Of a stretch of 64,000 bases of DNA, positions 1-64,000 are shown piece after piece. The position numbers and the translations under genes were made by a program. How positions within the stretch are numbered: the stretch's first letter is position 1; each line of letters begins with the position of its first letter. The stretch comes from Zunongwangia sp. HGR-M22. Its GTDB lineage: Bacteria > Bacteroidota > Bacteroidia > Flavobacteriales > Flavobacteriaceae. The notes below the pieces were generated by a model. The model saw nothing but the letters and a program-made list of their open reading frames with translations, had not been told where the DNA came from and did no database searches. The DNA lies in assembly GCF_027594425.1 (NCBI RefSeq), contig NZ_CP115159.1:1477001-1541000 (forward strand). Reading direction: 5' to 3'.

Positions 1-68
1 CTTATGATTCTGTTAGGGCAAATTTGCTGAGTTTCTATGTAAATTCGAAGAAACCAAAAAACAAAATT

Positions 69-413
69 ATGAGTGCTAAGACTGATGAAAAAGTAGGAAA
101 ATATATTCAGGATATTAAAGAAAAGGTAGGAGAGGAGCCTGATGTGGCATTAATTCGAAAAATAACCGAATCATTAGGTCCCGTAGTTTTTAGAAATGAT
201 GCTGAGACAGTTTCATCAAGCAGCGAAGATGAGTTAGAAACAGTAAAGCAAAATTTTCTAATTAAAAAACTGGGATTGCCTAACGATAGTAAACTTGATG
301 TAGGATTAAATGCCATGCTAGAAAAATATGGCAAATCCAATCGAAATAAATATAGAGTAACACTGTATTATTTGCTTACCAAATACTTTAATAAAGAATC
401 TGTATTTGCCTAA
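69..413 (+). CDS. DUF2853 family protein
   Basis: Small soluble protein of 114 residues. The ending with 'NFLIKKLGL', 'RNKYRVTLYYLLTKYF' and a final 'KESV' is what I recall of the DUF2853 family, which has no known activity. The reading frame is open back to position 24, but the ATG at 69 gives the usual N-terminus (MSAKTDEKVGKYI) and family length, so I prefer it. No signal peptide or membrane segment. It is followed by a rho-independent terminator and appears to be a single gene. Confidence 0.82.
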   Translation: MSAKTDEKVGKYIQDIKEKVGEEPDVALIRKITESLGPVVFRNDAETVSSSSEDELETVKQNFLIKKLGLPNDSKLDVGLNAMLEKYGKSNRNKYRVTLYYLLTKYFNKESVFA

Positions 414-435
414 TCTCATAGATTAGTTAAGACTC

Positions 436-471
436 AATCCGTTTTCTAATTTAGGAAGCGGATTCTTTTTT
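436..471 (+). terminator. rho-independent terminator after DUF2853 gene
   Basis: AATCCG pairs with CGGATT across a loop whose flanks can extend the stem with wobble pairs, followed immediately by CTTTTTT. It lies 22 bases after the stop codon. Confidence 0.75.
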
Positions 472-502
472 GTGTAAGCCTGAAAATTAAAAAGTATCTT
501 TG
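469..502 (+). promoter_or_regulatory. Bacteroidota-type promoter for the S1/CvfB gene
   Basis: A TATCTTTG box at 495-502 matches the Bacteroidota -7 consensus TAnnTTTG, with TTTG at 469-472 about 22 bases upstream as -33 element. The expected start of transcription is roughly 10 bases before the ATG at 520. The -33 overlaps the T-run of the preceding terminator. Confidence 0.6.
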
Positions 503-519
503 TCATCTAAATTTATATT

Positions 520-1359
520 ATGCTGAATATTGGCGAAAATCATCGTTTAATAATTGATCGTGAAACCGAACCCGGCTTGTTTCTAAAAAACGCTGAAGGA
601 GACGAGGTGTTATTACCTAATAAATATATTCCTAAGAACTTTCAGTTAGAAGACGAAATAGAAGTTTTTGTGTATCTGGATCATTCAGAGCGACCGGTTG
701 CGACTACTTTAGAGCCTTATGTAAAATTAGACGAATTCGCTTTTTTAGAATGTGTTGAAGTAACCGATTTTGGTGCATTTTTAGATTGGGGTTTAGAGAA
801 ACACCTTTTTGTTCCGTTTAAGGAACAAGTATATCCTATGCAAAAAGGACATCGTTATTTGATCTTTTGTTATTTAGATGAAGACACTAATCGATTGGTA
901 GCTTCAAGTAAAGTACATGCTTATTTAGATAATTCAGATTTAACAATAAAACCTTTTGAGGAAGTCGATCTAATTGTAAGTAACAAAACAGATCTTGGTT
1001 ATAACGTGATTATCAATGAAATTCATCTTGGTTTGGTGTATAATGATGATGTTTTTCAGCCTATAGAAATTGGGGATCGCATTAAAGGATTTATAAAAAA
1101 GACTCGAAAAGACGGCAAAATCGATGTTACGCTGCAACGCCCTGGATATCGAAGTATTGAGCCAAACGCGCAGGCTATTTTAGATGAATTACAACACCAT
1201 GATGGCTATCTAAATATTACAGATAAATCTTCACCAGAAAAGATAAAAGCAGTGTTTAAAATGAGTAAAAAGAGTTTTAAGCGCGCGGCAGGAAATCTTT
1301 ATAAACAACGCCAAATTGATATTAAAGAAGACGGTATTTATTTAAATCAACAAAACTAA
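520..1359 (+). CDS. CvfB/YitL-like S1 RNA-binding protein
   Basis: 279 residues, the usual size for CvfB-family proteins, which carry tandem S1-type OB folds and a C-terminal winged helix. Visible features are an N-terminal beta-rich module (about 1-65), an S1-like stretch around 'VEVTDFGAFLDWGLEKHLFVP' (about 80-100), a second S1 module around 140-205 ending 'GKIDVTLQRPGYR', and a basic helical tail with 'MSKKSFKRAAGNLYKQ' typical of the family's winged helix. In firmicutes the family binds RNA and affects virulence genes; its role here is unknown. It ends 4 bases inside the convergent gene. Confidence 0.85.
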   Translation: MLNIGENHRLIIDRETEPGLFLKNAEGDEVLLPNKYIPKNFQLEDEIEVFVYLDHSERPVATTLEPYVKLDEFAFLECVEVTDFGAFLDWGLEKHLFVPFKEQVYPMQKGHRYLIFCYLDEDTNRLVASSKVHAYLDNSDLTIKPFEEVDLIVSNKTDLGYNVIINEIHLGLVYNDDVFQPIEIGDRIKGFIKKTRKDGKIDVTLQRPGYRSIEPNAQAILDELQHHDGYLNITDKSSPEKIKAVFKMSKKSFKRAAGNLYKQRQIDIKEDGIYLNQQN

Positions 1360-1853
1360 TAATAATATCTACGGTTAGTGCGATATGGTTGTGAGTAATA
1401 ACCTCTCATGCTATTATTGTATAATGCGTTATGATATTGATAGAAAGGATTACTACTATTGGTAGTATTATTGAAGTTGCTAATACCGGTATTTAGTTGA
1501 TTTTGTTCCTGATTATTACCGGTAAGCTGAAACACTTTTTCCTTTTTTCGCTGCGTTTGCGGTAAACTAATATTAGCCAATCTTTTAGCTTTCGCCATCT
1601 CGCGTTGGCGATTTTCTTTTTCTATAATACCCACCATATCAAATTCTTCGCGCTCATTTTGGACGCCTATAAAAGTTCCACTTGGTAAATTAGGGTCGTA
1701 TTGTAGAAATTGATTAGGGCTTAATTCCGTTAACGCAGGGGCGATAGAATGATCTTCCATTTTTAGATTCACAATGTTATTTTCAGGATTTTCCTGTGCC
1801 AAGGCAATTGCATTGAAACCTATGATAAATAATATGGCAAGAAGTCTTTTCAT
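1356..1853 (-). CDS. hypothetical secreted protein, Asn/Tyr-rich C-terminus
   Basis: About 165 residues with a clear signal peptide (MKRLLAILFIIGFNAIALAQ, cleavage after ALA). The frame is open further upstream to 1964, but only the ATG at 1853 puts the signal peptide at the N-terminus. The mature part is polar, with a charged segment (EKENRQREMAKAKR) and a low-complexity C-terminus rich in Asn, Ser and Tyr ending in three Tyr. I recognise no domain. It is convergent with the CvfB-like gene, overlapping it by 4 bases. Export to the periplasm or surface is inferred from the signal only. Confidence 0.6.
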   Translation of the reverse strand: MKRLLAILFIIGFNAIALAQENPENNIVNLKMEDHSIAPALTELSPNQFLQYDPNLPSGTFIGVQNEREEFDMVGIIEKENRQREMAKAKRLANISLPQTQRKKEKVFQLTGNNQEQNQLNTGISNFNNTTNSSNPFYQYHNALYNNSMRGYYSQPYRTNRRYYY

Positions 1854-2072
1854 TAAAAATGAATATTTTAAAAAAGAAGATTCAAAAATTATGCTAAACT
1901 TAAAACAGACGGCGGTAATTTCAAAATTAAGAATCAATTTTTTATAGTAAACATATATTCTCATATTTTAGTATCCATTTTTCCAAACTTTATCATTACA
2001 ATCAATATTGTACAATTGGTGAAGATTTTCTTTATATTTAGATAGCTTTACAAACAGAAACCATCAATCATC

Positions 2073-2816
2073 ATGAAAAAAGTAAGTTATCTCTTAATAA
2101 TATTTGTTTTATTTTCCAATTTAAATTCATTGCTAGCTCAGGAAACTTCAGGAATTATAAAGTATAAAGCAGTGATGAATGAAGATTTTAAAAACAAATC
2201 TCTTGAGGAGTTCAAGAAGAAAAAAGATGTTCCTCCGGCTATACGTAAACAAGTTGTAGACATGTATCTAAACGATGAAGAGGATAATTACGAACTTCAT
2301 TTTAAAGATCAAGAATCGTATTTTCATTACATCGAGAAATTGAAAAATGAAAATAGTAGCCTCAGTTTTGGAAGCAAAGCTGGAATAAACGATTTTTATG
2401 TAAATCTAAAGGACCAGAGAATTATTGAAAAAAGTGCTATGATGGGGTTATTGAAATATGATGGTATAAGCTGGAAAGTTAAAAATGAGACCAAATTAAT
2501 TGGTGATTATAAATGCTTTAAAGCTGAAGGCTTAGAAAAAAAATATATGCGTGACGGGACAATTGAAGAAGAACCTGTTGTGGCCTGGTTTACGCCAGAA
2601 ATCCCATTGCAATTTGGGCCACATAGTTATAATGGGCTCCCGGGCTTGATCTTAAGAATAGACAAGGAAGAGTCTACCATTATCGCTACTGAAATTATGC
2701 TGAATCCAGAAGAAAAAATTAAGATAGATGCAATAAAAAAGGACGCAAAGGTTCGCTCTAGAAAGGAAGCTTATCAAATAGCAACAGAATATTATAACGA
2801 CACCTACGGAAATTAA
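2073..2816 (+). CDS. GLPGLI family protein
   Basis: 247 residues with an N-terminal signal peptide (about 1-22, ending LLAQ). It contains the family-defining sequence 'YNGLPGLILRID' near residue 190, preceded by 'AWFTPEIPLQFGPHSYNGLPG', matching the GLPGLI family of Bacteroidota secreted proteins (TIGR01200). These are exported proteins of unknown function, often encoded beside TonB receptors; here the neighbour is a DUF2059 gene instead. Confidence 0.9.
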   Translation: MKKVSYLLIIFVLFSNLNSLLAQETSGIIKYKAVMNEDFKNKSLEEFKKKKDVPPAIRKQVVDMYLNDEEDNYELHFKDQESYFHYIEKLKNENSSLSFGSKAGINDFYVNLKDQRIIEKSAMMGLLKYDGISWKVKNETKLIGDYKCFKAEGLEKKYMRDGTIEEEPVVAWFTPEIPLQFGPHSYNGLPGLILRIDKEESTIIATEIMLNPEEKIKIDAIKKDAKVRSRKEAYQIATEYYNDTYGN

Positions 2817-2900
2817 TCTTTAATTGAAAAAACTTTGTGAAAATCACGATTCTTAAAAAATAAGACTACTTTAGGCTAAATTATAAAACCAAACCTAAAT

Positions 2901-3308
2901 ATGAAAAAGTTGATATTTGTCCTATTTGTAATCTTAGGAACCAGCGTTTTTGCACAGGAAACTGAAGGAGATTCATTTCAGAAAAAAGCAGTAAAATTAA
3001 TCGAATTAACCTCTGGGCAACAATTTGAAATTATTAGCGAGCCTATTGTAAAGCAAATTCCTGAAGAAAGTCGCGAAGATTTTAAAAAAGATTTAAATGA
3101 GAGTTTAAACGGACTCTATGTTAAGTTAGCTGAAATCTATCGAGAAGAATTTACTGAAGCAGAAATAGATGAAATTCTTGCGTTTTATGATACTTCGGTA
3201 GGAAAGAAAATGGTAGCTACCACACCAAAAGTAATGCAAAAAGCTATGACCGTTGGTCAACAATGGGGGATGGAACTACAATCGATTATGGCAAAATACA
3301 TGCAATAA
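2901..3308 (+). CDS. DUF2059 domain-containing secreted protein
   Basis: 135 residues: signal peptide 1-18 (MKKLIFVLFVILGTSVFAQ) followed by one DUF2059-type helical domain. The conserved end 'EIYREEFTEAEIDEILAFYDTSVGKKMV' and 'TPKVMQKAM' are typical of that family. Function is unknown; the product is probably periplasmic. It has its own terminator 22 bases downstream and sits 84 bases after the GLPGLI gene. Confidence 0.88.
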   Translation: MKKLIFVLFVILGTSVFAQETEGDSFQKKAVKLIELTSGQQFEIISEPIVKQIPEESREDFKKDLNESLNGLYVKLAEIYREEFTEAEIDEILAFYDTSVGKKMVATTPKVMQKAMTVGQQWGMELQSIMAKYMQ

Positions 3309-3330
3309 TCGATAAATTCGAGATGAATTA

Positions 3331-3360
3331 AAAAGCCTGGTTTAATCACCGGGTTTTTTT
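3331..3360 (+). terminator. rho-independent terminator after DUF2059 gene
   Basis: CCTGGT pairs with ACCGGG (one G-T wobble) around a TTAATC loop and is followed by TTTTTTT. Confidence 0.8.
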
Positions 3361-3645
3361 ATAACTATTTTTTTAAGATTAGAATTAAAATAGCTGTGCT
3401 TTTAGAATCTAGAGAACAGACAAAAGAGAATAGTCAAGAAAGACCGGAGATTTTATAATGTTGTATTCTAAACTTCAGGAAGAAATCCAGTCCACTTTTA
3501 ATTCAAAATGTATAAAAAATTAGAGTTGTTCTGTAGATAATTAAATGGCGAGCTTCTTTTTAACGCAAAACGTAAAGTCCAAACTCCAATTTTCACTTTA
3601 TAAACTGCTTGCAAAACCTTATTTTTACTTCATAAATTTTACATT
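3361..3645. other. AT-rich intergenic stretch before menB
   Basis: No supported gene. An open frame from 3545 into menB is a shadow with no recognisable product. The segment presumably holds the menB promoter, but I could not place a convincing TAnnTTTG box; AT-rich sequence just before the ATG is the only hint. Confidence 0.4.
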
Positions 3646-4485
3646 ATGGAAAAAGCTGACTGGAAAACAGTTAAGGAATACGACGATATCACTTATAAAA
3701 AGAGCAATGGTGTTGCCAGGATTGCATTTAACCGTCCAGAGGTTCGTAACGCATTTCGACCAAAAACAACGAGCGAGTTACTTGATGCTTTTCAGGATGC
3801 ACACGAAGATACTTCTATAGGCGCTGTTTTACTTTCTGCAGAAGGACCTTCACCAAAAGATGGAGTGTATTCTTTTTGCAGTGGTGGCGATCAAAAAGCC
3901 AGAGGTCATCAGGGTTATGTAGGAGAAGACGGTTATCATCGTTTAAATATTTTAGAAGTACAGCGGTTAATTCGCTTTATGCCAAAAGCGGTTATTTGTG
4001 TAGTGCCAGGATGGGCTGTTGGTGGTGGTCACAGTTTGCACGTGGTTTGTGACATTACTTTAGCAAGTAAAGAGCATGCTATTTTTAAACAAACCGATGC
4101 AGATGTTACCAGTTTCGATGCAGGTTATGGATCGGCTTATTTGGCCAAAATGGTTGGTCAAAAGAAAGCACGTGAAATTTTCTTTTTAGGTCGAAATTAT
4201 TCAGCGCAGGAAGCTTACGATATGGGAATGGTAAATGCTGTAATTCCGCATGAAGAATTAGAAGATACCGCTTACCAATGGGCGCAGGAAATTCTTGCGA
4301 AATCACCTACTTCCATAAAAATGCTCAAGTTTGCCATGAATTTAACCGATGACGGAATGGTAGGACAACAGGTTTTTGCTGGTGAAGCCACTCGTTTGGC
4401 GTATATGACAGATGAAGCCAAAGAAGGTCGTAACGCATTCCTGGAAAAAAGAAAGCCAAATTTTGAGAAAAAATGGATTCCGTAG
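3646..4485 (+). CDS. menB: 1,4-dihydroxy-2-naphthoyl-CoA synthase
   Basis: Crotonase-fold enzyme of menaquinone synthesis that closes the second ring, converting o-succinylbenzoyl-CoA to 1,4-dihydroxy-2-naphthoyl-CoA. 279 residues, close to the usual MenB length. It shows the MenB signature SGGDQ at 79-83, the oxyanion-hole region 'GWAVGGGHSLHVVCD' at 122-136, and 'SFDAGYGS' at 156-163, which distinguishes MenB from ordinary enoyl-CoA hydratases. No other men gene lies nearby. Its last 13 bases overlap the start of the downstream PH-domain gene, implying co-transcription. Confidence 0.95.
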   Translation: MEKADWKTVKEYDDITYKKSNGVARIAFNRPEVRNAFRPKTTSELLDAFQDAHEDTSIGAVLLSAEGPSPKDGVYSFCSGGDQKARGHQGYVGEDGYHRLNILEVQRLIRFMPKAVICVVPGWAVGGGHSLHVVCDITLASKEHAIFKQTDADVTSFDAGYGSAYLAKMVGQKKAREIFFLGRNYSAQEAYDMGMVNAVIPHEELEDTAYQWAQEILAKSPTSIKMLKFAMNLTDDGMVGQQVFAGEATRLAYMTDEAKEGRNAFLEKRKPNFEKKWIP

Positions 4486-4997
4486 AGACCCAATTTAGCA
4501 ATAATACGATCGATATCGCTACACTACCAAATTTTGAGCAGGTAGCTATGAATCCCGTTCGTGCAAAATTATTAACCAAGCATCTGTTACAGACAGGTGT
4601 TTGGTTTCTACTTATTATTGCCTTTGGTGTTTTTATGTATTTTCAGAAAGAAGTTCTGGTTGGAAGTATTATTAGCGGAATTTTAATGCTGTTTTTAATA
4701 TTTATGGTCTTCAACTTCATCAAAAAACAGCCGCGCTATGCTTACGCGATCAGAGAAAAAGATCTAATTTATAAACGCGGATTTCTTTTGAGTAAATCTA
4801 CTGTTGTTTCTTTCAATAGAATTCAGCATGTATCTATAAGCCGTAGCCTACTAGATAAGTGGCTCGATCTCTCTACTCTTAAAATCTTTACTGCCGGTGG
4901 TAGTGGCAGTGATGTGAAAATCCCTGGTTTAGATCCAATAATTGCCGAAAAACTTAAAGAAACTCTAGCAGGTAAAATAGCTAACGAAAATGGCTAA
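4473..4997 (+). CDS. PH domain-containing membrane protein (YdbS-like)
   Basis: 174 residues with two adjacent membrane segments (about 43-60 and 68-86), then a bacterial PH (bPH2) domain beginning 'YAIREKDLIYKRGFLLSKSTVVSFNRIQHVSISRSLLDKWLDLSTLKIFTAG'. This layout matches the YdbS half of the firmicute YdbS/YdbT pair. It starts inside the menB coding sequence and overlaps the next gene by 8 bases, so the three are translationally linked. Function is unknown; a membrane-associated complex with the next protein is likely. Confidence 0.85.
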   Translation: MDSVETQFSNNTIDIATLPNFEQVAMNPVRAKLLTKHLLQTGVWFLLIIAFGVFMYFQKEVLVGSIISGILMLFLIFMVFNFIKKQPRYAYAIREKDLIYKRGFLLSKSTVVSFNRIQHVSISRSLLDKWLDLSTLKIFTAGGSGSDVKIPGLDPIIAEKLKETLAGKIANENG

Positions 4998-6522
4998 AGC
5001 TTTTAGTATACCGCAGCGGCAATCTTTAGTAGGGATTCTACTCATTTTTACTTCTACTCTTTACAAGCTCGTTAGAGGTTTTTGGGCAGCTTTGGCCTAT
5101 TTTGTATTCAAAAGACCAGATGGTGACTTTTTATTATACATAGGTTTGGGACTTGCTGTGCTTTTGGTTTTGATCGCTATTTATAGCTATTTTGATTATA
5201 GAAAATTCCTCTTTCATATCGATTATGAAGCAGAAGAATTTATTCTGAAAAAAGGCGTTTTTAATTCAGATTTTGTGTCGATTCCTTTTGATAAAATTCA
5301 GCAGGTAAATTTTAAACGAGGCATTTTACAGCGTATCGCCGGAGTGTATAGTTTGGTTATCGATACTGCCGGAAGTAATGAAAAAGAAGTTGAAATAAAA
5401 GCTGTAAATACTGAAGATGCTAATCAATTGGCCGATATTCTAAATAGTCTGAAGGAGTCTAAGAATACCGATACTGAAGTTTTAGAGGCGAATCAAATTA
5501 ACGCTGAAGTCAAAACTGAAGAAATTCAGAAAGAGAAATGGACATATCGTTTAAGCCTGTCAACTTTGATCAAAACAGGTTTAAGCAGTAATTTCTTTAG
5601 AGGTTTTGGTCTTATCTTCGTATTTATTTCCACTATTTTTAATGAGCTGAATCAATTTTTCAGGGAAGAAACATCACAGTGGGAATCACAGTTTACTGAA
5701 GATATTGGAGGTGTGGCAACCGAGTCGATTTTGTTTATTTCCGCACTTATTTTTTTACTGCTCGCACTAAGTATTTTTATTACTACTGCGGAGGTTTTTA
5801 TTAAATATTTTAACCTTAATCTTACGCAAACCAAAAGCAGTTTAGATCTTCAAATGGGTTTGCGTACCAATACACGGGTTTCCTTAAAACCAATCAGGGT
5901 TCAGATCTTAAAGATCGTTACCAATCCTATACAAAAACGCTTAAATTTATACAAAGCCAGCTTATGGGTAGCAAGTAGTGAAGACAACGATAAGAAAAGC
6001 GTGATTCAGATTCCTGGATTGGAAAAAGCTACGATTCAGAAAATAAAATCCTTTCTTTATCAGTCTTCAAAAGACGAATCCGGTATTACTTTTAGACCGC
6101 ATTGGGTGGAATTATCGCGTCGTTTGCTTGTAGGCGTTATACCAGTGGTTGCAATCGGAATTTTACAATGCTTCACTAATTTTATAGAGTTTAGATGGTG
6201 GATATTGGTAGCTTCAGTATTTGTATTGCTCTATGCAATTTTACAATTCAGAATTTATAATTCACTATGTTTAAAGATAGGAGAGGAGTTTATAACCAAA
6301 TCCTATTCAGCTTGGGATGAAAGCACCGAAATCGTAGAAATCTACAAATTACAAGGCATTACTGTAAAACAGCCTTTGTGGTATAAAGGGAGAAATCTTG
6401 TACACGTTATTTTTCACAATGCTGCAGGGGACATTACATTTAGAGCCGTTGATAAAGCCATTTTGCACAAAATGAACTTTTGTCTTTATGCGATAGAACG
6501 AACCAATAAAGCCTGGATGTAA
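4990..6522 (+). CDS. PH domain-containing membrane protein (YdbT-like)
   Basis: 510 residues, the larger partner of the PH pair. It has N-terminal membrane segments (about 10-65), a first bPH2 domain with 'VSIPFDKIQQVNFKRGILQRIAGVYSLVIDTAG' at about 95-130, a linker, membrane segments at about 200-270, a second bPH2 region ('TRVSLKPIRVQILKI'), a further hydrophobic pair near 375-420, and a third PH-like end. Three repeated PH modules between membrane pairs are typical of YdbT. Its function is unknown. Confidence 0.85.
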   Translation: MAKAFSIPQRQSLVGILLIFTSTLYKLVRGFWAALAYFVFKRPDGDFLLYIGLGLAVLLVLIAIYSYFDYRKFLFHIDYEAEEFILKKGVFNSDFVSIPFDKIQQVNFKRGILQRIAGVYSLVIDTAGSNEKEVEIKAVNTEDANQLADILNSLKESKNTDTEVLEANQINAEVKTEEIQKEKWTYRLSLSTLIKTGLSSNFFRGFGLIFVFISTIFNELNQFFREETSQWESQFTEDIGGVATESILFISALIFLLLALSIFITTAEVFIKYFNLNLTQTKSSLDLQMGLRTNTRVSLKPIRVQILKIVTNPIQKRLNLYKASLWVASSEDNDKKSVIQIPGLEKATIQKIKSFLYQSSKDESGITFRPHWVELSRRLLVGVIPVVAIGILQCFTNFIEFRWWILVASVFVLLYAILQFRIYNSLCLKIGEEFITKSYSAWDESTEIVEIYKLQGITVKQPLWYKGRNLVHVIFHNAAGDITFRAVDKAILHKMNFCLYAIERTNKAWM

Positions 6523-6556
6523 TCCTAAACTTATAATATTTTCTTAAATTTTACAC

Positions 6557-6568
6557 GAAAACGTTTTC
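6557..6568. promoter_or_regulatory. LacI-family-like operator palindrome
   Basis: GAAAACGTTTTC is a perfect 12-bp palindrome with a central CG, the form typical of LacI/GalR-family operators. It covers the expected -33 region of a TATCTTTA box at 6586-6593 that would drive the pectate-lyase-like gene, a placement that fits repression. Binding is inference. Confidence 0.5.
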
Positions 6569-6637
6569 TTAAGACGAATCTTATTTATCTTTAGTTTACC
6601 TATTTAAATTTTATTAACCTATTTAAACTAATTTATC

Positions 6638-7498
6638 ATGAAAAAAATTGTACAAATTTTTGTCGTATTCTGTCTTATCTTTACCAGTTGTAGCAAAGAT
6701 GATCTGGACAAAACGGAAGATGATCTGAAAGTTTTAGACGCAAGCGTTGGCGTTTATAATGAGACCCAATTGAGAAACGCCGTAAATAATGCAAACCCGG
6801 GTGATATAATAACAATCAACGGAACCATTTATCTTACCCAGCAGTTACAGCTTTTGCGTAATGGAACTTCGAGCGGTAAAATTAATTTAACAGGGGGAAC
6901 TTTAGATTGTTCTAATATCTCTTCTGGTTGGGGTGTTAAAGTGAATGGTAGTTATTGGAATATTAGTAATATGACGATACGCTATGCGCCAGATTGCGGG
7001 ATTGTTTTTCAGCATGGTGGATATAATTGGGTATATAATGTAACCACCCATGGGAATGGAGATTCTGGGCTTCAAATTTACAATGGCTCCCATCATAACA
7101 GTATTAATAATAGTTACTCTTACGATAATTACGATCCTAATAACGGAGGAGAAAATGCAGATGGTTATGCATGCAAATTATCTGCAGGACCTGGTAATCA
7201 GTTTAACAATTGCACTGCCACCCATAATTCTGATGATGGTTGGGATTTATACGGGCAGCCATATTCAGTTTCCATTAAAAATTGTAATGCCTATAATAAT
7301 GGCTATGGAGTTAATGGCGATGGAAATGGTTTTAAATTAGGTAGCGCTAACCAAAATGTAAGCCATACCGTTACAAACTGTTGGGCCCAAAATAATCTTG
7401 CTTATGGTTACGACGGGAACGGAAATACCGGACATATGAATATTAGCGGTAGCGGTGGTACCGGAAACCAGAAAGGACTTTTTGCAAGAATTTATTAA
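6638..7498 (+). CDS. PL9-like pectate lyase lipoprotein
   Basis: 286 residues: lipoprotein signal with lipobox Cys at 18 (FTSC), a short acidic linker, then a right-handed parallel beta-helix rich in Asn and Gly. It keeps the two motifs I associate with polysaccharide lyase family 9: 'ENADGYACK' at 172-180 (calcium-binding Asp and candidate catalytic Lys180) and 'DDGWDLYG' at 199-206. PL9 enzymes cleave polygalacturonate by calcium-dependent beta-elimination. It is shorter than well-studied PL9 enzymes, so substrate is uncertain. It lies alone, with no SusCD pair, behind a LacI-type palindrome, and ends at a strong terminator. Confidence 0.8.
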   Translation: MKKIVQIFVVFCLIFTSCSKDDLDKTEDDLKVLDASVGVYNETQLRNAVNNANPGDIITINGTIYLTQQLQLLRNGTSSGKINLTGGTLDCSNISSGWGVKVNGSYWNISNMTIRYAPDCGIVFQHGGYNWVYNVTTHGNGDSGLQIYNGSHHNSINNSYSYDNYDPNNGGENADGYACKLSAGPGNQFNNCTATHNSDDGWDLYGQPYSVSIKNCNAYNNGYGVNGDGNGFKLGSANQNVSHTVTNCWAQNNLAYGYDGNGNTGHMNISGSGGTGNQKGLFARIY

Positions 7499-7512
7499 TT
7501 ATATAATTATCT

Positions 7513-7543
7513 AAAAAAAAGCCGCTAACATAGCGGCTTTTTT
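7513..7543. terminator. bidirectional terminator
   Basis: AGCCGCTA pairs with TAGCGGCT around a 3-base loop, flanked by an A-run on the left and a T-run on the right, so it can serve both the PL9-like gene and the convergent E1 dehydrogenase gene. Confidence 0.9.
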
Positions 7544-7564
7544 AATATTAAGAATTTATAATAC

Positions 7565-9970
7565 TTAGATAAATTTTGGGAATTTTTCTGGATTGGTTTC
7601 ATGCATAGTGCCATAAACTTTTTCAAAAACATCCTCGGGTGATGGCTTAGAAAAATAATCACCATCACTACCGTACGCCGGGCGATGTTCTTTGGCAGTT
7701 AGCGTTTGTGGTTTGCTATCCAAATATCTCCATGCATTTTGATCTTCCAGCACTTGTTGTAAAATATAAGAAGAGGCCCCACCTGGCACATCCTCATCGA
7801 TTACCAGAAGACGGCTAGTTTTCTTAACGCTTTCTACAATGTCTTTGGAAATATCAAAAGGAACTAAAGATTGGACATCGATAATTTCAACATCTATTCC
7901 GCTTTCAGCTAGTTCTTCAGCACTCTGTTCAATAATTCTAAGTGTTGAACCATAAGATACTATGGTGATATCTTTACCCTCTCTAATGGTTTCTACTTTT
8001 CCGATTGGTGTTTTGAACTTTCCTAAATTTTCTGGCAGCTTTTCCTTTAAACGATAGCCATTTAAACATTCGATAACTAATGCAGGATTATCTAAATCTA
8101 AAAGATTGTTATAGAAGCCAGCAGCTTTTGTCATGTTTCTAGGAACCAAAACATATACACCTCGCATTAAATTTAAAAGTCCACCAAGTTGCGATCCACT
8201 ATGCCAGATTCCTTCCAGGCGATGTCCACGAGTTCTAACAATAAGTGGGTTTTTTTGTGTTCCCTTGGTACGATAATGTAAAGTTGATAAATCGTCACTA
8301 ATTGTTTGTAGTGCGTACATTACATAATCTAAATACTGAATTTCAGCTATAGGACGTAAACCTCTTAAAGATAAACCAATACCCTGGCCTAAGATCGTCG
8401 CTTCTCTAATCCCTGTATCGGCAACACGGTATTCTCCATATTTTTTCTGAAGCCCTTCTAAACCTTGGTTTACATCTCCAATTTCTCCAGCGTCTTCTCC
8501 AAAAATTAAGGTTTCTGGACGAGTTTCAAAAATCTTATCGAAATTATCACGAATTACAATTCTAGCATCCACAGTTTTCGACTCGTCACTATAAACTGGT
8601 TTTATTTCTTCATCAATTTTTTTGTTGTTACTATAAAGGTGGCTGCTATATTCATCATCGGTTTGGACTTTGAAGTCTTCCATCCAGGCTAGCAAATCTC
8701 TTTTTTCACTACCTTCAAAATTAATAAGATATCTTAAACTTTTCCTCGCAGTTGAAAGAACATCCTTTTTAAGAGGCTCTTTGCAACTTTTTAGCCCATT
8801 GATTAATTTCTTGATATTCTCTGCATCTTCACTCTTCTTAGCTATCGTGCTTAAAAGATGCAGTAATTCTTTTTGTCTTTGTTTATTAGGATTAATATAA
8901 GCCTCCCAAGCGCGTTTTTTACCTTCTCGTACTTCTCGCTTAATATTCTTTTCTAAATCACTAATCTCTTCAGGAGTGCTGAATCTATTATCGATAATCC
9001 ATTTTCTAAATTGTGTATTACAATCATATTCTTTTTCCCACGCAAGACGTTTTTCACTTTTGTAACGTTCGTGAGATCCAGAGGTCGAGTGACCTTGCGG
9101 TTGTGTTAACTCAACCACATGAATCAGTACCGGGCAATGTTCTGCTCTGGCAATTTGCTGAGCTTTATCATAAGCTTCAACAAGGGCCACATAATCCCAA
9201 CCATTCACAACGATTATTTCGTAACCATTGTTTTTATCTTCATCTCTTTGGAAACCTTTTAAAACTTCAGAAATACTTTCTTTAGTTGTTTGATGTTTTG
9301 CGTGAACAGAAATTCCGTATTCATCATCCCAAACGCTTAAGATCATTGGAACTTGCAAAACACCTGCTGCGTTTACAGTCTCCCAAAAATGTCCTTCACT
9401 GGTACTGGCATTTCCAATGGTGCCCCATGCAATTTCATTTCCGTTATCTGAAAATTTTTCAGCATCAATACCTTCAACATGACGATAAATTTTAGAAGCT
9501 TGCGCCAAACCTAATAATCTTGGCATTTGCCCTGCAGTTGGAGAAATATCTGCACTAGAGTTTTTCTGCTCCATCAAATTTTTCCAACTTCCGTCTTCAT
9601 TTATGTTGTGGGAAATAAAATGGCCACCCATTTGGCGACCTGCAGACATTGGCTCATTATTAATATCTGTATCGGCGTAAAGACCGGCAAAGAAGTTTTC
9701 TATGGTAAGAGCTCCAATCGCCATCATAAACGTTTGATCGCGATAGTAACCAGATCTAAAATCTCCGTTTTTAAAGCTTTTTGCCATAGCAAGTTGCGGC
9801 AATTCTTTTCCGTCTCCAAAAATACCAAATTTAGCTTTTCCGGTTAGTACTTCTCGTCTTCCCAGTAAACTACATTCTCGGCTCGTAACGGCAACTTTAT
9901 AATCTTCTAAAACCTGAGTTTTAAAATCTTCGTAAGAAATCGATTCTTTAGTTTCGGTTTCGCTTTGCAT
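7565..9970 (-). CDS. 2-oxoacid (branched-chain type) dehydrogenase E1, fused alpha/beta
   Basis: About 801 residues combining both E1 subunits. The N-terminal half is the alpha part, with the thiamine-diphosphate region 'GNASTSEGHFWETVNAAG' and 'DDEYGIS'. From about residue 475 comes the beta part: 'ETLIFGEDAGEIGDVNQGLEGLQKKYG', 'REATILGQGIGLSLRGLRPIAEIQYLDY' and a transketolase C-terminal domain ('VSYGSTLRIIEQSAEELAESGIDVEIIDVQSL'). It decarboxylates a 2-oxoacid and acylates the lipoyl E2. Substrate is inferred from similarity to branched-chain E1. An ATG also exists at 9994, but a TATATTTG promoter box lies right beside it, so the ATG at 9970 is the better start. No E2/E3 gene is adjacent. 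Confidence 0.9.
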   Translation of the reverse strand: MQSETETKESISYEDFKTQVLEDYKVAVTSRECSLLGRREVLTGKAKFGIFGDGKELPQLAMAKSFKNGDFRSGYYRDQTFMMAIGALTIENFFAGLYADTDINNEPMSAGRQMGGHFISHNINEDGSWKNLMEQKNSSADISPTAGQMPRLLGLAQASKIYRHVEGIDAEKFSDNGNEIAWGTIGNASTSEGHFWETVNAAGVLQVPMILSVWDDEYGISVHAKHQTTKESISEVLKGFQRDEDKNNGYEIIVVNGWDYVALVEAYDKAQQIARAEHCPVLIHVVELTQPQGHSTSGSHERYKSEKRLAWEKEYDCNTQFRKWIIDNRFSTPEEISDLEKNIKREVREGKKRAWEAYINPNKQRQKELLHLLSTIAKKSEDAENIKKLINGLKSCKEPLKKDVLSTARKSLRYLINFEGSEKRDLLAWMEDFKVQTDDEYSSHLYSNNKKIDEEIKPVYSDESKTVDARIVIRDNFDKIFETRPETLIFGEDAGEIGDVNQGLEGLQKKYGEYRVADTGIREATILGQGIGLSLRGLRPIAEIQYLDYVMYALQTISDDLSTLHYRTKGTQKNPLIVRTRGHRLEGIWHSGSQLGGLLNLMRGVYVLVPRNMTKAAGFYNNLLDLDNPALVIECLNGYRLKEKLPENLGKFKTPIGKVETIREGKDITIVSYGSTLRIIEQSAEELAESGIDVEIIDVQSLVPFDISKDIVESVKKTSRLLVIDEDVPGGASSYILQQVLEDQNAWRYLDSKPQTLTAKEHRPAYGSDGDYFSKPSPEDVFEKVYGTMHETNPEKFPKFI

Positions 9971-9991
9971 GAACTTCTTTTTTGGATCATA

Positions 9992-10022
9992 CAAATATAG
10001 CGAAAATTAGAATTATACACAA
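9992..10022 (-). promoter_or_regulatory. promoter of the fused E1 gene
   Basis: On the minus strand, TATATTTG (9999 down to 9992) with TTG about 20 bases upstream (10022-10020) matches the Bacteroidota -7/-33 pattern. Transcription from it would start within about 10 bases, downstream of the ATG at 9994, which argues for the start at 9970. Confidence 0.65.
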
Positions 10023-10165
10023 TTCATAAAAATCGTGATATTTTAAATATAACATATTTTAACATCGATTAATTAAATATAATTTAAAAAATATTAGTGA
10101 ATTGTAGTTTTTGTTGAATTCTTTAAAATTTGCAGATATTGCTGAAATTTTCGGATTCTAGTCCT

Positions 10166-12976
10166 TTAGTACCAACGTCTGGTAAATAATCTTATTAATG
10201 TATTGATATCCAGAGAAACTATAAATCGAATTTTTTGGTCATAATTGGGTTGAGCCACTTCCCAGCCCAGATTTGAATAAACCGGGAAAAATAATTCGAA
10301 ATAGTCTTCAACAAGGGCTACGCGAACTCCTGAATCGTATAGAAATTCGCTGTTCTTGCCTTGGTTTTTTACTATTCCGGCATCACCGTAAGCAAAAATC
10401 CATTTCCAGATATTAGTACTTGCATTAACTGTAGTAATCCATTGGTTTGCGTATTCTGGCATCACCTGAGATTTAAAGCCGCCTTCAGCCATAATAATTT
10501 GCTGGCTAAATAATCCAGAGCCTTCGCTTCTTCCGTAGTAATTATAATCGAACAAATAATCTGTAGGGCGATCTAGAGCGAAGCTAAAGTAATCTGAATC
10601 CTGTATGTCTCTATAAATAAATGCTCCACCAAAAAATCTTAAATTTAACTGGCGATTATTTTTGAAAAGCTTACGATATTGAAGTGTTAATGAAACTTTA
10701 CTAAAATTTTCTGCAAGCTGGTAATCTATCAGTGCTGAGGTACGATCTACTAAATACGATTTGCTAAAAGCATAGCGAACATTGAAAACATTGTAATTAG
10801 GGGTTTCATTTTCAATCTCCGGGTTATCATCGCGAAAAACATTTACATTTCTTATGGATAAAGTTTGTCTTTCGTTATCGCGAAGATTTTGCGGCCTAAA
10901 GTAAAAGCTAAGATAAGGGGTGTATCTTCTATAATACAAATCGTATCCATAAGAAAATCTATTACCACTTATGCCCATTCTAATAGTGCTTAAATCGCGA
11001 TTTAGATATTGCCAAGTGTAATCTAAACCTGCGCTCCCAACGATTGTATTACTATTAAAACCATATTTTGGAGATAATTTAAAACTGAAATTGCGTGACA
11101 AAAATGTTGTATTATATAATTTAGGGCCTAAGGCTATACCGTCGTATAAATTGTATTCGAACTCTGGCATAAAAAAAACCTGTGTATATCGTGGGTCTTC
11201 AACATCTTCTAGTAATCTAAACTGAAGTGGTTTGTTGAATAATTTACTAACCCCTTTGTAATTATTGCGTTGATTAAACTCAGGGATTATCTGCTCGTAG
11301 TTTAGTGCAATTCTTTCGGCGTCATTACGCGGGATCGTAACCGTTTTCTCCTTATTAATACTGTCTACCCATGTTTTGTAAATTATTTGGTCGTTTCTAA
11401 TCGCATATAGAGAAACGGGCAGGCTATTTTCCCGACGATTTTTAATTGTAACCTTAAGTGAATCTTTAGATTTTTTGAGTTTCGATATTTTGAAATCGAT
11501 TTTTTTACGAGTACTCACATAGTCCTCGAAAAACCAATCGATATTCTTATCGGTATTGTTGCGAAGTATCGAAGCAAATTCTTCTGCATTGCTCAGCTTT
11601 AATTTATTTTCTGAATAAAATTTAGAAATCGAATTTCTTACAGCCGTGCTTCCAAGATAATCTTCTAAATATTTTATTCCAATTCCGGCTTTATAAGGAT
11701 TGGCAATATTAAGGTTAAATTTTAATAGCGAATCTTTATGTTCATTTAGAGGCTGATCGATATTCATTCGCGCCATATTCATATAAAGCAATTGATAGCG
11801 ATCATTAAATTCCAGATCTGCTGCATGAAACCAGCGAAGACCTATAATTTTACTAAGACTACCAAGAAGTTTCATTTTTGGATAATAACGATCTACATAA
11901 TCCATCATTATTGAAATAGCTATGGCATCATAAATCCATTGATCTTCTCTAGGATTAAGTAAAAGGCTATTGCTAAGAAAATTGTTGGTAATTGTTTTTA
12001 ATTGCTGAATATCATAATTAAAACCATCGGGGAAAGGTCTTATAAAATCGGGTAATTGGTTTAAGCCATAAACAGGATTTTTAAGATAATCTTCTCTGGT
12101 AATTAAAAGTTTTTTGTGGGGATATGCACCCAAACGTTCTTCTAAGAAATCAAAAATTCTAGTAAGAATTAGATCTTTTATTTCTGGCTGTAAACCATCA
12201 TCATCAAGATTAGTTACTAATCGATGGCGACCAACGGGTAAGGTTTCTAACTGGTAAGTTTGGGTAAGTAAAAGTTCAGATTCAACCCGGTTTTTCCCCG
12301 ATAATGAAATGCGTCTTCTATTGCCTTCAACATAATTTTCGGTAATATTTAATGAGCTCGAAGGACTAAATTCGGTAGGTGTATTTAGATGAATATCAAT
12401 ATCAGCAGGCGGTGTAAATTGCTCGCCAATATCTTTATGGCTATAAATTTTCCAACCCCCATTAAAAACAGCCGGAGTTAAATACCAGAATTTTAATTTG
12501 TAATCTCCCTTATCGCCTACACCAAAGCGAGTAAATTTATCGCTGGGCAATTTGATATTGTAATCAAAATGAAGAAATACTGATGCACCAGGTTCGATTT
12601 TTTTATTTAACAGAACCCGAAGAATATCTGGATGGTCTTTAGGTCTTAGCCAAATAAGACTGTCACCATCCAGTTTTACATTATTTATCGTAGTATATCC
12701 TTTTTCTTCTGGTTTAGAAAAATGAAATTTTCTTATGTATTCTTCCTCAAAGCGCCGTGCCAGGGGAGTACTTTTATCCTTAAACGCATTCGCCCAATCA
12801 TTTAGATAAACTTCCCTAATTGCTTCTGTGGAAGTATTTAAAAATTTAACTTCCTGTTGAATATAAATTTTACTCTCTTCTTTATTTATTCTAGCATCTA
12901 TTGAAATATAATGCTGAGCGACCAAGCTCGTTATATTAACTAGGCAACATAAAATTAATAGAAGAAAGTTTCTCAA
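10166..12976 (-). CDS. M1-aminopeptidase-like protein lacking the zinc site, fused to an outer-membrane beta-barrel
   Basis: 936 residues beginning at a TTG codon; a stop lies just upstream in frame and no earlier ATG exists. Residues 1-21 are a signal peptide (…TSLVAQ). About 22-480 follow the layout of M1 peptidases: beta-sandwich N-domain, then a helical region containing 'NPREDQWIYDAIAISIMMDY' where active members have the second zinc-ligand Glu. The preceding helix, where HExxH should be, reads 'LKTITNNFLSN', so the zinc site is absent. From about 560 to the end the sequence alternates like a transmembrane beta-barrel and ends in an aromatic (RRWY). I infer a surface or periplasmic binding module anchored by a barrel. 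Confidence 0.7.
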   Translation of the reverse strand: MRNFLLLILCCLVNITSLVAQHYISIDARINKEESKIYIQQEVKFLNTSTEAIREVYLNDWANAFKDKSTPLARRFEEEYIRKFHFSKPEEKGYTTINNVKLDGDSLIWLRPKDHPDILRVLLNKKIEPGASVFLHFDYNIKLPSDKFTRFGVGDKGDYKLKFWYLTPAVFNGGWKIYSHKDIGEQFTPPADIDIHLNTPTEFSPSSSLNITENYVEGNRRRISLSGKNRVESELLLTQTYQLETLPVGRHRLVTNLDDDGLQPEIKDLILTRIFDFLEERLGAYPHKKLLITREDYLKNPVYGLNQLPDFIRPFPDGFNYDIQQLKTITNNFLSNSLLLNPREDQWIYDAIAISIMMDYVDRYYPKMKLLGSLSKIIGLRWFHAADLEFNDRYQLLYMNMARMNIDQPLNEHKDSLLKFNLNIANPYKAGIGIKYLEDYLGSTAVRNSISKFYSENKLKLSNAEEFASILRNNTDKNIDWFFEDYVSTRKKIDFKISKLKKSKDSLKVTIKNRRENSLPVSLYAIRNDQIIYKTWVDSINKEKTVTIPRNDAERIALNYEQIIPEFNQRNNYKGVSKLFNKPLQFRLLEDVEDPRYTQVFFMPEFEYNLYDGIALGPKLYNTTFLSRNFSFKLSPKYGFNSNTIVGSAGLDYTWQYLNRDLSTIRMGISGNRFSYGYDLYYRRYTPYLSFYFRPQNLRDNERQTLSIRNVNVFRDDNPEIENETPNYNVFNVRYAFSKSYLVDRTSALIDYQLAENFSKVSLTLQYRKLFKNNRQLNLRFFGGAFIYRDIQDSDYFSFALDRPTDYLFDYNYYGRSEGSGLFSQQIIMAEGGFKSQVMPEYANQWITTVNASTNIWKWIFAYGDAGIVKNQGKNSEFLYDSGVRVALVEDYFELFFPVYSNLGWEVAQPNYDQKIRFIVSLDINTLIRLFTRRWY

Positions 12977-13030
12977 AAGGCTTTTAGGTTTTAGTGTCTA
13001 ATATGCTTACGAAAACTTTGATATCAAGGT

Positions 13031-13720
13031 TTAGAAGTTAGGACTTAAATTGTACTCTTCATAAAATTTATCCAGAATTTCAATTACTTCCTCTGGAGTA
13101 TCAACTACCTGAACAAGATCCATATCTGGAGCACTAATGTTTTTAAAACTATCTAATAACGTAGTTTTTATCCATTCTACCAAACCACTCCAAAAATCGC
13201 TTCCCACTAAAATTATAGGAAACTTGTCGATTTTATGGGTTTGAATAAGTGTAATAGCTTCAAACAATTCGTCTAAAGTTCCAAAACCTCCCGGCATTAC
13301 TACAAATCCCTGAGAATATTTAACGAACATTACCTTTCTTACAAAGAAATAATCGAAATCTAAACTTTTATCATTGTCAATATATGGATTGTCGTGCTGC
13401 TCAAAAGGTAGTTCAATATTAAGTCCAACTGAAGTTCCTCCGGCAAGATGTGCTCCTTTGTTTCCTGCTTCCATAATCCCGGGACCACCACCTGTTATAA
13501 TTCCGTAGCCATGATCTACTATTTTCTTCGCTACTTCTTCAGTAAGCTTATAATATTTCATATCGGGTTTTGTACGAGCTGAACCAAATATCGAAACACA
13601 TGGGCCAATCTGACTCAATTTTTCGTATCCGTTCACAAACTCGCCCATAATTTTAAAGATTGCCCAGCTATCGTTTGTTCTTATTTCGTTCCAGGTTTTT
13701 CCTCCTTGTTTTGGTCTCAT
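13031..13720 (-). CDS. LOG family (TIGR00730) protein
   Basis: 229 residues with a Rossmann-type fold and both LOG signatures: 'GGGPGIMEA' at 77-85 and 'PGGFGTLDELFE' at 143-154. Characterised members are nucleoside 5'-monophosphate phosphoribohydrolases, including cytokinin-activating LOG enzymes and bacterial purine nucleotide hydrolases. Specificity in this organism is unknown. It lies 90 bases downstream of uvrA on the same strand and may share its transcript. Confidence 0.88.
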   Translation of the reverse strand: MRPKQGGKTWNEIRTNDSWAIFKIMGEFVNGYEKLSQIGPCVSIFGSARTKPDMKYYKLTEEVAKKIVDHGYGIITGGGPGIMEAGNKGAHLAGGTSVGLNIELPFEQHDNPYIDNDKSLDFDYFFVRKVMFVKYSQGFVVMPGGFGTLDELFEAITLIQTHKIDKFPIILVGSDFWSGLVEWIKTTLLDSFKNISAPDMDLVQVVDTPEEVIEILDKFYEEYNLSPNF

Positions 13721-13810
13721 TCTTTTATTCTTTTGCCCGAAAATCGGGATTAAATTTTTCGTTCCAATCCATCTAACTTTCGTTATCCGCTCGGTTCGAA
13801 TTCAAAATTT

Positions 13811-16642
13811 TTATTTAAGTTCTTTTTTTAGGAATCTAGCCGTATGGCTTTTCTTGTTTTTGGCGACTTCTTCTGGTGTGCCGGTAACGATCACTTCGCC
13901 GCCACCTTTACCACCTTCTGGGCCAATATCGATAATATGATCTGCCATTTTAATAACATCCAGATTATGCTCGATAATTAAAACTGTATTTCCTTTATCG
14001 GTTAATTTATTAAGGACTTCCATTAATACTCTAATATCTTCAAAATGAAGTCCGGTTGTGGGTTCATCTAAAATATAAAATGTATTGCCGGTATCACGTT
14101 TAGATAATTCAGTAGCTAATTTAATTCGTTGAGCTTCACCTCCAGATAAGGTAGTACTTTGTTGCCCAAGCGTAATATAGCCTAAACCAACATTTTTAAT
14201 TGTATTTAATTTTCGATAGATTTTGGGTATGGGCTCAAAGAAATCTGTTGCTTCGTCGATAGTCATTTCTAACACATCTGCAATCGATTTGCCTTTATAC
14301 CTAATTTCTAAAGTTTCGCGGTTAAATCTTTTTCCGTGGCAGGTTTCACATTCCACATAAACATCGGGTAAAAAATTCATTTCGATTACTCGAAGTCCGC
14401 CACCTTTACAAGTTTCACATCGACCACCTTTTACGTTAAAACTGAATCTCCCAGGTTTATAACCTCTAATTAAAGCTTCAGGAGTTTTAGCGAAAAGGCT
14501 TCTGATTTCAGAAAAAACACCGGTATAGGTCGCCGGGTTACTTCTTGGCGTGCGCCCAATCGGCGATTGATTGATATCAATTACTTTATCGATATGATCT
14601 AATCCCTTTATTTTCTTATAAGGTTGAGGTTCTTTAACGCCATTAAAGTAATGCGCATTCATAATCGGGTAAAGAGTCTCATTGATTAAGGTTGATTTTC
14701 CACTTCCCGAAACTCCAGTTACAGCGATCATTTTTCCCAGAGGAAAGTCTACTGAAACATTTTTTAGGTTATTTCCGCTAGCACCAGTAAGTTTTATTTT
14801 CTTCCCGTTGCCTTTTCTTCTTTCCTTCGGAACAGCGATTTCTCTTTTACCGCTTAAATAATCTGCAGTAAGCGTGCTGTTTTTATGCATTTCTGAAGGT
14901 GGTCCCTGGCTAATAATTTCCCCACCGTGTTTTCCTGCTTTTGGCCCAATATCAATTACATGATCGGCACGTTCGATCATATCTTTGTCGTGTTCTACCA
15001 CGATTACTGAATTTCCGATATCTCGCAAAGAAACCAAGGAATTGATTAGTTTTTCGTTATCACGCTGATGCAAACCAATACTTGGTTCATCTAAAATATA
15101 AAGTACGCCAACTAATTGCGACCCAATTTGAGTCGCCAATCGAATGCGTTGTGCTTCACCACCAGATAAACTTTTAGAGCTTCGATTTAGGTTTAAATAG
15201 GTAAGCCCAACATCTTCTAAAAACTGAAGTCGGGTTCTAATCTCCTTAACCACTTCTGTAGCGATCTTTTTTTGTTTTTCTGAAAGTCGATCTTCCATAT
15301 TTTCAAAAAGAGCTACCAGATCACTAATATCAAGATTCGCTAATTCAGCAATATTTTTATCGTCGATTTTAAAGTAAAGTGATTCTTTTCGTAATCTACT
15401 TCCATTACAGGTAGGACATTCTATTTTGTCCATATATTCTTTAGCCCATCGTCGCAGTGAAGTAGAATCATTATTTTTAAAAGTTTCTTCAATAAATGTA
15501 GCAACACCTTCAAAATCGATTTTATATTCTCGAGTAATGCCTATGGTCTTAGATTCTTTACTGAATTTCTCTTTCCCTCCATTCATGATCATATCCATGG
15601 CTTCCTTCGGAATTTTTTCAATAGGATCATTCAGGCTGAAGTCAAATCGGTCTGCAATAAGCTGAAGTTGGGAAAATACCCAATTCTTTTTTTGCGGTCC
15701 ATGTGGCGCAAGTCCGCCTTTTTTGATAGACTTTGATTTATCTGGTATAATTCGATCTTCATTAACCTTATAGAGTGTACCAATACCATTACAGCTAGGA
15801 CAAGCCCCTTTTGGAGAATTGAAAGAAAAAGTATTAGGTTCTGGGTTTGGATATGAAATCCCGGTTGTAGGACACATTAGATTTCTACTAAAAAAGCGCG
15901 TCTCACCGGTTTCCTGTTCCATGATCATCAGCACATCATCACCATGGTACATCGCGGTTTTGATGCTCTCGTCCAGACGTTTTTGCGCATCGGTATTATC
16001 GTCGATCTTAAGCCGGTCGATTACAATTTCTATATCGTGCGTTTTATAGCGATCTAGCTTCATGCCTTTTACGATATCTCTAATCTCTCCGTTGGTTCTT
16101 ACTTTAACAAAACCCTGTTTGGCTATATTTTCGAATAGTTCTCTATAATGTCCCTTTCTAGATCGCACCACGGGAGCCAAAATGCTTACGCGTTTATCCT
16201 TATAATGTTCGATAATCAATTCTTTAATTTGATTATCGGTATAACTTACCATTTTCTCACCGGTGTTGTAACTGTAAGCTTCACCGGCACGGGCAAAAAG
16301 AAGCCTCAAGAAATCGTAAATCTCGGTTATCGTTCCTACCGTACTACGCGGATTTTTACTAGTGGTTTTTTGCTCGATCGCAATTACGGGAGAAAGTCCT
16401 TCAATTTTATCGACATCGGGACGTTCTAAGCCACCAAGAAACTGGCGTGCGTAAGCAGAAAATGTTTCAATATAGCGGCGTTGGCCTTCAGCATAAATCG
16501 TATCAAAAGCAAGAGAAGATTTTCCAGACCCTGAAAGTCCCGTGATCACAACTAATTTTTCACGTGGAATTTCTACGTCAATATTTTTTAAATTATGAAC
16601 TCTGGCTCCTAAAACTTCTATTTTTTCTTCAGTTTTCGTCAT
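13811..16642 (-). CDS. uvrA: excinuclease ABC subunit A
   Basis: About 943 residues; damage-recognition ATPase of nucleotide excision repair, working with UvrB and UvrC. Two ABC modules are visible: Walker A '[10 protein letters not shown]' near the N-terminus and '[11 protein letters not shown]' near 650, with ABC signatures '[11 protein letters not shown]' and '[11 protein letters not shown]'. Zinc-binding Cys pairs occur as 'CPTTG…CPSCNG' and 'CETCKGG…CETCHGKR'. In-frame starts exist at 16672, 16651 and 16642. A TAACTTTG box at 16667-16660 puts transcription downstream of 16672, so one of the two inner ATGs is used; I chose 16642. Confidence 0.96.
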
Positions 16643-16659
16643 ATTTTTCATCAAGATCG

Positions 16660-16667
16660 CAAAGTTA
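16660..16667 (-). promoter_or_regulatory. candidate -7 box of uvrA promoter
   Basis: On the minus strand this reads TAACTTTG, matching TAnnTTTG. The -33 element is weak (a T-run near 16686-16690). It helps to rule out the longest uvrA start. Confidence 0.45.
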
Positions 16668-16760
16668 CTCAATGCATTGCGAACTAAAAAGTAAGCAAAG
16701 TTTCACCATTGTTAATTTCAATCTAAAATTGAGTGATTTTTTTAAACTATCGATTGGCAA

Positions 16761-17354
16761 TTACTGTTCTAGTAGTTCTTTTTTTCTTTTTTCTGAAAAT
16801 TCTTCAAGTTCAGCAAAAAACCTATAGAATTCATCTTTAAACTCATCATAATATTCTCGAAGTTCGTTTACAGATTCGTCCATTTTCGATCTAAATTTTG
16901 TACGCTTATTCATTTGTGATAAAATTAGACCAATTCCGTCTATAGTAGAATAGGTAACAAGCCAATTATGCTCGATCATATAGGGCATAAAATTTTTCAC
17001 CCGTTTTGGTAACACATCGGGATTATTTTGAATAAGATTGTAAAAATCTGCACTGTAATCTTCTAATTTCGTTTTATGAAAATCCTGCCAGTTGGCTGCC
17101 AAAAAATGATCGTATAAAATATCAACGATTACGGTACTGTAATGCGAATATTTCTCAAAAAGTCGGCGAACACTTTGGTGAACAATAGAGTGAGAGTCTG
17201 TAAATTCATCGATATTGCGATGTAAAGTAATTCCCTTTTGTACGGCTTTTGGGTATTCTAAATATTGCTTTCCTTTTACAGAATCGGCGATAAAATTACC
17301 GATTTTAAGCATGTCGTTATTGCCAGAAAGGTAAATGTGGGCGAGGTAATTCAT
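16761..17354 (-). CDS. acyl carrier protein phosphodiesterase (AcpH/DUF479)
   Basis: About 197 residues. The N-terminus 'MNYLAHIYLSG…MLKIGNFIADSVKG' and the sequence 'GITLHRNIDEFTDSH' with an HD-like 'YDHFLA' are hallmarks of the AcpH family, which removes the 4'-phosphopantetheine group from acyl carrier protein. I start at the ATG at 17354 because family members begin MNYLAH; five extra residues upstream are possible. It is transcribed away from glmM, so the two share a short divergent intergenic region. Confidence 0.85.
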   Translation of the reverse strand: MNYLAHIYLSGNNDMLKIGNFIADSVKGKQYLEYPKAVQKGITLHRNIDEFTDSHSIVHQSVRRLFEKYSHYSTVIVDILYDHFLAANWQDFHKTKLEDYSADFYNLIQNNPDVLPKRVKNFMPYMIEHNWLVTYSTIDGIGLILSQMNKRTKFRSKMDESVNELREYYDEFKDEFYRFFAELEEFSEKRKKELLEQ

Positions 17355-17397
17355 TTTCACAATATACAATATCTACTTCTTTAAGTTATGTTAAGAT

Positions 17398-17428
17398 TTT
17401 GAGTAGGCGTCGCATCCTGCTATATTTG
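17398..17428 (+). promoter_or_regulatory. strong Bacteroidota promoter of glmM
   Basis: TTTG at 17398-17401, a 19-base spacer, and TATATTTG at 17421-17428: an exact match to the phylum consensus and its preferred spacing. The start of transcription should be about 40 bases before the ATG. Confidence 0.8.
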
Positions 17429-17473
17429 TAATAAGGCATTAAAAAAGCCGGGTAAAACAAACAAACTTATAAC

Positions 17474-18859
17474 ATGAGCTTAATAAAATCTATTTCAGGA
17501 ATACGTGGCACTATTGGTGGAAAAATTGGTGATAACTTAACACCTATCGATACCGTAAAGTTTGCTGCCGCTTACGGAACCTGGTTAAAATGGACTTCAG
17601 ATAAAAAAGATTTAAAGGTCGTTATTGGTCGCGACGCCAGAATTTCTGGGAGTATGATCCAACAACTAACGGTAAATACATTAATTGGCTTAGGAATAAA
17701 CGTGATAGATATTGATTTGTCTACAACACCAACAGTTGAAGTTGCGGTGCCTTTAGAAAATGCAGATGGCGGAATTATCCTCACTGCAAGTCACAATCCA
17801 AAACAATGGAATGCATTAAAATTGCTGAATAGGAAAGGTGAATTTTTAAGCGGTGAAGACGGAGCCAAGATTCTTGAAATCGCCGAGAGTGATGATTTTA
17901 ATTTTGCCGAAGTAGATGATCTTGGAAAAATTACTGAAATCGATGATTATATTGATCGACATATCGAGGAAGTTTTAAAACTGAAGTTGGTAGATGTTGA
18001 AAAGGTAAAATCTGCAAAATTTAAAGTGGTTGTAGATGCGGTAAATTCGACCGGAGGAATAGCTATCCCAAAACTTCTACAAAAATTAGGCGCTGAGGTT
18101 GTTGAATTATATTGTGAACCAAATGGTCATTTTCCGCATAATCCAGAACCTTTAAAAGAACATCTTACTGATATTTGCAAATTGGTTAAAACGGAAAATG
18201 CCGATTTTGGAGTGGTAGTAGATCCCGATGTGGATCGTTTGGCCTTTGTCGATGAAACCGGAGAAATGTTTGGTGAAGAATATACGTTAGTGGCCTGTGC
18301 CGATTATGTGCTGGGAAAAACTCCGGGTGATACAGTTAGTAATTTATCGTCCTCTAGAGCTTTACGCGACGTTACCCAAAAACATGGCGGAAATTATAAT
18401 GCCAGCGCTGTTGGAGAAGTAAATGTGGTCACCTTAATGAAAGAAAGTAATGCGGTAATTGGTGGAGAAGGAAACGGCGGAATTATTTATCCTGAAGCGC
18501 ATTACGGGCGTGATAGTTTGGTAGGTGTAGCCTTGTTTTTAACGCATTTAGCTGAAAAGAACGTAAAAGTTTCTGAACTGCGAGCTGAATATCCTGCGTA
18601 TTATATGAGCAAAAATAAAATTGAACTGACTCCGCAAATCGATGTCGATGCCATTTTAAAATCGATGGAAGAGAAATATGCTGATGAAGAAATTAGCACG
18701 TTAGACGGAGTGAAAATCGATTTTCCTGAAAACTGGGTACATCTAAGAAAATCGAACACAGAACCTATTATTCGAATTTATACCGAAGCAAAATCACAAC
18801 AAAAAGCAGATGAACTTGCACAACAAATGATCGAAGAGATTAAAAAAATAATCTCATAA
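17474..18859 (+). CDS. glmM: phosphoglucosamine mutase / phosphohexomutase
   Basis: 461 residues of the alpha-D-phosphohexomutase superfamily, with the phosphoserine loop 'TASHNPKQWN' at 104-113 (Ser106), a magnesium-binding 'DPDVDRLAF' near 248, a sugar-binding loop 'GGEGNGG' and a phosphate-binding C-terminal 'RKSNTEPIIRIYTEA'. The role is interconversion of glucosamine-6-P and glucosamine-1-P for UDP-GlcNAc synthesis. In this phylum GlmM and phosphomannomutase paralogues are hard to separate by sequence, so activity on mannose or glucose phosphates is possible. It is a single gene with its own promoter and terminator. Confidence 0.85.
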   Translation: MSLIKSISGIRGTIGGKIGDNLTPIDTVKFAAAYGTWLKWTSDKKDLKVVIGRDARISGSMIQQLTVNTLIGLGINVIDIDLSTTPTVEVAVPLENADGGIILTASHNPKQWNALKLLNRKGEFLSGEDGAKILEIAESDDFNFAEVDDLGKITEIDDYIDRHIEEVLKLKLVDVEKVKSAKFKVVVDAVNSTGGIAIPKLLQKLGAEVVELYCEPNGHFPHNPEPLKEHLTDICKLVKTENADFGVVVDPDVDRLAFVDETGEMFGEEYTLVACADYVLGKTPGDTVSNLSSSRALRDVTQKHGGNYNASAVGEVNVVTLMKESNAVIGGEGNGGIIYPEAHYGRDSLVGVALFLTHLAEKNVKVSELRAEYPAYYMSKNKIELTPQIDVDAILKSMEEKYADEEISTLDGVKIDFPENWVHLRKSNTEPIIRIYTEAKSQQKADELAQQMIEEIKKIIS

Positions 18860-18880
18860 TTTTTCCCATAAAAGAATAAA

Positions 18881-18909
18881 AGCCGAAATTATTGAATTTC
18901 GGCTTTTTT
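18881..18909. terminator. bidirectional terminator
   Basis: AGCCGAAAT pairs with ATTTCGGCT around a short loop, with A-rich left and T-rich right flanks, between convergent glmM and the small secreted-protein gene. Confidence 0.9.
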
Positions 18910-18920
18910 GATGTGGCCAT

Positions 18921-19385
18921 TTATTCTAAATCGATGCCATTTATCTGCACATCTTCTAGGATTGAAGCAAAATAAATAATTGTATTTAGAGGTCTTTCTT
19001 TATCTATGGTTTGGCTAAAAGAAGAGATTTTAGATTGTTCAAAATCTAAGGTAAATACAGGTTCTTTTTTTCCGTTTTGATAAACAATTAAATTTCCAGA
19101 CCATTCTTCGGGGATTCCTTTAAGCCAATCTAAAAATGTTTTATCGATTTGATGCTCTAACGAAGCTGAAAAGTGAACCTTAAATTTATTAGATTCTTCC
19201 GATTTATTATAGCTATCCAGTATATAATCAATTTGGCTTAGTGAATAAGTTTGCTGGATCTTTTGGTTCTTTTTTAATGTAAGCTGGATGCTGTCTAGTG
19301 TTTCTTCAGCAGTAGGATCGTTCTTTTTTTGTGCACTAACAGAAATGCTTACAACTAAAAAGAGAATGGCTATTAAGTTTTTCAT
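18921..19385 (-). CDS. hypothetical secreted protein
   Basis: 154 residues with a signal peptide (1-18, MKNLIAILFLVVSISVSAQ). The rest looks like a small beta-rich domain: 'FKVHFSASLEHQIDKTFLDWLKGI', then 'GNLIVYQNGKKEPVFTLDFEQSKISSFSQTID', ending 'DVQINGIDLE'. The spacing of strand, 'FLDWL', strand, strand loosely recalls TssD/Hcp-like tube proteins, but a Sec signal peptide does not fit that role. No neighbour suggests a function. Confidence 0.6.
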   Translation of the reverse strand: MKNLIAILFLVVSISVSAQKKNDPTAEETLDSIQLTLKKNQKIQQTYSLSQIDYILDSYNKSEESNKFKVHFSASLEHQIDKTFLDWLKGIPEEWSGNLIVYQNGKKEPVFTLDFEQSKISSFSQTIDKERPLNTIIYFASILEDVQINGIDLE

Positions 19386-19699
19386 AATCTTAATTTTAAT
19401 GTTTTTGTTTCTAAGAATAGTTTTTTTGGAAAGATTTAAAATCCATAAAAAATGATTGATTTTAAAAATTACCGGTTCACAAAAATCATTTTTTATAACA
19501 TATTATTTATCACTGTTTTCAGTGAAAAGTATTTTTATACTGCAAGCAAACTATTGAAAAGAGTTAAATAGGTTGAAAATTAACTAAGCGTCTTATGCTA
19601 AATCTCTTGATTTTTGACAAGTTATAAAGAATGTCTTTTTTTTGCTGAGCATGAAAACTAAGGAAGTTATTTAATGCTACTATTTCAGTAATTTCGAAT
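19386..19699. other. AT-rich intergenic region with long inverted repeat
   Basis: No gene is supported. An 11-bp perfect inverted repeat, AAAAAATGATT (19447-19457) and AATCATTTTTT (19484-19494), encloses 26 bases. It lies between the acyltransferase gene and the small secreted-protein gene, both on the minus strand, and could be a terminator or processing signal. Confidence 0.45.
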
Positions 19700-20602
19700 T
19701 TATTTCACCACAGCATTCTCTGGGATAGGCGCGTTACGATGTTTAAAGCGTTTATGCGTCCAAAGGTAATATTCGGGTTTTGCTTTAATTTGTGCTTCCA
19801 GTCGATCACGAAATGAAGTAGTGATAAAGAATTCAGGTTCAGATTGTGGATTATTGGTAATCTTTTTTAAACGGGCTTCATAGAAACCTCGTTTTACTTT
19901 TTCGACTTCAAGATAATACACCGGCATATCAAAATCTCTAGCTAGTTTTTCAGATCCGGTGAAGAAAGGAACTTTAACGCCCATAAAATCGGTCCAGAAT
20001 TTATAGTTTGCGCGCTTTGGGGTTTGATCGGCGATCATTCCGTAAATTCCTTTTAGATCATTTTTTTGATGGCGCGCGATGGTGCTCACTACACGGTGAG
20101 ATTCGATCATTTCAGTATTAAATTTTCCGCGAATGTCTTTAATAAGTTTATCAAAGCGTTTATTTCTAATTCTTTTGTAAATACCGTGACCTTTTAATTT
20201 GAGTCCGTATACTTCCATAGAAATCATCCACTCGTAACTGGCATAATGTCCGCACATTACTAAAACACCTTTGCCAAGTTTATTAATATTTTCAATTTCT
20301 TCAGGATGGGTAAATACAAAACGTTTTTTAATTTCTTTTTCAGAAATATTCATCGTTTTAATCATCTCTAGAAACATATCGCACATGTGGTGATAGAATT
20401 TCTTTTTGATGATGTTTCTTTCTTTTTCAGACTTTTCAGGAAAAGCGATTTTTAAGTTTTTAACGACCGTTTTTTTTCGGTAACCAATTAAATGATACAC
20501 TAAAACATAAATTAAATCTGAAAAAATATAGAATAGCCTAAATGGCAAAATAGAAATTAACCAAAGTAGAGGATAGGCCAGCCAGAAAACTAATCCTTGC
20601 AT
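19700..20602 (-). CDS. lysophospholipid / lipid A acyltransferase (LpxL/HtrB family)
   Basis: 300 residues with an N-terminal hydrophobic helix (about 1-20) and an acyltransferase domain. The catalytic motif is HX4E ('GHYASYEW', around 118), followed by 'HGIYKRIRNKRFDKLI' and 'GMIADQTPKRANYKFWTDFMGVKVPFFTGSEKLA', all typical of LpxL-like secondary acyltransferases of lipid A at the inner membrane. Bacteroidota members often have Glu where proteobacterial ones have Asp. It is transcribed divergently from the rhomboid gene. Confidence 0.9.
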   Translation of the reverse strand: MQGLVFWLAYPLLWLISILPFRLFYIFSDLIYVLVYHLIGYRKKTVVKNLKIAFPEKSEKERNIIKKKFYHHMCDMFLEMIKTMNISEKEIKKRFVFTHPEEIENINKLGKGVLVMCGHYASYEWMISMEVYGLKLKGHGIYKRIRNKRFDKLIKDIRGKFNTEMIESHRVVSTIARHQKNDLKGIYGMIADQTPKRANYKFWTDFMGVKVPFFTGSEKLARDFDMPVYYLEVEKVKRGFYEARLKKITNNPQSEPEFFITTSFRDRLEAQIKAKPEYYLWTHKRFKHRNAPIPENAVVK

Positions 20603-20616
20603 AAAAAAACTTTCAG

Positions 20617-20635
20617 CAAATATATGGTATATTTG
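20617..20635. promoter_or_regulatory. back-to-back divergent promoter boxes
   Basis: CAAATATA at 20617-20624 is a minus-strand TATATTTG box for the acyltransferase gene (TTG lies about 21 bases upstream of it). TATATTTG at 20628-20635 is a plus-strand box for the rhomboid gene. Only three bases separate them, so two RNA polymerases could not occupy both at once. Confidence 0.6.
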
Positions 20636-20654
20636 AAACTAAACTGCAACACCT

Positions 20655-21302
20655 ATGGGAGATTTAAGCTTGGTAACCATTATCATTATCGCGGCTAACG
20701 TGATTATATCCTTTAAAGGATTTAATGATCCAGGATTTTTTCATAAATATAAATTCAATATTGCTGATATAAAAAGTGGTAAAAAATATCAAATATTTAC
20801 TTCGGGATTTTTACATGTAGATCATTCTCATTTATTTGTGAATATGCTTACGCTTTATTTTTTTGCAGAATCTGTGATGTATTATTTGGGTACCACAGGT
20901 TTTATTGTTGTGTATTTAGTGAGTTTGATATTAGGCAATTTACTTTCTCTTTATTTCCATAAGGATGAGTATCACTATACCGCCGTAGGGGCGAGTGGTG
21001 CAGTAATGGGCGTGTTATATGCAGCAATCTTACTAAATCCCGATATGATGCTAGGATTGTTTTTTATTATACCCATCCCTGCATACTTATTTGGAATTGG
21101 TTATTTGCTTTATACTATTTACGGTATGAAGAGTAGACGAGATAGTATTGGTCATGATGCTCATTTTGGCGGAGCGGTTGGAGGATATTTATCAACAATA
21201 ATTCTTGCTCCTTATGTATTAGAGGCTCATCTTGTGATGGTTATACTTTTAGCTATTCCAATCATTGTTTTATTTATCCTTCATCGTACCGGTAAATTAT
21301 AG
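20655..21302 (+). CDS. rhomboid family intramembrane serine protease
   Basis: 215 residues with about six membrane segments. The catalytic Ser lies in 'GASGAVMG' (Ser114), and the catalytic His in 'DAHFGGAVGGYL' (His170) of a later helix. The 'HSHLFVNM' stretch near 57-64 supplies the usual His and Asn of the oxyanion region. Rhomboids cleave membrane proteins within the bilayer; the substrate here is unknown. The start is supported by a TATATTTG box about 20 bases upstream. Confidence 0.92.
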   Translation: MGDLSLVTIIIIAANVIISFKGFNDPGFFHKYKFNIADIKSGKKYQIFTSGFLHVDHSHLFVNMLTLYFFAESVMYYLGTTGFIVVYLVSLILGNLLSLYFHKDEYHYTAVGASGAVMGVLYAAILLNPDMMLGLFFIIPIPAYLFGIGYLLYTIYGMKSRRDSIGHDAHFGGAVGGYLSTIILAPYVLEAHLVMVILLAIPIIVLFILHRTGKL

Positions 21303-21353
21303 TTTGGTATCGTATTTGAAATACTTACTATAAATCTAAAAAAAATCAATCTT

Positions 21354-22031
21354 ATGAAAAAGTTAGTGCTACTACTGGCGGTTATCACCAGCATGGGTGT
21401 AAACGCACAAAATTCTGCCGAAAGAAATGTAGTTAATGTAAATGGAGAAGGTACTGTAAATGTAGTTCCCGATCAGGTTACTATAAGTTCTAGAATAGAA
21501 ACAGAAGGATTAAATGCTGAAGATGTTAAGAAGGAAAATGATGAGATAGCGAATAATATATTCAAATATTTAAAATCTCAAGGTGTTGCTGAAAAGAATA
21601 TCCAGACCGAATATGTGAATCTTAATAAGCGTACTGATTATAATACCAAAGAAGAAACGTATGTAGCCAACCAGTCTATTTCTATTAAGTTGGAAAACTT
21701 AAAAAACTACGAGAAGATTATGCAGGGGTTACTTAAAAATGGCTTAAATCGAATTAATAGCGTAAGTTTCTCTTCCTCTAATATGGAAGAGTATCAAAAG
21801 GAGGCCAGGAAAAAAGCGGTTTTAGATGCAAAGCAAAAAGCTGAAGATCTTGTGGCTCCATTAGATCAGGAAATTGGTAAAGCGGTAATGATTTCAGAAA
21901 GTAGTCAGAATAATTATCCAGTAATGCGAATGGCAGAGATGAAGTCTTCACAGAGTTCAGATCAACAAACTATCGCTCCTGGTGAAATGGAAATTAGCGT
22001 AAGTGTTACGATAAGTTTTCAATTATATTAA
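21354..22031 (+). CDS. SIMPL domain-containing secreted protein (DUF541)
   Basis: 225 residues with a signal peptide (1-18, …GVNAQ). The mature part begins 'VVNVNGEGTVNVVPDQVTISSRIETEG', typical of the SIMPL/DUF541 fold, and contains 'KKAVLDAKQKAEDLVAPL', the conserved helix. Family members are periplasmic or outer-membrane associated, with BP26 of Brucella forming channel-like oligomers; the physiological role is unclear. It follows the rhomboid gene by 51 bases and may be co-transcribed. Confidence 0.9.
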   Translation: MKKLVLLLAVITSMGVNAQNSAERNVVNVNGEGTVNVVPDQVTISSRIETEGLNAEDVKKENDEIANNIFKYLKSQGVAEKNIQTEYVNLNKRTDYNTKEETYVANQSISIKLENLKNYEKIMQGLLKNGLNRINSVSFSSSNMEEYQKEARKKAVLDAKQKAEDLVAPLDQEIGKAVMISESSQNNYPVMRMAEMKSSQSSDQQTIAPGEMEISVSVTISFQLY

Positions 22032-22058
22032 TCAAGAATATAGAATTAGTAGAACAAA

Positions 22059-22088
22059 AAAATCCCCGGTTTTGCCGGGGATTTTTTT
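22059..22088. terminator. bidirectional terminator
   Basis: AATCCCCGG pairs with CCGGGGATT around TTTTG, flanked by an A-run and a T-run, between the SIMPL gene and the convergent TlpA-like gene. Confidence 0.92.
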
Positions 22089-22107
22089 ATAATTATTTCC
22101 GAAGAAA

Positions 22108-23235
22108 TTATTCAGCATTCGCCAAAAGCTCCTCTATTTTTTTGTCTAGCGCTTCTTCACCTCTAACATCGCGATCTACGATCACTCCGTTTTCATCCAA
22201 GATAAAAGTTGCCGGGATAGCACGAACTCCGTATTTTTTAGCAATAGGATCATTCCAGGCCTGTAGGTTAGATACGTGATTCCAAATAAGACCATCATCT
22301 TTTATAGCTTGTAACCATTTATCTTTGTCTTCTTCTTTATCTAAAGACACAGCAATAATATTTAAGCCTTTATCATGATACTTATTGTAAACTTTAACCA
22401 CATTAGGGTTTTCTTTTCGGCAAGGCTTACACCATGATGCCCAAAAATCTACGATTGTAACTTTACCAAGTACATCACGTAATGCAAGATTTTCACCTTC
22501 TGGAGTAGTAGCGCTAAAATCTGGTGCTTTGCTACCAATTTCTGTAGCCGTCATAGATTCTAATTGTTCTCCAACTTTACTACCAAGCGGCGTGTTTTTA
22601 ATTTCTTCGTTTAAAGAATTGTACATCTCTTTAAGCTCTTTAGTAGTAGCTCCCTGCATTCTTAACAAATCCATTATCGCCATTAAAGATACAAATGCAT
22701 CTTTGTTCTCTTTGATAATTTGTTTTTTGAATAACTTGTCGTTATCCATAATTTCTTGTTGTGTACCTTGTAAGGTTTCCAATTTCGTAGAGTCTTGACT
22801 TTGATAAGCCGATCGCATCTCTACTCTTAAATTACTAACCTCTTTATTTATGCTATTTAAGTTTTCAAGATATTCATTAAGAAGCTCGTTTTGTTTACCT
22901 CCTTGTTTCTTAGAAGTCTGTAAGCTATCTTTATATAATGTAAAATCGATATTTTCGTTTTCAGAAATAAAAAGAACCATACCATTTACACCTTCAACCT
23001 CTAGATAACTTAAATTAGGACTTTTGGTTTCTGCAAGATCTGCTTCAAACTTACCGTCTTTTACGGTAGTAGAATCAATTCTTTCTGGACGTTGGTTTAG
23101 ATCTGTTAATTCAGAAATATAAATTTTCTTTCCATTTTCGATACCATCAGCCTTACCTGAGATCGAATATCCCTTATCTTTTTCGCATCCGGTTAGTATA
23201 ACCAATAAACTAGCTATTCCTATTAATTTTCGCAT
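22108..23235 (-). CDS. TlpA-like thioredoxin-fold lipoprotein with DUF4369
   Basis: 375 residues: lipobox Cys at 17 (LTGC), an N-terminal DUF4369-type beta domain ('GYSISGKADGIENGKKIYISEL', about 20-115), a helical linker rich in charged residues, and a C-terminal thioredoxin domain with the redox motif 'WASWCKPC' near residue 265 and the cis-Pro region 'GVRAIPATFILDENG'. Such proteins act in the periplasm as thiol-disulfide reductants, for example in cytochrome maturation or repair. A TACTTTTG box on the minus strand at 23263-23256 is a probable promoter. Confidence 0.92.
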   Translation of the reverse strand: MRKLIGIASLLVILTGCEKDKGYSISGKADGIENGKKIYISELTDLNQRPERIDSTTVKDGKFEADLAETKSPNLSYLEVEGVNGMVLFISENENIDFTLYKDSLQTSKKQGGKQNELLNEYLENLNSINKEVSNLRVEMRSAYQSQDSTKLETLQGTQQEIMDNDKLFKKQIIKENKDAFVSLMAIMDLLRMQGATTKELKEMYNSLNEEIKNTPLGSKVGEQLESMTATEIGSKAPDFSATTPEGENLALRDVLGKVTIVDFWASWCKPCRKENPNVVKVYNKYHDKGLNIIAVSLDKEEDKDKWLQAIKDDGLIWNHVSNLQAWNDPIAKKYGVRAIPATFILDENGVIVDRDVRGEEALDKKIEELLANAE

Positions 23236-23255
23236 GATAAAATATTAATTTTGTG

Positions 23256-23263
23256 CAAAAGTA
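23256..23263 (-). promoter_or_regulatory. candidate -7 box of the TlpA-like gene
   Basis: Reads TACTTTTG on the minus strand, matching TAnnTTTG, about 20 bases before the ATG. Confidence 0.45.
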
Positions 23264-23352
23264 ATGAACTGGTGATTGAAAGCGGTGTGATTATTGCAAA
23301 AGTTTTGTAATTTAAAAACCAATATAATTTACCGAAAACGACGCGATAAAGA

Positions 23353-25719
23353 ATGAAGGATCAAAAACAGGATTTTCCCTTAGATATAAAAGTTAGCTTT
23401 CATAAAGTAATAGAGCAATACGAAGATCGGCTTGAAGTTGAAGAAAATCCTATTGCCAAAAATTATATCGAAAGTGTGCTAAATTATATTAAGGATTATC
23501 CAAACCTTGTCGATGGAATTGATACTATAGAGGAGTTAAAAAAATATCGGGATCCAATTAAAATATTACTTGACGATCTTTTTCCCAGCGTTTTGAGTAA
23601 TAACGAAATTAAAGCAGTTTCTATACCTTATCATAATTTACTTTTTAATCATTCTAATCGTTTAAAAAAAATTATAGAGGCTGCAGGAGAAGATTTTAAG
23701 CCTGAAATGCGAGAAATCGACGGGAATTCTAAATACATTCATGCCTGTATTAATATTCTAAATAATTATTACGATTTTAATTTAGATTTTTCCAGACCAC
23801 CATATTATGATATTCCAGATGAAAATGGAATAGAGAAGCATTATAGAGCGAGTTTGAATGGTGACTTCGTAGAACTGTATCCTAAAAAAGAAGCAAAAGA
23901 AATTACACAAGATGATGTAGATGAATTACTTCAGGATGTGGATAATATTGATCTTTGGAAAGAGAAATTCCCTCCATGTAGCTGGGTTTTCAAGGGATTC
24001 ATAATCGTAAACCTTACAGATGTAACTATCGAAGATGCTATATCTGAATTGAAAACAACCTTACTTTTCCAAAAAACGACACGCAAAGACGAGCTTGAAA
24101 AATTGCAAGGTATTTTTAGAACTATTTATAAAGTTCCAGATCTACGTGTAGGATTTACGAGTTACAATATTGATGAAAAAACTTTTGAACGCGTCACTAA
24201 AATGAACGCAAAAAGTTTTATGCTGAATAAAGATCTATCCAGCGATTGTAAAACCGGTATTTGCGAGCAAAGTTTTAATAGTCTTATTGAGAAGAATAAA
24301 AAATTTAGCATTCCTAATGTGGAAATCTATGCTAAAGAAAATGACAATTTGTTAGCCAAAAATCTTCTCGCGAACGATGTTAAAAGCTGCATTTTGGCGC
24401 CATTATCAAAAAATGGCAATTTGGTAGGAGTATTAGAATTAGTGGCCAATAGAAAAAATGTATTAAATCGGATCAATGCAATGAAGCTTGATGAGATTTT
24501 GCCATATATCATCACTGCATCAGAGCGGAACAAAAATGATTTTGAAAATCGTGTAAAAGCTGTAATCCAGAGCGAATGTACATCAATCCACCCAAGTGTT
24601 CTCTGGATTTTTGAACGGGAAGCACGTAAATTCATCAGTGATTACGATAGCGACGGTTTAGCTTCTTTTAAAGATATCGTTTTTAAAGATGTTTATCCTT
24701 TATACGGGCAAATTGATATCGTAGCAAGTAGTGACGCTAGGAATGATGCTATTCAAAAAGATTTGCTTTATCAATTAGATGTAATTCTTAATATTATTGA
24801 TAAAGCTTATCAAATTGAAGAATTACCTATTTACGAACAGGTGAAGTTCAGGATTAAAGACTTTAGAGAAGACATCGAAGAGAGTCTAAATGCTAGTAGT
24901 GAGCAAAAAATATTTGGTCTTTTGCAAAAAGAGGTGAATCCATTAATGGAACATTTAGAGAAACAAAGTGAAGAAATTCGCGGAATGGTTGCCGAGTATC
25001 AAGAACTGCTAAACCCTGAGACAGGTATTGTGTATAATCACCGTAAAAATTATGATGACACGGTGCAACAAATTAATCGTACCATGTCTCGTTTTTTAGA
25101 TAAAAAACAATCGGAAGCGCAGCAAATTTATCCTCATTATTTTGAACGTTACAAAACCGATGGTGTAGATCATAATATGTATATCGGCGCATCGCTTACC
25201 AAAAATAAACCTTTTAATGCCGTTTATCTTTATAATCTAAGATTGTGGCAAATTAAGACGATGGTAGAAATGGAAAATAAATTCTATCATTTGCAAGAAT
25301 CTACACCTATGCATTTAGATGCTGCTTCACTAATTTTAGTATATAATTCTACTTTATCTATTAGGTACCGGATGGATGAAAAGAAATTTGATGTCGACGG
25401 CACTTATAATGCACGCTACGAAATTATCAAAAAACGAATTGATAAAGCATTCATTAAGGGAACTGAAGAACGAATTACTCAAAAAGGTAAGATTGTAATT
25501 ATTTACTCTCAAAAATCTGATGAACGCGAATATTTGAGATATGTAAAGTATTTACAAGCAAAGGATTATTTAGGAGACGAATTAGAATTACTAGAGCTAG
25601 AAGATGTTCAGGGAGTGATTGGTTTAAAAGCAATACGTGTAAATGTTCTATATACTTCAGATAAAAAAGATCATCAAGACTCTATAACTTACGAAAATCT
25701 TATGGAAGAGTTGCATTAA
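23353..25719 (+). CDS. large GAF domain-containing protein of unknown function
   Basis: 788 residues, no signal peptide and no membrane segment. One GAF-like region lies at about 265-395 ('SLIEKNKKFSIPNVEIYAKENDNLLAKNLLANDVKSCILAPLSKNGNLVGVLELV', read in pieces). No kinase, cyclase, phosphodiesterase or DNA-binding output domain is visible. The C-terminal half is helical, with heptad-like charged stretches (about 520-640), and ends 'ITYENLMEELH'. It may be a ligand-sensing scaffold. It converges with the HD/Pycsar-effector-like gene 20 bases away, and the terminator stem between them includes its last codons. Confidence 0.7.
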   Translation: MKDQKQDFPLDIKVSFHKVIEQYEDRLEVEENPIAKNYIESVLNYIKDYPNLVDGIDTIEELKKYRDPIKILLDDLFPSVLSNNEIKAVSIPYHNLLFNHSNRLKKIIEAAGEDFKPEMREIDGNSKYIHACINILNNYYDFNLDFSRPPYYDIPDENGIEKHYRASLNGDFVELYPKKEAKEITQDDVDELLQDVDNIDLWKEKFPPCSWVFKGFIIVNLTDVTIEDAISELKTTLLFQKTTRKDELEKLQGIFRTIYKVPDLRVGFTSYNIDEKTFERVTKMNAKSFMLNKDLSSDCKTGICEQSFNSLIEKNKKFSIPNVEIYAKENDNLLAKNLLANDVKSCILAPLSKNGNLVGVLELVANRKNVLNRINAMKLDEILPYIITASERNKNDFENRVKAVIQSECTSIHPSVLWIFEREARKFISDYDSDGLASFKDIVFKDVYPLYGQIDIVASSDARNDAIQKDLLYQLDVILNIIDKAYQIEELPIYEQVKFRIKDFREDIEESLNASSEQKIFGLLQKEVNPLMEHLEKQSEEIRGMVAEYQELLNPETGIVYNHRKNYDDTVQQINRTMSRFLDKKQSEAQQIYPHYFERYKTDGVDHNMYIGASLTKNKPFNAVYLYNLRLWQIKTMVEMENKFYHLQESTPMHLDAASLILVYNSTLSIRYRMDEKKFDVDGTYNARYEIIKKRIDKAFIKGTEERITQKGKIVIIYSQKSDEREYLRYVKYLQAKDYLGDELELLELEDVQGVIGLKAIRVNVLYTSDKKDHQDSITYENLMEELH

Positions 25720-25729
25720 ACTCTTCCAT
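25702..25729. terminator. bidirectional hairpin overlapping the GAF gene stop
   Basis: ATGGAAGAGTT (25702-25712) pairs perfectly with AACTCTTCCAT (25719-25729) around a six-base loop that carries the stop codon, followed by a T-rich stretch. The left arm encodes the last residues of the GAF protein, and the hairpin also lies 10 bases past the stop of the convergent gene. Confidence 0.7.
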
Positions 25730-25739
25730 GTTATTTCTC

Positions 25740-26924
25740 TTACATTAAATAAAATGCAATCACAAAAGCTATTACAGATACGATAATTCCTAGCATAAAA
25801 ACGGTATACGTTAATCGTAGCAATAAGTATTTGCGATGAAGTACTTTACCTAAAAGATGTAAATCTAGCATCAAAGATTCGTAAACGTAATCTTTATCCT
25901 GAATCATTTCATTAATTCCCCATTTGAACAAATCGAAAGGCATTTTATGAAAATTTCCAAAGAAAAGAAGATTTACATCACGATTTTTAACCTGTTCTTT
26001 AGTGAATTCGCCACTGGTAACATTGGGACGTGTAGACATTATCGATAATATCATAGAAGCCACACTAAAAAGAACCAATACTAATGTAGGAATTAGTAAA
26101 TGCCGATTGCTTACCGCATCTAATTTTGGAATAAGATTAGAGATGGCTAATGAAATTATAATAGCATTTACCGATAGTAAAATATTCGCTTTTGTATCTG
26201 CAATATCACTAAGTTTGATGTGATTTCGTAACGTTACACGAAACAAAGTTTGGATACTACGTTCTGGGTTATCGTTTTTATATTTTGCTTTTAGACGGGC
26301 TTTATGCTCTTCTTTAGTTAACTTTTTTTCTCTTTTATTCTGCTTTTCAACGAGATTTAAAAGATTTTGTTCTTTGGCCTGATTCCAATTTTTTAATGCA
26401 TAATCTGTATAAAAGGTATGCTTCTCTGTAAGCATTTTGATATTCTCCATGATCCATTCGCTGGAAGAGAAATTTTTACGATTATGTAATTGAAGTTCCT
26501 GTCTTAAAAGTTCGCTGGTTTCATCGTAGTATTCTTTTGCAAAATGTGAAGAATCGGCATCACGAATAATTTTTTCTCCAATTCCTTCAGGATTATGGCT
26601 AAATTTTGTGGCCATAATATACCTTGAAACCATATCTATAAGTTCCTGGGTGGCGTTATTTTCTTCAAGAAAGTTCTTAGCTATTTTAACACTAGATTCT
26701 TCATGCTTATCATAACCTTCAGTATAACCACTGTCGTGAAACCAGGCAGCCAGCTTTAGCGCTTCTTCTTGTTTAACATTAATTTCAGAATGTTCAATTA
26801 ATTCTTCTGTACTTTTAACAACCCTTTCAGTATGCTTATAATTGTGATATAGATAAGTATTTGGAAGGTTTTCCTTGAACAGTTCAAGGATATATTTATC
26901 AGCTTTATCTAAGAGGTTGTTCAT
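25740..26924 (-). CDS. HD-domain phosphohydrolase fused to Pycsar-effector-like (PycTM) membrane domain
   Basis: 394 residues. Residues 1-185 form an HD domain with metal ligands in place: His31, the HD pair His63-Asp64 ('AAWFHDSGY') and 'RDADSSHF' with Asp122 or Asp124. A charged linker (about 195-225) leads to 'LFRVTLRNHIKLSDIADTKA', the hallmark of the PycTM/DUF5706 effector family, followed by membrane segments at about 248-266, 276-298 and 373-394. PycTM effectors sense cCMP or cUMP made by a pyrimidine cyclase in anti-phage Pycsar systems and disrupt the membrane. No cyclase gene is adjacent, so defence is unproven; a housekeeping nucleotide-signal protein is the alternative. Confidence 0.8.
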   Translation of the reverse strand: MNNLLDKADKYILELFKENLPNTYLYHNYKHTERVVKSTEELIEHSEINVKQEEALKLAAWFHDSGYTEGYDKHEESSVKIAKNFLEENNATQELIDMVSRYIMATKFSHNPEGIGEKIIRDADSSHFAKEYYDETSELLRQELQLHNRKNFSSSEWIMENIKMLTEKHTFYTDYALKNWNQAKEQNLLNLVEKQNKREKKLTKEEHKARLKAKYKNDNPERSIQTLFRVTLRNHIKLSDIADTKANILLSVNAIIISLAISNLIPKLDAVSNRHLLIPTLVLVLFSVASMILSIMSTRPNVTSGEFTKEQVKNRDVNLLFFGNFHKMPFDLFKWGINEMIQDKDYVYESLMLDLHLLGKVLHRKYLLLRLTYTVFMLGIIVSVIAFVIAFYLM

Positions 26925-26980
26925 CTATAAATTACTTATTTAACAGAGGCCAAATTACGAAAATTTGTGTAACAACATTT

Positions 26981-29900
26981 ATGAAAAGAAATAACTACTA
27001 CTGTTTTTTATTAATTTTAACGCTTGTTGCTTCTTGTACAAGCTCAGATCCCAAATATCGTAAGGGAGAACCAACTACAAATTTCGAATATCCTGAAAAT
27101 AAAGAAATTGAAAAGACTTTTTATCTTTTAGGTGATGGTGGATATTCACCCGCTGGTGGAACTTCTAAAGCTTTAATAGTTTTTAAAGAGTTTATTAAAG
27201 AACGGGATACACGCGGCGATTACGCTATCTTTTTAGGTGATAATATTTATCCTGCGGGAATGCCTCCTAAAGATGATCCCTTACGCGAACAATCTGAATA
27301 TCGACTAGATGCACAGCTTGATGCTGTAGAAAATTATAATGGTAAAGTTATTTATATCCCAGGTAATCATGATTGGTATAGCGAACGAGTTGAAGGCTTG
27401 GAACGACAAGAGCAATATCTAATAGAGCAATATGGTGATTCTTTAGATTGGTCACCCAGTACCGGTTGTGGTTTAGAAATCAAAGAAATATCAGAAGATA
27501 TACAAATGATTATTATCGATTCGCAATGGTATTTAGAGGATTGGGACAAAAGCCCTACAATAAACGATAATTGCGAGCAAATAAAAACTAGAGAAGCCTT
27601 ATTTACTGAAATTGAGAGTGAACTTAAAAAATCTCAGAATAAAACAGTGATTATTGCATTGCATCATCCAATATTTTCAAACGGTATTCATGGTGGGCAA
27701 TATAATTTTAATCGACATTTATATCCTTCTCAAAATAAAATTCCAATTCCGCTTCTTGGATCTTTGGCTATGCTTATAAGGACAACCGGCGGAGTATCTA
27801 TTCAGGATTTACAAAACGAACGTTATAAATCACTTTCAGATCGATTACAAACACTGGTAAAAGGTAAAGAAAGAGTAATTTTTGTTTCTGGCCATGAGCA
27901 TACACTTCAGTATATTGACCATGATGGAATAAAACAAATAATTTCAGGATCTGGTTCCAAGGAAAATTATGTCGCGCTAGGAACAGACGGCTTATTTGCC
28001 TTTTCACTTCAGGGATTTGCAGTTTATGATGTTTTTAAAGACGGATCTTCTTGGGTAAGTTACTATCGGAATAAAGATGATAAACCTGAATTGATGTACC
28101 AAAAAGAAGTTTTTGCTTCACCTAAACCTTACGAATTAGCAGATTATCCAGATTCTTTCCCTAAAACAGAAACTACAAGTATATATTCCAAAGAAGAAAC
28201 CGATGTTAGTGGGTTGTATAAAACTTTATGGGGAGAACGCTACCGGAAATTATACGGTACCGATGTTACTTATAAAGTAGCAGATTTGGATACACTTTAT
28301 GGAGGATTAACACCATTGCTAGAAGGTGGTGGTCACCAAACGGTATCTATTCGGGTTAAAGATTCTTTAGATAGAGAATATAATATTAGAAGAATAAGAA
28401 AGGATGCAGTACAATTTTTGCAAACGGTAGCTTATAAAACCAAGCCTATAGAAAAGCAATTTCAAAATACGGCGGCAGAAGATATTATAAGCGACTTTTA
28501 TACCTCTGCACATCCATTTGCTTTTTTAGCAATACCAACTTTGTCTGAAGCTATTGGTCTAGCACATACAAATCCTGAAATTTATTATTTGCCAAAGCAA
28601 GATAATCTTGGCGCCATGAACGAAAATCATGGTGATGATGTTTATATGATTGTAGAACGGCCTGAAGAGCATTGGTTGAAAAACAAAAGTTTTGGCACTC
28701 CAAATCATGATATCGTGAGCACAGCAGATATGTTTGAGCGAATTAGAAGAGATGAGAAATATAAAGTAGATGAACCCGCTTACGTTAAAGCTAGAATTTT
28801 TGATATGCTTGTTGGAGATTGGGATCGACACCAAGATCAATGGCGATGGGCAGAGAACGAAGATGAAGAAGGTAATCACACTTTCACACCAATACCCAGA
28901 GATCGGGATCAGGTTTTCTCAAATTTTGACGGTGCTTTTTTTGGAACTTTACGCTCATTGGTCGGTTTGGCAAATCAATTCGCTGTCTACGATGAAAAAT
29001 TACCAAATATAGAGTGGTTTAATATTGCAGCAATTGGCTTAGATCGTTCTATACTTCAGAATACCGGAAAAGATACGTGGTTGGCTCAGGCAAGATTTGT
29101 GCAGGAAAATATTACCGATCAGGTTATAGAAAATGCATTTAGTAAGCTCCCGCCGGAAACGCAGGGGGATATCACTCAAAATCTTATAAAAAAGGTAAAA
29201 GGGCGAAGAGACAATATTGTTGATATTGCCGAACGATACTACGATTATTACGCAAAATTAGCGATTATCACAGGTACTGATAAAGATGATTTTATAGACA
29301 TTACCAGAATGCCAGAAGGCAAAACAAGAGTAACCGTTTACCGTAATAAAAAAGGAGAGCGAAAAGACATTGTGAGTGATTATGTTTATGATAAAGAATT
29401 TACAAAAGATATTTGGGTTTATGCTCTTGATGACGATGATTTAATAACCGTAGACGGGGAAGGAGATCACTTAATTTACACCCGTATTATTGGAGGACAG
29501 AATAATGATATTTATAGAATAAGAAATAAGAAAAAACTTAAAATCTATGATTATAAATCTAAACCAAATACTATAGAAGAAGGTAAAGATGCTCGTTTTA
29601 GATTTACCGATAAATACGATTTAAATGTTTACGATAAGGATAAAAAAGTTTTTAAATCTACAAGTATAACTCCGGGAATAGGTTATAATCCTGATGATGG
29701 TTTAAAGCTTGGTTTTAAAGCACTTTATACAATAAACAATTTTAAGCGTAACCCATATACATCTCAGCATGAATTAAACGCCGGTTTCTATTTTGCTACA
29801 GATGGGTTTGATCTAGATTATCAAGCAAGATTCGCTACTATTATAGGAAATTATAATTTGCAGGTAGGAGCTCATTTTACAAGCCCTAATTTTGCAAGAA

Positions 29901-30700
29901 ACTTTTTTGGCTACGGAAATGAAACCGTAAATCTCGATGATGAAAGAACATTGGATTTTAACCGAGTTAAGATTAGTCGAATTGGTGGTGATGTTGGTTT
30001 AGTTAACGAAACACCATTTGGAAGTTATTTTAGTTACAAAGCAAGTTTCGAAACAGTTGAAGTAGATAATACTGAAGGACGTTTTATAGATGAATTTACT
30101 CCTGAAAATCCTGATGGGTTTTTTGATAGAAAGTTTTTTGCTGGTCTTGATGCTCTTTATCGTTACGAAAGTTATGATGATGTTTTAAACCCTACTAGAG
30201 GAATGCAATTTGATCTAAATTTAGGCGGTAAATTAAACACTTCAGATACAGACCGTTATTATGGTTACTTTAAATCCTATTTAGAATTTTATAATTCATT
30301 AATTAGAAGTAGAAAATTGGTTTTAAAAAGTCATGTTCAAACACAAATAAACATTGGTAGCGATTACGAATTTTACCAAGCAGCAATTCTAGGAGGAGGT
30401 TCTGGATTAAGAGGTTACCGATTACAGCGTTTTGCTGGTAAAAGCAAATTTGCAACAGGTGGAGATTTACGCTATAGCTTTAATAAATTTAAAACGTCAT
30501 TTTTGCCATTTCAGATAGGAGTTTTTGGAGGATATGATATTGGTCGAGTTTGGGCAGATAATGAAGATAGCAATGAATGGCACGATAGCTACGGTGGCGG
30601 TATTTGGATTAATAGCGCGGAAGCAGTAAATGGAACTGTTCACTTATTTAAAAGTGACGAAGGATGGCGATTGAGCTTTGGTTTTGGCTTTAGATTCTAG
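26981..30700 (+). CDS. metallophosphoesterase fused to an Omp85/BamA-like beta-barrel, lipoprotein
   Basis: 1239 residues. Lipobox Cys at 19 (VASC). About 45-330 is a calcineurin-like phosphatase of the purple-acid-phosphatase kind, with 'GDGGYS', 'GDNIYP', 'GNHDWY', 'HHPIF' and 'GHEHTLQ' in order. The middle (about 400-900) has no domain I know. The last 330 or so residues alternate as an outer-membrane barrel and contain 'GLRGYR' at 1142-1147, resembling the conserved VRGF/Y motif of Omp85 proteins, ending in 'FGFRF'. This implies a phosphatase displayed on, or fed through, an outer-membrane barrel. It starts 56 bases from the divergent HD/PycTM gene. Confidence 0.85.
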   Translation: MKRNNYYCFLLILTLVASCTSSDPKYRKGEPTTNFEYPENKEIEKTFYLLGDGGYSPAGGTSKALIVFKEFIKERDTRGDYAIFLGDNIYPAGMPPKDDPLREQSEYRLDAQLDAVENYNGKVIYIPGNHDWYSERVEGLERQEQYLIEQYGDSLDWSPSTGCGLEIKEISEDIQMIIIDSQWYLEDWDKSPTINDNCEQIKTREALFTEIESELKKSQNKTVIIALHHPIFSNGIHGGQYNFNRHLYPSQNKIPIPLLGSLAMLIRTTGGVSIQDLQNERYKSLSDRLQTLVKGKERVIFVSGHEHTLQYIDHDGIKQIISGSGSKENYVALGTDGLFAFSLQGFAVYDVFKDGSSWVSYYRNKDDKPELMYQKEVFASPKPYELADYPDSFPKTETTSIYSKEETDVSGLYKTLWGERYRKLYGTDVTYKVADLDTLYGGLTPLLEGGGHQTVSIRVKDSLDREYNIRRIRKDAVQFLQTVAYKTKPIEKQFQNTAAEDIISDFYTSAHPFAFLAIPTLSEAIGLAHTNPEIYYLPKQDNLGAMNENHGDDVYMIVERPEEHWLKNKSFGTPNHDIVSTADMFERIRRDEKYKVDEPAYVKARIFDMLVGDWDRHQDQWRWAENEDEEGNHTFTPIPRDRDQVFSNFDGAFFGTLRSLVGLANQFAVYDEKLPNIEWFNIAAIGLDRSILQNTGKDTWLAQARFVQENITDQVIENAFSKLPPETQGDITQNLIKKVKGRRDNIVDIAERYYDYYAKLAIITGTDKDDFIDITRMPEGKTRVTVYRNKKGERKDIVSDYVYDKEFTKDIWVYALDDDDLITVDGEGDHLIYTRIIGGQNNDIYRIRNKKKLKIYDYKSKPNTIEEGKDARFRFTDKYDLNVYDKDKKVFKSTSITPGIGYNPDDGLKLGFKALYTINNFKRNPYTSQHELNAGFYFATDGFDLDYQARFATIIGNYNLQVGAHFTSPNFARNFFGYGNETVNLDDERTLDFNRVKISRIGGDVGLVNETPFGSYFSYKASFETVEVDNTEGRFIDEFTPENPDGFFDRKFFAGLDALYRYESYDDVLNPTRGMQFDLNLGGKLNTSDTDRYYGYFKSYLEFYNSLIRSRKLVLKSHVQTQINIGSDYEFYQAAILGGGSGLRGYRLQRFAGKSKFATGGDLRYSFNKFKTSFLPFQIGVFGGYDIGRVWADNEDSNEWHDSYGGGIWINSAEAVNGTVHLFKSDEGWRLSFGFGFRF

Positions 30701-30724
30701 AAAAATATTTCATTATTTAAAATG

Positions 30725-30752
30725 AAAAACCTGCATTTTTGCAGGTTTTTTT
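30725..30752 (+). terminator. rho-independent terminator
   Basis: AAACCTGC pairs with GCAGGTTT around an ATTTTT loop and runs into TTTTTTT, 25 bases after the phosphatase-barrel gene. Confidence 0.85.
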
Positions 30753-30895
30753 ATGTTTAATATTGGATGATTTAGAGATGAAATCTAAAAATAAGCAACA
30801 TCTAAAATGTTAAATAAAATTTAAAAGAATAGTTATATGCAATTTTATAACTGTTTTTTTAGTTCTTAGAGGACATCAATCAAAATAATCATCTC

Positions 30896-33667
30896 ATGCT
30901 CAAAAAATTAATGGTTCTGGCCATAGGACTTTTCAGTATATCATTAACTGCTCAGAAATTCGAAATTTCAGGAAAATTATTAGATAAGGAAACTGCTGAA
31001 CCATTAGAAGCGGCTACAGTTTTTGCCGAAGCTGTTAGCGATAGTACGCTGGTAACCTACACGATCAGCGATAAAGATGGTTCCTTTAAACTAAAAGGTA
31101 TCACATCTCTAAAAGAGCTAAATTTATATGTCACTTTTGTTGGTTATATACCGTATGAAAGTCGGGTTAGCTTAAAAGAAAGCAGAATAGTAAATTTAGA
31201 TCCTATTTCTTTAGAATTTCAGGTAGAGTCGTTAGGTGATGTTTTAGTAAAAGCAAGACGAGCACCTGTAACCATAAAAAAGGATACGCTTGAATTTAAT
31301 GCGGAATCATTTAAGACGAAGAAAGATGCTACTGTTGAGGATTTGCTGAAAGAATTACCGGGGGTTGAGGTTGATGCTGAAGGAAATATTACAGTGAATG
31401 GGAAGCCGGTAAATAAAATACTTGTTAATGGTAAAACATTCTTTGGTGGAGATGATCCTACGATCGCAACCAGAAATCTTACCAAAGAGATGATCAGTAA
31501 AATACAGGTTTCAGATTCGAAATCAGATTCAGATGCGTTTACTGGCGAAAATAGTGATGGCGAGAATAAAACCATCAATATAACCATCGACGAAGATAAA
31601 AATAAAGGAATCTTCGGTAGAGTTTCTGGCGGTGGAGGAACAGACGACCGATTTGAATATGCCGGGCTCGTAAATTATTTTGATAATGATTTACAAATAA
31701 GTGCACTTGGTGGAGGTAATAATATTAATTCGCCGGGATTTAGTTTTGGTGAGATTGAAAAAATGTTTGGGGGCGGAGGCAGTTTAATGGTTTCTAGTTC
31801 AGGGGCATTTAGTATCAACGGGCGTAATTTCGGTTTTGGAAGTGGGATTATAAATTCCAGAACTGGCGGTTTAAATTTTGCAGATTCCTGGGGAGAAACT
31901 TCAGAGATTTCCGCAGATTATTTTTATTCAGGATCAAATAACTACGAAAATACGCAGCGAGAGCGCCAAAATATATTACCAGATGAGCGGTTTTTTACAG
32001 AAAGTTATTCTAGAAGTGATGGAAATACCGATCGTCATCAGGCGAATATGAAGTTTACTACAAAGCCAGATACGACCTGGTTTATTGATGCTCGTCCTAG
32101 CTTTAGCATTACCAAAGCAGAAAATAATTACGAGAGCAGTTCTGAAACCTATAATGAAGCCGGAGAACTAGTAAATCAGTCTGAAAGTGATAACCAAACA
32201 TTTAGTGATGGGCAAACCTTTGGAGGTAACTTCAATATAAATAAAAAATGGGCAAACGGATCTTCATTATCGCTGCTAACTGAAGGAAATATTGAAAAAA
32301 ATGAATCGGAATCCTTTATTATGACTTCCGCAGAAACTTTTGGCGATGAAGGAGAAGACATTTTTAGAAACCAAGTGACCGATGGAAACCAGGATAATGT
32401 AAATATTAGTTCATCTTTAAAATATCGAATACCGGTTTTAAAGGATAAACTTTTTCTTAATGCTGAAGCAGGCTACGGAAATGATTCCAGAGACGATAAA
32501 CAATATGTTTATGATGTAAGTGGCGATTCTTATTTAGACAATTTTAATGAAGAGCAAAGTACCGATTTTGAAAATATTAATGAATATTACAGACCTGAAT
32601 TTGGCGTAGACTGGAATACAGAGAAACTTAATCTTGGTATGGATGTCGGCTACATTTTACGAGAACTGTCCAGTCGTGATAATTTAAGGAATTTTGATTT
32701 TTCTCAGGATTTTGATGCCATCGAATTTGATTTGAATATGAATTATTCGCTTAGTCAGAAGACGAGAATTTACGCATCGGTTTCACGAAATAATAATGCC
32801 CCCCAAGTTAGGCAATTATCACCTTATGTTGATGTTTCAGATCCATTGAATATTATCCAAGGTAATCCAGATTTAAAACCTTCTAACGAAACACAATTTT
32901 ATTTAAATTATAATAATTTTGATTTTCAATCGCGAAGCGGATTTTACGCGTATGTCATGTATAGTTATACCAACGATCAGGTAGTTTCAAGGTCTACCGT
33001 AGATGATAATTTTGTGAGAACCACAACCTATGATAATGTTGACGGAGCTTATAGAGGATCAGGAAATATTAGTTATAGTAAAGAAGTTCAAATTGATTCT
33101 CTTTCTTCCCTAAGAATTGGTTTAGGATTCTATGGAACCTTACTAAGAAATGTGAATTTTATAAATAATGAAATATATAACAGCAACACCACAGCTTTAA
33201 ACCCAACTTTAAATTTAACGTATACTCTTGGAGATTTCTTAGAACTACGACCAGGATATACCATGAGGTTTAATAATACCGATTTCGATATCAATGCCAT
33301 ACAAGATTATGAGTTTACGCGGCACGAATTGAGATTAAGAGCAACTACAAATTGGCCAAAAAATTTAGAGTGGCAAAATGATTTTCGCTATTTTAATAAT
33401 CCTAATGTGGGGGAAGCTTTTCAGAAAAATACGTTCTTATGGAATAGTACATTAACGTATTCAATACTAGATAATAAAGGAAATATTAGTTTAAAAGCTT
33501 TTGATCTTTTAAATCAAAATACAAATACAGAACGTCAAACTTCAGAAAACTTTGTAGAGGATGTGCAAAGTACAGTTTTACAACAATATTTCATGATAGG
33601 TTTTAGTTATAAGTTTAATACCTTGGGTAAAAAAGGAGAAGTTAGAGAAACCAATTTTTTCTTCTAA
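30896..33667 (+). CDS. TonB-dependent receptor-like outer-membrane protein (OMP_b-brl_3 type)
   Basis: 923 residues: signal peptide (1-20), CarboxypepD_reg-like domain (about 22-105, 'FEISGKLLDKETAEPLEAATVF'), a plug domain ('TVEDLLKELPGVEVDAEGNITVNG', then 'KILVNGKTFFGGDDP', about 140-190), and a long C-terminal barrel ending in aromatic residues (NFFF). This is the Bacteroidota receptor family with the OMP_b-brl_3 barrel. There is no SusD partner and no adjacent enzyme gene, so the ligand cannot be inferred. It is a single gene, and the terminator follows. Confidence 0.88.
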   Translation: MLKKLMVLAIGLFSISLTAQKFEISGKLLDKETAEPLEAATVFAEAVSDSTLVTYTISDKDGSFKLKGITSLKELNLYVTFVGYIPYESRVSLKESRIVNLDPISLEFQVESLGDVLVKARRAPVTIKKDTLEFNAESFKTKKDATVEDLLKELPGVEVDAEGNITVNGKPVNKILVNGKTFFGGDDPTIATRNLTKEMISKIQVSDSKSDSDAFTGENSDGENKTINITIDEDKNKGIFGRVSGGGGTDDRFEYAGLVNYFDNDLQISALGGGNNINSPGFSFGEIEKMFGGGGSLMVSSSGAFSINGRNFGFGSGIINSRTGGLNFADSWGETSEISADYFYSGSNNYENTQRERQNILPDERFFTESYSRSDGNTDRHQANMKFTTKPDTTWFIDARPSFSITKAENNYESSSETYNEAGELVNQSESDNQTFSDGQTFGGNFNINKKWANGSSLSLLTEGNIEKNESESFIMTSAETFGDEGEDIFRNQVTDGNQDNVNISSSLKYRIPVLKDKLFLNAEAGYGNDSRDDKQYVYDVSGDSYLDNFNEEQSTDFENINEYYRPEFGVDWNTEKLNLGMDVGYILRELSSRDNLRNFDFSQDFDAIEFDLNMNYSLSQKTRIYASVSRNNNAPQVRQLSPYVDVSDPLNIIQGNPDLKPSNETQFYLNYNNFDFQSRSGFYAYVMYSYTNDQVVSRSTVDDNFVRTTTYDNVDGAYRGSGNISYSKEVQIDSLSSLRIGLGFYGTLLRNVNFINNEIYNSNTTALNPTLNLTYTLGDFLELRPGYTMRFNNTDFDINAIQDYEFTRHELRLRATTNWPKNLEWQNDFRYFNNPNVGEAFQKNTFLWNSTLTYSILDNKGNISLKAFDLLNQNTNTERQTSENFVEDVQSTVLQQYFMIGFSYKFNTLGKKGEVRETNFFF

Positions 33668-33679
33668 GTTGAGTTAAAT

Positions 33680-33715
33680 AAAAATCGGCTTCTGAAATTT
33701 CAAAAGCCGATTTTA
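33680..33715. terminator. bidirectional terminator
   Basis: AAAATCGGCTT pairs with AAGCCGATTTT between the TonB-receptor gene and the convergent mscS-like gene. Confidence 0.85.
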
Positions 33716-33734
33716 TAAAGAAATCTTATCAATT

Positions 33735-34643
33735 TTAATCTTCTGAATCCTTACTAGATTTTTCTTGAGCCTGATTCAAATCTAGTTTATTTGAAAAATC
33801 AATGGTTCTAATTGGGAATGGAATATTAATACCTTCACCATCAAAAGCTTTCTTAATCCCTATAATAGCTCGACTTTGAGCTACTAAAATATCGTAATTC
33901 TTTTTAGCGTCGGTCCAGAATCTCACTGTAAAGTTAATCGAACTATCACCAAATTCATTATACATAAATTCCACTTCTTCCTGACCGTTTTGCGGAAATA
34001 AATCTGCTATGGTATCTACGGTTAATTTCTGTACCATTTCTAGGTCAGAATCATAATGCACTCCGCAATCCACGAATATTCTTGAGCGTTCGGTTCTACT
34101 AAAATTCTTAAAAGATTCATTTACGATCTTAGTATTCGGTATAATTACAAAATTATTATCAGATTGCTTAATCTTAATGCTTCGTAAATTAATTTCTATT
34201 ACGCTACCAGCATAGCCGTTGGTCTCTACCCAATCACCAATCTGTAATTCTGGTAAAAAACTTAATATAACACCAGAAAAGCTATTATTTAACGGCCCTT
34301 GCAATGCTAAACCGACAGCCAAACCAATAACTCCGGCACCGGCAAGAATAGAGGTTAGTAGTTGATTAAGATTTAAAAGACCTAATGCAACAAAAAATCC
34401 AACAAGCGTAATGGTCGCTTTTAAAACTTTTACGGTAATTTCTCTTATAGAATCCTGCTTAACTTTTTTTATTAATAGGCGATTTACAAACTTACCCACC
34501 CATTTTGCCACAAACCAAAAAAGTATAAAAACGAGAACTGCCAAAATTATATTTGGCAGGTTCACGATAAGGCTGTCAAGCCATCCAGTTAGTTTTTCAA
34601 CTAAAGATTCTAAAGATTTTTTGAAATCAAATCTTTCAAACAT
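33735..34643 (-). CDS. mechanosensitive ion channel family protein (MscS)
   Basis: 302 residues with membrane segments at about 27-46, 70-90 and the pore helix around 95-125 ('SILAGAGVIGLAVGLALQGPLNNSFSG'), then the beta domain 'LPELQIGDWVETNGYAGSVIEINLRSIKIKQ' and an alpha/beta C-terminal domain. This is the standard small MscS layout, a channel that opens under membrane tension to relieve osmotic down-shock. It lies 11 bases downstream of the dps-like gene on the same strand and is probably co-transcribed with it, which fits a general stress unit. Confidence 0.92.
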   Translation of the reverse strand: MFERFDFKKSLESLVEKLTGWLDSLIVNLPNIILAVLVFILFWFVAKWVGKFVNRLLIKKVKQDSIREITVKVLKATITLVGFFVALGLLNLNQLLTSILAGAGVIGLAVGLALQGPLNNSFSGVILSFLPELQIGDWVETNGYAGSVIEINLRSIKIKQSDNNFVIIPNTKIVNESFKNFSRTERSRIFVDCGVHYDSDLEMVQKLTVDTIADLFPQNGQEEVEFMYNEFGDSSINFTVRFWTDAKKNYDILVAQSRAIIGIKKAFDGEGINIPFPIRTIDFSNKLDLNQAQEKSSKDSED

Positions 34644-34654
34644 TTACTTAAGGA

Positions 34655-35155
34655 TTATTCCGCTGCTATAGCTTTGTGAGTTTCTGTTGTTTTCATCTTC
34701 CATGCATCTAACATCCAACTTGTTTTTTCAAGTTCTCTTATATAAGCACCAATTAGATCGATAGTTCCTTCATCACCAGCAGCATCTGCACTTTTAACAA
34801 CCTTACGCATTTGTTTTAGCAAAACACCATGATCATTAATTAGCTGTTCGATCATGTCGTAATCTGTAAGTTCAGATATCGATTCTTCTAGATTCGACAT
34901 TTTTAAGTAATCACTTAAATTACTTGTAGGCTGAAATCGTAGCGTTAGAATACGTTCGGCAATCTCATCAACTTTAAGTTTTGCATCATCGTACATTTCT
35001 TCAAATTTTTCATGTAAATCGAAGAAATTTTTACCGATTACGTTCCAATGAAAATTTCTAAGTTTTTGATAATATAGATGGTAGTCAGCCAACAGAATAT
35101 TAAGCTCATCAACTGTAACGGCTGTTTTTTCCTTGTCTAATCCTAAATAGTTCAT
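34655..35155 (-). CDS. Dps family DNA-binding ferritin-like protein
   Basis: 166 residues. The ferroxidase motif is visible as 'LRNFHWNVIGKNFFDLHEKFEEMYDDAKLKVDEIAERI', with the His and Asp/Glu ligands conserved, and later 'WMLDAWK' near the C-terminus. Dps proteins form 12-mers that oxidise and store iron and protect DNA under oxidative or starvation stress. The lack of a long Lys-rich N-tail is common in this group. A TAAATTTG box on the minus strand at 35195-35188, with TTTTG upstream, forms its promoter. Confidence 0.93.
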   Translation of the reverse strand: MNYLGLDKEKTAVTVDELNILLADYHLYYQKLRNFHWNVIGKNFFDLHEKFEEMYDDAKLKVDEIAERILTLRFQPTSNLSDYLKMSNLEESISELTDYDMIEQLINDHGVLLKQMRKVVKSADAAGDEGTIDLIGAYIRELEKTSWMLDAWKMKTTETHKAIAAE

Positions 35156-35187
35156 AATTTTTATTTATAGTTTTTCTTATTTCGATA

Positions 35188-35195
35188 CAAATTTA
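35188..35195 (-). promoter_or_regulatory. -7 box of the dps-mscS promoter
   Basis: TAAATTTG on the minus strand, with TTTTG about 16 bases further upstream (35216-35212). It lies about 33 bases before the dps start. Confidence 0.5.
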
Positions 35196-35254
35196 CAATA
35201 GTTTATTCGATCAAAATTCTAATTGTAGAAGTTAAACCAAATACGATTATAAAT

Positions 35255-35575
35255 TTATTTTATTGGTCGGTTTTCTTTAAGATCTAATTTTTTGCTCATT
35301 TCTTCTGAAAGCTGACCGCTAGAAATCCCATAACCATCAACTAATATACCTTTGCGACCACTTTCTGTAGTTATCGCGTATAAAATTGAATTATCGTCTG
35401 GATTACTCATTCCTTCAAATCGTAAAACTTTGTCTACATCAAATTCGTGAGCAGCAAATTTTTCTTTTTCAGATTTAAGTTCTAAATGTTCGTCCAAAAG
35501 GTTAAAATCATGTTCGTAACCTTCTTCTAATTTTAATTTATTAATTGCCTGAGACAGGGTTCCGTAATCTTTCAT
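35255..35575 (-). CDS. small conserved Bacteroidota protein (often mislabelled PRPP synthetase)
   Basis: About 106 residues starting at the ATG at 35575 (MKDYGTLSQAINKLKLEEGYEHDFNLL); an upstream in-frame ATG at 35590 adds five residues. I recall homologues in Flavobacteriaceae and Sphingobacteriales with the same 'EGYEHDFNL', 'FEGMSNPDDNSILYAI' and 'KGILVDGYG' blocks. Some databases call them phosphoribosylpyrophosphate synthetase, but nothing here resembles that enzyme. No signal peptide or membrane segment. Function unknown; the neighbour is the stress-related dps-mscS pair. Confidence 0.75.
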   Translation of the reverse strand: MKDYGTLSQAINKLKLEEGYEHDFNLLDEHLELKSEKEKFAAHEFDVDKVLRFEGMSNPDDNSILYAITTESGRKGILVDGYGISSGQLSEEMSKKLDLKENRPIK

Positions 35576-35693
35576 TTTCTTTATTTTCAATTTATTTCAA
35601 ATGTTAAATTACGTCGAGAATCCTTTATTTCCAAGCCATTCAGGGTGTTTAGTATAAGTTTAACTTGATTTGGCGATTCCTTTAGAACTTGTA

Positions 35694-35828
35694 TTATTCA
35701 TCTTTATTTCTACCAAATAAACCAAACGGAATAACAAGTAGAAAAAAGAAATACCACCCCGTTACAATACCAACAATTGTGATGATGGCAGCGATAATAT
35801 AAAACCAATAAGACTTTGGGATTTTCAT
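35694..35828 (-). CDS. small membrane protein, 44 residues
   Basis: A short open frame starting ATG at 35828 and ending TAA at 35694-35696. It begins MKIPKSYWFY, continues as one or two hydrophobic stretches (about residues 8-23 and 25-38) and ends with a charged tail GRNKDE. The hydrophobic core with basic ends is typical of real small membrane proteins in Flavobacteriaceae. Evidence is only the coding pattern, so existence is moderately supported. Confidence 0.55.
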   Translation of the reverse strand: MKIPKSYWFYIIAAIITIVGIVTGWYFFFLLVIPFGLFGRNKDE

Positions 35829-35977
35829 TTAGAAAATTGTTTGTATAAGCTATTTTTTAAGCATTATTTATTGCCGATAAGCTATTTATTTCAGCAAATT
35901 AACTCAAAATTCTTTAAAAATGGTTTGAAGCTATCATTCTAAAATTTCTGATTTTATTCATTGAATCTAAGATTTTT

Positions 35978-36025
35978 TAGGGGGCTATATGTTATAATAT
36001 GTGTAATTAAAAATAATGCCCCCTA
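35978..36025. repeat. TAGGGGGC / GCCCCCTA inverted repeat
   Basis: TAGGGGGC at 35978-35985 and its exact complement GCCCCCTA at 36018-36025 are separated by 32 AT-rich bases. A third half-site, TAGGGGG, occurs at 36081-36087 beside the -33 element of the glycan operon promoter. G-runs stand out strongly in this AT-rich DNA. Confidence 0.6.
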
Positions 36026-36087
36026 GTAATATTCTGAAATGCTTTAGATAGATAATTATAAACACCAATATTAATAAAAATAGGGGG

Positions 36088-36118
36088 TTGGGTTTGTGAC
36101 TTGGATAAGCTATCTTTG
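36088..36118 (+). promoter_or_regulatory. promoter of the LacI-glycan operon
   Basis: TTGG at 36088-36091, a 19-base spacer and TATCTTTG at 36111-36118 fit the Bacteroidota promoter. The TAGGGGG motif directly abuts the -33 element. Transcription would begin near 36125, giving a leader of about 100 bases. Confidence 0.7.
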
Positions 36119-36137
36119 CACACTTAGAAAAAATTAT

Positions 36138-36155
36138 GACGAGTTACATCTCGTC
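36138..36155 (+). promoter_or_regulatory. leader hairpin of the glycan operon mRNA
   Basis: GACGAG pairs with CTCGTC around TTACAT, near the 5' end of the expected transcript. It is not followed by a T-run, so it is more likely a stability or regulatory element than a terminator. Confidence 0.4.
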
Positions 36156-36227
36156 GAATTAATTTTCTTTCAAAGTTAAAAATGCTTTTCTTTGAATGTA
36201 AACCAGATTTAAACTTAGGTTGGAGGT

Positions 36228-37247
36228 ATGAAAAACAAGATCACCTTAAAAGAGCTTTCTAAATTGCTAAACGTTTCAGTTTCTACTGTATCGAAGGCAC
36301 TTAATGACAGTCCTGAAATCAGTCAGAAAACTGTAGAGCGCGTAAAGGAGTTGGCGAAACTTCATAATTATCGTCCTAACCCTGTAGCTGTTAATTTAAA
36401 AAGCAGTAGAAGCGGCACCATTGGTGTGATCATTCCAAATATTGCCAATGTGTTCTTTGCAAAAGTACTTTCTGGTATCGAAGCTAGAGCACAGGAAGAA
36501 GGTTTGCAGGTAATTACCTATATTTCTAACGAATCTTATGATAGAGAAGTACAAATTATAGATCATCTAACGTCTGGTTTTGTTGATGGTGTTTTACTTT
36601 CTATAGCCGAAGAAACTCAGCGTAAGCGTGCTTTTGATCATATCTATCAGCTAATCGATTACGATATTCCTGTAGTTTTATACGATCGTATTAATTACGA
36701 TATGCCGGTGGATAAAGTTGGTGTAGATGATGCCGAAAGCTTTAAAAAGGTAACTAATAAACTTATCAAAAAAGGACTAAAAAAGATTGGTGTTGTTTCA
36801 ACAATACTGCATTTGGTAAATGGTAAGGAAAGGATTCGTGGTTATCAGGAAGCTTTGTTACCAAGCATGAAAGAACATATAGCTGCTTCTACTCGTAGAG
36901 AATTTTTAGATGAAAGAATTCGCGAAATTCTTATTGAAGATCGTGTTCAGGCTGTGCTATGTTGTGATACCGAAAGTACGATGAAAGTTTATCGTTACGC
37001 TCACGAACATAATATCCGTATTCCTGAGGATTTAAAAGTTGTAGGATTTCTAAATGAAGAAATTACTAAATACCTAACTCCGTCAATCAGCTATATAGAG
37101 CAGAATCCACGTAAGATTGGTAAAGGAGCAATGAAACTTCTAGGAAAACGATTAAAAGGAGAAGCAGAATTGAATAAAACCACCGAGAAAATTATCAAAA
37201 CTAAATTGATGCATTTAGAATCTACCGATTTTGATTCTGATAAGTGA
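36228..37247 (+). CDS. LacI/GalR family transcriptional regulator
   Basis: 339 residues. An N-terminal helix-turn-helix 'ITLKELSKLLNVSVSTVSKALNDSPEIS' (about 4-32) with hinge helix 'RPNPVAVNLKSSRSGTIGVIIP' is followed by a periplasmic-binding-protein-like sensor domain. The start follows GGAGG at very short spacing. Its TGA overlaps the GTG start of the epimerase gene (GTGA), so it heads and is translationally coupled to the sugar-nucleotide genes. LacI regulators usually control catabolic genes; one embedded in a polysaccharide synthesis operon is uncommon. The effector is unknown, possibly a sugar or sugar phosphate. Confidence 0.92.
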   Translation: MKNKITLKELSKLLNVSVSTVSKALNDSPEISQKTVERVKELAKLHNYRPNPVAVNLKSSRSGTIGVIIPNIANVFFAKVLSGIEARAQEEGLQVITYISNESYDREVQIIDHLTSGFVDGVLLSIAEETQRKRAFDHIYQLIDYDIPVVLYDRINYDMPVDKVGVDDAESFKKVTNKLIKKGLKKIGVVSTILHLVNGKERIRGYQEALLPSMKEHIAASTRREFLDERIREILIEDRVQAVLCCDTESTMKVYRYAHEHNIRIPEDLKVVGFLNEEITKYLTPSISYIEQNPRKIGKGAMKLLGKRLKGEAELNKTTEKIIKTKLMHLESTDFDSDK

Positions 37248-38254
37248 AAAAAATTATAGACGAAAATAAAACAGCAAAGCTTTCCTCCAGTAAAATTCTT
37301 GTTACCGGAGGAGCTGGTTTTATTGGATCAAACCTTTGCAAAACACTTCTAGATTTTAATGCTGAAGTAACTTGTCTGGACAATTTTTCTACCGGAAAAA
37401 GACAAAATTTACAACGTTTTGAAGATCATCCTAATTTTAGTCTAATAGAAGCAGATATTCGAGATTCAGAAGCATGCAAAAAAGCCTGCGAAAATATCGA
37501 TTATGTTTTGCATCAGGCTGCTTTGGGCTCGGTGCCACGTTCAATTAAAGATCCGCAAACAACCAACGAGGTCAATGTAAGTGGATTCTTAAATATGTTG
37601 GTCGCTGCGAAAGAAAATAAAGTAAAAAGATTTATCTACGCAGCAAGTTCATCTACTTATGGTGATGCTTCAGATTTGCCAAAAATAGAAGATAATATAG
37701 GGAAACCTTTGTCACCATATGCTATTACTAAATATGTAAACGAACTTTATGCTGATGTGTTTCAGAAAACGTATGGCTTAGAAAATATTGGTTTACGTTA
37801 TTTTAATGTTTTCGGTAGAAATCAGGATCCCAACGGTGCGTATGCTGCGGTAATTCCGAAGTTTGTAAAAAAACTAATGGATCATAAATCGCCAACGATC
37901 AATGGCGATGGAAGTTTCTCCAGGGATTTTACCTATATAGATAACGTGATTCAAATGAATCTTCTTGCAGTTACCACCGACAATCCAAAAGCCGTTAATC
38001 AGGTTTATAATGTCGCTTGTGGAGGAAGAACCGATCTTAATGAACTTCTTGATATATTGCAATTAGAATTAGCTAAATTTGATCCTGAAATTTCAAAGAT
38101 TTCTGCTGAATATGGTCCCGCACGTCAAGGTGATGTGCCACATTCTCAGGCTTCAATAGAAAAGGCAAAAGAGCTACTTGGATATCGGCCTAATTTTTCA
38201 GTAAAAGAAGGTTTAACTGAAGCCGTTTCCTGGTATTGGAATAACTTAAAGTAA
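37244..38254 (+). CDS. UDP-N-acetylglucosamine 4-epimerase family SDR (WbpP/TviC-like)
   Basis: 336 residues, extended short-chain dehydrogenase/reductase. NAD-binding 'GGAGFIGSNL', catalytic Ser in 'ASSSTYGD' and YxxxK in 'YAITKYVNELY'. Length and sequences such as 'GLRYFNVFGRNQDPNGAYAAVIPKF' resemble WbpP/TviC, which interconvert UDP-GlcNAc and UDP-GalNAc (or their uronates). Start codon is GTG overlapping the regulator's stop. Followed without any gap by the dehydrogenase; together they would provide UDP-N-acetylhexosaminuronic acid. Confidence 0.88.
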   Translation: MKKIIDENKTAKLSSSKILVTGGAGFIGSNLCKTLLDFNAEVTCLDNFSTGKRQNLQRFEDHPNFSLIEADIRDSEACKKACENIDYVLHQAALGSVPRSIKDPQTTNEVNVSGFLNMLVAAKENKVKRFIYAASSSTYGDASDLPKIEDNIGKPLSPYAITKYVNELYADVFQKTYGLENIGLRYFNVFGRNQDPNGAYAAVIPKFVKKLMDHKSPTINGDGSFSRDFTYIDNVIQMNLLAVTTDNPKAVNQVYNVACGGRTDLNELLDILQLELAKFDPEISKISAEYGPARQGDVPHSQASIEKAKELLGYRPNFSVKEGLTEAVSWYWNNLK

Positions 38255-39535
38255 ATGACTAAAAAGAAAATAGCTGTAATTGGTCTTGGATATGTAGGGC
38301 TGCCCTTAGCGCGACTTTTTGCTACAAAATACGCTGTTGTAGGTTTTGATATTAATCAATCTCGCATAAGTGAGCTAAATCACGGCGAAGACAAAACGCT
38401 TGAGGTTGAAAATAAAATTCTAAAAGCTGTTTTAAAAGAAGAAAATTCAGAAGAAAACGGACTATTCTGCACAAATAATTTAAGTGATCTGGAATCTTGT
38501 AATTTCTACATTATCACTGTGCCAACTCCAGTAGACAGAAATAACAAACCAGATCTTACGCCATTATATAAAAGCAGTGAAACAGTTGGGAAAGTGATAC
38601 AGGAGGGAGATATTGTAGTTTACGAAAGTACAGTTTATCCAGGCGCTACAGAAGAAGAATGTGTGCCGGTTTTAGAAAAGATAAGCGGACTCACATTCAA
38701 CAAAGATTTTTTTGTCGGCTATTCGCCAGAGCGTATTAATCCAGGAGATAAAAAGCATACTGTAGATAAAATTTTAAAAGTAACTTCGGGTTCAACTTCA
38801 GTTATTGCTGAAGAAATAAATAACCTATATGCCTCGGTAATTACAGCAGGAACGCATCTGGCGCCTTCAATAAAAGTTGCTGAAGCTGCGAAGGTTATAG
38901 AAAACTCGCAACGGGATATTAATATCGCTTTTGTAAATGAGTTGGCAAAAATTTTTAATATTCTTGAAATTGATACCAGAGCGGTTTTAGAAGCTGCGGG
39001 AACAAAATGGAATTTTATTCCGTTTACCCCAGGTTTGGTTGGTGGTCACTGTATTGGTGTAGATCCTTACTATTTAGCGCAAAAAGCACAGGCAGTGGGA
39101 TATCATCCAGAGATTATTCTTGCCGGTAGACGTATGAATGATAGTATGGGCCAATATGTTGCGGCAGAAATGGTAAAATTAATGCTGAAAAATGATCTTA
39201 AAGTTAAAGATTCCAATATTCTAATTTTAGGATTTACTTTCAAAGAAAACTGCCCAGATGTGCGCAATACACGAGTGATCGACGTCTATCGAAATTTAAT
39301 TGAATATGGAGTAAACGTGTCGGTTTATGATCCTTTAGCGAACCCTGAAGAAGTTTTATATGAGTACGGCGTGAAAACACTCGATCAAAAACCAGATGCA
39401 AAATTCGACGCTTTGATCTTAGCTGTAGCACATCAGAAATTTTTGGAAATAGATTTAACCGAATTGAAAACTGAAAATGCTGTAATTTACGATGTAAAAG
39501 GTGTTTTAGGCGAAAAAGCCGATAAAAAATTGTAA
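38255..39535 (+). CDS. UDP-N-acetylhexosamine 6-dehydrogenase (TviB/WbpO-like)
   Basis: 426 residues of the UDP-glucose/GDP-mannose dehydrogenase family: NAD-binding '[10 protein letters not shown]', central helix with conserved residues, and the catalytic Cys in '[19 protein letters not shown]'. It oxidises the C6 hydroxyl of a UDP-N-acetylhexosamine twice to the uronate. Pairing with a WbpP/TviC-type epimerase suggests UDP-GalNAcA as product, as in Vi antigen and O6-type LPS pathways; this is inference from context. It starts at the base after the epimerase stop. Confidence 0.9.
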
Positions 39536-39586
39536 ATTTTATCTAAAATTAGACAAATTCTGCTTTAATTTAAACGGATTTTCAAT

Positions 39587-40183
39587 ATGTATCGTAAATA
39601 CGTAAAAAGCACTGCCGACTTTATTTTTGCGTTGTTTACAATCGTATTATTTCTTCCTGTCTTTCTAATAATTATTTTACTCATATTAATTTTCGATGGT
39701 TTCAATCCATTTTTTATTCAGGATCGGGTAGGGAAGGATGCTTGCAGTTTTAGGATTTACAAGTTCAAAACGATGAACGATAAAACGGATTTTGAAGGGA
39801 AACTTTTAAAAGAAGATCTTCGCGTTACTCCTTTAGGCCGAATTTTAAGACAATCTGGTTTAGATGAAATTCCGCAACTTTTTAATATTCTTAAATTAGA
39901 GATGAGCTTTATTGGCCCAAGACCTTTGCCGGTTTATTACATCGATCTAGAAAATGAATTACAACGTGATCGGCATCGTGTGTTGCCCGGAATCACCGGT
40001 TTAGCACAAATCACTGGCCGAAATTCATTGAAATGGCCACAAAAATATCGACTAGATAATTATTATATCGAAAACCAGAGTTTTTGGTTGGATTTTAAAA
40101 TTTTGCTGAAAACATTACTGAGCTCTAATGGTTACGATGCTTTAAATTTTGAGAATGTTATTCCTGAAAAAAACGCAGAATAA
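39587..40183 (+). CDS. phosphoglycosyl transferase (PglC/WcaJ-type sugar transferase)
   Basis: 198 residues: one N-terminal membrane helix (about 12-38) and the bacterial sugar-transferase domain, with 'RIYKFKTM', 'LDEIPQLFNILKLEMSFIGPRPLP' containing the catalytic Asp-Glu dyad, and 'LPGITGLAQITGRN'. It moves a sugar phosphate from a UDP-sugar to undecaprenyl phosphate, the first membrane step of glycan assembly. The small single-domain size matches PglC, whose substrate is UDP-diacetylbacillosamine, consistent with the aminotransferase and dehydratase genes that follow. Confidence 0.9.
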   Translation: MYRKYVKSTADFIFALFTIVLFLPVFLIIILLILIFDGFNPFFIQDRVGKDACSFRIYKFKTMNDKTDFEGKLLKEDLRVTPLGRILRQSGLDEIPQLFNILKLEMSFIGPRPLPVYYIDLENELQRDRHRVLPGITGLAQITGRNSLKWPQKYRLDNYYIENQSFWLDFKILLKTLLSSNGYDALNFENVIPEKNAE

Positions 40184-40210
40184 GCTATAATTCCTAAAAA
40201 TGAGTCGTAG

Positions 40211-41350
40211 ATGAAAAAAATATGGCTTTCACCGCCGCATTTAAGTGGTAACGAATTGCAAAAAATACAACAGGTTTTTCAGGAAAACTGGATCGCACCG
40301 GTTGGTCCCCAGATTGCCGAATTCGAAGCTCGAATTTCTTCATTTTTAGAAACTGAAGGTCATCAAGTTGTTGCAACCAACTCAGCAACTTCAGCTTTAC
40401 ACTTAGCTTTAAAATTATTGAATATTGGAGAAGGAGATGTGGTAATTTGCCAAAGTTTAAGTTTTGCCGCTTCGGTAAACCCGGTTTTGTATCAAGGTGC
40501 GCTACCGGTTTTTGTAGATAGCGAAAAGGAAACCTACAATCTTTCGCCAGATTTTCTGGAAGAAGCTATAAAAGACCAGATCAAAAAAAGAAAGAAGCCC
40601 AAAGCAATAATCGCGGTCCATATCTACGGAATGCCCTATAAAGTAGATGAAATTCATCGAATTTCGGCTCAATATGAAATACCTATTATCGAAGATGCTG
40701 CTGAAGCTATGGGAAGTTATTATAGAAACAAACCTTGCGGTAGCTATGGGGATTTAGCGATTTACTCTTTCAATGGTAATAAAATAATTACTACTTCGGC
40801 TGGTGGTGCGCTGATTTGTAGTAATAAAATTCAGAAAAATAAAGCTATTTTTTGGGCAACGCAGTCTAAAGAAGATGAAGATTTTTACCTTCACAAGGAA
40901 GTTGGTTACAATTATAGGATGAGTAACGTGTTGGCAGCAATTGGTTTGTCACAATTAGATGTTTTGGAAGAGCGCGTAAAAAAGAAACAAGAAATTCAGC
41001 AATTTTATAGTTCTTTTCTGAATAAAGTTGAAGGTTTTAAAGTATTTAAAGAAGCTTCGGAAGAATTTTTTAGTAATCATTGGTTGACGATTCTTCAAAT
41101 TAATCCTGAAAAATCTCCAATTTCGGTTATAGACCTGATGAAAAAATTGGCTAAGAAAAATATCGAAAGTCGGCGTATCTGGAAACCTTTGCATACCCAA
41201 CCTGTTTTTGCTGAATTTGATTTCTATGGGAGCGAGGTTGCGGAGAAAATCTTTGAAAATGGCTTATGTTTGCCCTCAGGAACTGCGATGACTAAAGCAG
41301 ATCTTCAATTTATAAAAACCGAACTATTAGCGGCTGTAAAACATGCTTAA
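40211..41350 (+). CDS. DegT/DnrJ/EryC1/StrS aminotransferase (PglE-like)
   Basis: 379 residues, PLP-dependent sugar aminotransferase of fold type I. The PLP-binding Lys lies in 'FNGNKIITTSAGG', with 'EDAAEAMGS' upstream and 'HTQPVF' near the end as in PglE/PglE-like enzymes. It would aminate the 4-keto sugar made by the dehydratase encoded next, giving UDP-4-amino-4,6-dideoxy-HexNAc. It overlaps the dehydratase gene by 8 bases. No PglD-type acetyltransferase gene is present, so the second acetylation is either absent or supplied elsewhere. Confidence 0.9.
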   Translation: MKKIWLSPPHLSGNELQKIQQVFQENWIAPVGPQIAEFEARISSFLETEGHQVVATNSATSALHLALKLLNIGEGDVVICQSLSFAASVNPVLYQGALPVFVDSEKETYNLSPDFLEEAIKDQIKKRKKPKAIIAVHIYGMPYKVDEIHRISAQYEIPIIEDAAEAMGSYYRNKPCGSYGDLAIYSFNGNKIITTSAGGALICSNKIQKNKAIFWATQSKEDEDFYLHKEVGYNYRMSNVLAAIGLSQLDVLEERVKKKQEIQQFYSSFLNKVEGFKVFKEASEEFFSNHWLTILQINPEKSPISVIDLMKKLAKKNIESRRIWKPLHTQPVFAEFDFYGSEVAEKIFENGLCLPSGTAMTKADLQFIKTELLAAVKHA

Positions 41351-42659
41351 ACCAGATCTAAAAGAGCAAATTATTTTAATAGGAGAAGCTTCCAAATTTC
41401 AGGAAGTTTCTGAATTTATTCACCGAAAATGGCCAAAATCGAACATTTTAAATTTCGATAAATATCAGCTTTATTCTGAAGATTTTTTGAATTTTGAGTT
41501 TCAAGAAAATAACTGTTCTGTAATTTATGTTGAAGAGAATTATAAATCTGATTTTGGAACTAAAGCTAGTTTTTTAGATAATGCCATTAGAGCAAAAGCA
41601 GATCTTTTTACGATTGCTCTTCAGGAAAATCTAAACGATTTCAATTTTAAAGAATTTGAGCTTCAGGATCTTTATAAAATCGAAAAGGTACGTCCGAGTA
41701 AATTTCCGCAGAAAAATAAAAAGTTATTGATTACTGGTGGTGCCGGGTATATCGGTTCAGCTTTGGTAAAATATTATTCAGATTCGTTTTCAGAAATTAT
41801 AATTTTAGATCAGAGTGAGTCGGCCTTGTTTTTTCTAAAAGAAGAAATTGGTTTTTTATACCCTAGTGCCAATATTCGATGTTTTTTAGCCGATGTTACC
41901 AACCGGCAAAAAATGACTTCTATATTCGAAGAATTTGAACCAGAAATTGTGATTCATGCAGCAGCTTATAAACATGTTAGTTTATTGGAAAATGAGATTG
42001 AAGAAGCGATAAAAAATAATATTGCTGGCGCTTATATTTTGTTTTATCTAGCCGAAACTTATAAAGCAGAGCAATGTATTTTACTGTCGACAGATAAAGC
42101 GGTAGAGCCAAAATCTGTTATGGGAAAAAGCAAACTTTGGGCAGAAAGATTATGTTTCTGGTTTTCGCAAATGGGAGAGAAGACAGCTTTTAAAACGATT
42201 CGGTTTGGGAATGTTTTGGGAAGCACTGGCTCGGTTTTACCGGTTTGGCAGAAGCAGATTGAGTGGAAAAATGCTATAAATCTAACCGATGGCAATGCTT
42301 CACGATACTTTTTTACGCTTCAGGAGGTATTTAAGCTTACCGATTTTATTTTGGAAAGTGAAAGTTCTGGTAAAATTTTCATTTCCGAGAATGAACAAGC
42401 AGTTTCGTTAAACACACTTGCAAATCTTAAGTTGTATAATCGATCTGCCGATATTTTGCGGACAGAATTAAAGCGGGGCGAAAAGAAGCAAGAACAATTA
42501 CTTGCTGAAAATGAGAAAGAGATTCAACGAAATGGTAATTTTTTAATTCTGGAAAATACCGAGATCAATGACGATTTTATGGAACAGCTTAGCGTGTTGC
42601 TGAGTGATAAAATCTCGCCAGAGGAAAAAAAAACGATTATAGAAGACTATAAACTTTAG
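41343..42659 (+). CDS. PglF/CapD-like nucleotide-sugar 4,6-dehydratase without membrane helices
   Basis: 438 residues. The C-terminal part is an SDR with 'GGAGYIGSAL' (132-141), 'FEPEIVIHAAAYKHV' and the PglF-type catalytic stretch 'STDKAVEPKSVMGKSK', in which Met replaces the usual active-site Tyr. PglF has four N-terminal membrane helices and a Rossmann domain; here residues 1-125 are soluble, and look like a reduced form of that Rossmann domain leading through 'LQDLYKIEKVRP'. Expected reaction: UDP-GlcNAc to the 4-keto-6-deoxy sugar. Its last 4 bases overlap the convergent CpsB-like gene. Confidence 0.85.
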   Translation: MLKPDLKEQIILIGEASKFQEVSEFIHRKWPKSNILNFDKYQLYSEDFLNFEFQENNCSVIYVEENYKSDFGTKASFLDNAIRAKADLFTIALQENLNDFNFKEFELQDLYKIEKVRPSKFPQKNKKLLITGGAGYIGSALVKYYSDSFSEIIILDQSESALFFLKEEIGFLYPSANIRCFLADVTNRQKMTSIFEEFEPEIVIHAAAYKHVSLLENEIEEAIKNNIAGAYILFYLAETYKAEQCILLSTDKAVEPKSVMGKSKLWAERLCFWFSQMGEKTAFKTIRFGNVLGSTGSVLPVWQKQIEWKNAINLTDGNASRYFFTLQEVFKLTDFILESESSGKIFISENEQAVSLNTLANLKLYNRSADILRTELKRGEKKQEQLLAENEKEIQRNGNFLILENTEINDDFMEQLSVLLSDKISPEEKKTIIEDYKL

Positions 42660-43387
42660 GCAAAAAGCTCTTTACTTTTTTCTATAATCGGTTTTAGCAT
42701 TTCTATTTCTTTCGATTTTAATTTGATGTTTTGAAGTTTTTCTAGATGTTCCATTCGGTGTGTATCACTACTTATATAATCGATCATTTGATTTTCGAGA
42801 AGTTTAAAGGCCATTTTTTGGATTCCTTTTCCGTAGTGTTCAGAAAGCGAAAGCATATTCAATTGAAAATAGCAGCCACGATTTTTAAGATCTATATATT
42901 TTTTTAGATCTGCGGAATGATTAAATCCATAGCGCTCTGGATGGGCAAGTATTAATACGTGACCTTTATTTTGAAGTTTAAAGATGATTTCTTTTAGGTT
43001 AATGGGGGCTTGTAAAAACGACATCTCAACCAGGCTGAAGTTTCCTGAAATTTTTAGGAGTTCTTCATCATCAAGTTTTTCCATTAAGGATTGATCCATC
43101 ATATATTCTGCAGCTGCTGAATTTTTAATATGCGCTGCTTGGGCAGCTTGTAATTCTGCCAATGCAGCATTAATGGTTTTTGGAGTATTGGGATGATAGT
43201 CATTCATCACGTGCGGGGTGTGTACAAAGCTTGTAACTCCAAACTCTCCAAATTTTTGTAGTAACTGAAGGCTTGTTTCAACATCGGGAGAACCATCATC
43301 GATTCCTGGTAGGATATGGTTATGAAAGTCGGTAAAACCTTCTAGCAAATCCACAAAAAAATATTTCTTCGAAAAGAATGAAAACAT
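42656..43387 (-). CDS. CpsB/YwqE-type tyrosine-protein phosphatase (PHP domain)
   Basis: 243 residues with a PHP fold: 'DFHNHILPGIDDGSPD' supplies metal-binding His residues and Asp, 'HTPHVMNDYHPN' and 'ILAHPERYGF' follow, and 'ISSDTHRMEHL' is the terminal motif. These are manganese-dependent tyrosine phosphatases that reset capsule-assembly kinases. No Wzc-type tyrosine kinase is in the window, so the partner is elsewhere. The convergent overlap with the glycan operon supports a role in surface polysaccharide control. Confidence 0.92.
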   Translation of the reverse strand: MFSFFSKKYFFVDLLEGFTDFHNHILPGIDDGSPDVETSLQLLQKFGEFGVTSFVHTPHVMNDYHPNTPKTINAALAELQAAQAAHIKNSAAAEYMMDQSLMEKLDDEELLKISGNFSLVEMSFLQAPINLKEIIFKLQNKGHVLILAHPERYGFNHSADLKKYIDLKNRGCYFQLNMLSLSEHYGKGIQKMAFKLLENQMIDYISSDTHRMEHLEKLQNIKLKSKEIEMLKPIIEKSKELFA

Positions 43388-43578
43388 CTAAATTACTTTT
43401 TTCGAAAATTAGTGTGTTTTTGGCACACCGCCAAGTAATAAAAACTCCAATTTTTCGATTTTTAATGTCATGATCACTTTATTTTTATTTATAGTAAAAT
43501 TTCATCATTTTAACTTAAAAAATACTAATTTGGTAATTCTATTAATTGATGAATGATGAATGCAGGTACTTTGAAATT

Positions 43579-45330
43579 ATGAACACTTCGTCAAGCTTAC
43601 ATATACTTCTTTTTGGTTTTATTGCAGAAACCGAAATAATTATGAGCGCTTTAAAAAAAGAACCTCATAATTATATTTCACATTGTACTAGCTTAGATTC
43701 TCTAAAAAGGATATTAATTGAAAATTGCGACTTTGACATTTTGGTTTTGCAATTAAATTATAGAGAATCGAATTTAAATAAAATATTAGATTTTGTAACT
43801 CACCATAAAGATTTTCCTGTATTAATAATAACAAATAGCAAAGTTAGAAAATATGCCTACGACTCTTTTGCCAGAGGGATAGAAGATTATATGCATATAG
43901 CAGAAGTAACACCATCTTCTTTAAAACGCAGCATAGATTTTACTATAAAGCGTAAATATTACAAGTGCAAAATAGAGCGATCGGAGAACAATTATAAAAC
44001 ACTTTTTTATGCTTCGCCACTTCCAATGTGGGTTCTTGATCGCCAAACTTTAAAGTTTTTAAGTGTCAATCAAGCCGCTATAAATCATTATGGCTATTCT
44101 GAAGAAGAATTTTTACAGAAATCTGCAAGTAAAATTTGGGATGTCGATGAAGAAAAAAAGCAATTATTAATTCAGAAAAAACGAACGAGTGAGTTCTTCA
44201 AGGATACCATTGGTCATAGAAAAAAAAACGGACAATTAATTCGAGTTAATTTTCACAGTACGCCTATAGATTTCGATGGTCGTGCCGCCAGATTAACAAT
44301 TGCCAACGATGTAACACAGAACTTAAAAATTAAAAAAGCTCTGGAAAATAGCGAAGAGCGTTTTAAGGCTTTGGTTCAGGAAGGTGGTGATTTAATTGCC
44401 ATTTTAGATAAAAATTTAAAATATAAATATGTTAGTCCTGGTAGCGAGAATATTTTACATTTTAAGTTGGAAGATATCGAACATCAAAGTTTTCTAAATC
44501 ATGTACATCCCGAAGATCAACCCTATATAACTACTTTATTACAAGCGGTAAAAAAAGTGCCAAATAAAAAAACGAGTTTTCCTTTCTATAGATACTTTGA
44601 TGGTAATGGATATTGTCGCTTTATTGAAACTAAAGCTACCAACCTTTTAGATTACGGCCCTGTAAAGGGAATAGTTATTAATAGCAGAGATGTAACCGAT
44701 TTGGTAGAGCAAAGAAATAGGCTTTCAGAAAGTTTATCTAATTATGAAATTGTTTCAGAAGCAACCAGTGATATAATAACTGAGTATGATATACGAAATG
44801 AAACTGTAAAAATTTCTAAGGCGATTTATAAGGTTTGCGGATACGATCCTAAAGAAATTGAACAAAATGAATTTATAGATTGGTGGAATGAAAATATTCA
44901 TCCTGAAGATCGTGTTCAAGTAAATGAAAAGATTCAAAAGGCAATCGTTTCTGGAGAACGCAAATTTCAGCTTGAATATCGTTTTAAATGCGCTAATGGA
45001 TTTTATAAAGTTTTTTTAGATCGTAGTTATATTGTTTTTGGCTCGAACGGTAAACCCGAAAAAATTATAGCGTCAAAACAAGATATTACTCAGCAAATAG
45101 AGCATCTGAAACAAATTGAAAAAAGAAATCGTAAACTGGAGGAAATCGCCTGGCAGCAGTCACATATGGTTAGAGCACCGCTAGCAAAAATCATGGGATT
45201 AGTGCAACTTATAAAGCACGATAAAAAAAATGCCGTAGAAAATGAAGATTTGTTAGAAAAATTATTAAATTCCGCGGATGATTTGGATGCTATCGTTAGA
45301 AAAATAGCTGAGAAAACATACAATAATTAG
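43579..45330 (+). CDS. PAS-repeat sensor with pseudo-receiver and H-box but no ATPase domain
   Basis: About 583 residues (a longer start at 43546 is possible). Residues 1-125 look like a receiver domain, but the phosphoacceptor Asp position reads 'LVLQLNY', with Gln in its place. Three PAS domains follow (about 140-250, 260-375 and 385-510), the last two with 'HPEDQ' or 'HPEDR' of PAS/PAC boundaries. The C-terminus is a histidine-kinase dimerisation helix with H-box 'SHMVRAPLAKIMGL', then a short helix and stop; the HATPase domain is absent. The adjacent CheY-like gene lies 51 bases downstream and is presumably its partner. Confidence 0.82.
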   Translation: MNTSSSLHILLFGFIAETEIIMSALKKEPHNYISHCTSLDSLKRILIENCDFDILVLQLNYRESNLNKILDFVTHHKDFPVLIITNSKVRKYAYDSFARGIEDYMHIAEVTPSSLKRSIDFTIKRKYYKCKIERSENNYKTLFYASPLPMWVLDRQTLKFLSVNQAAINHYGYSEEEFLQKSASKIWDVDEEKKQLLIQKKRTSEFFKDTIGHRKKNGQLIRVNFHSTPIDFDGRAARLTIANDVTQNLKIKKALENSEERFKALVQEGGDLIAILDKNLKYKYVSPGSENILHFKLEDIEHQSFLNHVHPEDQPYITTLLQAVKKVPNKKTSFPFYRYFDGNGYCRFIETKATNLLDYGPVKGIVINSRDVTDLVEQRNRLSESLSNYEIVSEATSDIITEYDIRNETVKISKAIYKVCGYDPKEIEQNEFIDWWNENIHPEDRVQVNEKIQKAIVSGERKFQLEYRFKCANGFYKVFLDRSYIVFGSNGKPEKIIASKQDITQQIEHLKQIEKRNRKLEEIAWQQSHMVRAPLAKIMGLVQLIKHDKKNAVENEDLLEKLLNSADDLDAIVRKIAEKTYNN

Positions 45331-45381
45331 ATTTATACCCTCAAGTCTATTGAACCTTTAATCTAAACCTACCTTTAGCTT

Positions 45382-45786
45382 ATGTTAGAAGTCATATTAG
45401 TAGATGACGATGATATTGTTTTGATGATGCAAAAAAAAATGGTTTTAAGATGCGGTATCGCCTCTAAGCCTTTAGCATTCAAGAGTGCAAAAGAAGCTCT
45501 TGATTACCTAAATCATCCCAAAATGATTAAGGATTTTGAGAAGCGCTATTTAATTTTACTAGATATTAATATGCCAGAAATGAATGGCTGGGAATTTTTA
45601 GATGAATTAAAAAAGCATCGATTATATGGTAATATGAATGTTATTATGGTAACTTCTTCGATAGATCAAAAAGATCGATTAAAGGCAAAAAATTACCAGA
45701 GAGTAATAGATTACATTGAAAAGCCCGTAACGATAAAACATTGTAAAACATTAAAGCAGCTCGAGCCGATTAACTCATTTTTTTAG
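45382..45786 (+). CDS. single-domain response regulator (CheY-like)
   Basis: 134 residues consisting of a receiver domain alone: acidic pocket 'LVDDDDIV' at 5-12, phosphoacceptor Asp in 'LILLDINMPEMNGWEF', switch residues in 'MVTSS' and Lys in 'IEKPVT'. There is no output domain, so it probably acts by protein contact or as part of a phosphorelay with the upstream PAS/H-box protein, with which it is likely co-transcribed. Its 3' end overlaps the convergent EEP-family gene by 17 bases. Confidence 0.93.
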   Translation: MLEVILVDDDDIVLMMQKKMVLRCGIASKPLAFKSAKEALDYLNHPKMIKDFEKRYLILLDINMPEMNGWEFLDELKKHRLYGNMNVIMVTSSIDQKDRLKAKNYQRVIDYIEKPVTIKHCKTLKQLEPINSFF

Positions 45787-46867
45787 GCATATTAATACTT
45801 TTTTCTAAAGGATGTGCCTCCTCAATCTTTTCAAAAGCCCATTGCTCATCTTTCCGATCCAATTCTAATTCGTCTTGAACATTTTCAGCCCGTGGTTCGT
45901 AATGCAATTTTATATACATAGGAAAGTGATCGCTACCAATATTTTTTTCGCGAGCAATATCAATTAATGTAAAATCTTTGGAGTGAAATACATGATCTAA
46001 AGGCCATCTAAGTAAAGGATAACCCGTGTGAAACGTGTTAAAAAATCCACGACCAATTCTTGGATCCATAAGTCCACTCATTTCCTGAAATAACTTAGTA
46101 GTTCTAGACCAGGCCACATCGTTTAAATCGCCAAATACTAAGACTTTTCTATCTTCTGGAGTGATATCTCGACCTAGCATTAAAATTTCGGCATCGCGAT
46201 TTGTAGAGGTATAACTTTCCGTAGGACTTGGAGGCATAGGATGCAAACAATGAATTTTTACATATTCACCATTTCTTAATTTTACAAAACCATGTATCGA
46301 TGGAATATCATCTTGTACAAGGTAATGTACATCGGTATCTACTAATTCAAGTTTTGAATATAAGTGCATACCGTAAAGATTATCCAAAGGCACTTTAACT
46401 GTATATTTGTAGCGGTCTTCGATTTCTTCTAAAGCTTTTTCCCATCTTTTATCACTTTCTAAGGTTAATAAAATATCTGGATCCCTTTCTTTAACTAAAG
46501 AAATAAGCTTCTCAGGATGTTTATTTGTGGTAAGGACATTGCTTACCAATATAGAAATGGTATCATTTTTTTCCTTTCCTTTAAATTTTACCACTTGTCT
46601 TTTAGAGAGATAGGTATAAGGATAGATTTTGAAAAATTGATGCACAAGGCTTAATACTAAAAGTCCAGACCCTACATAATGCCAAGTTTTAGAATAATCA
46701 TAATAATATACACAAAGACTCAGTATTACTAATAGACAAAAGGAGATTTGTATTCTTGGAAAATCAAAACCACGAATCCACCACTGGTCAAACCTGGTAA
46801 TAGAAGCTATAGAAGGAATTAAGAAAATAATATTTAAACAAAGTATTATAATTTCAGCGGTTTTCAT
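45770..46867 (-). CDS. membrane-anchored endonuclease/exonuclease/phosphatase family protein
   Basis: 365 residues with three hydrophobic segments at the N-terminus (about 1-20, 38-57 and 62-82), then an EEP domain: 'ISILVSNVLTTN', 'DPDILLTLES', 'HCLHPMPP', 'VLVFGDLNDVAWS' and the terminal 'GSDHFPMYIKL'. These are the family's conserved Asn, Glu, Asp-Asn and His residues. The same architecture is common in Flavobacteriaceae; substrates could be lipids, nucleic acids or phosphoesters outside the membrane. A short hydrophilic tail follows the domain. Confidence 0.88.
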   Translation of the reverse strand: MKTAEIIILCLNIIFLIPSIASITRFDQWWIRGFDFPRIQISFCLLVILSLCVYYYDYSKTWHYVGSGLLVLSLVHQFFKIYPYTYLSKRQVVKFKGKEKNDTISILVSNVLTTNKHPEKLISLVKERDPDILLTLESDKRWEKALEEIEDRYKYTVKVPLDNLYGMHLYSKLELVDTDVHYLVQDDIPSIHGFVKLRNGEYVKIHCLHPMPPSPTESYTSTNRDAEILMLGRDITPEDRKVLVFGDLNDVAWSRTTKLFQEMSGLMDPRIGRGFFNTFHTGYPLLRWPLDHVFHSKDFTLIDIAREKNIGSDHFPMYIKLHYEPRAENVQDELELDRKDEQWAFEKIEEAHPLEKSINMPKKMS

Positions 46868-47054
46868 GCTGACAGTCGATTTTTAGCTTGAGAAGCCGGT
46901 TGATGTAGATTAGTGTCAAATTTCTAATTATTCAGCAAAATTAGAAAGTATTTAAGAAAAGAATAACGTAAGCATAAACGTATATCTAGACTAACTAATA
47001 AGTTTTTCAATTAAGAAAAGTTATGAAATGTTCAATTTTAATTCTGCTGAAAAA

Positions 47055-47070
47055 AGCTTAAATTTAAGCT
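47055..47070. repeat. 16-bp perfect palindrome abutting a start codon
   Basis: AGCTTAAATTTAAGCT is its own complement and ends at the base before the ATG of the VWA-domain gene. The core TAAATTTA resembles a -7 promoter box on both strands. It could be an operator or affect translation initiation. Confidence 0.5.
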
Positions 47071-48222
47071 ATGAAGAAGAAAGAAAAAATGAGGGAAAAG
47101 GGATTTGTTTTCAAGAAATATGAAGAAGAAAGCACAACTCCTTTCGAAAAACTCTTTGAAATTTTTAAAGAATTAATCACCCACACTTCGGGAGATTTAG
47201 ACGAAGCGCTCGATTGGTTACGCCAGTTAGATGAAGAATATAAACTTACCGACGACGAGTATACCATCGAAGATTTTATCGAAGATCTTAAACAAAAAGG
47301 CTATATTAAAGAAGAACTAGATCCAGACGGTGCTGATGGAGAAGGTGAGGGTTCGGGAAGTTTAAAGATTACCGCCAAAACCGAAAGAGCTATTCGCCAG
47401 CAGGCTTTAGATCAGATTTTCGGAAAAATGCGTAAAGGTAATTCAGGGAATCATCGTACAAGTCATGTTGGCCGTGGCGATGAACATACTGGCGATTTTC
47501 GTAATTATCAGTTTGGGGATTCTTTAGACCGAATTTCTATGACAGAAAGTTTACGAAATGCCCAAATCAATAATGGTATTGGTGATTTTAGTATGACGCA
47601 TGACGATTTGGTGGTTGAAGAAACACATTACAAATCGCAAATGAGTACCGTGCTTATGATCGATCTTAGCCATAGTATGATTTTGTATGGGGAAGACCGA
47701 ATTACTCCGGCTAAAAAAGTAGCCATGGCTTTGGCTGAATTAATTACTACGCGCTACCCAAAAGATACATTAGATATTATCGTTTTTGGGAATGATGCCT
47801 GGCCGGTCTCCATTGCAGATTTACCATATTTAAAAGTAGGGCCTTACCACACGAATACGGTAGATGGTTTAAAATTGGCGATGGATATTTTACGAAGAAA
47901 GAGAAATACCAACAAACAAATTTTTATGATTACCGATGGTAAACCAAGCTGTATTAGAGAACGAGATGGGAGTTATTATAAAAACAGTATGGGCTTAGAT
48001 CCCTATATTGTAGATAAGTGCTATAACATGGCACAGCAAGCAAGAAAATTGCAAATTCCTATTACGACATTTATGATTGCTCAAGATCCTTATTTGATGC
48101 AATTTATAAGGGAGTTTACACAAGCTAATCAAGGAAAAGCATTTTACACTGGCCTACAAGGCTTAGGAGAAATGATTTTTGAAGATTACGAAACAAACAG
48201 AAAAAAAAGAATTAGAGGCTAA
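47071..48222 (+). CDS. VWA domain-containing protein
   Basis: 383 residues. About 20-85 is a helical N-domain, followed by a Gly/Glu-rich linker. A VWA domain begins near 190, with an intact MIDAS motif DxSxS ('DLSHS', 198-202), and 'FMITDGKPSC' further on. The start could also be the second Met (47089). It is followed 14 bases later by a MoxR/ChlI-type AAA gene; VWA and AAA proteins of this type form chaperone-like or chelatase-like complexes. No metal-tetrapyrrole gene is nearby, so the substrate is unknown. Confidence 0.88.
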   Translation: MKKKEKMREKGFVFKKYEEESTTPFEKLFEIFKELITHTSGDLDEALDWLRQLDEEYKLTDDEYTIEDFIEDLKQKGYIKEELDPDGADGEGEGSGSLKITAKTERAIRQQALDQIFGKMRKGNSGNHRTSHVGRGDEHTGDFRNYQFGDSLDRISMTESLRNAQINNGIGDFSMTHDDLVVEETHYKSQMSTVLMIDLSHSMILYGEDRITPAKKVAMALAELITTRYPKDTLDIIVFGNDAWPVSIADLPYLKVGPYHTNTVDGLKLAMDILRRKRNTNKQIFMITDGKPSCIRERDGSYYKNSMGLDPYIVDKCYNMAQQARKLQIPITTFMIAQDPYLMQFIREFTQANQGKAFYTGLQGLGEMIFEDYETNRKKRIRG

Positions 48223-48236
48223 AAGAAAAAGAAGAT

Positions 48237-49700
48237 ATGAATATTGAAAAATTGAAAACTCTGGGAGATTTAAAATCTTCAGGATATACTAGCAAAAGTA
48301 TAAAAGACGAGCTTCGTGATAATTTAATTGAAAAAATTAAAAAAGATGAACCGGCATTTACCGGAATCCATGGGTATGATGATACCGTGATCCCTGAATT
48401 AGAACGTGCAATTTTATCGAAACATAATATTAATTTATTAGGATTACGCGGGCAGGCTAAAACTAGGTTAGCGCGTTTAATGCTAAATCTTTTAGATCAG
48501 TACATCCCGGCAGTTGAAGGTTCCGAGATAAATGACGATCCGTTGCATCCAATCTCGCGTTATGCTAAAGAGTTAATCGCTGAAAAAGGAGACCAAACGC
48601 CAATAACCTGGATTCATCGTAGTGAAAGGTTTTTTGAAAAATTAGCCACACCAGATGTAACAGTAGCCGATTTAATTGGAGATGTCGATCCTATTAAAGC
48701 CGCTAACTTAAAGCTAAGTTATGCCGATGATCGTGTGATTCATTTTGGGATGATTCCGCGAGCTAATCGAAGTATTTTTGTAATTAATGAGTTGCCCGAT
48801 TTACAGGCAAGAATTCAAGTAGCCCTTTTTAATATCCTTCAAGAAGGCGATATTCAAATTCGTGGTTTTAAACTCAGATTGCCCTTAGATATGCAATTTG
48901 TATTTACCGCAAACCCCGAAGATTATACCAATAGAGGTAGTATTGTAACGCCGCTTAAAGATAGAATTGGTTCACAGATCTTAACGCATTATCCGGAAAC
49001 TATTGAGATCGCCAAAACGATCACGCAGCAAGAAGCTAAATTAGATTCCCGACAAACCGATATGGTATATGTTCCAGAATTAGCTAAAGATTTATTAGAG
49101 CAAATTGGTTTTGAAGCTCGCGAAAGCGAATTTATCGATGAGAAAAGTGGTATTAGTGCCCGAATGAGCATTACTGCTTACGAAAATTTATTAAGTGCTG
49201 CAGAACGACGAACCTTGAAGAATGGCGAAGAAAAAACCTTACTAAGGTTTGGTGATTTTATGGGGGTAATTCCTTCAGTAACTGGTAAAGTAGAGCTGGT
49301 TTACGAAGGCGAGCAAGAAGGTGCTGCAGCCGTTGCAACACAGTTGTTAGGCGATGCGGTAAAAACACTATTTCCAGAGTATTTCCCAAAGATTGAGAAA
49401 CTGCAAAGGCCTGATGATAAAACACCGTATGATAATTTGGTAGAATGGTTTTTTGAACAAACCGGTTTTGAATTACCTGATAATTTAACCGATGAAGAAT
49501 ATAAGAAAAAGCTAGATGAAATAGAGCCATTAAATGAGCTGATCGAAAAATATCAACCCAAAATGGATAAAATCGACACCTATTTTCTAAAAGAATTTTT
49601 GCTATGGGGATTAGTTGAATTTAAGAAGCTTAGTAAACAACGCTATACAAAAGGTATTCAATTTAATGATCTTTACGGAAGTTATATCAGCGGATTATAA
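48237..49700 (+). CDS. MoxR/magnesium-chelatase-like AAA ATPase
   Basis: 487 residues. Walker A variant 'GLRGQAKTR' at 69-77, and a Walker B region reading 'SIFVINELPDLQ', with Asn where Asp is usual but the catalytic Glu kept; I believe this form is normal in this subfamily. Then 'LQEGDIQIRGF', sensor-1 'FVFTANPEDYTN' and a lid domain with 'SGISARMSI'. It should act with the VWA protein encoded just upstream, remodelling or loading cofactor into some target. A strong terminator closes the two-gene operon. Confidence 0.9.
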   Translation: MNIEKLKTLGDLKSSGYTSKSIKDELRDNLIEKIKKDEPAFTGIHGYDDTVIPELERAILSKHNINLLGLRGQAKTRLARLMLNLLDQYIPAVEGSEINDDPLHPISRYAKELIAEKGDQTPITWIHRSERFFEKLATPDVTVADLIGDVDPIKAANLKLSYADDRVIHFGMIPRANRSIFVINELPDLQARIQVALFNILQEGDIQIRGFKLRLPLDMQFVFTANPEDYTNRGSIVTPLKDRIGSQILTHYPETIEIAKTITQQEAKLDSRQTDMVYVPELAKDLLEQIGFEARESEFIDEKSGISARMSITAYENLLSAAERRTLKNGEEKTLLRFGDFMGVIPSVTGKVELVYEGEQEGAAAVATQLLGDAVKTLFPEYFPKIEKLQRPDDKTPYDNLVEWFFEQTGFELPDNLTDEEYKKKLDEIEPLNELIEKYQPKMDKIDTYFLKEFLLWGLVEFKKLSKQRYTKGIQFNDLYGSYISGL

Positions 49701-49728
49701 TTTTTCCTATTGAAATAAAAAGAACAAA

Positions 49729-49764
49729 AGCCCGATTTCACTAAAAATCGGGCTTTTGTTTTTT
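49729..49764 (+). terminator. rho-independent terminator after the VWA-AAA operon
   Basis: AGCCCGATTT pairs with AAATCGGGCT around six bases, then TTTGTTTTTT. It isolates the following thr leader from upstream transcription. Confidence 0.92.
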
Positions 49765-49834
49765 CGAAATTATGAAAATCTCACATTTTTTCAGCAAAAG
49801 AGAGGTTTTAGTTTTTTTTATGTTCTTATTTGTA

Positions 49835-49842
49835 TACTTTTA
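49835..49842 (+). promoter_or_regulatory. candidate -7 box before the thr leader
   Basis: TACTTTTA differs from the TAnnTTTG consensus by the last base. It lies about 30 bases before the leader ATG, after the terminator and within AT-rich DNA. Confidence 0.35.
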
Positions 49843-49864
49843 TCACATCTTTTTAAGGAAAATA

Positions 49865-49966
49865 ATGAAGAGTTTTAAATTAAATAATGGTTCTGGGATT
49901 ACTTCTACAACAGGAGCTGCTATTTCTATTATTATTACTCGCACATTTATTACCCCTTTGGGGTAA
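49865..49966 (+). CDS. Thr/Ile-rich leader peptide of the thr operon (candidate attenuator)
   Basis: 33 codons starting at an ATG preceded by AAGGA at suitable spacing. The peptide begins MKSFKLNNGSG and then carries 6 Thr and 6 Ile among residues 12-33, including the run 'ISIIITRTFIT', directly upstream of thrA. This is the composition expected of a leader that senses charged tRNA-Thr and tRNA-Ile, as in enterobacterial thrL (a known case, not homologous in sequence). An in-frame extension to 49772 is judged untranslated because of the ribosome site at 49855-49859. It ends 81 bases before thrA and the last codons form a hairpin. Confidence 0.72.
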   Translation: MKSFKLNNGSGITSTTGAAISIIITRTFITPLG

Positions 49967-49968
49967 TA
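49948..49968 (+). promoter_or_regulatory. 9-bp hairpin over the leader peptide stop codon
   Basis: TATTACCCC pairs perfectly with GGGGTAATA around TTT. The stem includes codons 28-33 and the TAA of the leader peptide. The T-rich stretch (AATTTT) begins some 8 bases later, so it is not a classical terminator by itself. It is the natural candidate for the structure controlled by the translating ribosome. Confidence 0.6.
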
Positions 49969-50047
49969 TGTATATAATTTTCCGTCCGCACTCACACACG
50001 TTTTTCAACGAAACTTAAACTTTTATTTCAACTTTTAAATTATTCTT

Positions 50048-52495
50048 ATGAATATCCTAAAATTCGGAGGATCTTCTTTAGCCTCTCCGGAGCGAATCAA
50101 ACTTGTAGCTGAAACTGTAAAAAAGCATGTGCAACAAGATAAAACCTTAGCAGTATTCTCGGCATTTGGAGGGGTTACCAACGATCTTTTAAAAATGGCA
50201 GATCTTGCCGCTAATGAGGATTTAGCTTATAAACAAATTCTTGCAAAAAATGAAAAAAGACATTTAGATGCGGTAAAAGAATTAATTCCGGTACAAAATC
50301 AAAGCGGAGTTCTAAGTAAAGTAAAAACCGAATTTAATCGTTTGGAAACTTTATATGAAGGGGTGTATTTGCTAAACGAACTTTCCAACAAAACCAAACA
50401 TGTAGTGTCTAGTTTTGGTGAAATATTGTCCTCTTTAATTATTGCGGAGTATTTTAAAAGTCTGGCTACCGATGCACTCTTAATTGATTCTAGAGAGTTG
50501 ATTGTTTGTAAGAATAACAATGAAAAGATTCAGCTGAATTATGAACTGACGAATAAAAATGTAGTTCAGTATTTTAAAGAAAATGATGCTAGTTTATTTG
50601 TGGTTCCTGGATTTGTAGCAAAAAATGAACAAGGTGTACCCAGTACTTTAGGACGAGGCGGTAGCGATTTTACAGCTGCAATTTTTGGTGGTGCTTTAGA
50701 TGTTGCCAAAGTAATCATTTACACCGATGTAAACGGAATGTACACTGCAAATCCAAATGTGGTGCATCAGGCGTATCCGCTAGAAAAAATATCGTATCAG
50801 GAAGCGATGGAATTATCGCATTTCGGAGCTAAAGTTCTATATCCACCAACGCTTCAACCCTTATTGGATAAAGGGATTCAAATTCATATAAAAAATACAT
50901 TTTCACCAGATGATGCCGGTACATTGATTTCTAAATCTAGTGAAGAAAACTTTAGATGGGTTACTGGTATAACGCATATCGACGATATCAAATTATTAAA
51001 TATTGAAGGTAGTGGAATGGTTGGGATTCCAGGTTTTTCTAAGCGATTTTTTGAAACACTTTATCAGGAGAATATCAATGTTGTTCTTATCACTCAGGCA
51101 TCTTCAGAACATAGTATTTGTGTAGCTGTAAAAGGAGATGAAGCTCAGGTTGCAAAAGAGGCTTTAGATGAAGCTTTTGCGGTAGAAATCGACTATCAAA
51201 AGATCAAACCGGTAGAAATTGAAGGAAATGTAGCCATTATTGCCTTAGTAGGAGATCGAATGAAGAGTCACCACGGGTTAAGCGGTAAAATGTTTAGCGC
51301 ACTAGGGAATAATAATATTAATATTAGAGCCATAGCGCAAGGATCTTCAGAGCGTAATATATCTGCAATCATTGCTAAAAAAGATATCAATAAAGCCCTC
51401 AATACGCTTCACGAGCAATTTTTTGAAGTACCTTCTAAAGAACTAAACCTATTTATAACCGGTGTAGGAAATGTAGGAAGTAAATTGTTAGCGCAATTAA
51501 AGAAACAGGAAAAATACTTACTTGAAAATCTACGATTGAAAGTTCGTGTTCTTGGTTTATCGAATTCCAGAAAAATGGTTTTTGATGAAAACGGACTCGA
51601 TTTAAGCAATTGGGAAGAAGCCTTAGGCAATGGTGAAAAAGCCAGTAAGCACGACTTTTTTAATCGTGTTAAAGAATTCAACCTTAGAAACAGCATTTTT
51701 GTAGATAATACGGCAAGTGCCGAGATTTCAAAATGGTATAAAGAATATTTAGCAAACTCCATTGCCGTGGTTACCTGTAATAAAATTGCAGCCGCAGACG
51801 ATTTGGTGAACTATCAGCATTTACAAGAACTGTCTAGAGAATATGGAGCTTCTTTCCTTTATGAAACCAATGTAGGTGCCGGATTACCGATTATCGATAC
51901 CCTTAAAAATTTAATCGCTTCCGGAGATAGAATTCATAAAATTCAGGCGGTATTATCGGGTAGTTTAAATTTTGTTTTTAATACCTATAATGCTACTGAA
52001 CCTTTCTACAAAACGGTAGAGCAAGCGATGGAAGAGGGGTATACGGAACCTGATCCTAAAATCGATTTAAGCGGGGTAGATGTAGCTCGTAAAATATTGA
52101 TTTTGGCCCGTGAAAGCGGATTGAAAATGGAGCTTAGTGATATTGAAAATAAAAGTTTCCTTTCCGAAGAAAGCCTAAATACCGAGAATAATGAAGATTT
52201 CTTTAAATTACTTCAGCAAGATGAAGGTAAATTCAAAGAAATCTACGAAGATGCAGCAAAAGAAGGGGCTCAGTTAAAATATGTAGCCCAGCTTGAAGAT
52301 GGTAAAGCTTCGGTAGGATTACAAAAAGTAGGTTCCGAGCATCCATTTTATAATTTAAGCGGTAGCGATAATATCGTATTATTCTTTACCGATCGATACA
52401 GTGTACAACCACTAATCGTAAAAGGAGCAGGTGCCGGAGCCGATGTAACCGCTTCAGGAATTTTTGCTGATGTTATACGAATAGGTAAAAAATAA
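50048..52495 (+). CDS. thrA: bifunctional aspartate kinase / homoserine dehydrogenase
   Basis: 815 residues, the usual ThrA length. The N-terminal aspartate kinase starts 'MNILKFGGSSLASPERIK' and contains 'GRGGSDFTAA' and 'TDVNGMYTANP'. Tandem ACT regulatory domains follow (about 305-460, with 'ITQASSEHSICVAV' and 'RAIAQGSSERNISAII'). The C-terminal homoserine dehydrogenase has NAD-binding 'ITGVGNVGSKL' near 470 and 'YETNVGAGLPIIDTLKNLIASGD'. It catalyses the first and third steps from aspartate to threonine. It is the first enzyme gene behind the Thr/Ile leader; thrB follows after two bases. Confidence 0.97.
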   Translation: MNILKFGGSSLASPERIKLVAETVKKHVQQDKTLAVFSAFGGVTNDLLKMADLAANEDLAYKQILAKNEKRHLDAVKELIPVQNQSGVLSKVKTEFNRLETLYEGVYLLNELSNKTKHVVSSFGEILSSLIIAEYFKSLATDALLIDSRELIVCKNNNEKIQLNYELTNKNVVQYFKENDASLFVVPGFVAKNEQGVPSTLGRGGSDFTAAIFGGALDVAKVIIYTDVNGMYTANPNVVHQAYPLEKISYQEAMELSHFGAKVLYPPTLQPLLDKGIQIHIKNTFSPDDAGTLISKSSEENFRWVTGITHIDDIKLLNIEGSGMVGIPGFSKRFFETLYQENINVVLITQASSEHSICVAVKGDEAQVAKEALDEAFAVEIDYQKIKPVEIEGNVAIIALVGDRMKSHHGLSGKMFSALGNNNINIRAIAQGSSERNISAIIAKKDINKALNTLHEQFFEVPSKELNLFITGVGNVGSKLLAQLKKQEKYLLENLRLKVRVLGLSNSRKMVFDENGLDLSNWEEALGNGEKASKHDFFNRVKEFNLRNSIFVDNTASAEISKWYKEYLANSIAVVTCNKIAAADDLVNYQHLQELSREYGASFLYETNVGAGLPIIDTLKNLIASGDRIHKIQAVLSGSLNFVFNTYNATEPFYKTVEQAMEEGYTEPDPKIDLSGVDVARKILILARESGLKMELSDIENKSFLSEESLNTENNEDFFKLLQQDEGKFKEIYEDAAKEGAQLKYVAQLEDGKASVGLQKVGSEHPFYNLSGSDNIVLFFTDRYSVQPLIVKGAGAGADVTASGIFADVIRIGKK

Positions 52496-52497
52496 CC

Positions 52498-53418
52498 ATG
52501 GAAGAAATAAAAGTTTTTGCGCCGGCAACGGTGGCTAATCTTTCTTGCGGTTTCGATGTTTTAGGTTGCTGTCTGGATAATGTTGGCGACGAGATGGTCA
52601 TTAAAAAGAACGATTTTAACGAGCTTCGAATTACCAAATTGGAAGGACAAGATCTTCCTATGGAAGTTGATCAGAATGTAGCAGGTGTAGCAGTAAAAGC
52701 TATGCTCGAAAAGCTGCAATCTAACGCCGGTTTTGATATCGAAATTTATAAGAAAATAAAAGCAGGAAGCGGAATTGGTAGTAGTGCTGCCAGTTCTGCC
52801 GGTGCTGTCTTTGCCGTAAATAAATTATTAGGTTCCCCATTTACTAAAAATCAATTGATACCTTTTGCGATGGAAGGAGAACGATTGGCTAGCGGAAATG
52901 CGCATGCCGATAACGTGGCGCCGGCCTTGTTAGGCGGATTTACATTAGTAAAAAGTTATTATCCTTTAGAGGTTTTATCGCTACCATCTCCGGAAGAATT
53001 GAATGTAGTAATTCTTCATCCGCAAATTGAAGTGAAAACGAAAGATTCTCGTGCAATCATCAAACGCAATATTAGTTTGGATAAAGCGGTAAGCCAATGG
53101 GGGAATTTGGGCGCATTGGTAAGCGCTTTATATACTAACGATTATGATTTGTTGGGCAGAAGCTTAAAAGATGAAATTGTAGAACCGATTCGTTCTATTT
53201 TAATACCATATTTCGATGAAATTAAAGTACTTTCTTTAGAAAGTGGCGCACTCGGATTCGGAATTTCAGGATCTGGGCCTTCGGTTTACGCAATGTGTCG
53301 TGGCCGCGAGCAAGCTGAAAATGTAAAACAGCAGATTGCTCAATTTATGGAAAAACAAAGTATAACCTACGATCTTCATGTATCAAAAATAAACCCTGAA
53401 GGAGTTAAAATCTTATAA
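52498..53418 (+). CDS. thrB: homoserine kinase
   Basis: 306 residues of the GHMP kinase family. The N-terminal 'FAPATVANLSCGFDVLGCCLD' and the ATP-binding glycine/serine loop 'GSGIGSSAASSAGAVFAVN' (about 90-108) are diagnostic, and 'GISGSGPSVYAM' is the third GHMP motif. It phosphorylates homoserine for threonine synthase. The gene sits between thrA and thrC with gaps of 2 and 4 bases, a tight operon. Confidence 0.96.
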   Translation: MEEIKVFAPATVANLSCGFDVLGCCLDNVGDEMVIKKNDFNELRITKLEGQDLPMEVDQNVAGVAVKAMLEKLQSNAGFDIEIYKKIKAGSGIGSSAASSAGAVFAVNKLLGSPFTKNQLIPFAMEGERLASGNAHADNVAPALLGGFTLVKSYYPLEVLSLPSPEELNVVILHPQIEVKTKDSRAIIKRNISLDKAVSQWGNLGALVSALYTNDYDLLGRSLKDEIVEPIRSILIPYFDEIKVLSLESGALGFGISGSGPSVYAMCRGREQAENVKQQIAQFMEKQSITYDLHVSKINPEGVKIL

Positions 53419-53422
53419 AACA

Positions 53423-54718
53423 ATGAACTATTTTAGTCTGAATAATCGAAGTCATTCTTCCAGTTTTGAGAATGCGGTAATTAGAGGGCTGGCTCCCGAT
53501 AAAGGATTATATTTTCCCGAAAATATCGAAAAATTACCGGATTCTTTTTTTGAAAAACTACCTGATTTACCACAAACTGAAGTGGCTTATCAGGCCATTA
53601 AACAATTTGTGGGTGATGAAATTCCTGAAAAAGAGCTTAAAGAAATTATTGCTACAACTTTAGATTTTGAGTTTCCGATAGTTCACATAAAAGACAACGT
53701 TTATACTTTAGAGCTTTTTCATGGACCAACTTTAGCTTTTAAAGATGTTGGTGCTCGTTTTATGGCGGGAAGTTTAGGTTATTTTATTACCAAAAATGAA
53801 GTGGGTAAAGTAACTGTTTTGGTAGCTACGTCTGGAGATACAGGAGGGGCAGTCGCTAATGGATTTTTAGGAGTAGAAGGTATCGATGTGGTGATTTTAT
53901 ACCCTAAAGGGAAAGTGAGTAAAATACAGGAAAAGCAATTAACCACGCTTGGGCAAAATGTAACCGCTTTAGAGATTGATGGCGCTTTTGATAAATGCCA
54001 GGATATGGTGAAGCAGGCATTTTTAGATGATGAAATTCAGTCGAAACGCCAGTTAACTTCAGCAAATTCGATTAATGTAGCGCGCTGGCTTCCGCAGATG
54101 TTTTATTACTTTTTAGCCTATCGCCAATTAGCTTCCGAAGGAAAAGATATTGTCTTTTCTGTGCCCAGTGGTAATTTCGGAAATATTTGTGCCGGGATGG
54201 TCGCTAAAGAATTAGGGCTTCCTATAAAACATTTTATAGCCGCTAATAATTCCAATAGAACGATAACTGATTATTTAGAAACAGGCAATTACCAGCCAAA
54301 ACCAAGTGTTTCAACAATTTCTAACGCGATGGATATCGGTAATCCAAGTAATTTTGTACGGATTTTGCAATTATTCCAAAATGAATACGGAAATGTAAAA
54401 GAAAACCTGACTAGCTTCAGTTATGATGATGAGGTTACCAAACAAGCTATGGATTCAGTTTATAAGGAAACAGGCTATGTGATGGATCCTCATGGAGCGG
54501 TTGGTTATCTTGGATTGCAAGGCTATTTTGAAACACATCCTGATGAGGTTGGCGCCTTTTTAGAAACTGCCCATCCTTGTAAATTTCGAGAAACAGTTCA
54601 GGAAGCAATCGGAAAAGAAATTGAAATTCCAGATGCAATCAAATCGGTTCTCGATAAAGAGAAAAAAGCTATTTCAATTAGAGATTACGAAGATTTAAAA
54701 GCCTTTTTGCTAAAGTAG
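53423..54718 (+). CDS. thrC: threonine synthase
   Basis: 431 residues, PLP-dependent lyase converting O-phosphohomoserine to threonine. The PLP-binding Lys is in 'HGPTLAFKDVGARFMA' near residue 105, with 'VATSGDTGGAVA' and 'VPSGNFGNICAG' for phosphate and cofactor binding. Length and motifs match the E. coli-like short class. Last gene of the thr operon; no obvious terminator with a T-run was found in the following 100 bases. Confidence 0.96.
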   Translation: MNYFSLNNRSHSSSFENAVIRGLAPDKGLYFPENIEKLPDSFFEKLPDLPQTEVAYQAIKQFVGDEIPEKELKEIIATTLDFEFPIVHIKDNVYTLELFHGPTLAFKDVGARFMAGSLGYFITKNEVGKVTVLVATSGDTGGAVANGFLGVEGIDVVILYPKGKVSKIQEKQLTTLGQNVTALEIDGAFDKCQDMVKQAFLDDEIQSKRQLTSANSINVARWLPQMFYYFLAYRQLASEGKDIVFSVPSGNFGNICAGMVAKELGLPIKHFIAANNSNRTITDYLETGNYQPKPSVSTISNAMDIGNPSNFVRILQLFQNEYGNVKENLTSFSYDDEVTKQAMDSVYKETGYVMDPHGAVGYLGLQGYFETHPDEVGAFLETAHPCKFRETVQEAIGKEIEIPDAIKSVLDKEKKAISIRDYEDLKAFLLK

Positions 54719-54822
54719 AAATCTTAAATTCGGTAAATTTTAAGCATTTTTTAATGCTTGTAAATTGATGACAAATCGAGCATTCCATATCTTTAATGTA
54801 TTAAATTGAAACATTGAAAGTT

Positions 54823-55605
54823 ATGGAAAATAAAATTATAATTATTACAGGCGCGGCTCTTGGTTTGGGCTATGCTGCTGCTGAAGAGTTGGCTGCTAAA
54901 AAAGCTAAATTGGTTTTAGTAGATTATAACGATAAAGCTTTGGCAGACGCCGAGGAAAAGTTGAAAGAGCAGTTTTCTGATGTTGAAATATTAACGATAA
55001 GCGCTGATGTTTCTAAAGAAGATCAGGTTAAAGCTTACGTGGATAAAACAGTAGAGAAATACGGAAGAATTGATGCTTTTTATAACAATGCGGGGATAGA
55101 AGGTAAACAAGCTTTAATGGCCGATTACGACATGGATGTGTTTAAAAAAGTAATTGATATTAACTTAATGGGTGTTTATTTTGGACTTCGATACGTAATT
55201 CCTGTAATGAAAGAGCAGGGCTACGGTCGTATTGTAAATGTAGCATCTGTAGGCGGAATTCGTGGTGTAATTAATCAAACACCTTATGTTGCTAGTAAAC
55301 ACGCAGTAAGCGGAATGACGAAAAATGCAGCAATTGAATATGGACAATATGGAATTTTGACCAATGCGATTGCACCAGGAGCTATCTTAACACCTATGGT
55401 AGCCGGATCTTTTAAGCAGGTAAATCCATCAGATCCTAAAGCAGCCGAAAAAGAATATGCAAGTCGAAACCCCACTAGAGCCTTAGGTGATCCAAACGAT
55501 GTAGCAAAAGTAGTTGCGTTTTTATTAAGTGACGATAATGGATATGTAAATGGGCAGACTCTTGCCATTGACGGTGGAGAATCAAATATGTATGGGAACG
55601 CTTAA
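54823..55605 (+). CDS. SDR family NAD(P)-dependent oxidoreductase
   Basis: About 260 residues of the classical short-chain dehydrogenase type: cofactor motif 'TGAALGLGYAAAE', 'NNAGIEG', catalytic Ser in 'NVASVGG', YxxxK in 'YVASKHAVSG' and the C-terminal 'GQTLAIDGGESNMYG'. Substrate is not evident. A TTG nine bases upstream (54814) is possible, but the ATG at 54823 gives the ordinary N-terminus. TATCTTTA about 30 bases upstream is a likely -7 box, so it is probably separate from the thr operon. Confidence 0.9.
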   Translation: MENKIIIITGAALGLGYAAAEELAAKKAKLVLVDYNDKALADAEEKLKEQFSDVEILTISADVSKEDQVKAYVDKTVEKYGRIDAFYNNAGIEGKQALMADYDMDVFKKVIDINLMGVYFGLRYVIPVMKEQGYGRIVNVASVGGIRGVINQTPYVASKHAVSGMTKNAAIEYGQYGILTNAIAPGAILTPMVAGSFKQVNPSDPKAAEKEYASRNPTRALGDPNDVAKVVAFLLSDDNGYVNGQTLAIDGGESNMYGNA

Positions 55606-55624
55606 ATATTGATTGTGATAAATT

Positions 55625-55658
55625 AAAAAAGCCTTTCTATTTTAGAAAGGCTTTTTTT
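55625..55658. terminator. bidirectional terminator
   Basis: AAAGCCTTTCT pairs with AGAAAGGCTTT around a short loop, with A- and T-runs at its ends, between the SDR gene and the convergent S10 peptidase gene. Confidence 0.92.
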
Positions 55659-55679
55659 AGTTCTAAAAATTTCTAAAAC

Positions 55680-57161
55680 TTAGTACTTTGCTGAGGCACC
55701 TTCAGCCGGTAAACTATTTTTTATAAACTCACGAATATCATCATTTGCCGTTTTTAGATCTTCTTTTCGCAAATACATCATATGGCCACTTTCATAACCT
55801 TTAAACGAAAGCCGATCTTTCATTTTTCCGCTTGGGTCTAATTGCCACATACTATATTTAGCGTTAAAATAGGTAGTCGCACCATCGAAATAACCAGACT
55901 GGATCATCACATCTAAATTTGGATTTTGGGCCATAGCCTGTCTTAAATTCTCTCCAGTATTATTACGTGTACGATCCCAAGGATGTACAGGGCCAAACAT
56001 AAAATATTTAAGATCAGTTTTAAAGTTGAGATCTTCACGTAAATAATAGTTTATAGCCGGAGTAAAGGAATGCAACCAAGAAGTTAATTCAGCATTATAA
56101 TCTGGATAATTACCAGTTTCTTTTCTATCGATACCTAAGTAGCGAGAATCCAAACGTCCAACAGTAAAACCTTCATCTCTTCTCAGTTCTTTCCAGAAGG
56201 CACCAATTGGTAGTTCTAAATTATTCTGAAGAAATACTTTTTTATCGATGCTGGAGTAATACGCCATTTTTTCAGCAATAGCATTCTTAGTTTCTTCGGA
56301 AGTAAATCCACCTTTAACTAAAACAGGAAGCACTTCATTGATACTGTAAGCTTCAACTTCTTCTAAAAGCTCGTTGAGTGATTTACTCTGCAATTCCTGC
56401 GGAAGCAATTTATGATACCATGCGGTAGCAGCAAAATAAGGCAAACGGTTGGCGACTTCAACAGAGCCTTCTCTGTCGATACCTAATTCAGTAGGAGAAA
56501 CTAAAATAACTCCGTTTAAATACATCCACTGACTTTCCTGAAGTTCTAAAGCCAAGCCTGAAACTCGGGTAGTTCCGTAGCTTTCACCAATTAAATATTT
56601 TGGTGATAACCAACGATTGTTTCTAGTTACAAAAGTATTTAACCATTCCGCTAAATAGTTAATATCGGCATTCACGCCAAAGAATTTACTTTTATCAACT
56701 TTCCCATCTTTATCAGGAATAGGTCGAGAATAACCAGTGTTTACAGGATTCACATAAACAATATCAGCAACGTCTAAAATGGAATATGGGTTTTCTTTAA
56801 TTCCATAAGGCTGTACGGGGAATCCTTCATCATCAATTTTTAGGATTCTTGGGCCGGTGTATGCTATATGCATCCAAACTGACGCCGAACCGGGCCCACC
56901 ATTAAAAGAGATGACTAAAGGTCGATTTTCAGTATTTTTAATATCTTTTTTTTGATAATATGTATAGTACAAACTGGCAATTGGAGTTCCAGATTTATCC
57001 CATGCCGGCTGCATACCCGTTGTTGCTGAATAATTAATATTCTTACCGTTAATTGTAACAGAATGGTTAGTTACTACGGTAGTATCTACCGGTACTTTTA
57101 CTTGTTGTGCGAAAGAAATGCTTGCAATAAGCAAGAAAAAAATAGTATAAATTTTCTTCAT
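55680..57161 (-). CDS. S10 family serine carboxypeptidase-like protein
   Basis: 493 residues with a signal peptide (1-19, …SISFAQ). The alpha/beta-hydrolase nucleophile is in 'LIGESYGTTR' near residue 195, the oxyanion region reads 'SFNGGPGSASVWMH', and the catalytic Asp and His are in 'SGYFDGATTYFNAK' and 'YESGHMMYL'. The family comprises serine carboxypeptidases; bacterial members are exported and poorly characterised. It is a single gene without functional neighbours. Confidence 0.92.
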   Translation of the reverse strand: MKKIYTIFFLLIASISFAQQVKVPVDTTVVTNHSVTINGKNINYSATTGMQPAWDKSGTPIASLYYTYYQKKDIKNTENRPLVISFNGGPGSASVWMHIAYTGPRILKIDDEGFPVQPYGIKENPYSILDVADIVYVNPVNTGYSRPIPDKDGKVDKSKFFGVNADINYLAEWLNTFVTRNNRWLSPKYLIGESYGTTRVSGLALELQESQWMYLNGVILVSPTELGIDREGSVEVANRLPYFAATAWYHKLLPQELQSKSLNELLEEVEAYSINEVLPVLVKGGFTSEETKNAIAEKMAYYSSIDKKVFLQNNLELPIGAFWKELRRDEGFTVGRLDSRYLGIDRKETGNYPDYNAELTSWLHSFTPAINYYLREDLNFKTDLKYFMFGPVHPWDRTRNNTGENLRQAMAQNPNLDVMIQSGYFDGATTYFNAKYSMWQLDPSGKMKDRLSFKGYESGHMMYLRKEDLKTANDDIREFIKNSLPAEGASAKY

Positions 57162-57290
57162 TTTGGATTAATTTGTTTAGGGTTATTGCTGAAAAATACT
57201 GCTATTTCCCTTAGTCTGCAAAAAACTGTTGGTTTTTACCTTTAAATTAATCCTGATATTGATAGAAATCATTTAAAAAAATGCTCTTTC

Positions 57291-58961
57291 CTATTTTTTA
57301 TTATTAAGATTGTTATCTCTAAAAATGATCACGTAAGCTAACCATAAACCTAGAAAAGCAGCTAAAATAAAGAACAAAATAGCAAATCCCGGATAACCAA
57401 AAATTTCGAATTCGGTAGGAATTTGCATTAGCATAGATGCCCCAATGATCATGGCAGCGATAATGATTCCTAGAGTTATTCTATTGGCTATTTTTTGAAA
57501 ACCGTCGGTTAAACGTTGTTCGTCTAAAGCTTCGATATTTACTTTAAATTTGTTTTCGGCTAAGTTTTCGGTTATTTTATTTAGTCGTTCTGGAATATGC
57601 TCTAATAATTTTTTAGATTCCAAAAGCATTGAAAAGAAATTCTCTGGCTTCAATTCATCATACATCTTCTTTTGCATGATTTTTTGTGCGTGCTTTTTAA
57701 TGGCAACTCTTAAATCAAAATCGGGATCAAGAACTGCGATGATCTGATCCATATTCAGCAAAATCTTACCTAAAATATTTACTTCAACTGGCATACGGAT
57801 TCCGGTTTCAGCAGTAAGTCTATTTAACTGAATTAATAAGCGACCCGTTTGTAATTCTTTCGCCGGGCTGTTCTCGCTGTCTAAAATAATATCGCTTATA
57901 ATTTTGTTGAAGGTAACAAGGTCGCTTTCCTCATCTGTTTCACTCATATTAATGATAATATGAGCTGTTTCGGGCCCATTATTATTGCTAATAGCAATTA
58001 ATAACTGTAGCATGCATTCCTGCATGTGGCTGGTAAATTTTGCAACCATACCAAGATCAATAAGTGCGATTTTACTGTTTTTGGTAAATTGAATATTGCC
58101 AGGATGCGGATCTGCATGTACAAAGCCGTCGTTTATAATTTGTTGCAAATAAGCTTCAACCAATTGATCGACCATTGGCGCGTAATCTACTTCCAGTTGT
58201 TTTAGTGGCGATAAAGAAGTGATTTTTTTCCCGTCGATAAATTCCATTGTGAGAACTCTGGTTCCGCAGTAATCTGGGATTGGTCTTGGAACTATCAGAT
58301 AATTATAGGGAATTAAGTTTTCCCGTAAAGTGATAAGGTTTTGTTGTTCCTTAGAATAGTCTAGCTCATTCATTAAAATTCGTCGCAGTTCTGCTAAGAC
58401 CGTATCTATAGCATATTTTTTTGCGACTTTGGAGTGCTTAACTGCAAGTTCTGCCATTTCCTGGAGTGTATCCATATCTTCCAAAAACTTGCGCTTAATT
58501 CCCGGTCTTTGGATTTTTACTGCAACTGGTTGGCCACTTCTAAGCGTAGCGTAATGCACTTGTCCTATGGATGCACTGGCAATAGGTGTTTTTTCGAAGG
58601 TATCAAAGGCTTTCGAAATTCTGGTTCCTAAGTCCTCTTCAACAATTTGATGTACTTCTTCATAAGTAATAGAAGGTACATCGTCTTGGAGTGTGGCTAA
58701 CCTTTTTAAGTACGCATCGGGAAGTAAATCGGGGCGTGTAGACAGTAATTGTCCCAGTTTGATATAAGTTGGCCCCATGGCTTTTAAATCCTCTACTAAT
58801 TCTTCTGGAGATCGATCAAACTCTTCTTGGTTTTCATTTCTGCTAGTAGCATCATCAAAAGCATTAGCAGTAGTCGATTTAAAAAGATCACTATTTCCAT
58901 ATTTCAGCATAAAACCGAAAAATTTTCTATAGCGATTAAAGTTTTCTGGCAATAGAGACAT
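57291..58961 (-). CDS. ABC1/UbiB family protein kinase-like protein
   Basis: About 556 residues. The family's N-terminal KxGQ-type motif appears as 'YIKLGQLLSTRPDLLP', the Ala-rich nucleotide loop as 'ASASIGQVHYA', then 'AVKIQRPG', 'HADPHPGN' (catalytic loop) and 'LIDLGMVA' (metal-binding Asp). Two membrane helices end the protein (about 500-545). UbiB/COQ8 proteins support quinone synthesis through an atypical ATPase activity; in this menaquinone-using phylum the exact role is unknown. The GTG at 58967 is possible, but the ATG two codons later is the more likely start. Confidence 0.9.
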   Translation of the reverse strand: MSLLPENFNRYRKFFGFMLKYGNSDLFKSTTANAFDDATSRNENQEEFDRSPEELVEDLKAMGPTYIKLGQLLSTRPDLLPDAYLKRLATLQDDVPSITYEEVHQIVEEDLGTRISKAFDTFEKTPIASASIGQVHYATLRSGQPVAVKIQRPGIKRKFLEDMDTLQEMAELAVKHSKVAKKYAIDTVLAELRRILMNELDYSKEQQNLITLRENLIPYNYLIVPRPIPDYCGTRVLTMEFIDGKKITSLSPLKQLEVDYAPMVDQLVEAYLQQIINDGFVHADPHPGNIQFTKNSKIALIDLGMVAKFTSHMQECMLQLLIAISNNNGPETAHIIINMSETDEESDLVTFNKIISDIILDSENSPAKELQTGRLLIQLNRLTAETGIRMPVEVNILGKILLNMDQIIAVLDPDFDLRVAIKKHAQKIMQKKMYDELKPENFFSMLLESKKLLEHIPERLNKITENLAENKFKVNIEALDEQRLTDGFQKIANRITLGIIIAAMIIGASMLMQIPTEFEIFGYPGFAILFFILAAFLGLWLAYVIIFRDNNLNNKK

Positions 58962-59088
58962 AGGCACTTTGTAGCATTACATTCCCTGCAAATTACGATT
59001 CTTTAGAATTCTAACAGTCCTTCTTTTGTTACTTTTAGCACTTTGATAAGCTACCACTACTTTGAATGTATCTTATCCTGTTTTTGGA

Positions 59089-61092
59089 TTAAATAGAAAG
59101 CAAGCTGTTAAGGTGATTTATATTTGAAGGATTACCAAAAATGTAAATTAAATCGCCTCTTTTTATTTTTGTTTTAGGTGTTATTTCGGTTAAATATTGA
59201 GTGTCGCGTTTAATCGCCAATACTGTAACGCCGTAATTTTTCGCAATACCAGATTCCTCTAAAGTCTTTCCAACAATATTTTTATTTTTTTGCTGAACAC
59301 TTAGCGTGGCAATCTCTTTATTGGGAATATTTAAATGATGCAATGCAGGATTATGTGGTTTGTCTTTAATTTTTGTAAGCATCTCGTAATCTGCTGACCG
59401 AATACTGCTGGTGAAATCTACAATTTCATCGTAAGGAACTAAATATTTCTTCAACACACGCGTAAATATTTCTATGGAAGTTTCGAAATCTGCCGGAATT
59501 ACTTCATCTGCGCCCACTCGAAGATTTTCCTCGATTTCTTTTACTTGTCTTGTTCGTACGATAATAAATGCAGTTTGTGTAAATAATCTTATCGAACTGA
59601 TTATTTTTTTTGTTGCCGTAGCATCAGAAATCGCTATTACTACAACACGACTTTCCTGAATATGGATATGTTTTAGAATTACTGAATTGGTAGCATCTCC
59701 AAAAACAATTGGTTCATTATTTCGTTTTGCATTTTCAAAACTATCGGGATCGATATCGACAATTACATAAGGAATATTTGCGCTTCTAGCGGCTTTTGCA
59801 ATGTTTTCTCCATTAGTACCGTAACCGATAATTACAATATGGTCGGTTAAATTTTCTTCGGAAAATTGATCTTCAGATTGAGTGTTTTTCTTAATGTTGG
59901 ATAAGCGATAGCGTACAGCTGAAGGAATGGGTGCTTTTAAAATAGCATAGGTAAGCTTAGAAGCATTCATAATCAAAAACGGCGTTAGCGCCATACTTAA
60001 AATAGAAATTGCTAAAAAGTACTGGTAAATATTATTTGGAAGCAATCCATTTTCTAGACCAACGCTAGATAGTAATAAAGAAAATTCACCTACCTGAAAT
60101 AGACTAAATAATGTAAGAAACACCGTTCTAGGTTTGTATTTAAGTACCAAAACTGTAATCCCTATTACCAGCATTTTTAGTAGAACAACCCCAAGTACTA
60201 AGAGAAGAATATAGCCAATATTGGAGAAAAAGAACTTTAAATCCAAAAGCGTTCCTACAGAGATAAAAAAGAAACTAATAAATATTTCTCTAAAAGGAAG
60301 CACGTTGGCTGTGGCCTGATGGCTATAATCAGATTCAGAAATAATAAGTCCGGCGAAAAAGGCACCTAAGGCAAGCGACAAACCGACTGAACTTGTTAAC
60401 CAGGCGATCGCAAAACAAAAAACAACAACGGTTAGAATAAATAACTCCTGATTTTTGGTTTTTACTACCCAACCAAGAACTTTAGGTACTACATATTTTG
60501 CCAAAAGTAAGATCACTACCAAAACCAGTGCAATTTTCCCTACTAAAATCCCAACGGTCATTAAGATATTATCAGATTTTCCAGCTAAAATTGGTGTAAG
60601 TAGCATCATGGGAACAACAATTATGTCCTGAAATATTAAAATTCCTATACTAATTCTTCCGTGGGGAGAAGTGATCTCACCACGTTGCTGAAATAATTTT
60701 AAAACAATTGCTGTACTACTTAGAGAAAATAAGAATCCAAGGAATATAGAAGTATTTAAGGGTAAACCTAAAATCTGGGCTGTTAGAGCTGTAAATAAAA
60801 TGGTACCACCAACCTGTAAACCACCACCAATAAAAATAGTATTTTTAATTGCGGCGAGGCCCTTTAAAGATAGTTCTATCCCAATTACAAAAAGTAAGAA
60901 AATAATACCAATTTCACTTAAGAGTTCAACCTCGTGGCCGTTGCTTATTAAATTAAAAGCATGCGGTCCAGCAATAATCCCCGCTAATAAAAAGCCAAGT
61001 ATACTGGGTATTTTTATCTTTTGAATAACCAGAATTATAAGTACAGATAATCCCAGAATAACAACAATATCTTGTAAAATTGGGATTTCCAT
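59089..61092 (-). CDS. CPA2 family monovalent cation:proton antiporter (KefB/KefC-like)
   Basis: 667 residues: about twelve membrane helices (1-385) with 'GIIFLLFVIGIELSLKGL' and 'SLSSTAIVLKLFQQRGE' typical of the Na+/H+ exchanger fold, an RCK_N (TrkA-N) domain starting 'HIVIIGYGTNGENIAKAA' near 420, and a TrkA-C domain at the end ('LEESGIAKNYGVTVLAIKRD'). These antiporters exchange K+ or Na+ for H+ and are gated by nucleotide or thiol ligands on the RCK domain. Transcribed after a structured terminator that separates it from the M61 gene. Confidence 0.93.
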   Translation of the reverse strand: MEIPILQDIVVILGLSVLIILVIQKIKIPSILGFLLAGIIAGPHAFNLISNGHEVELLSEIGIIFLLFVIGIELSLKGLAAIKNTIFIGGGLQVGGTILFTALTAQILGLPLNTSIFLGFLFSLSSTAIVLKLFQQRGEITSPHGRISIGILIFQDIIVVPMMLLTPILAGKSDNILMTVGILVGKIALVLVVILLLAKYVVPKVLGWVVKTKNQELFILTVVVFCFAIAWLTSSVGLSLALGAFFAGLIISESDYSHQATANVLPFREIFISFFFISVGTLLDLKFFFSNIGYILLLVLGVVLLKMLVIGITVLVLKYKPRTVFLTLFSLFQVGEFSLLLSSVGLENGLLPNNIYQYFLAISILSMALTPFLIMNASKLTYAILKAPIPSAVRYRLSNIKKNTQSEDQFSEENLTDHIVIIGYGTNGENIAKAARSANIPYVIVDIDPDSFENAKRNNEPIVFGDATNSVILKHIHIQESRVVVIAISDATATKKIISSIRLFTQTAFIIVRTRQVKEIEENLRVGADEVIPADFETSIEIFTRVLKKYLVPYDEIVDFTSSIRSADYEMLTKIKDKPHNPALHHLNIPNKEIATLSVQQKNKNIVGKTLEESGIAKNYGVTVLAIKRDTQYLTEITPKTKIKRGDLIYIFGNPSNINHLNSLLSI

Positions 61093-61148
61093 CAGTAAAT
61101 TGGTTTAGGTTAGTTTGTTGGTAATTTAGCTGAATTAAATGAAAAAAA

Positions 61149-61213
61149 AAAGCTGCTTAAAATTGATCTTTAAACTATCCAACTTTAGATAGTAAAGAAA
61201 AATTCTAAGCAGC
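61149..61213 (-). terminator. branched rho-independent terminator after the M61 gene
   Basis: On the minus strand GCTGCTTA pairs with TAAGCAGC (61213-61206 with 61159-61152) and is followed by a run of ten T. Between the arms lies a second hairpin, ACTATC with GATAGT (61174-61193), giving a Y-like fold. A 15-base palindrome AGTCTTTTAAAGACT precedes it. Confidence 0.7.
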
Positions 61214-61241
61214 AATAATTCAGTCTTTTAAAGACTATAAT

Positions 61242-63113
61242 TTAATTTTTAAGCCATGCTTTTCTAAGTTCAACTTTTGGACTTCCAGCTGGTAAATCCA
61301 TTTCTGTGATCGAAGTTTCTTCAGTTTGTGGCTGGGAAGTTGTGGCAGTTAATGTCATTTCTTCACCATCTCTTTCTATAACAAATTCCACTTCTTTTCC
61401 TTCTTCCCAAGATCTAGAACTATTAATAAGGGCATATACATTTTGGATTGTATATTCAGTCCCATCAATTTTCTTGATAACATCACCGCCTTTTACACCT
61501 AATTCTTCAAGAAAGCTATTCAATTTAATGCCTTCTCTAAAAAATAATTCTTGGGAAGTTGGCTCGCCATCGATATAAGGAACCTGGCCATGCAGAAAAT
61601 ATCCTGTGTTTACCATTTTGCTTTGCTCTTCAAGACCAACTTTAGCAAAAAATTCGTCGTAAGGAATCGGAGTTTCACCGGTAACATACGAGTCGCAGAA
61701 ATTTTGAATTTCAGGATAAGTCAAGTCTACGATATCACCTATTAAATCTTCATCGTTAAAGGGTTTATCTTTACCATATTTCTTACTTAATTTTTTCATT
61801 AAGTCCAGAATACCCATTTTACCATTGCTTAATTCTCGCAGCCTGATGTCTAATGCCATACCAATAAGCGCACCTTTTTGATATACGTTATAATAACTGT
61901 CTTTGTATTCATCAGTTAAAATATTTTCACTCATCACCGTAAAAGGTACTGTATCATCAAAATTCATTGAAGATTTGATCTTATCAGCCATACGGTCATA
62001 GAAATCCTGATTATCAATCAAGCCTTGATTTACCTGAAAAAGGTTGGCGAAATATTCAGTAACTCCTTCGTACATCCATAAATGTTGACTCATTTTAGGG
62101 TCGTTATAATCAAAATAATGAATCTCATTAGAATGAACACTTAATGGTGTTACGATATGGAAAAATTCGTGCGAAACCACATCCTTCATACTTTCATCAA
62201 GCTGCTCGTTCGTCATTGTTTCAGGAAGTACAACTACCGTACTGGTATGATGTTCTAAAGCACCGAAACCACGAGCATCTGGAGCTTCTAGATTTGAAAG
62301 ATAAAGTAATATCGCATATTTTTTAGTGTCGTTTATGTCTCCTAAAAATTGCTTTTGCGCACTAATCATTTTTTGAATGCCAGGCTTGATATCTTGTGCT
62401 GAAAATTTCCCAGATGGTGAATACACATCCAAAAGAACTTTCATTCCCTGTACATCAAAACTAGTGGTATCTGGTTTTGCATACATGATAGGATGATCGG
62501 TAACTTCAAAGTAACGACCTACATTATAAATATCTGTGCTAACGCTGTCAGTTTTATCTTCATTTTTTGTTTGAGAAATTAAGCTTGTACCTGCGATTAA
62601 ACCGTCTGGACGTGTAACTTCTATGCGATAAGGTTCTTCCTGCAGCGAATTAAAATAACCTACAAATCCATGCAAATTCAGCATAAAATTATTTGAAGCA
62701 TCGATATTTGTACCTGCTGGAGAAAATACATCTTTTTCGCCTTCGATATCAAAACTATCATTTACCTGGTAAGAAACTTTATCTAAATTTTTAGCGTCGC
62801 TTATTGTCCAGGTGTTGTCGTCGTTGTGCGATACTTGTAATTCGTTACCGTCGTAATCATAGGCTTTAAAATTTTCTACAAATCTGCCGTAATTATCGGT
62901 GGAGTAGGTCCCGGGAACGGTTTTCGGGATAAAAAAGCTAATTTCTTCGGTAGTGATTTTTGCAGGATCTATGGTAACTTTTACTTTGTCGTCTTCAACA
63001 TTTACCAGATCTAATTTAGCAATAACCGGCTGATCTTTAGAACTTAGGTTTTGAGTGGTCTTACATGAGTACAAACTGGCCAATAAAGCCGCTGTATACA
63101 GTATTTTCTTCAT
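61242..63113 (-). CDS. M61 family glycyl aminopeptidase-like metallopeptidase, lipoprotein
   Basis: 623 residues. Lipobox Cys at 17 (LYSC). A beta-sandwich N-domain covers about 25-210, and the catalytic domain has the zinc motif 'HEFFH' at 315-319 with the third ligand Glu in 'LWMYEGVTEYF' (Glu349). A PDZ domain lies at about 520-600 ('GVKGGDVIKKIDGTEY'). The zinc site is intact, so the enzyme should be active. M61 peptidases in bacteria favour N-terminal Gly or Ala; location is the periplasm or outer membrane. Confidence 0.93.
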   Translation of the reverse strand: MKKILYTAALLASLYSCKTTQNLSSKDQPVIAKLDLVNVEDDKVKVTIDPAKITTEEISFFIPKTVPGTYSTDNYGRFVENFKAYDYDGNELQVSHNDDNTWTISDAKNLDKVSYQVNDSFDIEGEKDVFSPAGTNIDASNNFMLNLHGFVGYFNSLQEEPYRIEVTRPDGLIAGTSLISQTKNEDKTDSVSTDIYNVGRYFEVTDHPIMYAKPDTTSFDVQGMKVLLDVYSPSGKFSAQDIKPGIQKMISAQKQFLGDINDTKKYAILLYLSNLEAPDARGFGALEHHTSTVVVLPETMTNEQLDESMKDVVSHEFFHIVTPLSVHSNEIHYFDYNDPKMSQHLWMYEGVTEYFANLFQVNQGLIDNQDFYDRMADKIKSSMNFDDTVPFTVMSENILTDEYKDSYYNVYQKGALIGMALDIRLRELSNGKMGILDLMKKLSKKYGKDKPFNDEDLIGDIVDLTYPEIQNFCDSYVTGETPIPYDEFFAKVGLEEQSKMVNTGYFLHGQVPYIDGEPTSQELFFREGIKLNSFLEELGVKGGDVIKKIDGTEYTIQNVYALINSSRSWEEGKEVEFVIERDGEEMTLTATTSQPQTEETSITEMDLPAGSPKVELRKAWLKN

Positions 63114-63192
63114 TGTATTATTTTCTTTCCTATTTAGACTATTACTAACAGAAATTGTTACATTTTATTATAATTTATTTTGGGTACGGATA

Positions 63193-63229
63193 TAAAAAAA
63201 GAGTGACTTTTTAAGCCACTCTTTTTTTA
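63193..63229 (-). terminator. rho-independent terminator after proA
   Basis: AAGAGTG and CACTCTT arms with an imperfect inner stem, flanked by A-run and T-run. On the minus strand it follows the proA stop by about 20 bases. Confidence 0.75.
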
Positions 63230-63249
63230 AGTCTCAATTTAAATTGAAA

Positions 63250-64000
63250 TTATTCTCTAATGTGTCCATCACCTAACACATAATATTTATTTGTTGTTAA
63301 TTGTTTTAATCCTAATGGCCCGCGGTGGTGTAATTTATCAGTACTAATTGCTAATTCTGCACCAACTCCCATTTGGCCACCATCTGTAAATCTGGTAGAA
63401 GCATTATGGTAAACAGCAGCACTATCTACTTGTTCCATAAATTTAGTTGCTTCCGCTTTATCTGTTGTAATAATGGAGGCAGAGTGCCCACCTGAATATT
63501 TATTAATTTTTTCGATAGCAGCGTCTAAACCATCAATACTACCAATTACAATCTTCATGGCAAGAAATTCTTCATACCACGTAGATTCTGATGGTACTTC
63601 TTCTTCGTCACTAAGTATTTTTTTAACGTCCTTATCAACCAAGATTTTGACTTCGTTAGATTTGAACATCTCCTGAAGTTCTTTCAACTTTTCTTCATAA
63701 TTAGGAACATTAACGTCTACTAAAACTTTATCTAAAGCATTACAACCAGAAATCTTATCGATTTTTGCATTTAGCATCACTTTTTTTGCAGTTTCAAAGT
63801 CGGCATTTTTAGAAACGTAAAGGAAATTATTTCCTCTACCACTTACTAAAACTGCTCCTGTAGCATGTTCTTTCACGAAACCTATTAGTCGTTCTCCACC
63901 ACGTGGTACTATTAAATCTAATTGTACTGGTGGGTTTTTTAGGAATTCCTGAGTTTCTGGTCGACTAAGGTGCAATAACTCAATCCAATTTGAATCTAAA
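63250..64000 (-). CDS. proA: glutamate-5-semialdehyde dehydrogenase, 3' part
   Basis: C-terminal ~250 residues of gamma-glutamyl phosphate reductase, second enzyme of proline synthesis. Open to the window edge; the reading frame passes through 'SNWIELLHLSRPETQ' and no start is inside the window. Recognisable blocks are 'LIVPRGGERLIGFV', 'DVNVPNY', the catalytic Cys in 'ISGCNALDKVLVD', and 'YHNASTRFTDGGQMGVGAELAISTDKLHHRGPLGL' (in pieces), which is diagnostic of ProA. Gene truncated only by the window boundary. Confidence 0.94.
   Translation of the reverse strand, partial: LDSNWIELLHLSRPETQEFLKNPPVQLDLIVPRGGERLIGFVKEHATGAVLVSGRGNNFLYVSKNADFETAKKVMLNAKIDKISGCNALDKVLVDVNVPNYEEKLKELQEMFKSNEVKILVDKDVKKILSDEEEVPSESTWYEEFLAMKIVIGSIDGLDAAIEKINKYSGGHSASIITTDKAEATKFMEQVDSAAVYHNASTRFTDGGQMGVGAELAISTDKLHHRGPLGLKQLTTNKYYVLGDGHIRE

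Follow-up and report, generated by a model that had tools for sequence, protein, structure and literature searches.

What does a leader peptide control when the hairpin at its end lies over its own stop codon and no intrinsic terminator follows? The question is raised by the thrABC operon of the window (by which we mean the whole stretch of DNA analysed, 64,000 nt from Zunongwangia sp. HGR-M22). Leader-peptide attenuation is a textbook mechanism whose normal output is an intrinsic terminator. The operon was assigned from protein family profiles:

50048-52495, + strand: thrA, bifunctional aspartate kinase / homoserine dehydrogenase I (NF006959, 1049.5 bits, cut-off 726)
52498-53418, + strand: thrB, homoserine kinase (TIGR00191, 245 bits, cut-off 168)
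53423-54718, + strand: thrC, threonine synthase (TIGR00260, 296 bits, cut-off 167)

Further upstream, the two adjacent genes 47071-48222 and 48237-49700 weakly resemble subunits of Mg/cobalt chelatases, with every score under its NCBIfam cut-off; their products are probably a VWA protein and an AAA+ ATPase of the MoxR type. The interval that separates the thr leader from the gene before it carries, at 49723-49760, a strong hairpin (AAAGCCCGATTT..AAATCGGGCTTT) that has a T-rich tail on either strand. It is likely a terminator acting in both directions, which would set the thr transcription unit apart. The leader itself comprises:

49835-49842, + strand: TACTTTTA, a near-match to the Bacteroidota -7 element TAnnTTTG, 30 nt 5' of the leader ATG
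49865-49966, + strand: leader peptide ORF of 33 codons with a Thr/Ile-rich end, kept in the family
49922-49954, + strand: regulatory stretch, ATT TCT ATT ATT ATT ACT CGC ACA TTT ATT ACC
49948-49968, + strand: stop-codon hairpin H1, TATTACCCC-TTT-GGGGTAATA, with the TAA (49964-49966) inside its 3' arm

The ORF starts with an ATG at 49865-49867 and encodes MKSFKLNNGSGITSTTGAAISIIITRTFITPLG, with Thr or Ile at 12 of its final 22 codons. Eight Ile/Thr codons fall within the regulatory stretch, and the last of them, ACC, opens the core of H1. The hairpin is a perfect 9-bp stem in the window, pairing 49948-49956 with 49960-49968 around a loop at 49957-49959. An earlier note on this DNA had described the ORF, its Thr/Ile count and the coordinates of the stem, all of which were exact on recheck, and had remarked on the lack of a T-run directly behind the hairpin, which we confirmed in the window. 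The leader frame is open further 5', and the ORF listing starts it at 49772; the probable start at 49865 rests on the same-genus relatives and on the position of the promoter motif in the family.

We take TAnnTTTG to be the consensus of the Bacteroidota -7 promoter element; the window copy has a mismatch in the last base. Among the family leaders, 108 of 125 have an exact TAnnTTTG within 70 nt 5' of the leader ATG (5 with the reversed-motif control), at a median distance of 26 nt, and the motif makes it very likely that no other ORF precedes the leader on the thrABC mRNA. The AAGGA ribosome site previously assigned to the ORF is not a family feature: SD-like motifs (AGGA, GGAG or AAGG) precede the ATG in 10 of 127 leaders. 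We also considered, and rejected, that translation shifts or reads through into the +1 frame that overlaps the leader (49887-50018); that frame closes soon after the hairpin in other genera (by eye, e.g. L021, L024), so the letters common to both frames are kept at the nucleotide level.

We compared 153 regions upstream of thrA, approximately one per genus (30 from relatives, 2 from the class set and, from the family set, 21 loci plus 100 stretches), of which 152 belong to the window's family and the remaining one to a different family of its order. The family set was drawn from among the listed matches of 185 family genomes with a match, with five listed ones left out. By script, a CCC/GGG hairpin lies upstream of thrA in 138 of the 153, and in 132 of these 138 it is met by the end of an ORF with at least four Thr/Ile in its last 15 codons, compared with 25.1 of 138 when the 160 nt upstream were dinucleotide-shuffled (mean of 10). 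With a stricter cut of at least six Thr/Ile, the values are 104 real and 2.7 shuffled. The six leaders below the first cut (L013, L030, L214, L243, L267, L271) each end at the hairpin by eye, L243 weakly; L013 was scored by the script on an internal stem rather than on the stop hairpin. Conservation in the family relative to shuffles rules out chance or an accident of one genome, and the check that the earlier note had suggested, a conserved Thr/Ile-rich ORF with a stop hairpin, largely bears out its reading. Its expectation of synonymous-only changes fails; same-genus leaders also differ nonsynonymously.

The leader is dispensable, as 15 of the 153 thrA loci do not have the hairpin leader. 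Three of the 15 are downstream of another gene (L018, L033, L264), and several have a promoter-like motif directly 5' of thrA. Four extra loci of the window's family came from the class set: two have the hairpin, one of those with a T-rich tail, and two do not. At five further loci (L115, L164, L205, L238, L266) the hairpin is 160-194 nt 5' of thrA compared with the usual 80-100 or so, with extra sequence between the box region (see below) and thrA.

The codon content of the leaders is focused on the hairpin. Over the final 13 codons through ACC, 38% are Thr and 18% Ile, a combined frame contrast of 0.559 versus 0.047 and 0.024 in the other two frames, which is biased by the frame having been chosen for its Thr/Ile content. 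Counting upstream from the hairpin ACC, the Thr frequency is 1.0,.56,.47,.32,.48,.61 and.43 at codons 0-6, and then.20,.12,.16 and.10 at codons 7-10. A stalled ribosome covers about 12-15 nt ahead of its A site; by position, the Thr-rich codons 0-6 roughly match the stretch on which a ribosome would have to stall to touch the 5' arm of H1. That this is a leader which senses Thr and Ile we regard as very likely.

As a single sequence, the 221-nt leader of the window has an unremarkable fold (z -1.8; 7 of 200 shuffles equally good), and the hairpin can be seen to be real because it is conserved. CCCC-N3-5-GGGG occurs at six places in the window's genome, with CCCCTTTGGGG at the thr leader only; none of the other five is leader-like by eye. 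The H1 core, ACCC-loop-GGGT, is present in 129 of 132 family leaders, with its ACC in frame with the leader stop in all 129 (here too the frame was picked for Thr/Ile content). In 119 of the 129, the stop codon has its first base no more than 9 nt upstream and no more than 3 nt downstream of the end of ..GGGT, which puts it within the loop, within the 3' arm or immediately 3' of H1 at any loop length. None of three core pairs has compensating changes within the family (RNAalifold, 44 sequences) because the core hardly varies. The first pair outside the core is paired in 75 of 129 leaders against 56.0 expected, and the second, at 64 of 129 against 65.6, gives no signal. Five of the six H1 loci of family f30 (L123, L124, L351, L353, L356) have the strands exchanged, CGGG-loop-CCCG, and their loop contains the stop codon (TAA or TGA); what is kept there is the structure of the stop hairpin, not its sequence. 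We consider H1 to be probably a ribosome-gated switch.

Three further elements accompany H1:

49902-49916, + strand: H0, a stem inside the leader, CTTCT/AGGAG with one G-U, 5 bp in the window
49971-49984, + strand: downstream box, TATATAATTTTCCG, at a fixed spacing from H1
49999-50010, + strand: H2, a second stem between the box and thrA, CGTT/AACG, 4 bp in the window

In 115 of 132 leaders the family form of the box, TATATATTCTTCCG, starts 7-10 nt downstream of the GGG arm; it carries 9.1 bits, compared with 3.5-3.9 in five shuffled sets. Both flanking stems vary in sequence (H0 is CTCCT/AGGAG in the same-genus L007), and H2 is longer in many relatives than in the window. The H0 region has 15.04 expected pairs versus 12.72 in shuffles (n = 132, p about 2e-12), with a positional pairing peak of 1.68 versus 0.42; H2 has 4.85 versus 2.40 (n = 132, p about 1e-18), both p-values treating as independent sequences that are related. 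Pairing of the freed G arm of H1 peaks at +16 to +20 (0.14-0.23 per position versus 0.05); overall, an alternative helix for this arm is not significant (0.773 versus 0.735, p 0.06). A general H0-H1 antiterminator was rejected: it is suggestive in single species by eye, with no common pattern, and folding with a blocked arm gave only weak peaks. In family f50 (L335, L336, L337, L343) a CATATCACC-nnn-GGGGC-like stretch lies behind H1 and might form a second small CC/GG hairpin.

No excess of intrinsic terminators was found. Between H1 and thrA, terminator-like sites occur in 25 of 132 leaders compared with 29.4 ± 5.2 in shuffles, and a + strand terminator scan of 49864-50047 in the window returned none. 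An intrinsic terminator at H1 or H2 was rejected on this lack of excess and on a mean T content after H2 of 0.38. As controls, the trp operon of the same genome (L146) has a Bacteroid-trp leader (RF01692, 66.2 bits, gathering score 49) with WWW codons, and upstream of hisG (L305) there is a leader, MRTIQLHHHHHIYYCAQAR, with HHHHH; both have a GC stem with a T-run between leader and operon. Upstream of ilvD in this genome, no leader was recognised. Rfam covariance models gave no match in the window at gathering score (relaxing to E<=10 gave three hits below threshold, all to unrelated families), and Pfam/NCBIfam profiles matched no family in two leader peptides, which as short queries give low power.

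The RNA behind H1 is poor in G, with a C/G ratio of 2.21 (121 loci) versus 0.84 for 11 leaderless thrA and 1.15 for 19 window flanks. Such RNA would suit Rho, though the contrast is mainly loss of G, C being just 0.185. To ask where else the module occurs, a model (R1; 89 positions, 3 pairs) was run on 40 genomes and gave a single match in each of 20 at E<=1, 16 of which are the thrA leader; the other four are weak, with E 0.03-0.8 (G048, G044, G009, G037). On this run we rejected a general output module at other operons, but R1 also missed at least two leaders recognised by eye (G007, G020), so that the module may still occur elsewhere.

From the parts that comparison between genomes brings out, i.e. 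the ORF, the bias and position of its codons, H1, the box, H0, H2, the promoter motif and the lack of terminator enrichment, we tentatively propose that thrABC is controlled by a ribosome-gated attenuator in which H1 takes the place of the terminator. The sensor would be charged tRNA-Thr (and tRNA-Ile), read by the ribosome on the last leader codons. When threonine is scarce, the ribosome would stall on the Thr/Ile codons abutting H1, with its leading edge covering the 5' arm; H1 could not then form and RNA polymerase would proceed into thrA. When threonine is plentiful, the ribosome would reach the stop codon inside or just 3' of H1 and depart, allowing H1 to form. H1 together with the AU-rich box at its fixed distance would then pause the polymerase and transcription would end, most likely through Rho or another factor, which we favour because there is no U-tract behind H1. 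To our knowledge, a hairpin at least 8 nt upstream of an AU-rich box is not a known terminator layout. We infer, in graded steps, that stalling would open H1, that H1 would lower expression, and that it would do so via premature termination; as the output, premature non-intrinsic termination strikes us as plausible while falling short of probable.

The same elements could serve a Thr/Ile leader whose output is mRNA processing or decay, the box being cut by an endonuclease, with the ribosome or H1 deciding and H2 shielding the thrABC mRNA at its 5' end. In favour are the lack of terminator enrichment and the box itself, which is conserved, single-stranded, rich in AU and poor in G, and lies between two conserved hairpins. 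A generic AU-rich cleavage site, however, needs neither the fixed spacing between box and H1 nor the CG end of the box, and known amino-acid leaders act mostly on transcription or translation, and we regard processing as unlikely. We favour pausing or factor-dependent termination at H1 and the box, with mRNA processing as the main rival. The suggestion of the earlier note is supported: there is a Thr/Ile leader, H1 is kept and no terminator is enriched, and the output step may be termination, pausing or stability.

Classical attenuation could also operate through a terminator that our scans missed, e.g. a weak or long-range one in which H2 is joined by the A/T-rich sequence 5' of thrA. The H2 stem is conserved, 25 of 116 detected H2 stems have at least 5 T in the next 8 nt, and the trp and his leaders of the window's genome are classical; yet terminator-like sites are no commoner than in shuffles, the T content after H2 is below the 0.42 of the region, and H2 has just 4 bp in the window, which together make a missed terminator quite improbable. 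Translational control is known for other leader peptides (erm, mycobacterial cys leaders), and the leader might likewise hide or open the thrA initiation site by alternative folding, or act by reinitiation. Placing a ribosome on the Thr codons leaves the predicted openness of the thrA start unchanged (0.64 versus 0.63 over the -15 nt region, 0.41 versus 0.41 at the start codon; 117 loci), and about 80 nt from leader stop to thrA is far for reinitiation; on these predictions control of thrA translation would be very improbable. Least probable of all, H1 and the box may be the site of a regulatory protein with the peptide a bystander or just clearing the site, which the near-invariant H1 core and the conserved box sequence at its fixed distance would fit, but which leaves unexplained the Thr/Ile codons packed against the hairpin and the in-frame ACC in 129 of 129 (with the caveat of frame selection), and which the f30 swap, keeping structure and not sequence, argues against.

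The stop hairpin can be followed outside the family. We examined 82 Bacteroidia class loci (duplicates L327-L331 uncounted, L344 excluded), from among 97 genomes with a match of which two listed ones were left out; at L135 the ORF shown by the script is not the leader of that locus. A hairpin over the leader stop codon is present at 20 loci in six other families, none of the 20 with a detected terminator. In family f55, by contrast, 14 Thr/Ile leaders have a detected terminator in 9 and a stop hairpin in none. The other 48 loci have neither layout by script, 42 of them being without a Thr/Ile-rich ORF and 6 having the ORF only. Named examples, taken by script and eye from 80 of 585 candidate loci and kept outside these tallies, are Kordia, Flavobacterium, Arenibacter, Aquaticitalea and a Fulvivirga MAG for the stop hairpin, and Pedobacter and Mucilaginibacter (family f55) for the terminator type. 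Two loci are unusual: L054, in a MAG labelled Bdellovibrionales, has a stop-hairpin thr leader, TACCCCTTTGGGGTA, before thrA (transfer or a mis-binned contig), and L080, in a Bacteroidales MAG, has a Thr-rich leader (..TTTTMTTPGKGVVIII) with its end spanned by a 12-bp hairpin, which may be another layout.

H1 and the AU-rich box could form a so far undescribed polymerase pause/termination module that represents a widespread Bacteroidota class of terminator-less attenuators, an idea we hold with some reserve. In that class a hairpin containing or abutting the leader stop would be the sensor-coupled switch and might, with a similar degree of reserve, be what replaces at thr the intrinsic terminator of the f55, his and trp leaders. 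The element is short, and it marks a previously unannotated small ORF 5' of thrA in many genomes.

Several known systems share parts of this arrangement. The E. coli thrL attenuator, which we take to be Rfam Thr_leader and Pfam Leader_Thr, likewise has a short ORF rich in Thr/Ile codons directly before thrABC, its own promoter and an internal leader stem. Unlike thrL, leaders of the window type show no terminators beyond chance and keep a hairpin over the leader stop codon, and Rfam, Pfam and NCBIfam searches gave no match; we set them apart from the thrL family because an intrinsic terminator was tested for and not found. In E. coli tnaC, free tryptophan is sensed via peptide-induced arrest and attenuation is Rho-dependent, with no stop-codon hairpin. 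What tnaC would have in common with the thr leader is regulation by a ribosome located on the leader stop or close to it, as proposed here, and G-poor RNA behind; it differs in its arrest-based sensing of free tryptophan, and the stop-codon hairpin belongs to the thr leader. The Bacteroid-trp (RF01692) and his leaders of the window's genome are also cognate-codon leader peptides before a biosynthetic operon, but have a GC-rich terminator with a T-run, which the thr leader does not.

Candidate actinobacterial cys leader peptides are reported to have a cognate codon run near the stop and no conserved terminator, and a Rho/tna-like mechanism was suggested by the authors (PMC1262725). They resemble the thr leader in the codon run close to the stop and in being terminator-less, and differ in amino acid and phylum. 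For Flavobacterium psychrophilum, one study reports clues to leader-peptide attenuation upstream of amino-acid operons, naming elements at pheA and hisG (PMC9723704). The literature searched, some of it in part, has no description of a stop-hairpin thr element; thrA may be in Table S7 of PMC9723704. Within that literature, leader-peptide attenuation is known, and what appears to be new is a thr layout with a stop-codon hairpin and no intrinsic terminator. The closest comparison is with the f55 thr leaders, which are also Thr/Ile-rich and stand before an orthologous thrA but are classical, with a terminator in 9 of 14 and no stop hairpin. Both layouts thus occur before orthologous thrA in one phylum, and terminator-type trp and his leaders occur beside a terminator-less thr leader in one genome, a natural comparison for the role of a hairpin without a U-tract, for the control of a nearby polymerase by a terminating ribosome, and for the termination factors of Bacteroidota.
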